DNA of 64,000 bases from Exobasidium rhododendri (lineage: Eukaryota; Basidiomycota; Exobasidiomycetes; Exobasidiales; Exobasidiaceae): positions 1,426,001 to 1,490,000 of the forward strand of contig CP110632.1 in NCBI GenBank assembly GCA_026210745.1, given 5' to 3'. Numbering within the stretch: the first letter of the stretch is position 1; every line of letters starts with the position of its first letter. A program made the position numbers and the translations under genes. Below, piece by piece: positions 1 to 64,000 of this stretch. The notes under the pieces are model-generated. The model made no database searches. It worked only from the letters and a program-made list of their open reading frames with translations, and was not told the origin of the DNA.

Positions 1-187
1 TGTGGGTGTAGAATTCAGGATGCAGTCGAGGGTTGGGAAGGTCTGGCACTGGCTCAGGTTTGGAATACATTGCTCTGTAGCGACTAATACCCCGCAGTGT
101 GCGAACGCGAGGGAGTGCATCTGTGGGCGACACAGAAAGGATGAGTGCGACTGCGATGGCAGCTGCAACCGTAGACGAGAACCTCAT
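1..187 (-). CDS. Secreted protein, 5' end only (cut by window edge)
   Basis: An open frame starts with ATG at 185-187 on the minus strand and runs off the left edge, giving 62 codons. The first 24 residues form a classic signal peptide: MRFSST, then a hydrophobic Ala/Val/Leu core, ending near SPTDA-LPR. The mature part is Arg- and Pro-rich (for example PEPVPDLPNPRLHPEF) and has no cysteine in the visible portion. I do not recognise the family. The protein is probably exported through the ER. An overlapping frame beginning at 278 also has a hydrophobic start but turns into a Cys/His/Arg-rich low-complexity tail and is less credible. The rest of the gene lies left of the window. Confidence 0.6.
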   Translation of the reverse strand, partial: MRFSSTVAAAIAVALILSVSPTDALPRVRTLRGISRYRAMYSKPEPVPDLPNPRLHPEFYTH

Positions 188-1110
188 AGTGGGCAAAAAG
201 AAAATAAGAATAAAAGAAAAGGAGGAGAAGGAGGGTTAGAAGAAGAAAAAGGACGGTGAACGAAGCAGTGATGGGCAACAGACCCGCTTGACAGTCATCT
301 GACTCTATCCCGCTTTATATCCGTCTACGTAGCATTATGTTCCTCTCTCTCTCTCAGGCTCATAAGCTAATAGCCAGACAAAAGGGCACACGGCAGCGGC
401 ACTATGCCCCCGTCAGATGGAGGGTTCAAGTGGAATCTAATCATGGAGCCCGCTGCGTAGACTTTTTAAGACGGGGCGTCTGACTGCTCCGGCATCTGTC
501 CTTGTCAATGAAGCCATCCCGAGTATAGAGCTGAGAGGAGGAACAAGGTACTGAACGTCTGGCTTGGGAAAAACTTTAGTGGTAGAAAACAGGAAGGTGA
601 ACGGAGGGTGCCTGAGTAGCCCTTGTTTCGTGTTGGGTGGGTCGGCGCCCGTCCTTTTACAAAGAAGTCAATACAACGCGAGCGCGAAAGTGATGGGAAT
701 AGCTTACTTTTTCTCGTGCATCGGGTGATTTAATAAAGAGAAGGAAAAATAGTGATCTTCACATCAGTGCAGCTGTTGGCAGACGATCTAAGCCCCTTTT
801 TCTCTCGCTGCGTTGTGACTTCAGAAGGGTGGATGCGATTCAGGGGCAGGCAGACTCCTTACTGAGCAGCAAGTTTGCATAATGTCAGTACAATTAATCG
901 AGTACTATCCCACGCTATCATGTTGTCAAAGGCAAACTTCGGCGTCAGACGATGCACTGTCACATGAAGAGGGGACAGGAGGATCAGGGACACAATTGGC
1001 GATCTTTATTAGTGGACGGGGCAAATGGAAGAAAGACTACAAGAAGATAAGAGAAAGACAACTTGCGGATATAACATGATACGGGAGAAAGAAAGAAGAA
1101 AAGAAAGTTC
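188..1110. other. Intergenic, 0.9 kb
   Basis: Upstream region of the secreted-protein gene and downstream region of the MFS transporter. It contains a short CT tract near 343-356 and a 65-codon open frame (882-1079, +) with no family features. I see no RNA gene or repeat. Confidence 0.5.
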
Positions 1111-2996
1111 TTACTGCTTGACCTCGTAGTTGTGAGCGAATTTAGAGTACTTGCGAAGAACATGACCGTAGCGATATAGTCCCCACATTGGCAGCATGAG
1201 CGCTAAGGAAAGTCCTGCAAGTAAGGTATAGCCCTTTCCAAGTCCTAGATTAACGAATATGGCCCTTGCAAAGATGGGAAATACGGATGCTATCAGGGAA
1301 CGAATGAGGTCGTTGGCTGTAAAGACGGAGGCTTGATGTTCTGGGTACGTAAAGGCCAAGTAGACGAGGATGGACTGGAATAGGTAGAACGTTGGAATGA
1401 CGTAAAGGCCTTGTGCGATTAAGGGCGACCAGTAGGAGATACTGGCCTTTGCTGTCCAACCTGTCCAAAGCAGACTGAGCAAGACTAGCGGTGAACTGAG
1501 CAGAGCGAGAATGACCCGATCTTCTGGATCGATGATTCCTTTCTGCAATTTGCGGATGAAGCGTGGGTCGAAGAAGTAGACGAGGTAGCAGATGTACCCA
1601 ATGAGAGCAACAGCGCCAAAAACACCCAAAGCGAGGAAGGGCAAGGTCTGTTCTGCAATACTCCAATGATAAATTTCACCGTATACGATGGGCACTGCTT
1701 CAAAGGCGCAATAGAAGATGGCGTAGATGAGACCGAGTAAGACACTTGAGTATAGAACGATTGGCTCGAATGAGATTCGAATCGGCATGTAGAGGCCCTC
1801 CACGAAAAAGTGCGTTGCAGAGAGTTTGGACTGGTTGATTTCACCTTGACTTCGAAGGCGATTGTCACCCGTCAACTTGCGCAATCGTTGTGCTCTTCGG
1901 TAGAGAATGTTGGCGGGTAGGGTCTCTGGAAGGAAGAACAAGACGTTGATGAGACCGAGACCACTCAGGGCGACGAACAGGTAGAGTGGTAGACGCCAGC
2001 TGACATTCTGCGCACTCCAGCCTGCGATGACGGGTGCTAGGACTGGTCCACAGACAGCTCCAGCAGCCTGAGAGGCGGGGGGGAAAGGGTCGTCAGCTCT
2101 ACATTAGCTTCGTAACGTGTCAAGATGGCACTCACCCAAATAGAGATAGCTTTGGGTAGTGCAAGGTCTTGCCAGATGTCGCCAAGTGTTGCTCCACCGG
2201 TAGCGAGAGCAGGTGAGCCGGCCATTCCAGCCAAGAATCTCATTGCGATGTGCACTCCATAAGACTCTGCTTTTGCTGCACCGACATTGAACATGACGAG
2301 AGCAAGCATGCTCGTCCAGTACGGTGTTGATCGACCAATCGAAGGAACATCGGAGGGGGGTGCAAGGAGAAGAGGTCCGACTCCGTAACCCATGATGAAC
2401 ACGCTCAAGCTCATGACACCCTTGGTACCGCTGACGTTGAACTCTTTGATCATCTCTGGAATCCCGGGTGTGACGATAGAAGAGCCGGCGTAGACACTGA
2501 AAGTTAGGATCGATATGCATAAGGTAGTGAGAATCTTGCGACCCAGTGGCCAGTTGACTGGATTCTCAGGATCCTCTGGACCATACCAGTCGACGATGAT
2601 CGTGTCGCTGCCCTCGGGTAGATCGACGTGAGGCACCTTTGGCGCTCTGCTCCTCGACTCCAATCGGGAGATGCCTTCTCCTTCTGGCAAGATCTTAGAT
2701 AGCGCACGACTCAAAGCCTGACCTCCTTCTTTGTTGGATTCTACGTCATCCTCTGACTCTCGAAGGGGGGGACTTTCACGTCTTGCCTTATCCTCTTCGA
2801 CTGATCCTGCGTACGTCTTTTCTGAAGGGGCCGAAGTGGAAGGACCTGTGGTGTTCTTCTGTGTGGTTTGTAATTTGTCGTTGAGGCTGTCGGGTATGAC
2901 AAAGCCAGCCGCCTCCTCACGCTTGGGTAAGAAGCGTCCTGAAGAGACGTTGTTCACGAATCGCCCCACGGGTGTTTCTGCAAAGTAGAAAGACAT
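1111..2996 (-). CDS. MFS drug:H+ antiporter (DHA1, FLR1/TPO-like)
   Basis: Two exons, 2136-2996 and 1111-2067, are separated by a 68-nt GTGAG...CTCAG intron and encode 605 residues. Residues 1-26 (MSFYFAETPVGRFVNNVSSG and following) resemble the N-terminus of fungal DHA1 multidrug or polyamine exporters. The hallmark DWYGPEDPENPVNWP lies at 136-150, just before the first membrane helix, and about 12 helices follow. A long cytosolic Ser/Glu-rich segment (about 35-120) precedes the transport core. The ATG at 2996 is the first ATG of the frame. The family exports drugs, polyamines or other small molecules across the plasma membrane in exchange for protons; the substrate cannot be read from sequence. 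It lies just downstream of, and in the same orientation as, an ABC transporter. Confidence 0.9.
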
Positions 2997-3926
2997 TCTA
3001 TACTCTATCGTCTTGTTTTTCTTTGGCAATTCTATCGGGAGCAGGTATGACAGACGAGGAAGATGTGGGAATTGCTGCTCCAAAAAGAAGTTTGGAAGAA
3101 TGGCAGTGAGAGGGCTGCCTCTTTATACCTCACGCCTTTCCTCCCTTCCGTGCAAGATTGCTCCGGAGGTAAGGAGAGAGCATGTCCTCTTCATCATTCT
3201 CGACGTTCTCCCTGATTGCGCTGAGTCTTGCCTGCCCTCCCATTTTCCGGTGAGTTTGCCCAAGATCTTGGCGCGGGTGGATGAAGCATGCTCTCTCTTT
3301 TACAACGGATTTAAGATCTAGTTCCATAAAAAGGCCGAATAAGGTGTGAGAATATCGTTATCGCCGTTCTGACACGAAGATGTGAATCTGGAAAGAGCAG
3401 ATTTGACAGCTGTGGAGCCAGCCTTCCCCCAATGCGCCGCGAGACTCCCCCTTTCTTAGACGCGCATACGCTAGTCGCTCCATGAAAGGGTGGAAAGGAT
3501 ATGAATTGGAAAGAAGATTTTGACCCTCGATAGAAAAGTGTGACTCCCCCCGTTTCGAGATGTCCTTAACAGCGCAGGAAGTGTCGGTTAAGGAACGAGG
3601 AAATCTATCTTGGCAGGTTGATAGAGAGCGTGCGATTCAGAGGGCAAAAGAGGGAGCGGAGGACGGATATAAGATGATGCACGCGCGCTCCTTACCTCAT
3701 CGAAGGAAAGAAAGCATGTCGCAAGGGGATCCACATGTGATGCGAGATTGCCTTGCGCAGTCTCAAGACTCTACTACAACGTTCAGTAATCTCCGTGAAA
3801 GGAGCTGCGCTGTTGAACGGCTTATGCAGATCTGCTTTTTAGAAAAGACTGCTCGCATCTTCCTGTTCAACGCGAAATTTTGTCGAGGCGAAGATCAGAA
3901 AGTATGGGAGATGGTTGACAGTATCA
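2997..3926. other. Intergenic between MFS and ABC transporter genes
   Basis: This 0.9 kb holds the promoter and leader of the MFS gene and the 3' end of the ABC gene, both on the minus strand. Open frames of 102-134 codons here (for example 3560-3964 +) run into the ABC coding end and show no protein-like composition. No repeat or RNA gene was seen. Confidence 0.4.
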
Positions 3927-6900
3927 TCAGCGCCGCTCTCGCATTTTCCAGTGTACGGCCATAAAGAGAAGGACAGAAAAGGCAAGGAGATAGCCACACG
4001 ACAGGATGATCAGGTTTCGATAGTAGCTATCATCTTGAAATCCAAACAACTTGCCCGAAAAGAGAGAGACCGGTGTCGAGATCGGTACCCCGTCTAGATT
4101 GTCGATCAGTTGGAGTCCCTTGAGTTCGTTCGTTGCTACTGCTTCCAGCGCAAACTTCGATGGACAAAGCCATCGAATCCATCGAACAGCTTTCGGCATG
4201 TTTTCCAAGTTCAAAATGAAGCCTGCGAAGACCAGATTGAAGAGAATGAACAAGGCACCGTAGAGAATCGCCGTGGAGGCTTCTTCAAAGAGAGCAGCGA
4301 GGAGCATCTCGTATATGCTGACCACCCAGTTGAAGATGACAGTGATGAGCAAGAATTGAAAGAAGAGACCAGCGCTGGGATGAAGTCCCACCATCCAATA
4401 GATGATGCAGACAATAAGGATCGATGGAATCAGTCGCTGTAAGACAAGGTCGTAGGCTAGGTGCGACGAAACCCATGACCAGGGTGAGTAGAGTCCGTTC
4501 GCTCTCTCCCGCATCATGAGCAATCTTTCTTTTGCGAACCCAGTCAGGGCAGACAGGGAAGTGAAGAGGATGAAGATGTAGATGAAGAAGATGGACCCCA
4601 CTCGATTCTGGAAGCCGCCAATGTCCAGAGAGACGTGAAAGAAGCAGGCTCCCGCAAGTAGTGAAATGACAATCGAGCCAACGACGTGGGTAAGTGGACC
4701 AGACAGATCTCGACGTGTCATGATCCAGGCTCGATGCAGAAGAGCGTGTAGTTGCGTCAAGAAGGTGGTGATGGGACGGTCACCTCCATGATGAAAAGGA
4801 AGCCTCGTCTTGATGTGTTGTTGCAAGTCTGATCCGTGGGTGGACAAGCTTTCCTTGTCGGTGATGCGAGGCGTCGGGGAAAAGGTACCACGTTGTTGGA
4901 ACGCATAAGAGAGGAGTGCATCGGCGACGTTGTATCCTACAGGTACAGGCATGCCATTTGCTTGACAGAAATCGATTGCTTCGCCAGGTCTTCCCTGGAA
5001 GATTGTGCTGCCTTGATCAAGCAGGATGACCCTGTCTGCCATTTGAAAGATCTCCGAAGAGGGTTGATGGAGCGTGGCAATGACCGTCGTACCAGTCTCT
5101 GCTCCAGAGGCTAAAGTGCGCAATGCCGACATGACTCGAAGCGCAGAGTACGCATCCAAGCCACTCGTCGATTCGTCGCAGATCAGTATTTTCGGTTGAG
5201 CGACAAGTGCAACACCCAAGCTAAGTCGACGACGTTCTCCGCCAGAGATGCCTCTAGTTCGAGCATCTCCTACTCTGTGTCCTGCAATGTGACTCAAGCC
5301 CAGTGTCGTCATGATAGAGTCGATCAATCGCTCTCGTTCCTGCAAGGGCACTGCTTCTGAGTTGCTCAGCTCGGCAGCAAAGGACATCGATTCGCGGACG
5401 GTCATATAACCGGGCAAGCAGATCGAGTCGTCTTGATCCACCACCGCTATTCGACGTCTCCGTTCTCGACTTCGTAGCTGGATCTCTTCCTCGGACAGGT
5501 AGTAGAGCTGCCCTCCGATCTGCCCCGTCTTCAATCTGCCGCCAAGAATATCCATCAAGGAGCTCTTCCCGGCTCCACTTGCACCGATGATGATGGTTAA
5601 AAGACCTGGCTCAGCCTGACAAGAGACGTTATTCAATATGAGACCGTGACTGCGATCGTTGGCTTCGCCTTCCAGAGTCTGCATCGTGCCGAGCTCGTAG
5701 GAGTCTTCACGTTCTCTGCTTCGACTACCTCGCCTGCGTTTGAAGAGGAGAGGTACGGCAGAGGAGTGACGTACGCCTTTGACTCGGTAGTGTATATTCT
5801 CCCATCCCAGTCCAACAGCTTTGCCATCGTCTACGAGGATTCCCTTCCTAGCGGCTCGTAACAGCATGTAGCCCCAACCAAAGACGGCCAGGAGGGCAGC
5901 GATTGCGACGCCAAGGAGAGTAAGGCCAGCGACCACTCCGCCCGACAGATGCGATCCTTTTGCTACAGCGGCAATCTGACTTGCCGCTATCCAGTCTTGC
6001 TCCAGGGCATACTGACTGAGACACTGTCCAAAGGTGCAATTCTTGAGCGGCAGGCCAGCCGTTCCTACAAATTGATTCAGTGTCGTACTCTTGAAAGCGC
6101 ACGAGGTTGTGCTTTGGCTCGGATCAAGATAATCACACGGGAAATCCAGTTCACCACTGAGTCCATCGATGACGCTTGCCAGAGAAAACGAGGGATTGCT
6201 ACAGATCTTAGAGGAAGGTATGCAGTAGCACTGCAGCGTATCGCAGCTCCAATTCTCGGTACCAAGAATAGCAGAAGAACCGACAGAAGACGTTGTGTTG
6301 GTACTAGAGCAGCCTGTAGACTGGCAGTAGAACTGGCGAGGTAGTCATTAAGATTTGGGTCTCACCTTCTATTGCTCGGGACCGCCTCATCGAAATTAAC
6401 ACTCACCTGCTCGATCCCATCGAGAAAGACTTGCGAGTAGGATGAATTGGCAGAAGCATTCCAACTACTCAAGCCAGTCGTGTCCCAATCCGGTACGTTG
6501 GCCACCTTGATTGCTGTGAGTGTGATTTTGCCGGGGAATAAGGCCGACAGGGTAGGTTGATCTACATCGCACTGCACGTTTGTCTGAGTGATGGCCTTGG
6601 GTTGATTGTCGCAAGTCAACGTATTATTGACGCTCAATAAGCCGGAAGACGCAACACCGGAGCTCCCTCTTCCCACCGCACTCTGACGAAGACTGCATGA
6701 AGTGATGCCTGAGCAGATGTTGCAATTGAGACCGGTGAAGCCAGCGTCGCAAGTAGAACACAATTCGGTTGAGTTGGCCTTGTCCACCCTCGCTGACGGT
6801 GCCACGAATGTTGAGTTGCACGTTGCTATCTCGCAGTCGGCCCCACCCAGACCTGGCGGACATTGACGGTACTGCTCGTTGATAAGGGAGGAACCGGAAG

Positions 6901-6990
6901 ATCAGCGATACTTTGCAGCTGCATGTAATGAGCCCTCGCATTTCATTTCGAGCTCACCAGGCTCAGAGTCGAATTGGAAACAACAGACAT
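3927..6990 (-). CDS. ADP1: ADP1-like ABCG half-transporter with EGF-like ectodomain
   Basis: Proposed exons are 6958-6990, 6407-6871 and 3927-6332 (about 967 residues). The middle and last joins are firm: a 74-nt intron (6333-6406, CAG|GTGAGT to CGCCAG) links two Cys-rich segments in frame. The ectodomain has EGF-like cysteine spacing (CDAGFTGLNCNIC) and many N-glycosylation sequons. A membrane helix lies near 297-325. The nucleotide-binding domain has Walker A GASGAGKSS (about 416-424), signature ISGGERRR (about 528) and Walker B ILICDEST with the catalytic Glu, followed by an H-loop ATLHQP. Six C-terminal helices follow. Domain order matches yeast Adp1, a poorly characterised ABCG protein. 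The first exon is uncertain because the 11-residue start proposed here lacks a signal peptide, so an upstream leader exon may be missing. Confidence 0.8.
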
Positions 6991-7850
6991 GAATGCTGAT
7001 CTTCGAGTGATCTTCTGCCGCAGTCTTCCTGACAGACGTAGCTATGATCAGGAAGGGCAGAAAGTTCACATATCACCTCCGCTGATCGCGTCACTTTTCT
7101 CTTGTCAGCCGCTTCGCAGGCGCCTCTTCCATCCTTTCCTCTCCAGTATACAATGCCAGCTAAAAAAGCGTGGCTTTGACGCCCAAATTCAGACGCGGTA
7201 CAGGGATCCTCAACATCTAAATCAGTGGGTCTCGTCTTACGCACGACAAGTCTCGTCAGTCACAAGTAATCGTCGCGAGCAGAGAGAGTACTCTCCTTGA
7301 GAGCTGCTTCGATGGCTTGCTCAGACGTATCCTCCAGCCGCCGGTGCCAATAATAATTTAGACAGGAAGGCAGCAAATCCCCCGCCCCCCGCGCCGCTCT
7401 CCTTTGGGCGAACGCATGTGAAGGAGATGCAGGCTAATGCAAGTCATCGCCTCGTATACATATGACACCTTCTAACTTCCTTACTTAGCAGAGAGGACAG
7501 GGAGGAATAGCGTAAAAAGTGAAACTTTAATTCAACCCGATCCAGACCACACATTTCCTTCTTCTATTCAAAAAAGTAAGAAAAGGCATTCATACCTTAT
7601 CTGGTGAGACGTCTCGCTCGGACCAGCGCTGGGAAAAATGAATCGGCAGGATAGAGAGAGCAGGGAGAGGGGAGAGGGAGAGATAGGGCAAGATGCTGCG
7701 ATGTAATTTAGCAGTGTGGGCGTACAGAGAGTGGGGTCTTGCAGTGGATAGGCGGACGAGGTGATCGACAGACCCCACCACTCCCTTCTCCGTCCGACTT
7801 CCTTCCACATACCACCTTCCTACCCGTGCTACCTCCCTCCGACTACGACG
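6991..7850. other. Divergent promoter region, ABC transporter / surface protein
   Basis: This 0.86-kb interval lies between two divergently transcribed genes. It may hide the signal-peptide exon of the ABC gene (see that entry). About 7600-7850 is purine/pyrimidine-skewed and probably includes the leader of the plus-strand gene. A hydrophobic stretch encoded on the minus strand near 7020-7065 lacks an ATG. Confidence 0.4.
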
Positions 7851-8865
7851 ATGATGACGCGGACATTTACCTTGCTTGCATTGTTCGGTACAATCTTCTT
7901 GACCAACGTCAGGGCTGAGATCGTCTTGACAATTAACGACGTGAGCTGCTCAAACCTCTCCCTCTCCATCAATGCGACGCGGAGTGAATACCTGGCCATG
8001 CCGCCGTACTTGCGGATCAGCATTGAGAGTGAGTGGGCACTGTACACGTACGACGGCAAGACTGTGTGATAGAGAGAGTCGCTCTCTGAAACCCTCTTCG
8101 CTCTTCTTCGCACCTTTGCTCAGATCAAACCCAGATAGCGTCGCTTCCTACTCCCACAACTCTGCCGCAATACGGGACGGCACTCATGCTGACGGAGACT
8201 GTCAACCTCACCCAAGCTTTTGTGTTGCCAGACGGAAGCTACCCCATCACGGTGAGACGAAGGGAATTGCTCTCACTTGACATTCTCTGTTCGTTCCCAT
8301 GCTGACGTTCTTGCTCTACATTTCCACTTCCTAACCGATCTACCAGCTTGAGATGGTTAGCAGCGTAAACTCCAACCAGTCCATCGCCACCTTCACGCTC
8401 GACAACGATATCACGTTCAAAGGCTGTTATGCCGGCAGTACGACTGTATCAGAGACGTCAGAGACTTCAGCGGTGGCATCTGCTTCTCTCAGCCCTTCCT
8501 ATCTCTCCTCCATTGCATCCGCATCCGCAGCATCAACGGCATCATCGTCAATAACTTCCATCAATCCCAATTCATACTATCCAGGCATTGGAATACCCAC
8601 TCATGGCGTCTTCCCTGAAGGTAGTCAGGATACCGCTTCCGGTCTAAGCTCTGGAAGCAAGATCGGCATTACAATTGGTGTCTTGGCAGCAGCCCTCGTA
8701 GCGACAGTATTGGCCATGGCCCTTGTGTACCGTCGATGGAAGCAGAAGCAAGCAGGGAATACGTCGAGAGGCAGTAAGGCAGCAAGGTTCGCGAACGGTC
8801 GATGGGTCACGGAAGAAGATCGAAACAGTGCAGAGTTAAAAGAGGTGAACGCATATCAAGTCTAG
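7851..8865 (+). CDS. Ser-rich single-pass cell-surface protein
   Basis: Three exons, 7851-8028, 8124-8251 and 8347-8865, join in frame to give 274 residues. Residues 1-22 are a signal peptide (MMTRTFTLLALFGTIFLTNVRA). A small beta-rich ectodomain with several N-x-S/T sites follows. Next comes a Ser/Ala/Thr-rich mucin-like stalk (about 135-190), a membrane helix (IGITIGVLAAALVATVLAMA), and a short basic cytosolic tail. This layout resembles fungal wall sensors or adhesins (Mid2- or WSC-like architecture), but no WSC cysteine pattern is present, so the function is unknown. The second intron boundary was chosen because only phase 0 (...YPIT|LEMVSS) keeps the stalk in frame. Confidence 0.75.
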
Positions 8866-9009
8866 GAGGGAGCCCTTACCCTTTGGATCGCCTCCCGTCT
8901 TTGTATCTTTCCCTTTGTCTTCGTTTCCCCCTCCTCTCTCTGTATTTTGGTCTCTCCTACTCTGCTAGCACGCATCTATATTATTACAAACGTCTCATTA
9001 GTGCACGAT

Positions 9010-12000
9010 TTATTGTCTGCCTTCTTCTGCCAATAATGTATCGACCTCCTTCCAGGGCCTCTCATCGACTAGGAAGTAAGTAAAAGGTCCACACGGAGAG
9101 AGCTCGTCGCTGCGTTGAGATGATCCCCACACGCCATAGATGGGTGCCTTTGTGCCAGGAGGCCCGGGTTGTATTCCACTCAAAGACCATCGATCTTCTC
9201 CATCGTATCGATGCACCAAATCCCAATGCAATCCAACAATGGCCCTCTCCTCGTCTGTCGGTGTGTCATCCCTGCTATAGTACTCTTCATTCGCAGTAGC
9301 GAAGATTGGTCGAACAACGCCATGCACTTGTCCCCGTGGTAGTGGGGGGCCTTCATCGTATGTTAGCGTGTGACCTTTGAACCGAAGTGGTGGATATTTT
9401 GCACTCTTTGGTCCCTCTAATTCTTCTATCACTTCTTCTCGTTTATTTGCTGCAACCTGCTCAGCTATCGGTAGCAATTCTAGACGCAGCTGAAGACAGT
9501 CACCTACCGCTTCCCTCTCATTCTTGAGACTGGGCATGATGCCAGGATTGCCGAGGGGAAGAGGTCTGGTAGGATCAGAAGAATTAGACGATTCAGGAAG
9601 GCCTCGAGTGATCGGGTCTCTAGCATTGAAAGTCGCCCATTTGCTCCAGTCGAGGAAAGCGTATCTGAAGGAAGATCAAAAGAAGGAATAAGTCAAAGTC
9701 TGATGGGAAGAAGCGGGGTAATTATACTCACGTTCCGATCCAAGTGCTCTCCACTGCAGCGTAGTCAAACGGTTTTTCCTTCGAGTCGTCGGCAGGCTCT
9801 TCTGTTTTCGCGTCGCCGTCCTCCTTTATCCCGGGGACCCTCCTTGAATCACCTCGAGACATGTTCCAGCCACAAGGTAAGCACAGTAGATTCCTCCACT
9901 CTTGGTAGAAGAGCCCACTGCCTTGATGAGAATATAGGTTCCTTGCTTCTGCATCTCGACCAGTCAGCGATCGAGCAGAGTCTGGCAATTTGAACGACCT
10001 TCCCCAGCCATGGTTGACGACTGCGTGACGAATGTTGCAGAACATGACGATCATAATCGATTCAACAATCACCCAATCGATTCGCTTCTCCATCCTCCAG
10101 ACGTTCTGCAGTGGAACGGTGCCACCTTCATCTGTCGATTCTCCATTCTGCGCGTCTTCCCTCTTGCCTTCTTTATTCTTTCCGTCTTTCTTGAGATGGC
10201 TCACTTGACGCCCAGTCTTGAAGTTGTGCTCCGTCATGGCTCGCTTCAATCGCTTGCTCTCGTGGTAAGGGTAGAGTCCATGGCTTAGTGCTATTGCCAT
10301 CTCTCTTACCTCCATGATCAGCAAGTCTTCGTCATCCTCTTCGTCTTCTTCGTGGAGATTATAGTCGGAATCGTCGGAAGCATCATCAGGGTGCTCATTG
10401 ACTGCATCCACGTCAGATTGGCTAATCGTACCGTCTGCAATGGCATGCTCAATGGCATTGACCATACGATGCGAGTTGTCCAGATCGATCTGCACGGTAG
10501 GCAGTCCACCGTGATCATCCAATTCGGCATAATCACCTGAAGGAGTAGCAGATTCAGATTCCTCCTCACCAACGAACAAAGGCGTATTCTCCCCTTCTTC
10601 CTCCTCATCATCGTCTTCGTTCCCCTCGATTTCGTCTCTTGCAAGGCGATGTTCTGCCCTGTTGCCGTCGATCGGCTCCCACCTCTCTCTCCAAGCTCTC
10701 AATGGCGCATAACCGTTCTCGGGACCATAATTGGCAGTATCATACACAATCTCCCTAGCTTGCCCTCGCAAACGATCATCACCATCATACCCACTCTCAC
10801 TTCCGAGTGGCTGCTCGAATGGTTGATGGTGGTGGTGATGATGATGATGATGATGATGGAAATGACGATGGGTTTGCAAGGACTCGTCACCCTCCTCTTC
10901 TTCTTCCCCTTCCTCTTCTTCATCGTCATCTTGTGATTCCTGGTCTGACTCCCCCTCATCCTCTTCCTCACCCTGCTCCTCTCTAGCCTCACTTGCCACT
11001 GCCGCGTTCATCTTCTTGCTTCCTTCCTTGTTTGGTCGGATACCATGCAAAACATGCAGCTCAGCGGCAAGTTGCACATCGACCATCTCTACTTCTTCTA
11101 AAGAAGTGATTTCTTGACCGTCGTCCAGGTCTATGAGATTGTTGCCTTCCTTGTCATAGAGAAGGTGATGCAATTCCGGTGGATACGCATTCAACAACAA
11201 TCTCGCCGATCTCCTTCGACTTTTGGCAGCAGTGCCACTTGAGCCTTTGCTGCGCTTTCCATCTCGCAGCATGCTTGTGTAGGAAGTCGACCTGTTGCGC
11301 TTCTCGCTGCCTCCTCCTCCTCCTCCTCTCTTCATGGAGACCTCGCCGAAGCCCTTGCCATACTTTTCATTAAGTGTAGTGAGTTGCCACTCCCTCAGAC
11401 GAGTTATATCTGTTCGCGGATAGATCAACTTCTTGTAGGAATCGCAATCCTGACTCGAAGTCAGCAAGTCCAGGAGATATTGACTGCTTAGACTCTCTTT
11501 CACGTCAGGCTTTTCGTCGGGTGATATAAATTGACGAGATCTGACGACAGAGAGCAAAGTTCGCATTGTTTCGTTGTAGTTGGAGACCAGATCAATAGGC
11601 CGAGACTGAAGCTTTTTGATCCTCTTTTCCGCCCATGTTCTCCTTTGAACTTGTTTCTTGTACTCGAACGTATCCGGGTGATCGAAAGAGGGACAGTCAA
11701 TGTAGAGCTTTCTTGCGCCTCCCTCCTGCACATCCTCTTTGCCCTCTTGCTTCCCCTTTCCTTTATTTGAGAGGGAAAGCTTCGACTTGGGACAGTGTTG
11801 TGTGAGGATGGGATCAAGCACGCCTACCCGAGGGCAGTCCCATCTCAGCCGATAGACCTGTTTCCATAGGTGCTCCGAGGCTGTGACATGAGCATTCAAA
11901 GATCGGCAGGTCTGACATAGTGCAGAAAGATCCGAGGGCGACAATAACGATAGAATTTGATGTAGAAGCTCCGAGGGAAGACCAGTCAATGTGAAGCAGC

Positions 12001-12013
12001 TACCAACTTCCAT
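9010..12013 (-). CDS. Large F-box protein (FBXO31-like C-terminal domain)
   Basis: Exons 9732-12013 and 9010-9664, separated by a 67-nt intron with AC|A joining codons, encode 978 residues. An F-box (LTGLPSELLHQILSLLSPSD) opens the protein at about residue 8, predicting Skp1 binding in an SCF ubiquitin ligase. The middle (about 330-600) is extremely acidic and includes a run of about 12 histidines near residue 385. The C-terminal region (from YAFLDWSKWATFNARDP to GVWGSSQRSDE...GPF) follows the pattern of the fungal F-box C-terminal domain related to FBXO31, presumed to bind substrate. The acidic stretches look like linkers. Its target is not predictable. It is divergent from a second F-box gene starting 470 bp away. 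Confidence 0.8.
10824..10869 (-). repeat. CAT/CAC codon run encoding poly-His
   Basis: A (GTG/ATG)n trinucleotide array on the plus strand reads as about 12 consecutive His codons on the minus strand inside the acidic linker of the F-box protein. Mixed CAT and CAC codons suggest a maintained rather than freshly slipped tract. Confidence 0.8.
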
Positions 12014-12483
12014 GGCTCGAGATTCTTGTGAGGTTGGGGATCCAAAGGTGGTGGGTATCCCATTATCTGGGGTCTGGGGGTTGCAAACCAGTAGCAGCTC
12101 AGTTTCAAAATCACTATCGCCTACCTCCTTGCTTAGTCATTCAAAATTACTAGCGAATAGATACAACAATCGATACAACATAATATTCTTACAAGGCGAC
12201 GCACAAGCCAGCCTGGTGACCCTGCATCGAAAGTGTTGCCAGATCGAGCATCGTTGGCCTCTTCCACATCGAAGGTCGCCGTCGAGGAAGGATCTTAGCA
12301 GTGATCTCACCAAGCGATTCACACTCGAGAAGTATTACGAAATCAAGCATATAGATTGCCATCACATTGTCCAAGCAGACACGGATGATATTGGCCTCGT
12401 TGTGACCCACACGACCACAACCATTCTGCTCCACACTCCTAGCCTTATCCACCCCCCGCATTCATTGACACGACCTGGACAGG
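12014..12483. other. Shared promoter between two divergent F-box genes
   Basis: 470 bp separate the start codons of the two F-box genes. No other coding signal was found. Co-regulation is possible but untested. Confidence 0.45.
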
Positions 12484-14587
12484 ATGAAGACTGACAGCGA
12501 TCAAGGAGCACTGAGCAGTAGCAGCTTTATGCAGAAGATGTCGAGCTTCCGATCACGCTCTTCTTCAAAAGCTTCGTCTATAAAGTCACTCAACTCGGCT
12601 CACTACAACAATCAAACAGCGTCTCCCACCCTGTCCGATCTTGGCCACTTTCAATACTTTACTCATCTACCGCTCGAATTGCAAACCCACATCTTGTCAT
12701 TCCTATCGTCCGACGTTCTACACAAGACAATGGGAAGGACAAACCGCTATTACAAAGGTCTAGTAGCGTCACACACTCGCCGAAGGATTCTCTCCATGAT
12801 GAGCCCTGGACCGTGGGATGTGCGATCGCTGGGTGACCACTACCGAGCACGCTTTAGAAGGATGCCTGAGAACGTGCTTGTGGTACGTAGTCTTGCGAAG
12901 GAGAAGCGATGGCGATGACCAGAACAATTCACTCATGATTTCGTTCCAATTATACGACCACCCACACACACAGTTTGAGGCTCAGAGGCCGATCGATACG
13001 TTGACCACCAAGCATGTCCTCTACTTTTCCCATTTCTCAACAACGACGACGAGCCACGACACTATCGGGGAAGTGCCAGGAGATGGTAGCAGCACTATGG
13101 CACACTTCACATTTGTACCCCTTGAGCGGGATCCTCATCGAAGTCAAAGTGTTGACAGTGCACAAACGATGCACACCAGCAGCAGTGCCATGTCGTCCAG
13201 TGACTACGCGCCGTCTTCGCCACCGCATCTACCACAGATACCGCCCAGCGAAGTTGCTCCGATCGTCAACGCATACACACGCTCACGCCTTCCCATCCTC
13301 CACGCGCAGGATCAAGATCGACTTCGTCAAAGTGTCGTCACCAGTAGTGTCCTTGCTCTCCAATCAACGTCTGGCTCTAGCACGCCGCGATCCTCCCACC
13401 CCCGCAGTCGACAAGCGTTCACTGACGTCGCGAGTCCTTTGTTGATGCGGAACACAACCACAGAGGAAGACGCAGCAACGCAATCACAAGAGCCTCCTCC
13501 ATCGGACACATCGACGACAGCTTCAGCGCAAACGCATTCGTTGCGTGCGAACACAGCGAGGGGGAGAGGATATGAGGGCTTCGAAGATAGTGCTCCTCGC
13601 TTGACGGGACATTGGTCGGAGCCGATTGCATCCTCTTCCGCCGCGTACGACAATGGTCAGAGCAGGAATGGCAGTGAATCTAGACGAAGCAAGGGCGACG
13701 AAAGAAAGCCGACGTATCGATTTCAGCTTGACCCACTCGACTCTTTTGAGTCGTGGATCTTGTCCCTAACGCTCCAGAGGAAGACAGAACTAGATAGATC
13801 ATCGGTACATGCAGCAAGTCAATCCAGGTCACGACCGATGCGATGGGAGAAGCGAGTCGCAGAAGGCCTCGATCGTGTCTTTCGAGAGTGGTTCAGCACG
13901 GGCAAGGATGAGGGTGGAAATATAAGTGGCTCAAGTTGGGGTGCAGGTCAAGCGAGCAACGCTCTTCATCGAGCCTCGTTGATTGCGTCGATGGGGAGGG
14001 GCTATTCTTCTTCTTTGCCGGCCACGGTTGACAGCTCTATGGGCAAATCACGAGAAGAAGCAACGAATTTGAGCCAAGAAGAAGGCAGCAAGGAAGAAGC
14101 AGGCGAAGAAGAGGCGGAGGCTTCTACTGCACTACCAGAGGCAAAGATGCTCGAGTTTGATGGACTGAGCTGTACGCTGGAGATACAGCCCCATCCCATC
14201 GACTCCACGTCCTTTCCCTCCCACCCGGCCCTGACTTCAATGTCTTCTGATCACTACCTTTCCAATTCGTCTCTACGATCTCACTACCACGACTCTTTTG
14301 TTTCCAGAGTAGAATTCACGTTTCATTGCGAGTCCATCATCATCAATGCCGCCCGTTTGCTCAGCGTACTGGAAATGGTGGAGATGGACATCGAACGGGC
14401 AAGCGAGCTGGCAAAACGAAAAGGTGGTCAAATCGTAGCAGGAAGCAGCGGTGGAACGACCTGGGCCTACTCAACAGGAGGAAGTAGTTATGCTACCACC
14501 AGCGCGAAGTACGACACTTCCACTCGATGGTCTTCAGACGGACCAGGAGGCGTCTCTGTTTTGGTATTTGGAGCAAGCAGACAGTAG
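12484..14587 (+). CDS. F-box protein, basidiomycete-type, function unknown
   Basis: Exons 12484-12882 and 12974-14587 (91-nt intron, GTACGT...CACACAG, phase 0) encode 670 residues. After a Ser-rich N-terminus, an F-box lies at about 59-105 (FTHLPLELQTHILSFLSSDV). The remainder is Ser/Thr-rich and largely disordered except for a C-terminal folded part with RFQLDPLDSFESWILSLTLQ, and then VSRVEFTFHCESIIINAARL. It is presumably an SCF adaptor. No WD40, LRR or Kelch repeats are visible, so its substrate-binding mode is unknown. It is transcribed divergently from the large F-box gene on its left and convergently with the next gene. Confidence 0.7.
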
Positions 14588-14700
14588 AAGGATTATTGAC
14601 ACCAGGTCAGGTCTATTTCATTTCTCCCATCGAGGGTATTTTGATCGAAAGTTACACTACAAGGGGTTTGCTTTAAGCATCTCGGGGGCAAACCTGAAGC

Positions 14701-17177
14701 TCACACCTCTTGCGGCCTGTTGCTGGCACCCGTTACAAAAGCTTCCAAGTCCAGGACGAGTTCTGCCAGTGACGATGGGATTCCTCCTTTCAAATCTTCC
14801 TTTGGAGCAAGTGCTTGCAGGAGGTAGATGCATCGCTTGACTAGTCGCTGACTGATCACCCGTTCTCCTTTCACCATTGATTCAAGCGTGGACATCTTCT
14901 CTTTGATCATGCGAAAGTGGCCTTCGTGCTCTTCTTTGTTGCACTGCGAAGCGGAGGAGCAGTCTTCGCCTTCGTCTTCCCGTGAGGCAAGGGAGCCCCG
15001 GAGATTGGGCAAGGACATCGACGCCTTCAGGGTGCGTGTGCTGGTCACCTTGCTATTCCCTTCATTCTCTTTGGTGAATGCGATGACACTCTCTCCTACT
15101 GTGCTGGTTGTTGCTGTGGGGGAAGTGAGAGTAGCAGGCGACAAAATACTGCCAGTCGCGGACTTCCTCGAGTAGACACTCAGAGACTTGCAGTCTTCCT
15201 TAGCCTCGTCCTCATCCTCGTCCTCGTGCCAAGCTTTGCAATCCGGAAAGGTCCTCAATGCTTCTGTGTGTGGCACTGGTTGCGTTTGGCTTGCCTTGAC
15301 AGGCAATGCTACCTCCTCTTCCTCTTGCGTCAATTGCTGCGGTGCAGAAAGCTGTGGCTGTGGCTGCTCCTGCTTCATACTTGCATCTACCACCACCAAG
15401 GTCTCTCTCTTAATTACGATGGACGGAAGCGGAGGCGGGACTTCTTCAAGAGGTGCAGCGGTCCTGGCATTGCTGAACACAGTACTCTTCTTCTTCTTGA
15501 TCAAATTAGTCGTGGACTTGACTCGAGCTCGAAGTGTCTTCATCGTCTTGCCGCTTATGCTTGTCGCATCGGCTTCTAGTCTGTCGTTGTTCGCAGCTGT
15601 GGTCGGTGATGGCGGCATGCGCTTCGGAGAAGGCAGTGGATGGAGAGATCGGAAGGGGTCGGCCTGCGTCGTCTCGTCTTGACTGAGTCTCTGCAAAGCA
15701 GGCGATGTTGGAAATGGAATACCCTCATGACCGTTACGGAACGCAGAGATGTCCTTGGTGGGCAACGGCGGAAGTGATGAAGTGGCACCCTTTGAAGAGG
15801 CAAACAAGTTCGGAAGACTCGGTCGATTCTTGATCAACCTTGGATGTTTTGTATCATTCGTTTTTGTCGCACTCCTTTTCCTCGATTTTGTGTCATTGAT
15901 CACGGAGGGAGTGGAAGTCGATACTCGAGAAAGGGCCCCACATTGCTGCTCCTCCTCATCACCATCATGATGCACATCAACGGGAGCAGGACCGCTTTGA
16001 TGACGGAGCTTGCCGAACGATTTGATCCTCTTGAAGAACCTTGCCCGTGCCGACTGAAGGAGTTTGGAGTTGGCGTCGTCTATATTGACCCACGATGGCG
16101 ACGACGGCGCTGGTCCGCTCGCCTTCAAGAACATGGCCAGCTGCAGAGGAACGAGAAGGAAAGAAGTCAGTCGTTGCCCTTGGATTCTCTCGCCCGTGGA
16201 ATTTGCACTCTTACCTCCTTGTTGCCCGTCTGGTTCTGGTCGATGGTGGCAGCGCGGACGATGGTCGTCGCATTTTGGAACGCTTCTCCACTGTCGTCTT
16301 CATCCTGGGTGGTGTAGGCCTCGCTAGAGTCCGACTCTGTGTCAGCAAGCGAGGAATCTACGTTGCTTCTGTTTTGGTGGGTCAAACGAAGATCAGCTTC
16401 GGCACTGACAGCAGCAGCGTCTGGATAAAGTGGAATGTAGTGAGGATCTGGACTACCGGACAAGTCAGAAGGAGAGTCTCCTTCGGTGTTCTGCGTCTCG
16501 ATTTGGCTCGATTCGACCGCGTCCCAGGTGGTCTCGGCTGTCTTTGTCTGTTCTTGTTGTTGCGCTTGTTCCTCCTCGACTTCCACCATCATCTCCATTG
16601 CGTTGATCCGGGAAGTATTATCATCACCATCATCATCATCGTCTCCGTACCGTGAGATCTGCTCCTCAAAGTGTTCGTCAAATGGCTGACTATCGAGTGT
16701 CGAGTCGTTGAATGCGTCGATCTCTACATAGTCGCTGTATGCTGCCATGAGTGTGGGATCCAAATTACTATATCGTGCTGCTGCTTCCAGTTGTCTCTTT
16801 GGTAGCAGGCTTAGTTTCTTCGCAGATGTCGTCGTCTGCTGTGAGACTGAGATCGTTGCGATTGAGTCTGCGCTGATGATCCTCTGAACTTCTTGCTGCT
16901 GCTGCTCTATGCCCTGGGAGTGTATACTGACTGATACAGTCTCGACCTTGACACAGTTTCCCTTTTCGCTTTCTCCGATTATTCTGGACATCGTCTTGGA
17001 CTTGACGGTGGCATTGCGTTGTAGTAGAATGGACGTCCGTTGCTTTTGCTGAATGACAGTCAAGGTCGTGGTGTCTAGGTCGTCGTCGAGCAAGCCCACC
17101 CAGTCGACGTAGTCTGTGCAGAGGATGGAGAGTGTCGGCGAAGGTGGGGAGGGGTGATACGTCGTAGGGATGGCCAT
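14701..17177 (-). CDS. Large disordered protein, unknown
   Basis: Exons 16215-17177 and 14701-16140, joined across a 74-nt GTAAG...CTGCAG intron in phase 0, encode 800 residues. No known domain is recognised. Visible features are a Gln-rich patch (about 85-100), an Asp/Glu cluster near 190-220, a basic amphipathic segment just after the splice (ARARFFKRIKSFGKLR), Ser/Pro-rich low-complexity stretches, and a short predicted helical C-terminus (IKEKMSTLESMVKGERVISQ, then LLQALAPKEDL). An in-frame ATG at 17297 would add 40 residues, but that extension looks like translated leader. It could be a signalling scaffold; no function is claimed. Confidence 0.6.
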
Positions 17178-17626
17178 GGCAGGTAACAAAGATAAGGAAG
17201 AAGGAGAAGATGAAGAATAGAAGAAATCCGGGGGGAAAGGAAGAATGCGCTCGAATTGGCCTGCTAGGAAGACGACTGAGACGTCCCTTTTAATCATTTA
17301 CGCTCATTCTTCTGCCTTGTTAGAACCACCCCTTTCCCCTCATCCGCCTCTCATTGCTATCACAAGTGCGATCTGAGCACAAGTTGAATTCAAACAAGAA
17401 ACTGCTGACAGGGGTAGGTAGACGCACGATCATGAATCTCATTTACACCTCGAGATCCGAGCGCTGCCTGTACTTCATCTTCTTCTCCATAATTCCCCCT
17501 TTCTTAAGTAAAGAGGCGCAAGGACAGATCTGCTTATTCACAATGATGAAAAGCACGGTAGCAGATTCTAAAAGAGACAAGTATGAAATGATATTGAATT
17601 GATTGAGGCGCAGAAGAGAGAATCGA
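17178..17626. other. Intergenic, upstream of the 800-residue protein gene
   Basis: 449 bp between the stop of the HAC1-like spliced frame (17627) and the next minus-strand gene. It carries a pyrimidine-rich leader near 17310-17340 and small open frames without support. Confidence 0.4.
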
Positions 17627-18966
17627 TTATACATTTATTTCATGGCCCAAACCACACTCTCGTCGAATGACCTCTAGGAGGGGCAGACCCTCTCCACTAT
17701 CATCTTGAATATCCATATCGATATCTACATACTGGTCCACCGACAGCAACGCTTCGAGATCAAAATCGTTGCTGGGTAGCAGCGTTTCTTCACCGCTATT
17801 AAAAGTCGGTGTCACATCATCTTGCCGGACATCAATCTGGCCAGCTTGTGCGAGCGTTCCTGCACTTTGCTTGTCTTGTTGCGCTTCACCATCCTCACCC
17901 GTACTCGAATGCGTATTTTCCTGGTAGTCGGTAGACGATTCGAGCATACCTTCGAGGTACTGAGCCAGCCAGTTGCTGCTTTCCTCTCCCGTTCCTTCTC
18001 CGCAGCTTCCTTGACTGCTAACGACTTGCTCACCTTGCTCACCACTCGCACTCTCTGCCCAGAGAGCCACATCTCCTCCCTCATTGCTGCGGCCATTGAT
18101 TGGCTCAGCCGTCTTGTCTGTTGCCTGCTTTCGATTCCCTGCTTCTTTGCAACGTTCGCCTTGATGATCAGAGTCGACGTCAGTGATGCCCGCTGCTGGG
18201 CCGGTGCGCTATTGCTAGCACACCTTGTCGCCTCCACTGCAGGGAGGCGAGCATCAGAGATTGTCAAGTCTTTTGGTGTAATCATCAAAGCATTTGGCAA
18301 AGTAGAAAGGGAAGAAGCAGGCGAGACAATCACGGACGAGCTTATCGGCGCTGCAAATGAGGTAGAATCTGTGGTCCTTTGAGAGAGGGCTTGAGGGGTG
18401 ATGCAAAGGAGAGAAGAAGAAGTAGCGTCAACTGCTTTGGGAAGAGATGATGGTGAGAAAGGCGTAGAATCTGTCGTGACTTGCTCCACGTTCCCCTTGT
18501 TTGCTCCAGTAGCATTGAGAAGAGTCTTGACCAAATCCTCCAGTGCTTTGATCCTAGTCGTCATCTCTGCCTTTTCGGCTCGAAGCTGTGTGACTTCTAC
18601 CTCCAGATTGACGACATGATTTTTCTTCCGGTCTCGACTGTGCTGAGCAGACACACGATTTCGTGCAGCTCTTGCTTCCAATCGTGCGACTCGAGCGGGG
18701 TCCATCTTACCCTTGCTCTTGCTCTTGAGAGTCGAGCGGGACGATGCACTTGTGGCAGTCGTTGTAGTCGATGAAGAGTTGCCTTCATCGTCGTCATCAC
18801 CATCGTTATCGTCCTCTCCGTCCATGATACTGGAGGCAGGCGAACTGGTGCGAGTGGAAAAGGGTGAACCAAGCGATCTCTTGCGCTTATGTGACGTCGG
18901 CGATGGTGAGTCGTTTAGGGGAGACATGGCTAGACTGCTGGTTGTGGCGGTGGCGGCGGTGCTCAT
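17627..18966 (-). CDS. HAC1: HAC1/CIB1-type bZIP unfolded-protein-response factor
   Basis: The 5' frame begins at 18966 and encodes an acidic, Ser-rich N-terminus and a bZIP at about 91-150. The basic region AARNRVSAQHSRDRKK has the N-x7-R signature and the RDRKK run typical of Hac1/XBP1/Cib1. A leucine zipper follows. Unspliced, this frame ends at 17812 (384 residues) with an Arg/Lys-rich tail. Removing 18196-18239 (44 nt) joins exon 18240-18966 to exon 17627-18195, giving 431 residues. The new C-terminus is acidic, with NDFDLEALLSVDQYVDIDMD near the end, as expected for an activation domain. In fungi the IRE1 kinase-RNase excises such an intron during ER stress and tRNA ligase rejoins the exons; the protein then activates chaperone and ERAD genes. 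Family assignment is strong; the splice is inferred from hairpins and frame. Confidence 0.8.
18188..18201 (-). promoter_or_regulatory. Candidate IRE1-site hairpin at 3' cut
   Basis: On the mRNA strand GCCC and GGGC flank AGCAGC, with the cut inside CAG|CAGC. The stem is only 4 bp (or 3 bp plus a bulge around a 7-nt loop), weaker than the 5' hairpin. Confidence 0.5.
18196..18239 (-). other. Predicted IRE1-type non-spliceosomal intron (44 nt)
   Basis: The intron lacks GT-AG ends. On the mRNA strand the 5' cut is CTG|CAGT and the 3' cut is CAG|CAGC, both matching the CNG|CNGN rule of IRE1 substrates. Both cuts fall after the first base of a codon in their respective frames, so excision shifts translation cleanly from the bZIP frame into the acidic C-terminal frame. 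The intron also contains the TAG that otherwise closes the acidic frame upstream. Confidence 0.7.
18228..18250 (-). promoter_or_regulatory. IRE1-site stem-loop at 5' cut of HAC1 intron
   Basis: On the mRNA strand a perfect 8-bp stem, TCGCCTCC paired with GGAGGCGA, closes a 7-nt loop CTGCAGT. Loop size, the conserved C1, G3, C4 and G6 positions, and the cut after G3 all fit known HAC1/XBP1 substrates. Confidence 0.75.
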
Positions 18967-19444
18967 GGTGCGATACAGGTGTGTGTGTGTGTGTGTTGGA
19001 TATTATAGTGATAGTGATAGTGATACAAGTAATAGAGACAAGTCAAAAGAATGTTGAGTGAGAGAATTGGGCGAGAGGGCGAGAGACTGGATGACGTGGA
19101 AGCAGGGGCAAAGTTAAGGGCGGAGAAGGGCGAGTTTGTGAGAGATCGTGGTATGCAACAGAAGTCTAATTTTGATCCTACTCTCCTCCTTAACCTACGT
19201 GGAAGGGGGCCGCCCCCTTTGACCGCTCAGCATTTCGAAAGATCTGGAAAGCTGAACTTGAAAGCGGAGAGCAGGAGAGCCACGTGGGAAAGTATGAGAT
19301 ATGCCTCTCGGCCGAGAGAGCAGCCTGGCGTCATATTGCGTAGTAGCGTTAGGACAGTAGGTACTGTAGTAAGTAGTAAGTCGAATCTGTATTACTCCAC
19401 CAGAGGTAGCTACCGCTGCTCGCCATCCCAGTCGCTCATCTCTC
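18967..19444. other. Divergent promoter, HAC1 / FBXO9-like gene
   Basis: 478 bp between start codons. Close to the HAC1 start there is a (GT)n run (18979-18994, read as CA repeats in the HAC1 leader) and three AGTGAT hexamers (about 19005-19022). No UPR element could be asserted by eye. Confidence 0.45.
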
Positions 19445-21267
19445 ATGACGAGTGCAGAAGATGATGAGCGATCAGCGTTATCTCACACTCTGCGGGACAA
19501 GCTGAAGCTGGAGCAGCCACCTACGCCAGCAGAGGAGGATGAACTGGCTCGATTTCGTCGCGAGTGGGAGGCGGAGGTGACAAAGGCAAAAGGAGCACCA
19601 GCGGCTATTTCATCGGATGTCTCCATTGCGTCTGGCTCAGGCTCGTCGTCGTCCACTCTGAACCGGCATGATATTCTATCAAGAGCTCGACCTGTCAGCA
19701 ATAATGAATTATCGAGACGACAGTTGCAGGCGACAAGAGATGCCGATCGTGCATCTTCTACATTGAATCGAGTGGAGGAAGTAGAGCTGGGCGAGGATGG
19801 CATACAAGCACCCATCCGTCTTATGAGGAGGGCAGTAGAGTGCTATGCTCAGGCAGTCGAATCAGAGCGAAGCGGGAAGTTGGACGAAGCACTTGTGCAA
19901 TATCGCAAGGCTTTCAAGTTAGATCCAAACGCAGATAGATTATTTGAGAGAGCTAGTAATGCCATTCAAGCGGAGGTGGAGTATGGCGGGACAGGCACTC
20001 TCGGGAGGAAAGATGTTCTCATCGAGACGGAGGATGTCCGAAGTAGTCTCTGCAAGGCTCTCAATGTGGAAGACTATCGATATAGAGCAATGAAGGAGCA
20101 GGAGGGCCGCAAAGAGCAGCAATCTGTCAAGGGTGTCTCCGATGTTGCTGCCACTACGCCTACCGCGACCAATGACAAGCACATCAGCGGTCGAGATGAC
20201 CTTTCAGCCTTGATCGATAGACTCTCAGTCCACAGTGGCGGAGAGCGAGACTTTAGTGAAGTCCGTCTGGAAGCGGAAGACGAAGAGAAGCCAATTCCTT
20301 TTGCAAAGTTACCCGAAGAGATACTTCTTCACATTCTGACCTTTATTGCTGCTCCAAAGGGAAGAAGAGGCGCTCTCATAGGTAAAACAGCATCGGAAGA
20401 GCAACAGCAAAAGTCCAGTAACGCTGGAGGAGGAGACGAGACGGGAGAGAGTGCGCCTATAGAGAGGCCAGAAAGAAAGCAGGTCGGTATCGGGGTAGTC
20501 CTGGCAGGACCAGACTACATGTCCATTGAGAGCCTAGGCCGAACGTGCTGGAGATTTCGACTCTTGACGAGAGCGTGGAGCGTCTGGAGGTGAGTTTGCT
20601 GCTATCGGGAGAGAAGCCTAACACATAGTATATTCACACCTCCTCTTTGTTCAGACTCATCGTTCGAGAAACATACTTCCCGCCTCAAATCTCTTCCAAG
20701 CTGCCTCTCACTTCCCTCGTCGAAGCGCACAACAACGACTGGCGCACTGCGTTTGTAGAGCAGCCCCGTGTACGACTGAACGGCGCCTATATTGCAGCAT
20801 GTCACTACAGTCGAGTAGGAGTGCATGAAGAAAACATCTGGGTTCGAGTGGTTCATGTAGTGGAATTTTATCGTTCGCTGCGTTTCCTACCAGACGGTCG
20901 CACCCTTTCTCTCCTTACCACTGACGCACCAAGTCAGACTATTCGAAAGATGGAGCCTTCGCTTCGTGGAGTAAAAGGATTCGCTATTGGAAAGTGGACG
21001 TTGCACCCTCAGGGTCTTGCCGATGATCAAGCGTACTCTCGGCCAGTAGGACCAAAGATCATCGTCGACGACCTTCGAGATAAGTCAATGAGCCGCTATA
21101 CTTTTCGAATCATATTAAAATTAGACAAGACTTCTCGTGGAAAGTGGAACAAGATGGACATTTTAGAGTACGACAGTATTAATCTGGAGAGCGGCGAAGT
21201 GTGTGCCTTGCCCTTGAATCATAAGAAGCCCTTCCACTTCTCGACTGTTCGTAGCTACGGAATCTGA
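19445..21267 (+). CDS. HRT3: F-box protein, FBXO9/Hrt3/Pof7 family
   Basis: Exons 19445-20589 and 20655-21267 (65-nt intron splitting an Arg codon AG|A) encode 585 residues. Residues about 120-185 form a TPR-like helical pair (AVECYAQAVESERSGKLDEA...YRKAFKLDPNADRLFERA). An F-box follows near 280 (FAKLPEEILLHILTFIAA), interrupted by a Ser/Gln/Gly insertion. The C-terminal part (LNGAYIAACHYSR, then EFYRSLRFLPDG) is the conserved FBXO9/Hrt3 domain. The order TPR, F-box and beta-rich C-terminus matches this family, which acts in SCF ligases linked to nutrient or TOR signalling in other eukaryotes. It is divergent from HAC1. Confidence 0.88.
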
Positions 21268-21423
21268 TATAGAATGTATCTTCATCCCCCCCCTTTCCTT
21301 TCTCCCCTCTCCCGCATTCGCAACTACATTTGTAATAGTAATAGGATATTGCATCATCATTTCGATTACAGCCCTGCTACGGACCATTCCATTCCAGAAA
21401 AAGCAGACACGGACGACTTCGCC

Positions 21424-23732
21424 TCAGAATGCAAAGGACTCTACTTTGATCTTATCGTTGGGTATATTTGCTGAGTGGAGTGCCTCTTGAGCCGTCCTGG
21501 CAAAGGCCGGACCGCCACAAACGACAACTTCTTCAGCTTGCATCAATGCCTCTCTGTGCTTCTGTGGCAGTACAAAGCCGCTGCCTCCATTTTCTTGCGA
21601 CGTAAGTGACTCGGGGGTAAGTCTCCTGCCAATGAGAATGTGGAAATGCAGAATGACATTGCCAGGTAGGTCCTCTTGAGAACTACCTATCTCACTGTCG
21701 CCCTCTTCACCAGCCGGTCGAGCGCCAGCCAGAAGGAAAGCCTGAATGTGCAGACGAGTGGTGCCCTTCTTCTGCTCACCGTGCTGGAATGCCTGTCGTA
21801 TTACTTGTTTGAAGACGCCTACTTCGGTCCACTTGACTGCAATCACCGCTAGTACTTCTCCCTTGCCACCACTTCTCTCTTTCATGCAGCTCAAGCTCGG
21901 CAGCAAAGGCGTCATTCCGATGCCTGAAAGGAAAAATGCCAGTCGAATTGTAGTTTCTCCGTGACTGATCGGTGGTACCATAGAGGAGCCATCTACACCG
22001 AGGACTTCGATTTGAGTTCTCGCTGTCGGTGGGATCTCGCCTTCATCTAGCTCTTCTCTCAACATCTTTGCCTGATGGAACAGATTCGGTGTCACTCCTC
22101 CTCGATCTTTCCTTCTCAGCGTGAGTTGGAATTGCTGCATAGTCCCGTCTTCCCCGACTTGGGCATGCGAAATGGTCCAGCTTCGTGTGCCATCGTCATT
22201 CAGATCTTTCTCTCCTCCTCGGAAGTTAGCCATGTGGGAGTAGAGCTGCACCCGTGTATCCAGCAAATTGTAGCAATCTAGAATGATATGCTGACCAGGA
22301 AGGTAAGGAAGAGGTTGATCAGAGAGGAACGTAAGGGTAGCGATCTTGGGAGTGTAGAACTGTGCGTCGATGAGAGAAGCGACTGGTCTCTTGACGATGG
22401 AGGAAGCAAGCGTCAAGGATGATTGCTCGCTGTTCAGGAGGCGGATAGGTGGATTATAAGGTGACCACCCAACGGCGATCTCGTGGACAGGTTGTGGATC
22501 TCGAGCTGTCGCTGGGCTCTCGACGACAGCGGCAAATATGGGAAGACCGTGACGTACAAGCGTCCACTTGTGAGGCCAGAGCTTGACTGCCCCTTTGACC
22601 CCACGTATTAGATTACTAGCCTCTTCGTTTGCAAGCACTTGAGCAGAGCATGAGAGGTGAAGTAGATCGCTGAATCGGGAAGAGCTGTCACTCCAGACGG
22701 GAATGGTGATGCCGGCCACAGGATCACCGGTGATGTTTCCCAGCGACTGCATTAGTCTGTAGTGTGAGTATTATACCCTCCATTCAGCTTTTCTGAAATA
22801 TATACGAATGCACTCAACAACAAATAACACTCACCGGTTGCCTGACCAGTCTGGAAGGACGATGCAAATACTCTGAGCTTCATCATCCCAGAATGTGCGC
22901 AGGAAACCCGGCGGACCTCCTCGGATGTTATTTCCCAGCCGAGCCGGATCTGCCGGATACGCTTCAAGGTCACCAGAATGTCTGCTTGCAAGGAATAGCA
23001 GATCAGCCCTGGAGATGATGGATAAAACTTCCGGCGAGAGCTGATCGCCCTTGCCATGTGTTGTTGTTGTTTGCGAGAAGGAACTTTCGCTGGCGGGTAT
23101 GAGATACCGAGCATTGATGTCTAGGGAAGGGACGGGGCAGACCAAGAAGGTTATCAACGATAGAGTCCTACCTCCTCTCAACGAACGAATAGCTCACACT
23201 TGGGGCAGTTGCCGAACGTGGAGACCACGTCCATATGGAACACAAAAGCGACGTCGTTGTCGCTCTGAGGAGCCTGATCGATGCTGACGATGACACATTC
23301 CATCTTGTTCCTTCGCCGATTTTGGAGCATTACACCCACTGCCGCTAATTGGAATGCTCGTCTGGCAATACCCTTTTCGCGGTAGGGTCGTACACCTCGA
23401 GTCAACTCTTCCTGCAATTTGAGCAAGCAGGCCCGGATAGGAACACCTACGGGCGCCTTAATCGTACACTTCAGTCTGCTGCTTCTGTAGTCGTCGCTCG
23501 CGACTATTTGTAGGAAGTCGGTGTCCCCATCGTTGCATAGCAAGCTGGCCCAAGGCATTTCCTCCTCATCGAGTGTCGTGACGCTCAGGAAGGGCAATGA
23601 GCTGAGAAAGGAAGTCATAAAGGAAGGGGCACCATCTTCGTAATTCTGCCACATCCCCCAAACGTCATCCTCGTATCCTCGTGCTTGCTGTGCAGCAATC
23701 TCACCAGGATGCCAGCCAGTCGGGAGAGGCAT
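21424..23732 (-). CDS. PNPOx-like / ferredoxin-NADP reductase-like fusion
   Basis: Three exons, 23198-23732, 22835-23120 and 21424-22756, encode 717 residues. The first join gives NCPKYINARYLIP and the second gives GNRLMQSLGN, both in frame. The N-terminal 300 residues carry a pyridoxamine-5'-phosphate-oxidase-like split barrel (MPWASLLCNDGDTDFLQI; RADLLFLASRH; GGPPGFLR), expected to bind FMN. The C-terminal half resembles an FAD/NAD(P)-binding reductase: LPYLPGQHIILDCY for the FAD-binding barrel, FFLSGIGMTPLLPSL for the nucleotide-binding glycine motif, and a terminal VVVCGGPAFARTAQEAL. No 2Fe-2S cysteine motif is seen at the end. It is probably a soluble flavin oxidoreductase; the electron acceptor is unknown. 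Confidence 0.8.
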
Positions 23733-23978
23733 GATGGTCGCTGTGGGTGTCTATCTGCCCATGGCGGTAAGAGGAGGCCTTGTATGCGCTTATGTCCGAG
23801 CGCGGGGTAGATTACCGCCTCAGCGTAGGCTCAATCAAGGCTAAGGAATTAAGATCTTGTTTTATAAGTTTTTGCTTTATGCCTCCATTTTTTTTTCCTT
23901 TTACCGCTACTCACAGACGACTGGATCGATCGCCTTGAAGCGGACTCTGTGAAGTCGGCGTAGCGTCGAGCAAAGCCA

Positions 23979-25607
23979 ATGGCCGAGGCTTGCTCAAATG
24001 TGGCTCCTTCTCTGCCGTACGTCGAGCCGGATCTGTCCACCACACTAACTTTGGCCGCCTTTCTGCTCTTTCTTAATGTCGCACACGATGTCATGGACAG
24101 AGTACTGCATGCAGGCTTGATTGCTCAATTGCTGCTTGGTGCTATATTCGGCTCGCCTTTGGCCGCTATCCTCCCTACCTCAGTCGAGACAACTGTACAA
24201 TCTCTTGGCTATCTCGGCTTGATCTTGCTTGTGGTAGAGGGTGGTATGTCGACTCGACTCGACATTCTCTCGTCTCCCAAAACTTTCACCTTGGCAATGA
24301 TTACTGGCTGTGCAGGCATGATCTTTCCTATTGGACTATCGATGGTTCTTCTCCCATTTGCTTTTCGATTTAGCTATCTAGAAAGTTTTGCTGTGGGTGC
24401 ATCTCTGAGCTCGACCAGTCTAGGGACTACCTTTTCTGTGCTTAATTCGGCCGCGCGATCGAGGCAAGCCTCGTCACCGACAAGCAAGGAGCAGTCAGCA
24501 GGAACGGCCTATTCGCAAGGGCTTGTCAACACCAGGATCGGGACCGTTCTTATTGGGGCTGCTTTGTTGGATGACATTGTGGCGCTGGTGCTGAGCAGCG
24601 TCATCAGCACCTTAGGAAATACGTTGCAAAATAACATTGCAATCGCGCCGTGGTCTATTGCCCGGCCTATCGTCACTTCGATTCTGCTCTTAGTGGTCAC
24701 TGTCCTTGTCTCTAGATTTGTTGCACGACCTCTCCTCCTCCATCTAGCCCCTCGGATTCAAAGATGGGCTCTTGGAAGGATGGCGCAACACCCTTTCTGT
24801 TCTCTTGCTGGTTTGACACTTTATGTCGCCATTCTCTGTGCTTTTGTTTCGATCGCATACGTGATCGGAAGTACTGCATTGCTCGGTGCGTTCTGTGCAG
24901 GTGCCTTTATGACGTATCTATATAGCCAGCTGGAGCAAGAGACTGGAGAAGATATTGCATCCGTCAATCCACATCATGCCTATTCTGCCATTCATGCGAT
25001 ACAAGAGCGTATTCTGGTCCCCTTCTTCTTTGCGTCGATTGGAGCAGCAATACCCATCAAGGATCTTTTCCAAGGCGAGACTGTCTGGAAGGGTGTATTG
25101 TATTCCGGTCTGATGGCTATTGCAAAGGTCATGGCTTGTCTTCCTGTCCTCGGTCTGTCGCTGCCCTTGAAGCGACACTTCAAGAGGGTATTGTCCCACT
25201 TGCGCCTCTCGATGCCGCCTTCCATCCTTGTGAGGGAGGACGATCAAGAAGTACGAAAACCATGGTCGCCAGCCCTCCTTCTAGGCTTTTCTCTCGTCGC
25301 TCGAGGAGAGGTGAGTCATGTCGCAGAAGTCCGCTCCTTGAGATTTTCTGTCTACGAAGAAGTCTTACTGACTACGTTTTTTGCAAATACAAAGATCGGC
25401 TTTCTCATCATCAACGTAGCTCGTCAAGTGGGCTTGGTTGGCTGCGAGTCGGACAGTCCCACCGCCTCTCTCGCCTTCAACGTCGCCATATGGGCCATCA
25501 CTCTCAACACTTTTATCGGACCAACAGTCGTGGGCATCTTTGTCAACTCTAAAGGCCTCATGGAAGAGATTGAGGGAAATCAGGCTTGGGGTCTTGTCTC
25601 TCGCTGA
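23979..25607 (+). CDS. CPA2-family cation/proton antiporter
   Basis: Exons 23979-25310 and 25395-25607 encode 514 residues. Hydrophobicity indicates about 12 membrane helices. The paired aspartates LLDDIVALVLSS (198-199) are the ion-binding pair typical of CPA2 Na+(K+)/H+ exchangers. The 84-nt intron has a GTGAGT donor, branch TACTGACTA and a CAAAG acceptor; splicing yields ARGEIGFLIINVA, the conserved ARGE(I/V)GF motif of the family. The intron has no stop and keeps frame, so a retained form would carry 28 extra residues exactly inside this motif. It probably exports Na+ or K+ at the plasma membrane or an endomembrane. It shares a 246-bp promoter region with the divergent flavin oxidoreductase. 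Confidence 0.88.
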   Translation: MAEACSNVAPSLPYVEPDLSTTLTLAAFLLFLNVAHDVMDRVLHAGLIAQLLLGAIFGSPLAAILPTSVETTVQSLGYLGLILLVVEGGMSTRLDILSSPKTFTLAMITGCAGMIFPIGLSMVLLPFAFRFSYLESFAVGASLSSTSLGTTFSVLNSAARSRQASSPTSKEQSAGTAYSQGLVNTRIGTVLIGAALLDDIVALVLSSVISTLGNTLQNNIAIAPWSIARPIVTSILLLVVTVLVSRFVARPLLLHLAPRIQRWALGRMAQHPFCSLAGLTLYVAILCAFVSIAYVIGSTALLGAFCAGAFMTYLYSQLEQETGEDIASVNPHHAYSAIHAIQERILVPFFFASIGAAIPIKDLFQGETVWKGVLYSGLMAIAKVMACLPVLGLSLPLKRHFKRVLSHLRLSMPPSILVREDDQEVRKPWSPALLLGFSLVARGEVSHVAEVRSLRFSVYEEVLLTTFFANTKIGFLIINVARQVGLVGCESDSPTASLAFNVAIWAITLNTFIGPTVVGIFVNSKGLMEEIEGNQAWGLVSR

Positions 25608-25821
25608 CGAACGACCATGTAACAACAATGTACCATCACATGTAGCATCAGTATCACAATCACAAATAGAAAGTTGAGCAACAGGGAATCTTATTAAAGT
25701 AAAATGTAGTAGCAGTAGTCTCACATACAAGGTTGCTCGACGGGGGCAGGGTTATCTCAAGTAATGTGGGGGGTAAGTTAATGGCCTTCTTCTGTGAGTG
25801 TTTTACAATCCTCCGTCAACT

Positions 25822-26419
25822 TCAAATGATCTTGGCCTTGGCCTGTTCGTAGGCTTGCTTTGTGGCCACAGTGTGACGCTTCTTGATCTCAATCTCTTCG
25901 TTGGCCTTTTGAACTTCAGCGGCTGCTTTCTTGGAAGCTGCTTGTGCTTTGTTCAAGTTCTTCGACGCCTTGTGGTCTGCCTTGATGGCTTTTTGCTGGC
26001 GCTGAATGGTGGAACGAACAGATGCGATGTCACTACGCGGTGCCTCGTTACAGTACATTCGCACAAGCACGACTCACCTTCAAGCTCTTCTCTTCTGCCT
26101 TTTGGGCCTTGCGAACAGCCTTTTCGTCAGACTTTGCAATCTTGACTGCCTTTCCTTGTTCCTTTTCCATTCGCTTCTGGTCCTTCTCATCCAGGGCAGA
26201 AACTTGTTTGGCATGTTCGGTGGCCAGACCGTTCGTAGCAACGCCATTCGCTGCTCCGTGTGCTGCTCCGTTGGTCGTTCCAGTGTGTGCTCCGGTGGTC
26301 GTTCCCGTGTGTGCTCCGTTCGTCAACCCGGCTGACGGGGCAGTGTGTGCTCCATGGGTCAGACCGGTCGAAGGGACAGTGCCTGCATTTGCAGTAGTAG
26401 TATAAGGTTGAGCGCTCAT
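25822..26419 (-). CDS. Small Ala/Lys-rich protein with Gly-Ala-His-Thr repeats
   Basis: Exons 26078-26419 and 25822-26001, joined in phase 0 across a 76-nt intron, encode 173 residues. Residues about 20-65 hold imperfect repeats built on THGAHT, NGAHTGTT and NGAAHGA. The rest is a charged Lys/Ala/Glu-rich alpha-helical region (about 70-173), probably one long helix or coiled coil. There is no signal peptide. I do not recognise the family; the composition is reminiscent of stress-related hydrophilic proteins or cytosolic scaffolds. Codon use matches its neighbours. Confidence 0.65.
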
Positions 26420-27703
26420 GTTTAGGTAAGGGTGATCCGGGACGTGGGCAGGTCGAAGATGTGATGGTACGGGATATAGGTAATGTATGAGTGAGTGGTG
26501 GAAATCTCGTTCACTCTTTATATACACTTAAGCAGGCGGCCAACCCTATCGAGGAAGAGCCAGATCTGTAGCAAGGGGCTGTGTTGTGTTATTCAGCTCA
26601 TCGAATGCCCCCCTTCACTGGAACACAGAGAGCTAGACGCAATAAAAGCACACAGGCCCAAAAAGGAAAGAAAGAGAGAATAGAGAGAAAAAAAAGTGTT
26701 CAGAAAAAATATGCAACGTTAGATTCAAAGTGACGTCACTATCAATTCCCCGAACGGACGGGCGTGTTTCATCGACGTTCCCCCAAGAAGTAAAGAAAGG
26801 ATCGTTCTTTCTTTCGGTGCGTGCAAGGCCGACCGCGAACCTGAGATGAGGGAAGAAAACGTGGCTTCACCAGCTTCACTTGCAGGATGAGATCGAGTTT
26901 GACCTACTGTACTTGCAGTCATTTAATTTCGCTCAAACAGCACAAAGACTGAAGCCACCAGAGCACATTCAAATGTAGATAGAGCTCAATGTGAAATGTA
27001 GAGAAGCATTGTAGGGTCCAGAGGTGCTTCTTCTGCGCTAGCCATGAGCACCTCTAATGACTCAAATTTTCAAGAAGCGTCTTCTCCTCTATCCTTTGCC
27101 AAGCGCACTACTTACGTGACCGCATCGGGGCATTGCTTTCGGATCTTCGACTTGACCTTATAGTGACGATTAATGCGTGTATCTTGGTGGTCACACACAA
27201 AGAGAAAGAGTGGTGCTGCTACATGGTCTCGTCTTAGTATGAGTCAGAGTGAACGTAAACTCACTCGTGCCCTCTTTTCTATTGTATCATGCACCCATCA
27301 GTGATCTACCAAGTCTTGCTCCTTCTCCCATTGACATTGTTGACACGACGAGCAACTTTTTCCCGGCCATAGAAACACATCGCCCACGCGTCTTTGTCCA
27401 TCTGACGTTCTCACATGAGAGACCAGACGCGTTACAGTGAGGTGTGGACGACCACCCGTACGAAAGGATCTCTAAATGCTCGACTGCCTTGCTGTTCACG
27501 AGAAGGTCGGTGCGCTCCAATTTTTCGTGGACGACTTGGAGAGCTTTCTCTTTCCTCGACCCCTCGCCCCACTCGACGATACACTCATCTAACACAAGAG
27601 AATAGCTCGAAGCTTGGTGGCCTTTCATCGTGACGGTATCTGGGCATCTTTCAATCATCCAAGCTTGATTGCTCCGTCAACCTTGTCCCAATCATTTGTA
27701 GTC
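26420..27703. other. Intergenic, 1.3 kb, with doubtful small frames
   Basis: It lies between the small Ala/Lys-rich gene and the lectin gene. One 65-codon frame (26725-26922, -) has ATG and even amino-acid use but no recognisable family. A 123-codon frame (27287-27658, -) lacks convincing features. No tRNA or repeat was recognised. Confidence 0.4.
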
Positions 27704-28995
27704 ATGCATCTCTCGTCGCCTTTCCCGGCAAGGGCGACGATGCTTCTTTTGGTCGCTCTAATGCTCACGCTCATCAGGCCTTCAGAAGCACAAGTCGCTG
27801 CTCAAAATAGGCTGCTACAAAGCGATGCAATCGTCCCAATGAAGACGCACTCAATATATTCTCGTTAGTGTCTATCATTTTGCTGTCAGCGTTGGAGATT
27901 TCATCACTCACGCCGCTCTGACTGTCTTTGATCTTCTCACCTTGCAGCTTACGTAGATTCAGAGTGAGTATCAAACTCCAAAAGTGCTAAAAAACAAAGC
28001 GGTGCCAGCCTGACACAGTGATACTTAACTTTCTGCTTACCTCGCCAGCCTGCAAAACAAATTCTGGGACTTTGGCGGCGATGCCATAATTGACACAAAT
28101 AGAGCTGTCCTCCTCACGCAAGACAGGTCTTCGCAGGCGGGATGGCTGTGGTCCAGATTGGTGAGGGAAAGTACAATAGGGCGACTTCGTAGCAGGACTT
28201 AATCTCAATGCGTCTCCGCAGCCTCTTTCTGTTCCCAATTATGAGATTACAGGCGAATTCAAGATTGATGGCAAGGCAGCTAAGAGCCACCCTTACGGAG
28301 ATGGGTGAGCTGCAGAATACGGCGAGAAGATAGACCAAGTGACCACCTCTAATCTCCTCTTGGTGTATGTCTTCATAGATTTGCTTTCTGGCTGACGGAG
28401 GATAGAGCTCAAGGTGGCAATGTCTTTGGATCAAAGGATTACTTTACAGGATTGGGCATCATGTTTGACACATTCGCTAATGCGAGACATGTGCGTGTGA
28501 CCAAGTGTTAGTACGATGGGTAAAGAGTGCTCATCTTGCCACACAACTTTCCTACTACAGCCGTATACATTCCCCCGGATCATGGCAGTGAGGTTGAATG
28601 GCGTCGAGAGTTACCGAATGGACAAGGACGGAGCTACTCAGGAATTAGCTGGATGCTCCCTCGACATCAGGAGGGCCAAAGTAGCGACAAGGTTCCGTTT
28701 TACCTATGTGAAGGACGTCTTCGCTGAGTTGGCCATTCACTACGAAGAGTGGGATACGTGGGAAACTTGCTTCAAGCTGGGAAATCTAACAGTACCGGCG
28801 AATCCCTTTGTTGGCTTTAGTGCAATGACGGGCGATGTTTCCGATACACATGAGATTATCAGTGTCGCCACAAACAACATTGTCTACAAGCAAAGGAGCA
28901 AGAAGGAACTGCTAGAAGCAAAGAAATACCACCTTGGTGATGCCAAGGCAGGCAAAAAGGCATCGAAGAAATTCGGTTCTTGGTTCGGGAGTGGC

Positions 28996-29026
<31 letters not shown>

Positions 29027-29292
29027 CTTCTGATTCGGGAGGTCACGCTTACAATGGAAACGCAGGGGGGAACTCATTCAAGCGCTTCTTCATGGGCCTA
29101 TTCTCTTTTGCGTGGGTCATGTTCAAGTGGGGATCAGCCATCTCCTTAGTGGGTGTAGCAGTCTATGCCTACTTCATGCGAAAGAAAAAGTACGATGTGA
29201 GTAGAAAAGTGTGACGCAAGTGAGCGGTGTTTTCAAGCCTTCTTCCTGACGATTCATCTTCTCTCCAACCCTCTCAGGCAAAACGATTCTAG
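27704..29292 (+). CDS. L-type lectin cargo receptor (ERGIC-53/Emp47-like)
   Basis: Seven exons were reconstructed: 27704-27863, 27948-27963, 28049-28160, 28222-28304, 28379-28490, 28561-29196 and 29278-29292, for 377 residues. The first exon encodes a signal peptide (MLLLVALMLTLIRPSEAQ; a start at 27704 or 27740 is possible). Splicing restores the lectin landmarks SPYVDSDLQNKFWDFGGD, GDGFAFWLTEDRA and GLGIMFDTFAN. After a Ser-rich luminal stalk comes one membrane helix and a short basic tail ending KKKYDAKRF, encoded partly by a 15-nt last exon. The family ferries glycoproteins between ER and Golgi. The 16-nt second exon and tiny last exon are unusual but are needed for frame and homology. 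Confidence 0.9.
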
Positions 29293-29392
29293 CTTTACTC
29301 TTATTTCCTTGCCTTGCCATCCATTTCATCATGTATCCTACAACCTACAAAAAGAAACGCTGATTTCCCCACCTCTTCTAGCGGGTGAGCGT

Positions 29393-30609
29393 TTACTGGC
29401 TCTTTGCCGATCTTTCCGCTTTCTTGATGGCTCTCTTTCGTGTGGACAATAGTTGATCTGGGGACGGTGGAAAAGGGCAAGTTTAGCACGTTAGCAAGGG
29501 CGACGTATATTCTCTTCTCGCTACTCACCATGGTTGTACTGTAGGAACCACTTCTGGCTAGGAACAAAGGTCTGCACTGCCCAGTCCACCAGCGCATGCA
29601 TAGGCCAGACGGTCATTGTGTACGGTCTTCCAAATGCACCGCCTCCTCTTCCAATCTTCTTCAGTGCTTGTTGCACATACTGACGAGGTGTCGGAATCAT
29701 GGAAGAAGACTTGCGAATCTTCGACATGTTACTGACTACAAAGTAGGTGTTGAGACACTGTACGTCAATCTTGCTCCTTCGTAGTTCTTCGCCAAGCGCT
29801 TGTGAGAACGAGATCAGGAAGCTTTTCGTGCCGCTGTAGGTAGTCAACAGTGGAGAGGGGAATTGACCGGCAAAGGAGCCGAGGTTCAAGATGAGGCCTT
29901 TCTTTCTGTACATGTGGACTGCAGTGTCAGTGACGTGCGATGATGTTCCTCCGCTTTGCCTTCCTGACCATACTCACTGGCTGACCATTCCAGGTACTAC
30001 CATCCGTGTGACTCGAAGGGTAGCGTTTACGTTGATTTCCGAGATGCTCAACATCTCTTCCAATGATGTTTCAGCAAATGGGACTGGAATGTCGTGCGAT
30101 TTACCAACGTTATTGATCAAGACACCGACGTTCTTGAGCACTTCAATGGCACTCTCCAGCTTTGAATACTGGGACTGGTCCCCACTAGAGAAGTCTATAG
30201 TCACCACTTTTGTTTCGATGGCAGGATTGATGACTTTGATCTCACTGGCGACCTTCGCTAACTTTTCGGCACTTCGACTTGCTAAGAGAATGCTGAAGCC
30301 AGCTCTTGCGAGTTGCAGTGCAAATTCCCGCCCGATACCATCTGTCGCTCCAGTAACTATAGCCCAAGCTTTCGGCTTGGAAGCGGAAGTGGATGTAGAT
30401 CGACCAGCTCCATACTTTGTCAGAGGTATACCAGGCAGAACATACACATCGAGAAGTATGACGATCAGCTTGTACGTGAATGAGAGAATGTAGAGAGATC
30501 CGATGCTTAGCACGAAAAGCGTGGGAGGATAGAAGAGTGAATTGGAGGTGCTGACATGCGAGTCCCCATAGATGAGATGCTCAAAACGAGTCTGAAATGC
30601 CTTGAACAT
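29393..30609 (-). CDS. IFA38: Very-long-chain 3-ketoacyl-CoA reductase
   Basis: Exons 29978-30609, 29529-29905 and 29393-29457 encode 357 residues. An N-terminal membrane segment ([20 protein letters not shown], about 31-50) precedes a short-chain dehydrogenase domain. Visible are the NADP-binding glycine motif [13 protein letters not shown], the NNVGKS motif, and the catalytic Ser...Tyr-x3-Lys in NLGSFAGQ...TYSGTK. The Lys-rich C-terminus ([15 protein letters not shown]) suits ER retention. The enzyme performs the second step of very-long-chain fatty-acid elongation in the ER, supplying sphingolipids. It is divergent from the myosin light-chain gene. Confidence 0.92.
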
Positions 30610-30876
30610 GTCGGTATATTGGGAAAAGGAGAGAAGGAAGATCCCCTGGGAGACCTCTAGCTTTCCTCACGTCGATGTCCCGACCTCGCCATTTCACGTG
30701 GGCATCCCGCCCAACCAACACCAGTGGAGAGGCACAGTCAGGGGCGCGTCCGAGAAGTGTAAATTGCCTGTGTTGAATGGCTGGCTCCCTTGTTGATCCT
30801 GAACAATTGTCAAGTCTGCTGAGGTCTATCCACGACGGTACAATCTCATCTTGCTTCGACCCGCATTACACACACC

Positions 30877-31676
30877 ATGTCGCTGCTCTCACCGACGGCT
30901 CAAGCAAATGGGCAGGCATCGGCTCGTATTCGAAACAAGAAGTCCTCACACCCACGTCAGAGCTCAGGTTGCTACAATGCTTTCTCCTCCAAACAAATCA
31001 CCGGACTTCGAGAAGCATTTACAACGATTGACTCGGATGGGGACGGCTTCATCACTCGCCACGATGTCAAAACAATGCTGGTCAATCTGGGTCAGAATAG
31101 CGACGACGCAATCGTGGATACATACATGAAGAGCGCACTCAAAGACGGCTCCTCCGGCAGTGAGAAGATTAATTTTACACAGTTCCTTACCATGTTTGGC
31201 GAGCATCTTTCAGAGGTGGGTGGTCTTTTTCTTATGTGAATGAGTGCGCCTAACTTGCTGATACAACTCTTGCCATCACAGCTGGACGAGGGTCCGGATC
31301 TAGTAGCCGCCTTTGAGTGCTTCGATGAGCACGATGAAGGAAAGATTGATGCTGGCGAGCTCAGGTATTGGCTAAGTGAAGTAGGTGATCGAATGCGGGA
31401 CGAAGAGGTGAGTGACCATCCGCATCAGCTGCAATCAGAGTCACACATGATTCGGGCACCAACAGAGTCATCACGATGTCACAGATCGATCGACTGCTAT
31501 CGGGAGCCTTCATGGATCGTGGTGGACACAACTTCGACTACAAAGCGTGTGAGTTAGGCCAGACCGTCGATTTTGCCTTACTCTGGAGTCCTGCACTAAC
31601 TATCCAACGTCTCTCTTCACACACGATCACAGTTGTCGAAGCAGTCAAGATGAGCGAGCCGACAGAGCTGGATTGA
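30877..31676 (+). CDS. rlc1: Myosin II regulatory light chain
   Basis: Four exons, 30877-31215, 31282-31407, 31485-31548 and 31633-31676, encode 190 residues. An N-terminal extension holds a Ser pair in QSSGCYNAF (29-30), aligned with the light-chain kinase site of other RLCs. EF-hand 1 (DSDGDGFITRHD, 52-63) keeps good calcium ligands. Later EF-hands are degenerate (DEHDEGKIDAGE), as usual in RLCs. FTQFLTMFGE and FDYKAFVEAV are further RLC landmarks. The protein binds the myosin II neck and acts in the cytokinetic ring. Acceptor sites all end CACAG. Confidence 0.9.
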
Positions 31677-31754
31677 GGCTTCCTACTTTACTCTGGAGCG
31701 CCATGAATGGGCTGCGTGTAATTTTATTCTCTGTACTATGTATATTTATATCGC

Positions 31755-32906
31755 CTACAAATGACCTCTGCCTTCATCCTCCAGCGCCTTTCGGACGGCC
31801 TTTATGACGTCTGCGTGCACATCCTTGTACGCGGCAACAACACCTTTGTTATTCTTGAGAGTTCGACCGAGGGAGAAGTCCAAAGGTCTACCTTTTGCAT
31901 CCGATACGACTCCTCCTGCTTCTTCTACAATAATCAATCCAGCGGCGTGGTCCCAAATTTTCTCTTGATAACTACCATCACCGACTGGCAGACGTAGGTA
32001 TATGTCTCCATCCGATCGTGCAATACTAGCATACTTTGCCTGACTATCCATTCGAACACTCTGGGTCTCGATGCCGAGGAATTTGGCAATGGCTGCATTT
32101 GTTCCCTGCGACGAATGCCCAGCTTCCACTGACTCGCAGAACGAGGCAGACGACAGTGTTGCCTTGCTCAGAGAACGCATAGAGATTGGGGACAATTCAG
32201 GGGATTGCATTGATCGTTGAAAGGCGCCCTTACCTCTGGTTGCTGCGAAGATGACACCCAAGTCGGTCCTCCTCTCCACTTCTTGCAAGTCTCCCTCCTT
32301 TGGCTTGGCAGCGCTCTTATCTGTCGGTAGATTGGGGCAGCCCATCACGCCCAGTACTACCTTTCCATCGACAAGCAAAGCCAAACAAACGGCGTATTGG
32401 CCTCCTCTCAAGAATCCTTTGGTACCATCGATGGGATCCAGTGTCCACATTCTCCCTTTCACTGCCCCTTGCGAATTACCACGATCGATGGACGCTAAGA
32501 CCTCGTCTTCCTTCAAAGCCTGATCAGCTGTACCATCCAAAGTTAGACCTTTGTTGACCAGTCCGACGACCTTGTTCTTCAATTCGTTCTTGTCTTCCTG
32601 TCTCAAATCGTCTGCGTCTTCCTCGCCGACAATTTCATCTTCTGGGAAGTGCTTTCCTATGATTGCATTGATGATCCCTTGCGCTGAAAAGTCGCCTACT
32701 GTCACTGGTGATTTATCCGATTTCGTCAATGTGGAGATGGAAGAGGTGAAGACTTCATTGGTGATGATGCTCGCTCTTCGAACAGCTTCGATGGCGATGC
32801 TCTGTTCGCGACTATAGTCGATTCCCGAAGATGATGACATGGCGAATGTTCGAGTATGTGGTCTTAGGTAGATAAGTGTGACTGCACGACGAAACAGTGA
32901 GTTCAT
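31755..32906 (-). CDS. MET22: 3'(2'),5'-bisphosphate nucleotidase (PAP phosphatase)
   Basis: This is an intronless frame of 383 residues from the first ATG at 32906. Landmarks of the lithium-sensitive inositol-monophosphatase superfamily are DKSPVTVGD (64-72), metal-binding GEED (94-97), DPIDGTKGF (157-165) and IWDHAAGLIIVEEAGG near the C-terminus. The enzyme removes the 3' phosphate of PAP, a by-product of sulfate assimilation. The first 22 residues (MNSLFRRAVTLIYLRPHTRTFA) are basic and hydrophobic like a mitochondrial presequence. The cytosolic form would start at the internal ATG at 32840 (MSSSSG). Dual targeting by alternative starts is plausible but unproven. Confidence 0.93.
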   Translation of the reverse strand: MNSLFRRAVTLIYLRPHTRTFAMSSSSGIDYSREQSIAIEAVRRASIITNEVFTSSISTLTKSDKSPVTVGDFSAQGIINAIIGKHFPEDEIVGEEDADDLRQEDKNELKNKVVGLVNKGLTLDGTADQALKEDEVLASIDRGNSQGAVKGRMWTLDPIDGTKGFLRGGQYAVCLALLVDGKVVLGVMGCPNLPTDKSAAKPKEGDLQEVERRTDLGVIFAATRGKGAFQRSMQSPELSPISMRSLSKATLSSASFCESVEAGHSSQGTNAAIAKFLGIETQSVRMDSQAKYASIARSDGDIYLRLPVGDGSYQEKIWDHAAGLIIVEEAGGVVSDAKGRPLDFSLGRTLKNNKGVVAAYKDVHADVIKAVRKALEDEGRGHL

Positions 32907-33173
32907 GCGATGGTCAAATCGAGCCAAAAAAACCCTCCGAGATCAGTCATCTCGCCAGGAAGAACTTTGTGCAGAGAGTCGGCCCGCCGCCCACGAAAGG
33001 GGCGTCACATGGAAAATGAAGAAATGGAGTCGCACCTGAGGTTGAATTCCCGGCTTGACAGGAAGGAAAGCGCGCCTCTAAAAAAAAGGGGTAAATGAAA
33101 TACAGTACTAGCCTGTGTCGCGCGCCTGTGCTTGCTTGTGTCCAACACACCAACACTTCCAGGTCCAACGGCC

Positions 33174-34938
33174 ATGCAGTCGTCCTCGGCAGGCTCGCTG
33201 TTGAGGGTTCTGGATCATTCCACGATCTTGGAGCCCAATGAGCCACTACAACGAATGATGAGCAACCTTGAGAAGCATCATCTGATACACATCGTCTTAT
33301 CGTGGATCGAGGACGCCCAATTCTCTCCTTCTCCTAACGTACTACCACCGATGCTCTCTCGAAGAGCTCCTCGACAAGTCGTGCCTCGAATCAATATCGA
33401 TGATGCGCCATCACAAGATAACAGCAGTCAGCGTATTGGTACTTCCTCCTTTTTGGATTTACATGAGGACAGGCGGGCTCGTAGCTACAGGGAATTGACT
33501 TCGCTTTGGCTGCATAGTATGTCGGATGCAAAGGTCCCTAGGTCAAGAGCCGTCGATCGTATACTCAATGTAGATTGGCCTACGGGCTTAACGTATGCTA
33601 TGGTGGCCACTATAGCGTTTGAGAACGTCAGAGCAAATCCCTTGAAGAGAATGTGGCAGACTGTTCGTCTAGATTATGGCGAGGAGGAGGAGATTAGGGC
33701 ATTCAAAGAGAAGGGCGAATCCAGTGAGTGAGGCCAGATAAAAGTACAGACCTTAGCCCATCACTTACATGGTGGCGTGAGACGCAGCCTCTTCTCGAGC
33801 TTTCCTACAACGAGTCACACCCGCTCAGTTTCGAGACCGCTTCTCTAGTGAATTACAACACTACTGCTCTCATGCCCTCTTTCTCGATGCAGCAATCCAG
33901 TCGACAGAAGATGCATTGGAAGACCCGACAGCTCTTCTCGACCCTCTGCCGGAGAATTGGTGCAACTTCTTCACCCACCTTCGAGTAGTCACCAACTCCA
34001 CGCCGGTAGAGATCTGCACGACTGGTCTCCACATTCTTCACATCCCTCACTCTAGTTGGTGCTTGATTAGTGGTGCACTGGGAAGGGGTGGCAGTGAAGT
34101 CCGAGAGATGGCATTGACAGCACTGGCCAACTCACTTGGTGCTAGACGTGTCAAGATGGCGCACGAAGCACTGAAGGGAGTTGACTTAGTAGTGGAAATG
34201 GGTGATATGGCGGAATTGAATGGGAAAGATCCCCTGGCATTGCGAGACGTCTTGCTGAACGCCGGTCTCATAGGCGAGCAGCAGGGAGAAGGAGAAACGG
34301 ATGAAGTAGAGACCGGAGAAGGTGTGCCGGGAGGAAAAGGAAGAGCGATGAAGAGAGGGGAAGCAGAGGAAGGTCCCCTCGTTCGAGCAGAAAAAAGGAA
34401 GAGAAACGATGCGACAGGAATGTATGCCGATGTCGAAGAAAGGCAAATAGCTTGGCAGGAGAACCAATTTGACGTCGGCGATCCCCGCCATCCTGTTGTT
34501 CAACGGCAAGCTCAACGTAACAAAGGAAGGCGAGAGCACAAGAGGAGTCGAGAGGCGGACGAATTGTTCGGGAAGCGCCAAGCACTGCCTCGACTGGAGC
34601 GCATACAGTACCAGGTGAGTTGCTTTGATTGGGCGAAAGAGATGGAGAGGTGTACAAAGGCTTACTTGTGGTATATCATTGTACAGCTGCAGCTCCCTTT
34701 TCCTGAGTTGACTGGCTACGGATCTGTCAGCAAGGAAAGCAGCCAAGCTCATCCCATCACTTTGCGCCTGAACGGCACCCACGTCTTAGCCGGCTTGCGC
34801 ACGATGGTCCTTACTGGTATGGATGAGACCTCACCTCAAAGCGATACTTCACACGACTTCGCTGGCTTGCCTACCTGGCTGAGCGAGGTACGAAGCACTC
34901 GAGTCACCATTGATCAAGCTGGACAGATTCAGCCCTAA
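33174..34938 (+). CDS. CHL4: Kinetochore protein CENP-N / Chl4 / Mis15
   Basis: Exons 33174-33723, 33788-34614 and 34687-34938 encode 542 residues. The N-terminal domain carries LEKHHLIHIVLSWI and, after a Ser-rich loop, SRAVDRILNVDWPTGLTYAM, which follow the Chl4/CENP-N pattern. The first join creates STSSRAFLQRVTPAQFRDRF in frame. A basic, Glu-rich linker precedes the C-terminal domain (LPFPELTGYGS, then ITLRLNGTHVLAGLRTM). The protein is part of the inner kinetochore (CCAN). The second intron (72 nt, GTGAGT...TTGTACAG) is a multiple of three without stops, so an unspliced form would add 24 residues. The ATG at 33174 is the first in frame. Confidence 0.83.
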
Positions 34939-35135
34939 ATATTCCTTTATATATATCCTTCCATCCAATTGTACCATCATCATATCATCATCATCTTCTT
35001 CTTCAAGGAGTGTCTCATACAGTGCTTCTGCCAGCATTCTAGTGTAAGACGACCATCGAGACAGGGCGCAAGAGTAAAGGTGTTGGGTTGGAAAGAAGGG
35101 AGTCGAGTCGTCAAGCATATCACCCCCTCCAGACC

Positions 35136-35937
35136 TCAAAGGCTCTCCATCTGTTGAACAACCTCGTCGAGCTCTCTCTTCGAGGCTTGGTATCTCTCTT
35201 GAGCTTGTTCGTGCTTGCGCTCCCATTCATCACGCTCCTGCTCCACTCGCAGGACCTGTCGCTCAAAGTGCTCTGCCTTGACGTCAACTTGTCGCAGCCT
35301 GTATCATCGGAGAATTGTTTTGATTTAGTAAGGATAGGGGTAACGACTGCCATCTGGAAATCAGGCCCCACTCACTTCTCGGTAGTTTCTCTCAAATTCT
35401 TCTCCGTGGTCTCCAATTCCTCCTCCAGGGCATCAATCTTTCTCGATAGAGCATCTACGTTTGACTTTGAGCTATCTTGTTCTTCTGCATTTGCCTTGTG
35501 ACCTTGTAGTTTCTCTTCTGCCTTTTCCAAATCGACCTCCATCAAGGACAGCTTATGTTGTAATGAGGTGATTTCTTGCTCTTTCTGTAAAGCTTCTTGC
35601 TCTAGTCTTTTGTTCTGCGTTTCAGCAGCTTCAGCTCGATCGATGGCAGCGTCAGCCTCGACCCGAAGAGAATTCAGTTTCTGGAAGGGTATTCAGAGGA
35701 TAGCGGGGGGAGTCAGAAGTGGTGCGTATACGGACAGCGGTGATGCTGGTCCGGAAGCTGAAACTGGACTCACCTCCTTGATGCGGTCCTGATTGATTCG
35801 AGCAGTGAGGAAGACACGCCACGTCACGATCAGTCACTGCTTTTTTCCCACACGCCTCAGTCGGCGGTCTCCTAGCAAGCAGTAGGCCAACTCGTCTACC
35901 GCTCGCTCCAGTCCCGGCTCATGCTCCCACTCACCAT
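35136..35937 (-). CDS. TPM1: Tropomyosin
   Basis: Four coding exons were reconstructed: 35935-35937 (ATG only), 35774-35788 (15 nt), 35376-35680 and 35136-35298. The product is 161 residues, the same length I recall for fission-yeast Cdc8. It starts MDRIKEKLNSLRVEADAA, the near-invariant fungal tropomyosin N-terminus, is heptad-repeat coiled coil throughout, and ends KRELDEVVQQMESL. It binds along actin filaments in cables and the contractile ring. Introns are 146, 93 and 77 nt. Simple open-frame scanning misses this gene because the start codon sits alone at the end of its exon. It is divergent from the ZDS1-like gene. Confidence 0.92.
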
Positions 35938-37006
35938 TTTTGCAGCAGAAGTTTCCTGGATGAGGAGAAAGAGAAGCAAGTTAGCAAGACGTTCCCCATC
36001 TCCTTTTAAATAACAATTTATAGGCACCCGTTCCACCCCTGTCCCCTCAAAAGCGCACTCACCTTTGTGTGTTTGTTGTGAATTAGCGTTCAGGGGATGG
36101 CAGTGAAACAGAATAGACGGCAAGGCTTGATGTTGTTCTTTTCGATTGCGCTGGCTGGCATCCGAGCAGAGGCCAAAAGGGCCAATTCTAAATCTGCAAA
36201 TAGAGGACGCGTGAAGCTCAGCGAAAAGGAAAAATAAGGATCTGGCTATAGAAGTGATTATAGTCTTCAGGTCCCCTCATCGCAGCGTATAAAGTAATTG
36301 TAAAGATACAGAGAGAGTAGCAAGTACTGTTCAGTAATACGAGTACAGTACAGGATGGTTGCCTTACAGGACTTATAGATAAGTACGAATAGGGCTGGAA
36401 AGTAAACAAATCCACACGAACTGTATTCGACTTGGAGTCGGCCTGTAATCCGAACTTAGCGCCCAGGCTTCGAGACAGAGCAAGAGCCGGACACTGATTG
36501 AGAACGATCAAATCATTCCCTGTCAAATTCAACATCAAGTGCGATCGCTCACGATTTTGTTCTCTTTGTTGGGAAGGGATTCCATTTCCCGATATATCGT
36601 CCTCTTTCTCTCTCGCTCTCTTTTTCAACATCGTCTGGGACTACCTGCAAGGGATTTCCCCTTCTCGCCCTGCGACTCTCGTTTTTCCGACTCCGCACGC
36701 AATCGTTGTCTCGACGCTGGCTCAAGGCCTTGACGTCAAGGGTCGGCGAGCAGAGGTAGCGTATTCGCAGAAGGAAGTCCTGCGCTGTGTGCCACAAAGC
36801 GACATCACACTGGAACAATATCCCATTTCTTCATCAACTTTTGGGTTCTTTCTCTGGTGGCAGTTGATCTCGGTCCGACGCTGCTGCTATAGCAGGTGGT
36901 TTGCCTTCAAGTACTTGCTCTGCTGAGCAGGCATTAGAAGAGAAGCAAGGGACTGGCGATCTCTGTTCAAGCCTCCCAACTTACCAGAAGACCTCAATCA
37001 ACCAAG
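35938..37006. other. Divergent promoter region, tropomyosin / ZDS1-like gene
   Basis: 1.07 kb. The right part (about 36580-36700) is CT-rich and probably holds the ZDS1-like leader. A 142-codon frame (36498-36926, +) has leader-like composition and is not called. No repeat or RNA gene was recognised. Confidence 0.4.
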
Positions 37007-40000
37007 ATGCAGAACATTACAGACTCTGAATTTCAACGAGAGGTAGAAGCGCTGAAAGCTCATAGGAGGACGTCAGTCAATCGACCATTGCTAGACCCAG
37101 ACTTACCCGAAATAGCAGCAGCTCATGGAGGAGCACGAGAATTACTCGGATCCGATGATGGCAGTATATCCTCACCATCCAGTAGCCCGAGCTCCAACGG
37201 ATTATTCTCATCAAATCGCGCAAGGCTTGGAGTCAATCTCAGTGATGATGGTCCTGCTGCCAAATTGCCTGGTCAAAAGACGCCAGAGATGGGTCGAGTG
37301 CCTTTCACTGCTCGTCGAAGGGGTGCAGATTCCACAGATCATCCTCAGCTAAGCCCGTCAGGACGAGTCAACAACGAGAATGCGAAGGAGACTACTCCTT
37401 CAACAGCTTCTTCAGACGACGACACTCCTCTTACCCGTCCGTTGGATCCCAGTCATCTCTTTTGGGTTCCTGCGTCGATGCACCCAGAGATATCTCCCTC
37501 GGACTTTCGACGATTTCTTCATGATCACACTTCGCGAGCAGTTCGAGAGCAGCAAGAGCAGGAAGCACTAGGCGGTAGTGACAGTGTCGGCAGCAGTCTC
37601 ACCACCGGCAGTAATAGTGGCAGCAGCAACAGCGCTAGTAGAAGCAGTGCCAATGGCAACAGCATAGGTATCACGTCTCCCCTCCAGTCTTCCGCTAACT
37701 CGCCTACCAACTCACCAGTCGATGCACTTATGAATCGAAGTACTTCGATAGCTCGACGAGGTAGTACTCTGAGAAGACAGTATCGACCCGAGAATGATCA
37801 AGAGGACGAAGGTCCATTTGCAGCAATCAAGGGCAAAAGATATCCGACGGCGGTGGAAGGAGTTGGCAGTACTAGCCAGTATGGAGGAGGTTTGTCAACC
37901 TTGACGATAGATGACTTACAGAAGCTGGAGCAGCTAGCAGAAGAGGCAAGCAAGAGCAGCGATCCGACTGAATTGCGCAGCGTGCTACGAAGAACGATGA
38001 GCCTCACTGTGGCTCACTCTGCTCTGGATCAAGTAGATGATGTGCCCGTGGAGAGTGAACAGGATGCACCTCTCATAGTCCCTCGTCCTGGTCAAATATT
38101 GCGAAGAGCGGCTCGAACGAAGATCCGTAAAGCGTCTTTCTCAGGTGAAGTCCCTGGTGGTGGGCCCCGTACGGGAGCGGGCGTGCGAAGACGTGGAGCT
38201 ACTGGAGGTGGGCTCATGCAGCAGTCCATGAACGAATCTCGAGACTCACTATTGGAAAGGGAAGGAGCGGCCGATACTACGAGACAGAGTCTTACTTCAG
38301 ATGCGTCAGACGAAGATCAGAAAAGGAAGTCGGATGGCCAGAATGACAGTATGTTGGACTCGTATATTTCGGAAGAAGATTCCACACTTCGGACTAGTGT
38401 CCACTCTTCCACCGATAGTGTAAAGAGTATGGCAGGAGAAGCAACGACGACGACAAATGGGATCATGACGCACGCTTCTCCTCAGACTCCCACCCAGCAA
38501 AGTATTTCTAGCATGGCGACGCAGAGCCAAGAAAGCGACGGGAGCGTAAGCTACTTTGACAATTCCAAAGGCATGGTAAAGGAGAGATCGACCTCATCTT
38601 CTTCTTCCGTAGGCGAGAGCGGCGTGTCTCCCATTTATGAGTCGCCGGTGCAGTCTCCTTCTGAGATCAACTACGATGCCACTACGACGACAAGAGACTC
38701 GATTCGACCGGTCCACGTTCAGCATGTGCCACCCATCCTAGCGTTCGAGAAGGCCCGACCTGCGCCAATGCCCCCTGCAACACCGACCGTACCGCCTCCC
38801 ACTCCAGCCCAAGCAAAGCAGCAACGGAAAGGCACAGCGCCTACACTGCCCGCAATCGTGCCAGGTCACGCTGTCGTCAGATCGGATACGATGCCGAACA
38901 TGCCTACGACGACTGGAAAACCGGGGAAAGAAAAGAAGAGTGGGTTTGGCTTGAGTTGGTTCGGACTGGGCAAAGAGGAGGATGAAAAGTCGAGTAAGAA
39001 GGAGAAGAAGGAACGCAAGGAAAGGGAAAGGGAAAGAGAAAAGGAAAGAGAGGCAGAAGCTCTGATGTATGGACATCACGCCCACAGTAGCAGCAGCAGC
39101 AACGCCAACAGCAATTCTCATGAAAAGGAACCGTTGGGCTTCTTGGGCGCACTGTTCGGGAAGAAGAAAGGAGGTGATGACCATGGACGACAAGACCAAG
39201 GTAGTGCCATGTACAGTCAAGCTGGTCACGTTACCGCTGGAAGTCTGCTGGACATGCAGAACAAAGGAAGTGGGCCTCATTACTATCGCTATCCGATTCA
39301 TGTGGAGCGGGCAGTGTACCGATTGAGTCACATCAAGCTAGCCAATCCTCGTAGACCGCTGTATGAGCAGGTCTTGATCAGTAATCTCATGTTCTGGTAC
39401 CTGAGCATCATCAATCGTTCACAGCAGCAGCAGCAGGTGTCGCAAACACAAGAACAAGCACCACCGCAGGCACAGCAGGCATCGTCGCAACAGCAACAGC
39501 AGCAGCAGCAGCCATCCAATCCACAACAGCAGTATCAGCCACAACAGCAGCAACAGCCACACCAAATGGCTCAGCAAAGTCATTCGTACGTCAAAGGAGA
39601 GCCTAGTAGTGCGCCGATTTCAAGTCTGCCACCCGTGCCAGCTGCTAGCACTATGCGATCGGGGGAGGAGAGCTTGTCGATGGAAGTGGAAGGCGACCAA
39701 CTTGAAGATGGACAGATGGTGAACGGCCTGGATGGCGGCGGTAATGCCGACACGAGCACCCTATACGATGGGAGTGCGCATGTGAAACAAACGCAGAGCA
39801 CAGGTAGTATAGGTCTCATGCAATCAGCATCTTCAGCTCCAGCTCCACAACAGCAGCAGCAGCAGCAGCAGCAGCAATACAACAATTACAACAGCAATAG
39901 CAACAATGCTGTCAAGCAAGCACCTTCCAAAACAAAGAGAGGCGGCCTAGTCAAACCGAATCGGGCACCACCGGGTAGTCGATCGGCAGAGATAGCGATT

Positions 40001-40756
40001 CCGGCGGTCGGGTATGGTGCACAGCATCGACAAATCAACTCTGAGTTGGCGAACTCGGCAAGTGCAGTAGTCGGCCTGAATGCAACGTCGATTGGGAGCA
40101 ATGGATATGGTGGAGGAATCTCGACCAGTCTGTCGGTGGGGCAGATAGTAGATCCTCGTTCGATTGCCGGCTACTCCATGAGCGGAGCAGGTGGAGGGGG
40201 AGGAGGAGGCGTCGTCTATGATCATGTAGGAGGATCAACGGGCAACTTCAAGCAGCAGACGAGCGGCGATGAGCATGCCTGGTTAGGGGGCAGGGATCGC
40301 AGATCACCAGGAGCAGAAGAGAGGAGAAGTGAGCCATTCTACGATAGTAATCAATTTAGGGATGCACGAGGGGGAGGCGGAACATCAGTGAAGAGCTTGC
40401 ATCGTGTCAGCGAGCCTACTGGAAAGGGAGAAGACTCGACGTATCGTACTTTTCCTACCACCATCACTGCCCCTACTCCTGCTCAGCAACGTGTCAGTGG
40501 AGATTCGAGTGTCATGGACAGCAGTGGGATAACCTCGAGTCCAAGCTCTCGTTCGTTAGGGTCAAACACGTCAGCGACGAGTAGCAGCCTCAATCATACC
40601 AGCATGAGCAGTAGCAGCAACACGGAGAAGCTGAATGGCATGTCATTCCACGAAGACGCAGCTCCGTATCTTCCCATGGGCTCCTTGGCAGGCAACAACG
40701 ACAATGCAAACGCCATGCTCGATGCTGCTCGATCGAGTCAGTCCCGGAGGCGGTGA
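37007..40756 (+). CDS. ZDS1: Zds1-family regulator of PP2A / mitotic exit
   Basis: A single open frame of 1249 residues. Two conserved islands stand in a disordered Ser/Gln-rich chain: DPSHLFWVPASMHPEISPSD (about 148-167), and the Zds C-terminal motif HVERAVYRLSHIKLANPRRP followed by LYEQVLISNLMFWYL (about 765-805). In yeast the family controls Cdc55-PP2A localisation, mitotic entry and exit, and polarity. Downstream are long Gln runs (about 808-860 and 948-957), Asn/Ser repeats and a Gly run. A highly charged KEKKERKEREREREKE helix lies just before the Zds motif. Short introns inside the low-complexity parts cannot be excluded. The gene ends upstream of a CA microsatellite. Confidence 0.83.
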   Translation: MQNITDSEFQREVEALKAHRRTSVNRPLLDPDLPEIAAAHGGARELLGSDDGSISSPSSSPSSNGLFSSNRARLGVNLSDDGPAAKLPGQKTPEMGRVPFTARRRGADSTDHPQLSPSGRVNNENAKETTPSTASSDDDTPLTRPLDPSHLFWVPASMHPEISPSDFRRFLHDHTSRAVREQQEQEALGGSDSVGSSLTTGSNSGSSNSASRSSANGNSIGITSPLQSSANSPTNSPVDALMNRSTSIARRGSTLRRQYRPENDQEDEGPFAAIKGKRYPTAVEGVGSTSQYGGGLSTLTIDDLQKLEQLAEEASKSSDPTELRSVLRRTMSLTVAHSALDQVDDVPVESEQDAPLIVPRPGQILRRAARTKIRKASFSGEVPGGGPRTGAGVRRRGATGGGLMQQSMNESRDSLLEREGAADTTRQSLTSDASDEDQKRKSDGQNDSMLDSYISEEDSTLRTSVHSSTDSVKSMAGEATTTTNGIMTHASPQTPTQQSISSMATQSQESDGSVSYFDNSKGMVKERSTSSSSSVGESGVSPIYESPVQSPSEINYDATTTTRDSIRPVHVQHVPPILAFEKARPAPMPPATPTVPPPTPAQAKQQRKGTAPTLPAIVPGHAVVRSDTMPNMPTTTGKPGKEKKSGFGLSWFGLGKEEDEKSSKKEKKERKEREREREKEREAEALMYGHHAHSSSSSNANSNSHEKEPLGFLGALFGKKKGGDDHGRQDQGSAMYSQAGHVTAGSLLDMQNKGSGPHYYRYPIHVERAVYRLSHIKLANPRRPLYEQVLISNLMFWYLSIINRSQQQQQVSQTQEQAPPQAQQASSQQQQQQQQPSNPQQQYQPQQQQQPHQMAQQSHSYVKGEPSSAPISSLPPVPAASTMRSGEESLSMEVEGDQLEDGQMVNGLDGGGNADTSTLYDGSAHVKQTQSTGSIGLMQSASSAPAPQQQQQQQQQQYNNYNSNSNNAVKQAPSKTKRGGLVKPNRAPPGSRSAEIAIPAVGYGAQHRQINSELANSASAVVGLNATSIGSNGYGGGISTSLSVGQIVDPRSIAGYSMSGAGGGGGGGVVYDHVGGSTGNFKQQTSGDEHAWLGGRDRRSPGAEERRSEPFYDSNQFRDARGGGGTSVKSLHRVSEPTGKGEDSTYRTFPTTITAPTPAQQRVSGDSSVMDSSGITSSPSSRSLGSNTSATSSSLNHTSMSSSSNTEKLNGMSFHEDAAPYLPMGSLAGNNDNANAMLDAARSSQSRRR
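39421..39567 (+). repeat. CAG/CAA-rich tract (poly-Gln) in ZDS1-like gene
   Basis: Mixed CAG/CAA codons encode dense glutamine runs immediately after the conserved Zds motif; a second run lies at 39846-39878. Codon mixing suggests limited slippage. Confidence 0.85.
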
Positions 40757-40826
40757 AGGAAGAGAGAAGCAAAGGCGGCAAGGGGGGAGTAGCAGCAGAT
40801 TAGAAGGCATCGCAGACGAGAGCCAT

Positions 40827-40828
<2 letters not shown>

Positions 40829-40869
<41 letters not shown>
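40829..40869 (+). repeat. (AC)n microsatellite
   Basis: About 20 uninterrupted AC dinucleotides in the probable 3' UTR between the ZDS1-like gene and the convergent dehydrogenase. Confidence 0.95.
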
Positions 40870-40871
<2 letters not shown>

Positions 40872-40952
40872 CTCACAACCACATCATTATCACTCTTTCA
40901 CAAAGCAGTATCTTGCAATTACTAATCTACAATTCAGACCGCGTACGTACAC

Positions 40953-42313
40953 TCATTTTGACTTGCCGAGCAGACTAATTTGCTCCTTTCCCGTGTACGC
41001 CTGAGGTGTTTCGATTGTCCAGCCTGCATTTTCGACTAGTCGCTGTGACAGCCGAGTTGGCCCTAGCAGAGCCCCCGTCAGTACGCCACCCTTTGCTGCG
41101 AGTGGGTGCAGTTCAGCGGGCTCTTGAACAACGAGTAAGGCGCATTCCACAATCATCTGAGCCGTGCTGCTGTATCCCGGTTGACCTCTTGCAAAGATTC
41201 TTGCAATACTCGATTTGTTCCCCTGCACATTCTTCGAGACAGCAGAGACATCCATGTAGCCGGATTTCCAGATGTTCTTTGTAGGAGGTCCGTAGTTCCT
41301 CGGCAGTATCTTGCGTACGAGCCAACGCAGGGGTGAGAAGTGAATTTGCAACAACAGAGACACTCGCAGGATGATTGTCACTATCCAAGCCACGAGTGCA
41401 TGCCCTACTACAACACCATCCTTGTATACGAAGCTTCGGCCATATCGATCAGGTGAGCCTGCCTTCTCGAGGATGCCGTGGGTCTGATTGACCAAGCGAG
41501 TGTTGTGGATGGTGAAAGGAGTGAAGATGGCATATCCTCTGTATGGAGCGCTGTAGAAAGGTGAGAAGCCTTGTATAGCTTTGTTGATACCCTGTATCGG
41601 ACTCAACCAATCCGGTCTCACGCTCTGCATCTGCGTCTTGTCGATGTCCATCATGTCGAGTGCCGAGGAGATTGTACCACTGGAAAAGCCAGCGATGATC
41701 TTGCAAGACACCTCCACGGAGCCAACCTCGTCGCCCTTCTTCTGCTGCGACTTGAGATGTTGAACGGAGAGATACGTCGCTAGATCAAAAGGTAGACAAT
41801 CAAATCCTACAGAGCTAGCCAATACGATCCCTGCCCTCCTTGCCGCCTCATCATACGTGCAAACGGAAGCATTGAATCCTGTTTCCCCACTTAGATCAAA
41901 GTAGTGAGTGCCTACTTCTGTGCACATCTGCACTACCTTTTCGGCACCCATCTCTCGAAATGGTCCAACGACATTGACTATCGCCTTTGTTTGTTTTAGC
42001 ATGCTCTTCAAAGAGCCAATGTCTCCATTGTTGGCTTCGATGGTGCCGATCTTGTCGGACAAGTTTAATTTGCTTCGGAGGGCTTGGAGACGCTTGATAT
42101 CTCGACCTGCGATTGCCCAGTTGGGGTGGGTGGGATGCTTGGCTAGCACCTCGGCACACAATCGACCAGTGTAGCCCGTTGCACCTGCAAGCGGGAGAGT
42201 GTGGGATCAGGGGAGGAAGGTTCTCCAGATTTGCGCTTCTTGATCTATTCCTCCTTGAGTGTGTGTGACTCACCGTAGACTACGACATCGTACTTTCGAT
42301 CTTCAGCCGACAT
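40953..42313 (-). CDS. Saccharopine dehydrogenase-like oxidoreductase
   Basis: Exons 42274-42313 and 40953-42184 (89-nt intron splitting a Gly codon) encode 423 residues. The join forms a Rossmann start: KYDVVVYGATGYTGRLCAEV. Further family features are NVVGPFREMGAEKVVQMC, THYFDLSGETGF, and SSVGFDCLPFDLATYL, all typical of the saccharopine-dehydrogenase-like (trans-acting enoyl reductase) group. A hydrophobic patch (HALVAWIVTIILRVSLLLQI, about 290-310) suggests association with lipid droplets or membranes, as in animal SCCPDH. The substrate is unknown. It is not the lysine-pathway enzyme itself. Confidence 0.85.
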
Positions 42314-42757
42314 GATACAGGCAATAGGGGAATATAATGGGTGATCAACAGCTTGCCAGCAGATCTCCAGGCGTGAAAAGTATGAGACTCGATGAAATGG
42401 ACTGGGCTCAATGTTGTGGGTATGAGAAATGATAAGAGGAGAGGTCCCCAATCTAATCAAACTTTCACGCGAGAGCGCTAGAAGGGAAGAGGAAATTGAA
42501 AATACTAGCCGGCAAGGAATCATAAGGGAACCTTGCAGATACGCGCTATAATTGACATTGTGGTACAGAGAACAACGAATGAAATTCCTGAGCCTTTAAA
42601 TCATCTGAAAAAAATATTATTGCGAATCTGTTCTGGTGAAGGCAAATTGTCGACTTGGGGACATTGAGCGGACGTAAAGCTTCTTGCTCGCCAGATTCCT
42701 TTTGGTGATATGACCGCCTTACTGATGCGCTTCAGCGATGCTTGCTCAAGCTTTGCT
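42314..42757. other. Intergenic, 0.44 kb
   Basis: Upstream of the saccharopine-dehydrogenase-like gene and downstream of the KDEL-receptor-like locus. AT-rich near 42550-42630. No feature was recognised. Confidence 0.4.
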
Positions 42758-43660
42758 TCAATCGAGAGTCTCTTGACTGTTGCTCGGAAGCGTCGACATC
42801 AATGAGCAATTTACCGTCGTGCGAGAGCTTTTATGTCTATTCACAACCTGTCCCAAGATGTATGCTAATGCGAGACTAAAGAACAGTTCGACCGAGCTCC
42901 TCTTGTTCGTTCTTGCGTACTGCGAAGACAGATAATGTGGCCAGTCTGAAAGCATAAGTAGCAAGTGATATTGTGTCCACTGCATTTGAGTTGACGATTT
43001 TGCAAGGAGAGTAGAGAGAGACACATCAGAATATAGGCAGGATGAATTTGATCGTCGATGCAGAACCCACCGTATCAGACTGTTGCAGATATAGACTACT
43101 TCATGTGCAGCTATGATAGCAAGATGTAACGTTATGCCCTTGCTGACACTCCTTCCTTTCTCGTCATCGGACGAAAGGGAGTATGAAAGAAGTAGCTGAG
43201 GGACCATACTTAGAGCAGCAAGGTATCGTGAGAAAGCCCAAAAGTACTCGCGAACAGGTGGCGAGATGATCATCGAGTCATAGTAAATTTCTGCGTCACT
43301 GTTTCTAAGTGGTATCGAAAGTATAGCGGCTGCTGCGATAGCTGTAGTCGTAAAAGTGGTGTATTGCTTTTGCTGCGCACCTCGATGCCTGGTAAAGAGA
43401 GTCAATTGTGTAGAATAGTCGCCCTCACATTCATTCGCTCATGACTTGCCTTACAGCGAGAAGGTAAAGGACAGTGATCAGCGTCGTTGATGTGTACGTC
43501 AAGTTTTGACTATTACACGGTACGTTGACGACTCTACAAAGACGTCCAGGTAGCGAGTAGCAAAGATGAGCAATTGCATCACTTGCGTCTCAAGCGAGAT
43601 ACGAAATGGTCCATCTTTCGAGATCGTCATTCATAGCGTAGGGAAGGAGATGAGTAGAAT
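42758..43660 (-). pseudogene. KDEL-receptor (ERD2)-like locus, disrupted or highly diverged
   Basis: An open stretch at 42758-43405 (about 215 codons, no ATG) contains VREYFWAFSRYLAALSMVPQ and then VYICNSLIRW, which align with the WTFSIYLE...ILPQ and YR.LYL.NWI.R blocks of Erd2. Upstream, in another frame, RISLETQVMQLLIFATRYLD (about 43600-43530) matches the GIS.K(S/T)Q...RYLDLF block. A third piece, TYTSTTLITVLYLLA (about 43500-43455), resembles helix 3 in yet another phase. The last gap can be closed by an 82-nt GT-AG intron. The frame change inside about 43545-43500 and a stop before the first helix cannot be closed by plausible introns. I infer a decayed or very divergent Erd2 paralogue; a sequencing error or unusual splicing is the alternative. 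Confidence 0.42.
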
Positions 43661-44147
43661 AATGTCAGGCAATCGTATGGATAAAGTGGATCATCGTCGA
43701 CGGCACATGTGCTCGCTGTAGCGCACTTAACCTTCTAAAGTGCATTTACGGCGCCCATACTAAATTCCTCGCAGGAGAGTAGTTAGGGTACATTATTCTT
43801 TCGCAGGTACTTCAGCTTTCCCTCTCCCCAATCGTGTGCAAGTGACCGAAGAGGAACGAGTCGTGATGTCAATTTCTTCAAGCTCTCGGGATGCAGTCAT
43901 GCGACGTTGTATTGCGGCACCATGCTCGCCAAGTCTGCCTTGCGAGAAGGAATTGGGCACAGTACCCTAGTAGACATAGACGTGTGACGCCACGCGCGCT
44001 GCTTATGACGTAGCGTGCAGGCCAGCTGCTATATTGTAAGACCCGCAGAAGGTAGTAAATACTCGAGGCGGGGCAGATGACCCAATCGAGCAGCAAGTAT
44101 AAATCAAAATTGCTGTGTCCTCACAACGTAGCCCACTTGAAACTTAT
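43661..44147. other. Intergenic, upstream of BLI-3-like gene
   Basis: About 0.49 kb between the ERD2-like locus and the flavin-protein gene. TATA-like TATAAAT lies at 44098-44104, about 45 bp upstream of the start codon. No other feature was seen. Confidence 0.4.
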
Positions 44148-45020
44148 ATGTTCCGATCGGTTGTACGTAGCAAGCTCTCTTCCAATCTTCCTTTAACTAC
44201 ATCGCAAACCTTTCTCCTTTCACCACCACTACAACACAAAAGAACTCTATCGACAATGTCAGCCGATCCTACAGTCCAAAAGGGAGCTCACAAGGCAGGT
44301 GACCCTTCTCCTGCTGAGAAGATTGATGCCATGCTCAAGAGCACCAAGGCCATTGGATCTTGCATGCTTACCAGTGTTTCACCAGAGGGTACTCTTGCCT
44401 CCAGGGCCATGATCCCAGCCACCACCGAAGGACTTGTGTTCAGCTTCTTCTTTAACAAGGAGAGCGGAAAGTCTGACGATATGTGAGTTCATCTGTGCTC
44501 CTTGTTTTTATCAAGAAAAATAATGTTGCTCATCTGCCTTGACTCCTCCCCTGCGTCACCTCGAATTCAAGCGAAACGAACTCGAATGTAAACATCGGAT
44601 ACCTCGACTCAAAGACTGGTGACTGGATCTCCATTTCCGGAAAGGCTGTCATCAACACAGACCGAAGCAAAGTCAAGAAGCACTTCAGCTCCAGTCTCAA
44701 GGCTTGGTTCGACGACAAGAAGGATGGAAAGCACACCGGTGACGAGAACGACCCACGAGTAGCCCTGATCGATGTCACTCCTGAAGTGAGTATCATCGAC
44801 AAGCTAGACCATCAATGAGACAATGCTGAACGTCTTTTATCATTCTTTCATTCTTCTGTCCCAAAAGGAAATCCGACTATTCAAGGCGGACGGCAAGCTG
44901 TCCTACCTCGTGGAGACCGCAAAGGCTGCCGTCTCGGGTGAGCCAGCTTCGGGTGGAAAGATGCTTACCATCTCACACGAAGAGATTCAGCTCGCTTCCA
45001 AGCTTCACAAGCACGACTGA
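44148..45020 (+). CDS. PNPOx-fold flavin protein, BLI-3 / stress protein 26-like
   Basis: Exons 44148-44482, 44572-44785 and 44868-45020 encode 233 residues from the first ATG. The core is a general-stress-protein-26-type split barrel: IGSCMLTSVSPEGTLASRAM, FSFFFNKESGKSDDI, SNVNIGYLDSKTGDWISISG, and a helical C-terminus. Fungal relatives include the blue-light-induced BLI-3; they probably bind FMN. The first 36 residues (MFRSVVRSKLSS...KRTLST) look like a mitochondrial presequence. A second ATG at 44256 (MSADPTVQ) would give a 197-residue cytosolic form. The first intron ends in CAAG and the second in AAAAG, unusual but consistent with frame. Confidence 0.85.
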
Positions 45021-46039
45021 ACATCTGTAACAGCGTTGTAGACAAATTACATATGAGCTTAGCAGACCATGAAGATCAGCTCGTCGTTGAGGTCCTTACG
45101 TAACGTAGTGTGTGTATCCTATGTGGAGAGCAACGACGAGCAAGATGTGCGCTCACGTGGATGTGCTCACGTCCTCGATTGAAACTCGAATCAACTCGAG
45201 GGAGGGGCTTCTTCTGCCCTATAGAACCTCACCCCTGCCGCTGATTTGCCGTGGAAATTCCACGCTGCAAACCCTCTTGTCGGGGGGGGGGGCCCTAATA
45301 CAACGAAAAGGGGTGCTATTCACCTCTAATCTTTTGTATTGCTTATTTTAGTAATGCGGTATATTGAGAATGTTAACGCGTATAGTATCCACAATACATA
45401 TTTGATCCTTTTTTATCGCTCCGCTCATCAGCTTGGCGTGCTCAAGGGGATTTTTTGGTTGTTGACTGAGAGCCGTTTACCTTTTCTCTCGCCTTGACGT
45501 CGGTGTGTTCTAGCGGAGCGGGCAACCTTATTACCACTACCCGAATCCGGTTTGGCATCACTTCTTCTCTCTTTTCCTTGGTTTTGCCCTTGTATTCTCA
45601 AGCCTCAAGTCGTCAGTCAGCGCAAAGTGTCGTTTGATCGCTTCTTTTCGGCTCGCGCGCCCAACCAATTCACGAATCCGACAAGGAAAGCAGATCTTTT
45701 CCCTTTTCTCTTCTTCTATCGCGAGTCGACCTTGCGATCCAACGTCAAGGCTGTCCCAAACCTAGAATCATATATCTTGAAGATTCCATCTCCAAGGCAC
45801 TCCGTATAACCAAGATCAGTAGCAGGGCTATACGAGACCGTCAATTAACCTTCCTCGAGAGATCACGACGCACAAGACGATAAAGTGGCCGGCTACTTTA
45901 TCACGATCAACAAAGAGCGCCATTACCATCCATCTGTCAAATTTTGCACTCCGCTTCTCCGCCTCGACGCATCTGAGCTTATTGTCTTGTATTTTGTGAA
46001 GATCGGTCGCGAACCCAGACGAGCACGATCCCAGCTCGC
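45021..46039. other. Intergenic and long SPA2 leader
   Basis: 1.0 kb with a G9-10 run near 45282-45291 and pyrimidine-rich sequence from about 45460 to 45760, probably 5' UTR or promoter of SPA2. No coding frame is supported. Confidence 0.4.
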
Positions 46040-49000
46040 ATGCTGGCAGCATCATCCGCGTCGCAACTTGCCCCTACCTTTCAGCGATCAACTTCAGCCA
46101 CATTCCCATACGCCCTGCAACAACAAGAACAGCAACAGCAGTATCAGCCCTCCATCTCGAACACGGCAGCCATGCATGGAAATGGGGGCTTTGCGCAATC
46201 TCGTGTACAGATGTCTTCTAGCTCGAGCAGTAATCGAGTGAATGGTCTGCCGTATCAAGGAGGCGCCTATCAAAACGGCAATAATGCCATCATGAGTAAC
46301 AATGGGAACAACCTCGTTGGCAGCATCCCAAATTCAGCAAGCAACAGCACCATTCTCGCACAACCTGCAATAAACAACCTGCGACGAAATCGAAGGCCAG
46401 ATACAGAAGAGATCAAGAGGGTTGGCAGAGCGCATTATCAAGAATTGTTTGTCTTTCTAAGGAGCCATCTAGCAAAAGGTGAGTCACTCATGCGGTATTC
46501 CTTGGCGTGTCAGTCATATGAAAAAAGGGGGGCAGAAGGTTGGCGGAGGCGAGATCGAGGGCGGGAGGAGGTGGGCGCGAAAGGTCACGGATTGGCGAAT
46601 TGCAAGGTTCCGCCAGAAGCAGGAGATTGAAGGGACGTCCCTTGGCGTTGGCTTTTGGTGTGGCGACAAGCTGGCTGGGCAGAAGGCCAGAAGAGAAGAG
46701 GTACAGAGAAAGACGCGGAGAGAGAGATCATAAGGGCAGAAATGACTTGACCTATCCCGTCTTGCTCTGGCCCTCCCCTCTTTTCCTTGCTCCCAATCCC
46801 CACCCCCTCTCGCAATTTCCTATGATAAAATGACCTATCCCCTAATCCACACCACTCTCACTGCGCGGGACGCAAAACTGATCCGAGCCTATCTCTTCCA
46901 TTCCACCACAGGTCAACGCGGACCACGAACAAATGCGCGAGAGAAGTTGACCAGGTTGAGTCAACAGCAATTCACCGAGTTATCGACGGATGTCTATGAT
47001 GAACTGATGCGAAGAATAAACAACGCCAGAGCAGGGACAGGTGAGTAAGGGGGAGCTTACCATATGATGCGCATGCGGTGTCTTTGGACTCACGCTCCCT
47101 CTACACCTGTAGAAATGCCACACCTCGCTGTCCGAGAAGAGTTTCACCCAAAGCGCAATCAAGCTCGACAGAAACTAGCAACGCTTCCTAAAAACCGATT
47201 CAAAGACCTGAGTTCAGATGTATTTTTCGAGTTGGAAAGGCGCTTTCCATACCTGAGAGATGAGTACCGACCAGAGGTAGGCGAGAGGGAGAGAAGAGAG
47301 GAAGTGGAAGCCCATGATAGGAGTAGAGCAGAAGATGATACGCGGCAGGATTCAGGCCAGAGCAGCGAAATGATGGACAAGGAGGGAGGAGGAGGATCAA
47401 GATTCAACACTGCCAGCCAATCTGCTGCTACGATTGTCAGCCTGGGACATGGCGCCGCTGCATCAACTTCTGACGTCGTCATACCGGCAAAGAGTACCTT
47501 GGTCGAGGAAGAGATTGCAGTACCTTATGCGCCCCCCTCGAATCAGTCGGACGAAGGCAAAGACTGGAGAGTTTCTGGTGAGGGACAAGGCATGACGAGT
47601 ACTCGCGATTCCATCTTGACGGGCACAGATCAAGATCCTAGTCGAAATACAATGTACAGTCAAGCGAGTTCGATTGGTACTGGGTTCTTCAATGGCTATG
47701 CGAACAGTCGAGCAACCGAGAGCGTCGCTAGTCCTTTCCTCGTCCAAGATGGAGCATTCGGCGCATCTACATTCGGTATTGAGAAGCTGCGATCTGATTA
47801 TGAGTTCCGCATTGCAACTCTTCAGCAGAAAGTCACTGCGCTGGAAAGCAGAAATGCAGAATACGAGAGCGAAAAGGCGGCACAGGAAGAAGAGATGGAG
47901 AGAAGACTAGAAGAGCAAAGCCGCTCTCATGATGAGAAGATGGGATCGTTGGCGAGAGAGGTGGAAGTCCATCGAAACAATCACGAGGATGCACAGAATC
48001 AACTGAAACAGACGTTGTCGAAGTTGAGTCTATTGCAATCGGAGCACGAGGAAAGTCGACAGGAACAAAATCAAAGGAGTGCCTTGGAAAGCAGCAGAGG
48101 GGAGGAAGAATTCGAGACACTGCAAAAGGAGTACAACGAACAAGAAGAGGTAGTGACTGAACTGAAGGGTGAAGTGACCAATTTGATCGAAGAGTTGAGG
48201 CAATTGTCCCTTCGCAACGACGAGATCCTCTCCGACAAAGACAACGATCAAACGATCATCCGAGACCTCAACAATCAAGTGGCATCGTACAAGCGCAAGT
48301 ATGAAAATGCAAAGACTGGGTTGCGTAATCTGAAAGCGACGTCTCAGCTGTTCGTCCAACCACCAAAGGCAGACGACTTCATGCCCGCCAGTGAGGAAGG
48401 CGTGATTGCTGATCTGAACCTGACTGCTTTCCAGAGTTCCATCGATGAGCTGGTCGCCGCTGCACGCTCAAAGACGCCGAGCAAAGTGCTCTTGGCTATG
48501 AAGACGGTGGTGCTGGCCACTACTTTGATCAACGACGATGTGGCTAAGTACGAGCAGCAAAAGGAATCCCCATCACCGGAGACAAAGGAACAACTCACGA
48601 ACATCAAAGGAAGAATCTCCAACACACTCAACAATCTCATGACCGCCTGTCGAAATCATGCTTCTAGCCATGGAATGTCGCCGGTCAGTCTCTTGGACGC
48701 CGCTGCTAGTCATGTCTCTACCTCGATCGTCGATTTGGTGAAATTGCTCAAAGTTCGCAAGGCCACAACGGCAGAGGCAGAAGAGTTTGAGGCCACCTTT
48801 ACTCAAAACGGCACGCTACCGAATGGATTGAAGCCCCTGCACACCAACATCCTCAACTCGTCTCACATGACACCTCCATCGTTTAGTCCAAAGAGCAAAG
48901 AATTCAGAAGGCATGGAAGTGACGGCAAGAACAGCAGTGACATGCAAGAGAACCGTCTCGGACCGAACAGCGGGGGAGCATCAACGAATGGCGGCGTCGA

Positions 49001-49820
49001 AGGTCGCTTCAGTCCTAGAATTAAGCAGGGCTCTACCATGGGAAGATACTCACCTGTCGGCTATCACACCGACATGACTCGCAAGACAAGCAACGGGACT
49101 GGCAGCTGGAAGACCAACGATGGCGACGCCACACGCAAGACGAGCATGAGCAGTCAAAGCAGTCGAGCGCCAGTCGCTGCTCATTTGCAGGATGGGACAC
49201 CCTCTCTTTCTGGAACGAGCTCGGCGCCTAGGAGTCCGAACACGTACAACGAAGACTCGAGCTTTGAATCGAGTGGAAAGACGGAGTCAGTCTTGGCCTC
49301 TCTTCGGGCGAGCATGGCCCTCAACACGCCGAACATGTCACTCCTTGGTGGTGGTGGTGGTGGCGGTGGCGGTCTTGGAGGAGGAGCAGGAATCGGTAGA
49401 GAAGATTCCAGTGAAGAGAATTGGGTAGAGTTGCGTAATTACATCGAAGTACAGACAGAAGCGATTGTCCACTCCATCCAAGCACTCTTGTCGTCCATTC
49501 GAGAAGGCGCTCAAGGAAATCAACTAAATGAGAACCTGACACAGATCACCACCATCGTTTCGAGTATCATTGCTATCTCCAACGACAACATTCCCAAATC
49601 GTCTACTTCAGGTTTCAATGGAGCTTCTTCCCCTCTGTCGGCCGACCTCGATGGTGAAAAGATCTTGAGAGAATTGAGTGACAATTGCGAAAAGTTGATT
49701 GAAATGCAAATCATCGGCAAATTTGACAAAGTCACCAAATCCAACATGGCAAGTGCAAGCTATGGCGTCGCCAAAGGACTCAAGGCTCTCAGTGGCCTTC
49801 TCAACTCCGAAGAGCGCTGA
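46040..49820 (+). CDS. SPA2: SPA2-type polarisome scaffold
   Basis: Exons 46040-46478, 46912-47040 and 47113-49820 encode 1091 residues. Two Spa2 homology repeats straddle the introns: AREKLTRLSQQQFTELSTDV and ARQKLATLPKNRFKDLSSDV. Coiled coil follows at about 265-430, then Ser-rich disorder with a Gly run (GGGGGGGGG). The C-terminal GIT-like helical domain contains LRNYIEVQTEAIVHSIQALL and ends near LKALSGLLNSEER. Spa2 docks Bni1 formin, Bud6 and MAPK components at the growing tip. The first intron is 433 nt, five times longer than others here. The leader region contains Gln/Asn-rich sequence before the first repeat. Confidence 0.92.
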
Positions 49821-50313
49821 GCGAGGGCAATCTTACCCTCTCCCAACTCCCCCCATCTCCCCCCGCCTTCAACTCCCCAGGATCTCCACTCTCTTCCCCT
49901 CCCCCTGGCCCTTCACGCCACTTTCTTCCCCGGACTTTGTACACGTACCCTCACTGCATTACATACTATCTCTTGTACCTGAATTTCTTTCAACGGCATC
50001 GTCACCCTTTACAGCGTCCCTGAGACGATGCCCACAAGTGTGTTCAGCCTAATTCGCCATATCGGAAGTGATGGAATTGCATGCGTTGATGTCAGTCTAC
50101 AAATGAAGAAATCGAGACAAAGTATGCTTGTTGTATGTGTGTGCGATAAGAAGGAGAAGAAAATGGCAGCATTCCTGAGACAAGCGACGAGCAGGTGAAG
50201 AGAGAGAGGGAACCAAAGCAAGGTAAACATGCGTAGAAATATTCGTGTGTAGTTTCGAGTGACTCTTCATCTCCTCCCCTGATCCCTTTCCCTCCAAGTA
50301 CGTTTGGCAAAAA
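49821..50313. other. Convergent intergenic, SPA2 / eIF2A
   Basis: 493 bp between two stop codons. The left part is C-rich (about 49845-49910). No gene recognised. Confidence 0.45.
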
Positions 50314-52460
50314 TTACTCCAATTCGGCCAGCTCCTTTTTCAAGCTAGCTTCGTTGTCAATCTTCTTGATTTGAGTCTGCTCTAGCTTCTCTCCATTGTC
50401 TCGCTTTTCTTTGAGTTCTTGGATAGCTTTCAGCTTCTTTGTCAAGTTTCGCACCTTTTTATCGATAGCTCCCACTCCCCCCGCGAGTGCTTCTTGTGCA
50501 CCATTATTCTTGTCTGTCGCGCTATCCCCTCCGACCTCGGCAACCATGTTCGTCGGCGTCGATGTTTGAATGTCCTCGGCGTAGTTAGTCCTTGCTGCAG
50601 TCGGGGTGGAGGAGCCGCTATTGTTGTTGGTGTTGGTGTTGCTATTGTTGCCTTTCCTACCTCCTTTGCCATTCGTCGCTGAAACAGCAGCACTGCCGTT
50701 CTTGGGCCCAGTAGTAGCAGCAGGAGGAGCCGCCCCTGGTACGCTCTTCCTGCCTCCGCCTGCTTGTTTGTTTCGTGCTGCTCCTGGAGGCAAGTACGTT
50801 CCACTATTGCCATTGCTAGCCAAGGGTGTCGTATCTTCCGATCGTTTGCTGAAGACATCGCTGGCGGGTGCTCCTCGCGCTCCAGGCGGTCGATAAGCCC
50901 CCATTGCCTTTTTCTCTGCTTTTGCCTTTGTCGCTTCCAAGGCCGATTGTGCTGCTGCTGAAGGGGCGGGAGACTCTGGAATCGTGGCAGGGAAGGGGTA
51001 CTTTGCCAGAGCCACATCGGCAAGCATTGGTCTCCAACTTGCTTGGTACAGATCGTTGATCATCTCGACATGGACAAGATTTCCTGTGCAGTGCCATACC
51101 CTGACCCCATTGTCTACTCGCAGCCGGGGTGAGAGTGTAGCAGTGAGAATGAATTGACCATCAGGCGACCACTGGAACAGACTGCTGTTGCTGGCGTCAA
51201 AGCTGAATGACTTTCCTTTGGCATTGGCTTCTACACTGCTACCCTTCGTGCCAAGCTTCTCCCGATCCCACACGTCTACAGTTCCACTCAAGTTTCCGAA
51301 GCCAGCCAAAGCAAAGAATCGACCCGAAGGATTAAAGGCAGCGAAATTTCTGGAGGATGTACCCAGTTCGGCAATGACGTTGATGCGATAGCTGAACAGT
51401 GTACTCTTTGCTGGCATGTATCCGTACACTACCAAGAACTCTCTTCCATTCGGGTTCCACTCAAAGTCGTGAACAGGGCCTTCCTTGTCGAGCGCAACGC
51501 GACAATCGAAATCACCCCGAGTTGACATCATGTAAAGATTAGTCTCCCCATAGTAAGATTTTCCGGTCTTGTCAACGTCCGTTGAAGTAGCGAAAAGCAG
51601 TCCTGTCCCTGCTGTGTTCCACTTGATCTGGATTTTGTCTGCCTTGAAAAACGTCTTTTGAGATATTGGTCTTGGTGCTTCATCTGGGGTCGGAATCAAA
51701 GCGGAAAGAGGATAGATCCGAACAGAAGCAGGCGCTCCCTTCTTTTCCCCACAAAACACGGCCACACTTGGCTTTTCACCGGGTCCTACTTCATAGCTTG
51801 TCATTCCTTCCAGCCGCAGTCTACCGATTACTCCCTTTCCATTCATATCTTGAGGGTCAAAGACTTGCAACTCATTCGTCACCAAACGCAAGCACGCCTT
51901 TTCGCTCTGTACAAAATGAAAGTGGCTTAAGAAAAGAAAAGGGAAGGAAGATGAAATGACAGAGTTAGCTCAGACTATCAATGCCTGACCCTCATATCTA
52001 ACGGCACTCACCAGCCTTCTTGACTTTTCCTCTCAAAGCTTCCCACCTTCTCACCCGTCTGAGTGTTCCAGATGTTGAGATTCCTTTCACTGTTGCCTTC
52101 TGCATCTTTTGACGGTCTTTGCCAAGTGCTGATGAATTTCCCCTTTGGCGAAAACTGCAAGTCTACCACTTTCTCTACAGGCAAGGAGTGGAGAGCCTGG
52201 CATTGAAAGTCGTTGGTGCTGCTGCTAGAGGATGACTCTGATGAAGCTGGTTGAGCTTTGATGAGAAGACAGACGGAATCAAAAGCACAAGCGAGCAGAG
52301 AGCCATCCAAGCTGTATTGAAAAGTACGAGCAGTGCTGTTAAGGAGACCTTCATCTAATTGATTTGCTTGTGAGGTGTACTCCGGTGGTCCACTGTAGAT
52401 TCCAATAGCCTTTTGAGATCGCCATGTAAATTGGCTGGCTGCCATAGTACCGCTTGCCAT
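50314..52460 (-). CDS. EIF2A: Translation initiation factor eIF2A
   Basis: Exons 52012-52460 and 50314-51925 encode 686 residues. The N-terminal half is a WD-type propeller: SLDGSLLACAFDSVCLL, DLQFSPKGKFISTWQ, FEWNPNGREFLVVYG, FAAFNPSGRFFALAGFG and FQWSPDGQFILTATLSPRLR. The Ala/Lys-rich AYRPPGARG motif is also typical of eIF2A. The C-terminus (KKVRNLTKKLKAIQELKEKR) is a basic helix. The protein delivers Met-tRNA in GTP-independent initiation under stress. The intron acceptor must be TTCTTAAG (51926); the more obvious GTACAG nearby would create a stop, so the unusual AAG end is needed. Confidence 0.93.
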
Positions 52461-52666
52461 TGTTCCAGTTTCTGGCTAGAGCTCAGCCGAGGAAGTTTCT
52501 TACTATATACTGAACCCGAAGTCGCTCCAGATCTCGACGACTCTTTCTACTTCTCTGCAGTACTACTCTCGAAGAACAGAAATGCAGCGTCAAGGAGGAT
52601 GCTTGACGTTGAGTTGGCGCTGGGTAATGACCGAGGTGATAAAACACAATTTTCACAGCTCCTTCT

Positions 52667-52711
<45 letters not shown>

Positions 52712-52869
52712 CTTCCTGATCTTGGGCTTTTGTCGCGACTGAATGCGAATGGGGGGGAAAGGAAGAATTCCACGTGTGGTAGCGGAATTCTCGCACGGTT
52801 CAGAACAAGGATGAGGAAGACGGCTCTCTCATGGTATGTATAGTTTGACTTCTCTCTAGAGTGAACATA
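52461..52869. promoter_or_regulatory. Divergent promoter eIF2A / Pol X-like gene with (CT)n tract
   Basis: About 0.4 kb. A (CT)n run of roughly 19 units (52671-52709) is a GA repeat toward eIF2A and a CT repeat toward the Pol X-like gene. Such tracts often keep promoters nucleosome-poor in fungi; that role here is inference. Confidence 0.55.
52671..52709 (+). repeat. (CT)n microsatellite
   Basis: Uninterrupted CT dinucleotides for 39 bases between two divergent start codons. Confidence 0.95.
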
Positions 52870-53892
52870 ATGATAATGAGCAGAGCAGCGAGAGGTCAGG
52901 CTCAGGCCTTCTCAAGTGTCAGACACTCATTCGGTAGGGCACCTTTGCGAAGTATTCAGTCGTGTATCGCCTTTGTCCCTCGCCGAAATCTTTCGCAGAC
53001 ATCATGCAGGCAGAACGCTCCTGAAGCGGGTCCTTTGGCAAATCTACACTCTCCAACACACGCCAAGGTGAAGGAAGCTTGTGAAGCAATGAGAGTGCTA
53101 CTTGCCAAGAAGGACTGCGAGTTGGAACTAGTTGGTGCTTTTCGACGCGGCGTTGAGGAAGCGAAAGAAGTCGTTCTACTTGTTGTAGGTACGGCGGATC
53201 TTCGAACCATCCCCACCTCTTCTCCAACCAAAGTCAGATTTCAAGATGAGGCGGAAACAGTCGCATCAGAGCTTCTCCGTGAAGGCTTGCTATTGAGGAG
53301 ATCGAGTACAGACTGTGACCAATATTTTCTACCTATCGATCCAAAGCTATCGGTAACGCTTCATTACGTCCCTCGCGTCTATCATGGTGCTGCCAAATTG
53401 TATCTGACAGGCGATGACTCATACATCCGATTCCTCAAATTGATGGCAAGTGAAGGTCTGGGTCTGACCTTCAACAAGTATGGATTCTGGAAGTCCAACA
53501 AGACTGTATGGAAAAACAAGGAACGGAGGCATACACACAGTCAAGAACCCCCCGCCTTCAATCTGAAAATCGAGCCGATACAGGAGTCAAAGGAGCCCCA
53601 TGAAAGTGAGGGAGAACGACGAATGCGTGAGACAAGACACGAAATGGGACTTCCCGAGGGTCTAGATCTTTCACTCGATCTGGGGCCTGCTAAAGGAAAG
53701 AAGGAGGATGATCGGAATACTATAAAGGCTCTTCGGGAAGAGTCGAACATTGCTATCGAGAGTGATGAAGATCAGACCCTTATCACTATACCTGGTAAAG
53801 GGGGCGAGGCAGACGTTCTCGACGTTCTTCGACTGGTCTGGCTTCCTCCTTCCATGCGAACGGTCAAGGAGCCAAATCGCAGCGGAGGCTAA
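52870..53892 (+). CDS. Mitochondrial Pol X-fold protein lacking catalytic Asp
   Basis: A single frame of 340 residues from the first ATG (52870). Residues 1-48 are Arg/Ser-rich and end PRRNLSQTS, like a mitochondrial presequence. The core aligns with the palm and thumb of DNA polymerase X: VGAFRRG (88-94; family motif GSxRRG), then KEVVLLVVG where polymerases have GDxDxL, then VTLHYVP (162-168) where polymerases have RxDIVVVP, then YLTGDDSYIRFL (178-189) for the TGS/TxxFNR region. All three metal-binding aspartates appear replaced. The C-terminal 120 residues are charged and mostly disordered with a final GEADVLDVLRLVWLPP, the Pol X C-terminal helix motif. It is probably a structural or DNA-binding pseudo-polymerase; the activity is unknown. 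Confidence 0.6.
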   Translation: MIMSRAARGQAQAFSSVRHSFGRAPLRSIQSCIAFVPRRNLSQTSCRQNAPEAGPLANLHSPTHAKVKEACEAMRVLLAKKDCELELVGAFRRGVEEAKEVVLLVVGTADLRTIPTSSPTKVRFQDEAETVASELLREGLLLRRSSTDCDQYFLPIDPKLSVTLHYVPRVYHGAAKLYLTGDDSYIRFLKLMASEGLGLTFNKYGFWKSNKTVWKNKERRHTHSQEPPAFNLKIEPIQESKEPHESEGERRMRETRHEMGLPEGLDLSLDLGPAKGKKEDDRNTIKALREESNIAIESDEDQTLITIPGKGGEADVLDVLRLVWLPPSMRTVKEPNRSGG

Positions 53893-54483
53893 GATGATGT
53901 CGACAACAAAAAGATATCGTTTGTGCTACACATTGGCATGGGAAGAGGAGGAAGTGAGAGGCTGTTAGACAAAAAGGCACCGGCACTTTTCTCCGACAAC
54001 GCGGAGGTCTGATCCCAACAGAGGCTCGCTTGACAAGCTGCCACGAAGCTCTCGGTCTGTGAACAACATGGCTATTTATGCTCAATAGCGCTGCAGCTGA
54101 GGGTCAAGGTCTCCGGGTAGAGATGAAGGTAACATCTCGTTCTGGTGCTCGCTCTACCCGATTGTGTCGTGCAGCGTATCGCATGGAAATCAAGAAAGAC
54201 ACAGAGAAAGGAGGGACCTATCGCTTGCCATTGCGAAAAGAAAAGTGTCACAGGACTGGAGATGCTGGAGCATCAGTTTGTGTCTGTACATTCGCTTGTT
54301 AGACAATGACATCGAGAAGTCGGCACTTAGATAGCAGCGTCAGATGACCCGAAGTAGATATGATGATCGTAAGAGAGACGTATGAATACAGAAGAGGAGA
54401 AGATGGTGTGACTAGGGACCCGGAACTTTCATACAAAGGAGAGGGAGCAGTGATGGGATATAAATATAGAGAGATCATGTCGT
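53893..54483. other. Convergent intergenic
   Basis: 591 bp between the Pol X-like gene and the membrane-protein gene. Only short frames (65-74 codons) with no support. Confidence 0.4.
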
Positions 54484-55863
54484 TCACTTGTCAAAAGACT
54501 CGACGAAGCGACTGCCAGCTACACCGTTGCTTGTCTTCCTTACCAAAGTTGTTCTAGAGACTGTGAGGTCGAGGTTGTTTTCTTGATCCGTAGCACCGGC
54601 GTTCGACGTCGGAGCCTTTCGTTGGTCCTCGGTAGCTTCATCGAAGGGCTCTTGAACCTTTATGGTGGGGGTGTCTAAGGTCGAACTTGCACTGACTGAT
54701 GAGGAAGGGCCTACGTCTGTGGAGGAGGATTTCCACAGAGCGGCCTTAGAGGTGTACGTCCAACTACCTGATGGAGTGATGTGTCCCGATGACGATGCTT
54801 CGACAGGACTCTCATTGCGGCGTAAAGACTTTGTGGACGACTTTCGACTAGCTCGAGAACTAGATCGAAGGAACGACGGCTCAGGTGAAGTGGGCGATCG
54901 AGCTCTGAGCGTTGCTGGAGAAGGTTGTCTCAGTCGAATCACATCACTGAATCTACGTCCAAGCCCGATGGCCGGTGCGGTTGATGCTTCCCTAGTATCC
55001 TCCACGGGCGACACGTTGAAAGGTGTGGCAGGAGAGCTGGTCGAAGCGTCATTACTGCTCTCAGTCGGACAGGCAAAGGGGTTGTTGCTCGCTGGGGATA
55101 TCGTACTGTTGTTGCGACTGACTTGTCCAGTCGTTCTCTGTTGATTGATGGAGGTAGCCATCTCGCTGGGACTGCTCTCCTCTGCGGACCGTTCTTCATC
55201 CTCCGTCAAGTTCGTCTCTCCAATGACGCTAAGCTCCTTTCTGTCGGCCATAGTAGGTCGAGACTGTGGCCTCTCTTCTTCTGCAATATTGACACGACTC
55301 CACCCCGCATTCTTAATGACTGCATCTGACTCTGCTTGACGCTCTAGATCATTGGCGGCCCCTGTGACTTTGCCGTCGACAAGCTGAACGTGGAGAGTTT
55401 CTCCTCCATCTTCTGCTCTTTCGCCTACCTTGACGTCAGTTGCACAATCCTTCTCTACGTCACTTGTCAAAATCCTAGCTTCCAATTGTGTGCTCTTGTC
55501 TGGATTTTGATGGATTTCACTACCGCTTCCAGAATGCTCAATTGCCTTTTCTAGTCTCGAAGACCTCCCTCCCTGGCTGTTGCTCTTTGTCACTGTACTC
55601 CCTTTCGAGCTAAACATACCGCTCCACCTGCTAGACATTGAATGCCCTCTGCTCATTCTCTGTTCTTCTCTTTCTCTCCTTTTCTCTGCTTCAGCAGCTA
55701 CCAGCGCCCTGTTCCGGAGCACGCTTCTCCTGCGTTTCTGTCTTCTTCGTCTTCGAACGACGTACCAGACTAGAAAGATCAGTCCGAAGAAAAGTAAGAT
55801 GATCGGTATCAGAAATAAGAGCCATCGATGGTCATAACCGGATGACGACGAAGGTGTAGACAT
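54484..55863 (-). CDS. Single-pass membrane protein with long Ser-rich tail
   Basis: From the ATG at 55863 the protein has 459 residues; an in-frame ATG at 55920 would add 19. A short N-terminal segment precedes one membrane helix (WLLFLIPIILLFFGLIFLVW) stopped by RRRRRQKRRR, so the N-terminus is outside and most of the protein is cytosolic. The tail is Ser/Thr/Glu-rich with repeated basic-Ser motifs (SSRASRKSSTKSLRR), likely phosphorylation targets. There is no cleaved signal peptide and no known domain. The layout resembles fungal plasma-membrane sensors or axial-budding-like proteins, but no family is assigned. Confidence 0.65.
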   Translation of the reverse strand: MSTPSSSSGYDHRWLLFLIPIILLFFGLIFLVWYVVRRRRRQKRRRSVLRNRALVAAEAEKRREREEQRMSRGHSMSSRWSGMFSSKGSTVTKSNSQGGRSSRLEKAIEHSGSGSEIHQNPDKSTQLEARILTSDVEKDCATDVKVGERAEDGGETLHVQLVDGKVTGAANDLERQAESDAVIKNAGWSRVNIAEEERPQSRPTMADRKELSVIGETNLTEDEERSAEESSPSEMATSINQQRTTGQVSRNNSTISPASNNPFACPTESSNDASTSSPATPFNVSPVEDTREASTAPAIGLGRRFSDVIRLRQPSPATLRARSPTSPEPSFLRSSSRASRKSSTKSLRRNESPVEASSSGHITPSGSWTYTSKAALWKSSSTDVGPSSSVSASSTLDTPTIKVQEPFDEATEDQRKAPTSNAGATDQENNLDLTVSRTTLVRKTSNGVAGSRFVESFDK

Positions 55864-55920
55864 GGCTTGCCGAGTGAATAGCTTGTAGTGTGCAAGCTCG
55901 AAGTCGTGGAGGACAACCAT

Positions 55921-57706
55921 GGCTTCCTCTCTACTTTGTCAGGTGGTCAAGTGCAATTGCGTGCTGCTTCTCGTCGCCCGCCGCCCGCCGATACTCGGCC
56001 AAAGGTCAGACGTGATCGCGCCGCTATGGCTATGCTTTTCTCTGAAAAGGGCGTTAGGCGTTTCTTCGAGCCAGAAAGGGAGCTCCACTGAAGGCTCTGT
56101 GATAGTGAGAACAAGGATTACTGTGGTGGTGAACGCGAAGAGTGGAGTGGTGTATCTTCGCTTGCTACTTCGTTGCTCCTTCTTGTTTGGTATTCCCAGA
56201 TGCACTTGAGATCGGCCTGGGTGGACGGTTCCACTCGCCCAACAAGGCGTGATGAGGGGATGATGGGGGGGGGGTCGGGGTGGAAGAAGTGAGGATCCGA
56301 ATCGCTCGAGTGCTTCAGGGCTTAATCCAAGAGGAGCAGATTCGTCCGTGTGCAGCGATAGGCACTCCTGCGCGCACACACAACACACTCACACACACAC
56401 TCACACAGACAGTGTGGTGGCCCTCGTCGGCGTATAAGAAGATGGGACTTTTGGCTTTTCTTTTTCGCTTCTTTTCCTTATTCTTGACGCGTCAAATCAC
56501 CGAGAAGTGAGGCAGTCATAAGAAAAGGGAAAAAAAAAGAGGGACTCGATTTGAACAATAAAAAAAAGGGAAAAGTTTAAAACCGTGTTCTACAGCTGCC
56601 AAGCAAGGGTACAAAACACTAAGGAAAGTAGGGAATAGATGTAAGAAGTGAGAAGCGGACGTCAAAATGGGTGGGTATATGAAAGTTTCAGGGACTCAAG
56701 GACACTTCCTCTCAAGGCGATCAAAACGTTAACAATGTGGAATTAACGGGGGGGGGAGGGGGAAATAAGAAAAGGGAAAAAAAGGGATACAGTAGAAAGG
56801 AAGAACTAAGGATGACAGTCGGAGAACCAATCCTCTTTGTTCCCTCGATTGGCGGTAGTCAAGATTAGTTCCCGTGGCACTGTAATGTCGATGTATATAG
56901 TCAGGAAGTACGGTAGGAAGTAGAATTAGATTAATCAGCGATGCAGGAGTTACGACAAGGAAAAAAAGAGGGTGCGTGTCCATTCCTGATCAAGGGGAGA
57001 TCAAGATGTCACTTTGCAGAGGGCGGAGGTGTGTCTGAGAACGAGGAAACGAATGTAAGGCAGAACAAAGATGAGATGATTTCGGTGGCACTGAATAGGG
57101 ATCCTTTCTTCGCGGGCTCTTTCGAGTGGTCGGCTCAAATGAGCAGGGCAATTTACAAGCATAGTCTTCGCGATTACCCCCCCGCGGTCGCGTGGTCTAC
57201 TGCTGCATCATTCTTAGAAGATCTCACGAGCCCGAGATGGACGAAGGGTCGTGCTTGTTTAGCGTGACTGAAGACTAAACCTGCATTTCAGCGTTGCTCT
57301 ACGGTACCTCCGATGAACCTCTTGATGATTCTAAAGTACTTGGGAAATGCAAGCGGGACACGGTGAAAATTGTCACGAAGCCGGGTCAAGATCACGGCCG
57401 AAGCAAGGCGTAATCTAACAGCAGGTGATTGATCTTGGGAAGCATCTACGCTATGCCCACCTTGCTTACGTGCCGGCGGTCATTTGGGCGCGCGTCCCTT
57501 TTCTGGCTCGAGAGAATCAATCTCTCTCCGCCTCCACTTTTGGCGCGATTGAATATTTTTGCAACTTGGATTTATCGGGCTTAGCCACCACCTACTGATT
57601 TCACTTGGCGGGATTTGCTTCAACGGCGACCATTGCACATACATAAAACGAGATCTCTCTCTAGAATTAAGTTTTGCTTTCTACACTCATACACACTCAT
57701 CTCACC
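55921..57706. other. Gene-poor 1.8-kb interval
   Basis: The longest stretch without a supported gene. It contains a G run near 56261-56270, CA-rich sequence at 56376-56405, another G run at 56749-56756 and several A-rich purine tracts (56518-56570). Open frames of 108 (56941-57267 +) and 149 codons (55939-56388 -) show no recognisable family. The right end is the promoter of the FMN oxidase gene. Confidence 0.45.
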
Positions 57707-59497
57707 ATGGACCCTCGAAACCTACCAAAGAGAACCACGCCTCACTTTTCACTCTACCAGAGAGAGTGTTTTGAAGCAGGAACAAAGGACGGCGTTACCC
57801 CTCCTTTCAATACTCATGTGAGTCTGGCAGCACTCGATTTGAACAACAAGAAATTTACAAGGCAACTGACAATCCACCTCACCGCAAGCCTGATGAGCTA
57901 GTCAGACTAGCAAAGGAGAGACTGTCGGCGGGAGGTTGGTCTTACGCTGCGTGCGATGCAGGACTGGGTGACACCAACAAAGAGAACAAGGAGGCATTCA
58001 AGAGGTACAAGGTGGGTCGCTCTACATCAAGATGGGAGAGGAAAAATTGCTCACTGCTGCCTCTGAACCTCTCTTTTCCCCCGATAGATCATGCCTCGAA
58101 TGCTTGTCGACACCAACACTCGAGATATCAGCACCACCATCTTCGGAAAGAAGATCTCAGCGCCTATCGCCTTTTCTCCGGTCGGAATCAACAAGGTGAG
58201 TTCGTGCGCCAATACAGACAATTGCAGAGAGCTTGGCTATCTGACGCAATAAGCTGCGCTTCTCGCTTCTCCATGCTTTGTCTTGACTAGATCTACCACC
58301 CAGAAGGAGAGCTACCTGTTGCACGCATAGCTGGTGAATTGGGGCTGCCCTATTCTCTCTCCACTGCTGGCTCTGTCACAATAGAAGATGCCGCTGAACA
58401 CAACAAAATCGGAGCAGCGAAGGGCATTGCTGAAGGACGTGGTGCAGAGCATCCTGAGGGCTTCCGATTCTTCCAGCTGTACGCCACGCATGATGAGGCG
58501 CTGAACGAGAGTCTCTTGACTAGAGCACACGAGGCAGGCTTCGAAGCCTGCATCATGACCCTGGACACCTGGCAGCTCGCTTGGAGGTACGTCTGTGTCT
58601 ATTGCATATTGCGGGAGATGAAAGGGCAAGCGGCTCAGTGATCACCTTCTCTCTTCCCTCTCTACAGACATCTAGATATCTCATTGAGCAATTACGGCTT
58701 CTATCGAGGTATTGGTACGGAAATTGGACTGAGTGACCCCGTCTTCTTGAAGAAGCTGCAAGAATTGGGAATAGATGCCGACAAGGACATAAAAGCAGCC
58801 GGTCGTACTTGGATCGATCAAGTATGGCATGGTAAGGCCTTCAGTTGGAAGGACATTACTCCCATTATGGAGCAGTGGAAGCGAATCAGTGGAGGAAAAC
58901 CTTTCCTTCTCAAGGGTATCCAAACAGTGGACGATGCCAAGCGATCCGTCGAGATCGGCTGCGACGGCATCGTCGTCAGGTGAGCTTGTAGCGTGCGCCC
59001 TGCTTTATTCTTGTCAGGTGTTGACCTGGTCTTTTCTTTGGCTCTTCCTCGCTCCCTCTCTCTCATTGCTGATCCCAGCAACCACGCAGGTCGACAAGTT
59101 GACGGAGCAATTGGAAGTCTCGATGTCTTGTCAGAGATTGTAGATGCTGTAGGAAAACAGACCGAAGTCTTCTTCGATTCTGGTGTGAGAGGAGGAGCCG
59201 ATGTATTCAAGGCTTTAGCGCTAGGTGCTAAGTTGGTTATGATAGGTAGACTGTGGATCTACGGTCTCTCGATCCAAGGTGAAGCAGGCGTTCGTCACGT
59301 CATGAAGTCTTTACTTGCCGATTTCGACATCTTGGTGAGTGAAAGAGCGAGGCGGGGGGGGGGGCAACAGCGATGAAGCAATTCCCATTGACCATCGTAC
59401 CTATCGCGTACCACAGATGAATGTCGCTGGCTTCCGATCCATTGCCGAGATTGATCGAAGCGCTCTTCGTTACTTGCCCACCACCTCCAGAATGTAA
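57707..59497 (+). CDS. FMN-dependent alpha-hydroxy-acid oxidase (lactate 2-monooxygenase-like)
   Basis: Seven exons, 57707-57817, 57862-58011, 58088-58195, 58291-58586, 58668-58979, 59079-59334 and 59417-59497, encode 437 residues. The TIM-barrel landmarks are LSTAGSVTIEDAA, FQLYATHDE, TLDTWQLAWR, FLLKGIQTVDDAK, the active-site loop VSNHAGRQVDGAIGSLD with the catalytic His and Arg, and FDSGVRGGADVFKALALGAK for phosphate binding of FMN. There is no cytochrome b5 domain, so it is not a CYB2-type dehydrogenase. It oxidises lactate or a related 2-hydroxy acid. The first intron is only 44 nt and ends ACAAG. The gene converges with the PCI-protein gene, with 74 bp between stops. Confidence 0.88.
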
Positions 59498-59571
59498 GAG
59501 TGTTGTACAATGATCCTTTGTCTTGATTGTGTGAGAAACAGACTTCAATACAATTATTAAAAAGCTCTTGA

Positions 59572-61204
59572 TCATGCAATGGCAATCGTCCGCAATGCTG
59601 GGAATGGGTTTTGAGCAGACAGCACTGTCATCATATGTGAGTGTGAAATGTAGCCTCGCACGTAGCCCTGTATGGTTATGGAATATTAAGATATGTCAGT
59701 ATCAGTCTTCATTACCTACTTGATCTGTGCGACATAAGAAACTCACCTTTGCGATCTGAGTAGCAACGAGCCATTCGGCTTCCAGTAAGTCTACCTTCAC
59801 ACCTACAAATAGAAGTGCACGGTGGAAGTCCTCGATGGGAATGCGTGATTTGTGATCCTTGCATCGGTAGACGAGCTTAAGCAGACCGCGAAGTGAGATT
59901 TCTCTGGCTCGTTCGATGGCCAGGTAGGTTCCGTTCTTCACCAGATGCTTTTCTAGGAGTGGTGTAGCTAGGGCAGCATCGTAAGCACGAACATCGCCTC
60001 GTCGAATGGCAGTGATGAAGGGCGAATAAAGTCTAGAGAGGGAAGGAAAGCGAGCGATGAGTGTTGCTGAAGGCAAAGAGCCGGCGAGTAGTCGACATGG
60101 AATGAGATACTGCAAAATCATTCTACGGGTGAATGCGCTTTCAGTATTAGAGGTCGATACACAAAGAAGCGATGCTCAGCTCAACTCACTGCTGGTTGTG
60201 CGTCGCTTCTCGGTGACAGTTGACGAATGCATATGAAAGTTCTGCCTCTGCTTTGGTATATTCTTCTCCCAAAAAAGCCAAAACACCGACGTAATACTTG
60301 AAGGTCACTCTTTGCGCCCTAGGGAAGCTTTCGAATGGCGGTAAGTCGGCCGCATTTAATGCGCGAAGAATGTTGCGACAGAGCGGCAACGATTTCAGCT
60401 GTGGATAAGAAGAAATATTCAGTGATGGTGACCTAGTGCCAGGTGTTAGTGACCTACCTTGAAATAGCCTCGGAAAACCATGCCGACGACCTCGTACGTT
60501 CCCCACTTTCTGCTCTCGTGCAATTCCGTCGTTCTATCTCCCACGCAAGCGCTGAAAGCCTTGTTGAGCTGCCGAGCACACTCTTCCAGTCGCTGATTCG
60601 GTTTCTTTGACACTCCCGGTGTACTAAGGGCGACATTATCAGCCAAGATGGAAAGTGCTCGATGGTTGGAGATGACCGTGTATAGAAGTGGTAAGCACCA
60701 TCGTCCTGATTGTAAAGAAGAAAAATACCGAAGAAAGGAAGTCACAAGTGCGTTGACAGCTTCCCAGGCTTCTTCTACCACGTCGCGGATCGTCCTTCCG
60801 CTATCATCTACAGCTGCCCCATGTCCAAAGCCTAACGAAGAGGTAGAGATGGTGAAGGTGCGAAGATCGACTTGAGGCAAAAAGGAAAGACGCTGTGCAA
60901 TGACGAGCTGATGCGTCAGGATGTCTGTCCAAGGCGGACCAAGAAATCCTTGACACTTGACTAGAGCCGACTGCACCCTTTGAGGCTATAGTGTGTTAGA
61001 GATAAGAGTCAGATCGGGAGCCTTCTTTGACTCTCTTCTTGCCAAACTCACTCGTTGATCTCGCAGGTGCATGATGACTTGATCGGTTGGTGTTGAAATG
61101 TGACGAAGGGACAAAGCACTCAAGCTGAACAGATACGCCAGCTCATCCCCTCGTTGATCGCTTAGGGCCTGTAGAACGGCATCTGCATAGCCAGCTGGGT
61201 TCAT
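59572..61204 (-). CDS. CSN12: PCI-domain protein, CSN12/THP1 (PCID2) family
   Basis: Five exons, 61052-61204, 60458-60985, 60190-60398, 59747-60122 and 59572-59667, encode 453 residues. Helical repeats lead to the PCI core with RVTFKYYVGVLAFLGEEYTK, QMILQYLIPCRLLAGSLP, and RAREISLRGLLKLVYR. The last exon gives the winged-helix end GYVRGYISHSHMMTVLSAQN-PFP, diagnostic for the PCID2/Thp1/Csn12 group. These proteins work in TREX-2 mRNA export (Thp1-Sac3) or with the COP9 signalosome (Csn12); sequence alone does not decide between them. The start at 61204 is the best ATG, though a start at 61249 is also in frame. Confidence 0.88.
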
Positions 61205-61432
61205 CCTGACAGCATGGATTCGAGGAGCAGATCTGCAAACCACCGCCAATTAATCGGGCCGCCAAGTAAACAATTAAGCTCGCCTTTAACCCAAGTCTTC
61301 TCGAGTCCTTCACGTGGATACGAAGACTGCATCATTTCCATTTTTTTTTGGAAATTATTTTGCTTGTGCGATTTTGTCTTGTTCGCAATCTTCCTGCAGC
61401 ATTCTCTAGTATCCTTTCAGTAGCAGCAGGCG

Positions 61433-63040
61433 ATGGAGTACCGACCAACAGGAGCGCTGGCTCCTTCTCACCCTGCAGCGCTGACACAGAACCAAGAGTC
61501 GACCTACTGGCAGACCTTTAAATCGCCGATCTTCGTCAAAGAATACTCGCCAATCAATTCTATCAATTATGTGCCGATGAGCTCTAAGTCGACTTCTACA
61601 TCGACTTCCTCTGTGGCCGACAAGCAAAAATTTGCCGTTAGTGCAGCGACAAAGGTTCAAGTCTACAGTATGAAGACTAGCAAAGTGACGAAGACTTTTG
61701 CTCGGTTCAAGGATGTAGCGAGAGGTGGTAGCTTTCGAGCAGATGGAAAGCTGCTCGTCGCCGGTGATGATTCCGGCCTCATTCAGGTGTTCGACGCAAG
61801 CTCTCGCTCTGTTCTCCGAACACTACGAGGTCATGAGCTTCCAGTGCACATCTCACGCTTCTCATCACATCCTACTCAAATTGTTTCCGCTTCCGACGAT
61901 AGGACTGTTCGACTGTGGGATATGCCAGAAGAGAAACAGCTGCGCTCCTTTACAACACACTCCGACTATGTAAGGAGTGTTGTGTGCTCACCAGACAACC
62001 CTTCACTCTTCTTGTCTGGATCTTATGATGGTACCGTTCGACTGTGGGATGCGAGAGTTCAAGAGAATGATGGGTGCGCCATGACTATGAGGCATGGAGC
62101 GCCAGTAGAAGACGTTCTGATATACCCTACTGGCGCCGGTGGAGTGGCGCTTAGTGCTGGTGGACCAGTGTTGCGAGTGTGGGACTTGATGATGGGAGGA
62201 CAGTGTCGAAAAGCGATCTCGAATCACAGCAAGACCATCACATCACTCTGCATCACCATGAACAGCGGGGCAGACAGCACAGTAGAGTCTGGTCTTGGTG
62301 GGATTCGAGTCTTGAGCGCTGGATTGGATCAGTTGGTCAAAGTGTATAATCCTGAAAAGGACTACAAGGTCGTACACACCATGCGATACTCTGCGCCAAT
62401 TCTTTGTCTTGCAATCAGTCCAGATGAGAGTCAAATCGCAACAGGTATGGCCGATGGAACACTCTGTATCCGCAAACGTACGCTTCGAGCCTCGGAATTG
62501 CAGCAAAGAGAGATGAATGCACAAACAACGCAGAATCTGAGCTTCTTTGTTCAGGACGCAAGTGTAGAGCAGAGAAGAGATGAAGTGAAAGTCCATGCAA
62601 ACAAGGCGAAACGATTGCAACCTTATGACAAGCTGCTCAAATCCTTCAGGTATCGAGACGCCTTGGATGAAGTGCTACGAAAGAACGTTCGAGCAGAAGT
62701 CACATTTGCACTACTGGATGAACTACGAAGTCGAAGCACGATAGACGGTCATCTGGATGGACTCAAGAGAGCAATTTCAGGACGAGACGACGTTACTTTG
62801 GAACCATTTCTCAAGTTTCTTCTTCGACATGCAGCAAACACCAGATGGGCCAATATCATCTGCGATTGTCTAGACGTTGTTGTAGACGTCTATGCGGCCG
62901 TCTTGGGACAGTCTCCACTCATTGACGAGCTTTTCGGCAAGATCTGGACCAAGGTGACCGAGGAAGTCAAGGTGCAAAGGCAGCTGATACAAGTTCGCGG
63001 AGCTCTCGACATGATCTTGGCGAGGAGCATTCTTACATGA
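61433..63040 (+). CDS. UTP15: U3 snoRNP / t-UTP protein UTP15
   Basis: An intronless 535-residue frame. The N-terminus (YWQTFKSPIFVKEYSPINSI) is the typical Utp15 opening. WD repeats follow from about 60 to 345, including DDRTVRLWDMPEEKQ and LSGSYDGTVRLWDARV. The C-terminal UTP15 domain starts at KRLQPYDKLLKSFRYRDALD and is all-helical to the end. Utp15 belongs to the t-UTP subcomplex, which links rDNA transcription to early pre-18S processing in the nucleolus. The gene is divergent from the PCI-protein gene and converges with IMP4. Confidence 0.95.
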   Translation: MEYRPTGALAPSHPAALTQNQESTYWQTFKSPIFVKEYSPINSINYVPMSSKSTSTSTSSVADKQKFAVSAATKVQVYSMKTSKVTKTFARFKDVARGGSFRADGKLLVAGDDSGLIQVFDASSRSVLRTLRGHELPVHISRFSSHPTQIVSASDDRTVRLWDMPEEKQLRSFTTHSDYVRSVVCSPDNPSLFLSGSYDGTVRLWDARVQENDGCAMTMRHGAPVEDVLIYPTGAGGVALSAGGPVLRVWDLMMGGQCRKAISNHSKTITSLCITMNSGADSTVESGLGGIRVLSAGLDQLVKVYNPEKDYKVVHTMRYSAPILCLAISPDESQIATGMADGTLCIRKRTLRASELQQREMNAQTTQNLSFFVQDASVEQRRDEVKVHANKAKRLQPYDKLLKSFRYRDALDEVLRKNVRAEVTFALLDELRSRSTIDGHLDGLKRAISGRDDVTLEPFLKFLLRHAANTRWANIICDCLDVVVDVYAAVLGQSPLIDELFGKIWTKVTEEVKVQRQLIQVRGALDMILARSILT

Positions 63041-63235
63041 GAAGCCTGTACGACATCAGTGCTTACCAAGAATCATCCCTTCTCTCCAATCACCCTTGCC
63101 CTCCCTCTGCATTCTGTACTTTTACAAGCATTCTTCAATTTCTTTCCCTTCCCACTATCGATAACTCTAATCGTCACTAAATTCCCACTCTCATGATAAT
63201 GTTACATTTGCAAATAGTGTACACGAGCGGGATGC

Positions 63236-64000
63236 CTACAGTTGGTTTCTTTTGCGAGCAGTGTTCATGAATGGTCGTAGCTGCCATTCGACGTCTGCCT
63301 CGCTCTGCTCTACTGTCCCTTGGCGGATCTCATACGGCCTCATCTCGAATCGAGGGCCTACTTCTGCTAGTTGGACTTCTCGGTGTGACGTCTTGACAAA
63401 GACGTGGTGTCTGTAAAGGAAGCAGAGGACAGGAGCGTTAGGATATGCCCCTGTCCAGGTTGAACGACACAGGTTTCTCTCCACTCACCGGAAACTGATG
63501 AAATCGCGCTCATTGGCAAAGGTCATGACTCGCTTTGCATCTTCCTTTGGGACTGGAAATAAGAACTTCAGAGCATTCTTGACACGATCTCCAAGCTTCG
63601 AATTGAAGCCTTCGAATATTAGATGCGGGTACTGTTCGCTGACTGTGCTGCTACCATGAGCATTCACTTCATGCCGAAGTGTCACGTTGTGCAACGTGAA
63701 CATGACAGTCGGACCATGTGGAAAGTGCGATACAACCATTGCATCAGGCATACCACGATGCTCATGTAAGACAACCAAGTCTGATATTCCATTACTCCGG
63801 CATGCTGATGCCAATTCCTTTATTGTATAACCACCTCGATTCAATCGTGCACTATTCGGAATAGCTAGTCGAATTTCTTTTGAAAATTGGGCCAGTCGAC
63901 TAGATGAGTCTCGAGAGGTCGTAATCAGTACTTTGGGGTCGTACTGTCCTGCAAGACTGTATTCATCATCTATAGAGTTAGATGGCTCAGCCTGCCCTTC
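63236..64000 (-). CDS. IMP4: U3 snoRNP protein IMP4 (5' end beyond window)
   Basis: Two exons are visible, 63489-64000 (open to the right edge) and 63236-63410, joined over a 78-nt intron that splits an Arg codon. The Brix-domain landmarks are [20 protein letters not shown], then [46 protein letters not shown], and, in the last exon, [19 protein letters not shown], the Imp4 sigma70-like motif. Imp4 binds U3 snoRNA and helps it pair with pre-rRNA in the SSU processome. About 90 N-terminal residues lie outside the window. Confidence 0.95.

Follow-up and report, generated by a model that had tools for sequence, protein, structure and literature searches.

The minus-strand bZIP gene of the window (the whole 64,000-nucleotide stretch of Exobasidium rhododendri CBS101457 DNA analyzed here) is very probably a HAC1/XBP1-type UPR transcription factor gene whose mRNA carries a predicted 44-nt IRE1-type intron. 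It would add a now mis-annotated example to the known HAC1/XBP1 class. The unspliced mRNA would encode a bZIP protein whose tail is basic. Under ER stress, IRE1 would cut after the CUG (18240) and after the CAG (18196), the fungal tRNA ligase would join the cut ends with the loss of 44 nt, and translation would shift into an acidic tail of 189 residues, the presumed activation domain. We infer that the RNA is cut and ligated, that stress controls this step and that the new tail works as an activator. A first-pass annotation had read the gene as a UPR switch like HAC1, CIB1 and HXL1, carrying an IRE1 intron of 44 nt. A rare hairpin, the frame switch and the coding character of the acidic frame agree with that reading, as do the splice-site residues of relatives and the IRE1 and tRNA ligase genes found in the genome. 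For the plant-parasite genus Exobasidium, the gene offers a UPR switch that can be tested. Its reading frames and predicted products are as follows.

17812 to 18966, minus strand: bZIP gene, unspliced frame, 384 aa with a basic tail (ORF listing and translation)
18514 to 18687, minus strand: bZIP domain, residues 94-151 (Pfam PF00170 E 1.8e-10, PF07716 E 5.4e-6)
18240 to 18966, minus strand: coding part of exon 1, 242 codons plus 1 base, ending in phase 1
18196 to 18239, minus strand: predicted IRE1-type intron, 44 nt
17627 to 18195, minus strand: exon 2, acidic frame, with its stop at 17629-17627
18209 to 18217, minus strand: two TAG stops inside the intron that block the acidic frame

The ATG is at 18966, and the predicted intron lies downstream of the PF00170 bZIP domain. 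Excision of 18239-18196 shifts the frame to give 431 aa instead of the 384 aa of the unspliced form, and exchanges a basic 142-residue tail for the acidic 189-residue tail (junction codon counted). The acidic tail contains 41 D+E and 10 K+R, compared with 9 D+E and 34 K+R in the final 141 residues of the unspliced protein. The predicted spliced junction is ...CTCCCTG↓CAGCGGGC.... The proposed phase-1 join into an acidic frame of about 190 codons ending at 17627 is borne out by translation. The intron does remove a block to this frame as first described; the block consists of two in-frame TAGs (18217-18215 and 18211-18209), not one. There was no NCBIfam match above the cut-off, and a PDB sequence search with the bZIP alignment returned 31 sequences to E 1, mostly bZIP and none named HAC1 or XBP1. 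The IRE1-site check covered this gene, one of 12 bZIP matches in the genome.

The cleavage-site rule for IRE1 is CNG↓CNGN (arrow, cut). Both intron ends fit the rule, with CTG↓CAGT at the 5' site and CAG↓CAGC at the 3' site, and each lies in a predicted hairpin.

18228 to 18250, minus strand: 5' hairpin, 8-bp stem and 7-nt loop CUG↓CAGU (sequence and site scan)
18203 to 18224, minus strand: hairpin internal to the intron, 9-bp stem and GCAA loop (minimum free energy fold)
18188 to 18201, minus strand: 3' hairpin, GCCC/GGGC around CAG↓CAGC (fold)

The 5' site reads TCGCCTCC-CTGCAGT-GGAGGCGA. The loop is 18242-18236, and 18250-18243 pairs with 18235-18228 in 8/8 Watson-Crick pairs, so that computation reproduces the perfect stem described in the first-pass annotation. 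The minimum free energy fold retains this stem and adds 1 pair within the loop. The 3' site was correctly placed 44 nt on in a smaller hairpin: it occupies 18198-18192, and its best fold has a 4-bp GCCC/GGGC stem and a 6-nt loop, with the first C of the CNG paired. Drawn as a 7-nt loop, the 3' site has just 2 bp beside the loop and a stability of -2.2 versus -7.5 kcal/mol for the 6-nt form. RNA folding had been suggested as a check of the hairpins, and the 81-nt region folds into the three hairpins with z = -2.52 (2 of 200 shuffles were equally stable). An Rfam scan returned no family at threshold and one chance match.

The frequency of such sites was surveyed in the window and 22 loci of the same genome, 549,404 bases counted over both strands. 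The survey contained 2,232 CNGCNGN sites. With G-U pairs allowed, stems on a 7-nt loop were 4 bp long at 24 sites, 5 bp at 13, 6 bp at 5, 7 bp at 2 and 8 bp at 2. The 5' site of this gene is the only all-Watson-Crick 8-bp stem; the other 8-bp case includes G-U pairs. Site pairs were counted when the 5' stem had at least 5 bp, the 3' stem at least 4 bp in either of its loop forms, and the two sites were 15-400 nt apart. Two pairs qualified, that of this gene among them, with both pair and stem thresholds set post hoc after the target had been seen.

Relatives comprised 21 distinct proteins among the matches listed (the best 8,000 candidates were scored in each search). Splice-site residues were compared in 17 unspliced forms, the window's and those of 16 of the 21 relatives, at sites chosen by eye; relatives within one clade are not independent. 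The 5' site reads (L/H)-P-A-(V/A/E)-(E/V/M) in 17/17. Since P-A followed by V, A or E necessarily encodes CNGCNG, the residues force the motif in every sequence. The flanking residues L..E, H..V and H..M can take the complementary codons CUC/GAG, CAC/GUG and CAU/AUG, with stem pairing in the relatives inferred from amino acids only. None of the relatives' DNA was found in bacterial/archaeal genomes or viral contigs. From composition, a GNN residue is expected at a rate of 0.284, a complementary pair at 0.214 and a CNG-codon residue at 0.292; common descent means that these rates are not simply multipliable. As judged from the proteins, the independent part of the 5'-site evidence is the change among L/E, H/V and H/M. 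Among 8 sequences, 7 of the 12 invariant columns past residue 150 are at the two splice sites. These patterns suggest that IRE1 sites are recognizable from proteins alone, through residues that share just a codon pattern.

At the 3' site, 16/17 sequences have a residue with a CNG codon (Q, L, P or R) ahead of a conserved Q. The site of P0012 is ambiguous between P-P-R (56 nt) and L-Q-R (71 nt), with 11 candidates. The other close relatives have implied introns of 35, 38, 44, 53 or 56 nt, and those of the distant P0014, P0015, P0017 and P0021 are 20 nt. All implied lengths are 2 modulo 3, which is built into the search register and carries no weight. According to PMC3154848, the Aspergillus fumigatus intron is 20 nt.

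Cuts at 18195 (47-nt intron) and 18111 (131-nt intron) would enter the same acidic frame. The first of these, an IRE1 cut 3 nt later at CAG↓CGGG that would give a protein one residue shorter, is improbable. It satisfies CNG↓CNGN, and the conserved Q-R also allows CAG↓CGG. Against it, the stem on a 7-nt loop is 1 bp with no slipped stem, and the residue before the conserved Q varies: it is Q, L or P, and in P0017 it is R. This variation points to the CNG ahead of the Q as the site. The junction of P0016, read by hand, also fits a cut preceding the second Q of its kin P0014.

Two database proteins follow the offset-2 frames of their kin. P0016 is P0014-like upstream and then runs in the offset-2 frame of P0014, with 45/45 residues compatible (offset 1 reaches at best 0.39). 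Its junction V-S-L-D-L fits a 20-nt excision between two CNG↓CNG sites by hand reading. In Jaminaea, P0019 (named J. pallidilutea) runs in the offset-2 acidic frame of P0013 over 59/60 residues in the best window, and no offset-1 window got through the filter. Random pairings gave a mean of 14.7/60 and a maximum of 58, the maximum probably arising from draws that landed on the true diagonal. The offset-2 fit begins at residue 201, directly after the Q of the 3'-site P-Q-R. The acidic tail of the window's protein has no significant similarity to P0019, P0020 or P0018, as 87, 30 and 391 of 500 shuffles, respectively, score as high.

The coding character of the overlap between the two tails was measured with a codon log-odds model trained on 72 ORFs (41,682 codons). 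The overlap scores +0.189 in the acidic frame, -0.032 in the unspliced frame and -0.247 in the third frame, and the acidic frame past the unspliced stop scores +0.308. By comparison, the score of 128-codon windows from the ORFs used for training is +0.120 (sd 0.070) in the true frame, against -0.127 and -0.148 in the other two frames. Openness was evaluated by synonymous recoding. With the unspliced protein held fixed, a fraction of 0.0002 of 20,000 recodings leaves the acidic frame open; with the acidic protein held fixed, the fraction that leaves the unspliced frame open is 0.13.

An acidic codon takes its first base from the third position of an unspliced codon and its other two from the first and second positions of the codon that follows, so that the acidic wobble base is the unspliced second base. 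Second-base change was scored from amino acids alone in an Exobasidium-like clade (3 sequences) and a Meira-like clade (6 sequences). The second-base share of first- plus second-base change in the overlap is 0.566 versus 0.509 in the control for the Exobasidium-like clade (column-permutation p 0.026) and 0.691 versus 0.548 for the Meira-like clade (p 0.021). Sign tests count 36 to 15 and 32 to 13 columns with second-base change exceeding first-base change. The intron segment, which has no acidic reading, shows the same excess, with shares of 0.600 (11 variable columns) and 0.677 (10) and column counts of 6 to 3 and 9 to 1. The second-base excess is weaker coding evidence because this small intron sample shows it too; RNA-level constraint could explain the excess inside the intron. 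The K+R count of the basic tail in this recoding test is 33, compared with 28.7 (sd 2.5) expected from the acidic frame; 33 is reached in 6.5% of recodings. Taken together, codon usage, second-base change and openness make the acidic frame look like the primary one, with the basic tail mostly a by-product of it.

There are two other readings of the overlap. That splicing is not regulated at all, the gene being an ordinary basic-tailed bZIP gene and the acidic frame a chance ORF, is barely credible. The unspliced frame is indeed open, P0008, a deposited protein from Meira, follows it in alignment, and the homology of the acidic tail is not significant; codon usage and openness nevertheless favor the acidic frame, as does second-base variability, though the intron shows a similar excess, and the basic tail is largely predicted from the acidic frame. 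In animals, XBP1u restrains the spliced activator. A comparable arrangement here, in which the unspliced protein with its arginine-rich tail is also made and holds back the spliced activator, is rather unlikely. RIRVRVR occurs in the window's unspliced tail and in P0002, with near forms in P0003, P0010 and P0012. If true, a single DNA stretch would specify two tails, one acidic and activating, the other basic and repressing.

Among the matches listed, the closest to the predicted spliced form is P0001, which is 97% identical and comes from E. rhododendri CBS101457, a strain that PMC13010171 lists as having a whole-genome sequence. P0001 corresponds to the removal of 62 nt, and only one of 4 equivalent placements (18221-18160) has GT-AG ends.

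18160 to 18221, minus strand: GT-AG intron implied by P0001, 62 nt, GTGCTA...CAAG (of the four placements that yield P0001, the one with GT-AG ends)

A spliceosomal intron at this position would link the bZIP and acidic frames with no IRE1 control, a highly improbable arrangement even though it reproduces P0001 exactly and has a CTGAC branch-like motif and an AG near its 3' end. Its donor GTGCTA is off-consensus, compared with GTRAGT in 5/5 HSP70-family introns (hand reading, small sample); the gene neighboring IRE1 has a probable intron, outside this count of five, that begins GTGTGT by hand reading. In P0003, hand reading of the corresponding codons shows no good donor, and a GT-AG intron leaves the hairpins and the 17/17 retention of P-A-(GNN residue) unexplained. 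There are 563 GT/GC-AG combinations able to join both frames when donor strength is ignored, and frame alone is thus insufficient to exclude a spliceosomal intron. The 62-nt GT-AG intron of P0001 is probably an annotation artefact, and the 44-nt IRE1-type intron is the preferred reading of this junction. The Jaminaea models P0019 and P0020 lack the splice-site region and have the acidic tail at their ends. This suggests GT-AG bridging of the two frames in public models, in P0001 and probably in P0019 and P0020, and with the Jaminaea models included mis-annotation may be general in the group. The bridged models and the unspliced P0008 suggest that the predicted active protein is misreported.

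The machinery for such a reaction was sought in the genome (17.65 Mb, 4 contigs). There is one match to the IRE1 RNase domain, in a candidate with both kinase and RNase domains that matches a solved IRE1 (3fbv) with E 1.1e-115. The candidate carries RRKY and RNKKHH motifs, which presumably hold the catalytic residues. There is also one match to the fungal tRNA ligase, with ligase, kinase and phosphodiesterase domains.

A candidate UPR element is located upstream of the bZIP gene, on the side of a divergent neighbor ORF at 19445-20593 (+) that we take to be F-box-like from a motif seen by eye.

19092 to 19099, plus strand: UPRE-like element TGACGTGG

The CACGTCA core of this element starts 132 bases upstream of the presumed ATG, and autoregulation through it is possible. 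Across the window, the UPRE-like pattern TGACGTGK occurs 5 times versus 3.5 expected, which is no enrichment. The core also occurs 170 bases upstream of the presumed ATG of an HDEL-ending HSP70 (BiP, L039) and 100 bases upstream of that of an HEEL-ending HSP70-like gene (LHS1-like, L042), with a sampled rate of 0.117 per kb over both strands. Of the 7 HSP70-family regions examined, L039 and L042 included, it also lies somewhere in L040 and L041 and is absent from L037, L038 and L043. The presence of CACGTCA at three expected UPR genes is a weak indication of common control, drawn post hoc from few cases.

Yeast HAC1 has a 252-nt intron, and the E. rhododendri gene has no such intron. Yeast-like attenuation by pairing of the 5'UTR with the intron was considered and rejected, the duplex (-26.0) being weaker than the shuffled-intron mean (-28.9, sd 3.3). 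Ustilago maydis belongs to the same subphylum as E. rhododendri; its cib1 intron is 65 nt compared with 44 nt here. Cib1 is a Hac1-like factor (PMC6918084; PMC4836707), and PMC6918084 describes an mRNA that loses its unconventional intron through Ire1. HXL1 of Cryptococcus neoformans has a 56-nt unconventional intron, as given in PMC3154848 and PMC6116095, compared with 44 nt in the E. rhododendri gene. HXL1 is a basidiomycete bZIP mRNA in which a short IRE1 intron past the bZIP changes the C-terminus (PMC3154848), as is predicted for the E. rhododendri gene. HXL1 also has a 55-nt conventional intron according to PMC3154848, whereas the ATG-to-stop frame of the E. rhododendri gene needs none. 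The wider likeness to XBP1, HAC1 and hacA of animals and ascomycetes includes the bZIP, a predicted frame-changing unconventional intron, predicted twin hairpins (the 3' one here with a 6-nt loop in its best fold), and IRE1 and a ligase; introns of this type are 19 nt upwards in PMC3154848 and PMC6222058. Searches of open-licence papers found no UPR gene of Exobasidium, and the papers listed on Ire1 and Hac1 make no mention of Exobasidiomycetes.

Among the protein matches listed (best 8,000 candidates, most entries without a name), no entry is named Cib1 or Hxl1. P0018 from Marasmius tenuissimus is named X-box-binding protein 1 (E 1.8e-4). It is a lead to a mushroom HAC1 orthologue; the Pycnoporus genome paper (PMC4101180) states that a HAC1 orthologue was not identifiable there. 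P0018 reads FPAAGG where the spliced window protein has LPAAGI. The entry P0006, assigned to the fern Adiantum nelumboides in an assembly whose longest contig is 1.28 Mb, is a Meira-like bZIP protein and probably stems from fungal contamination of the plant assembly or from an endophyte.
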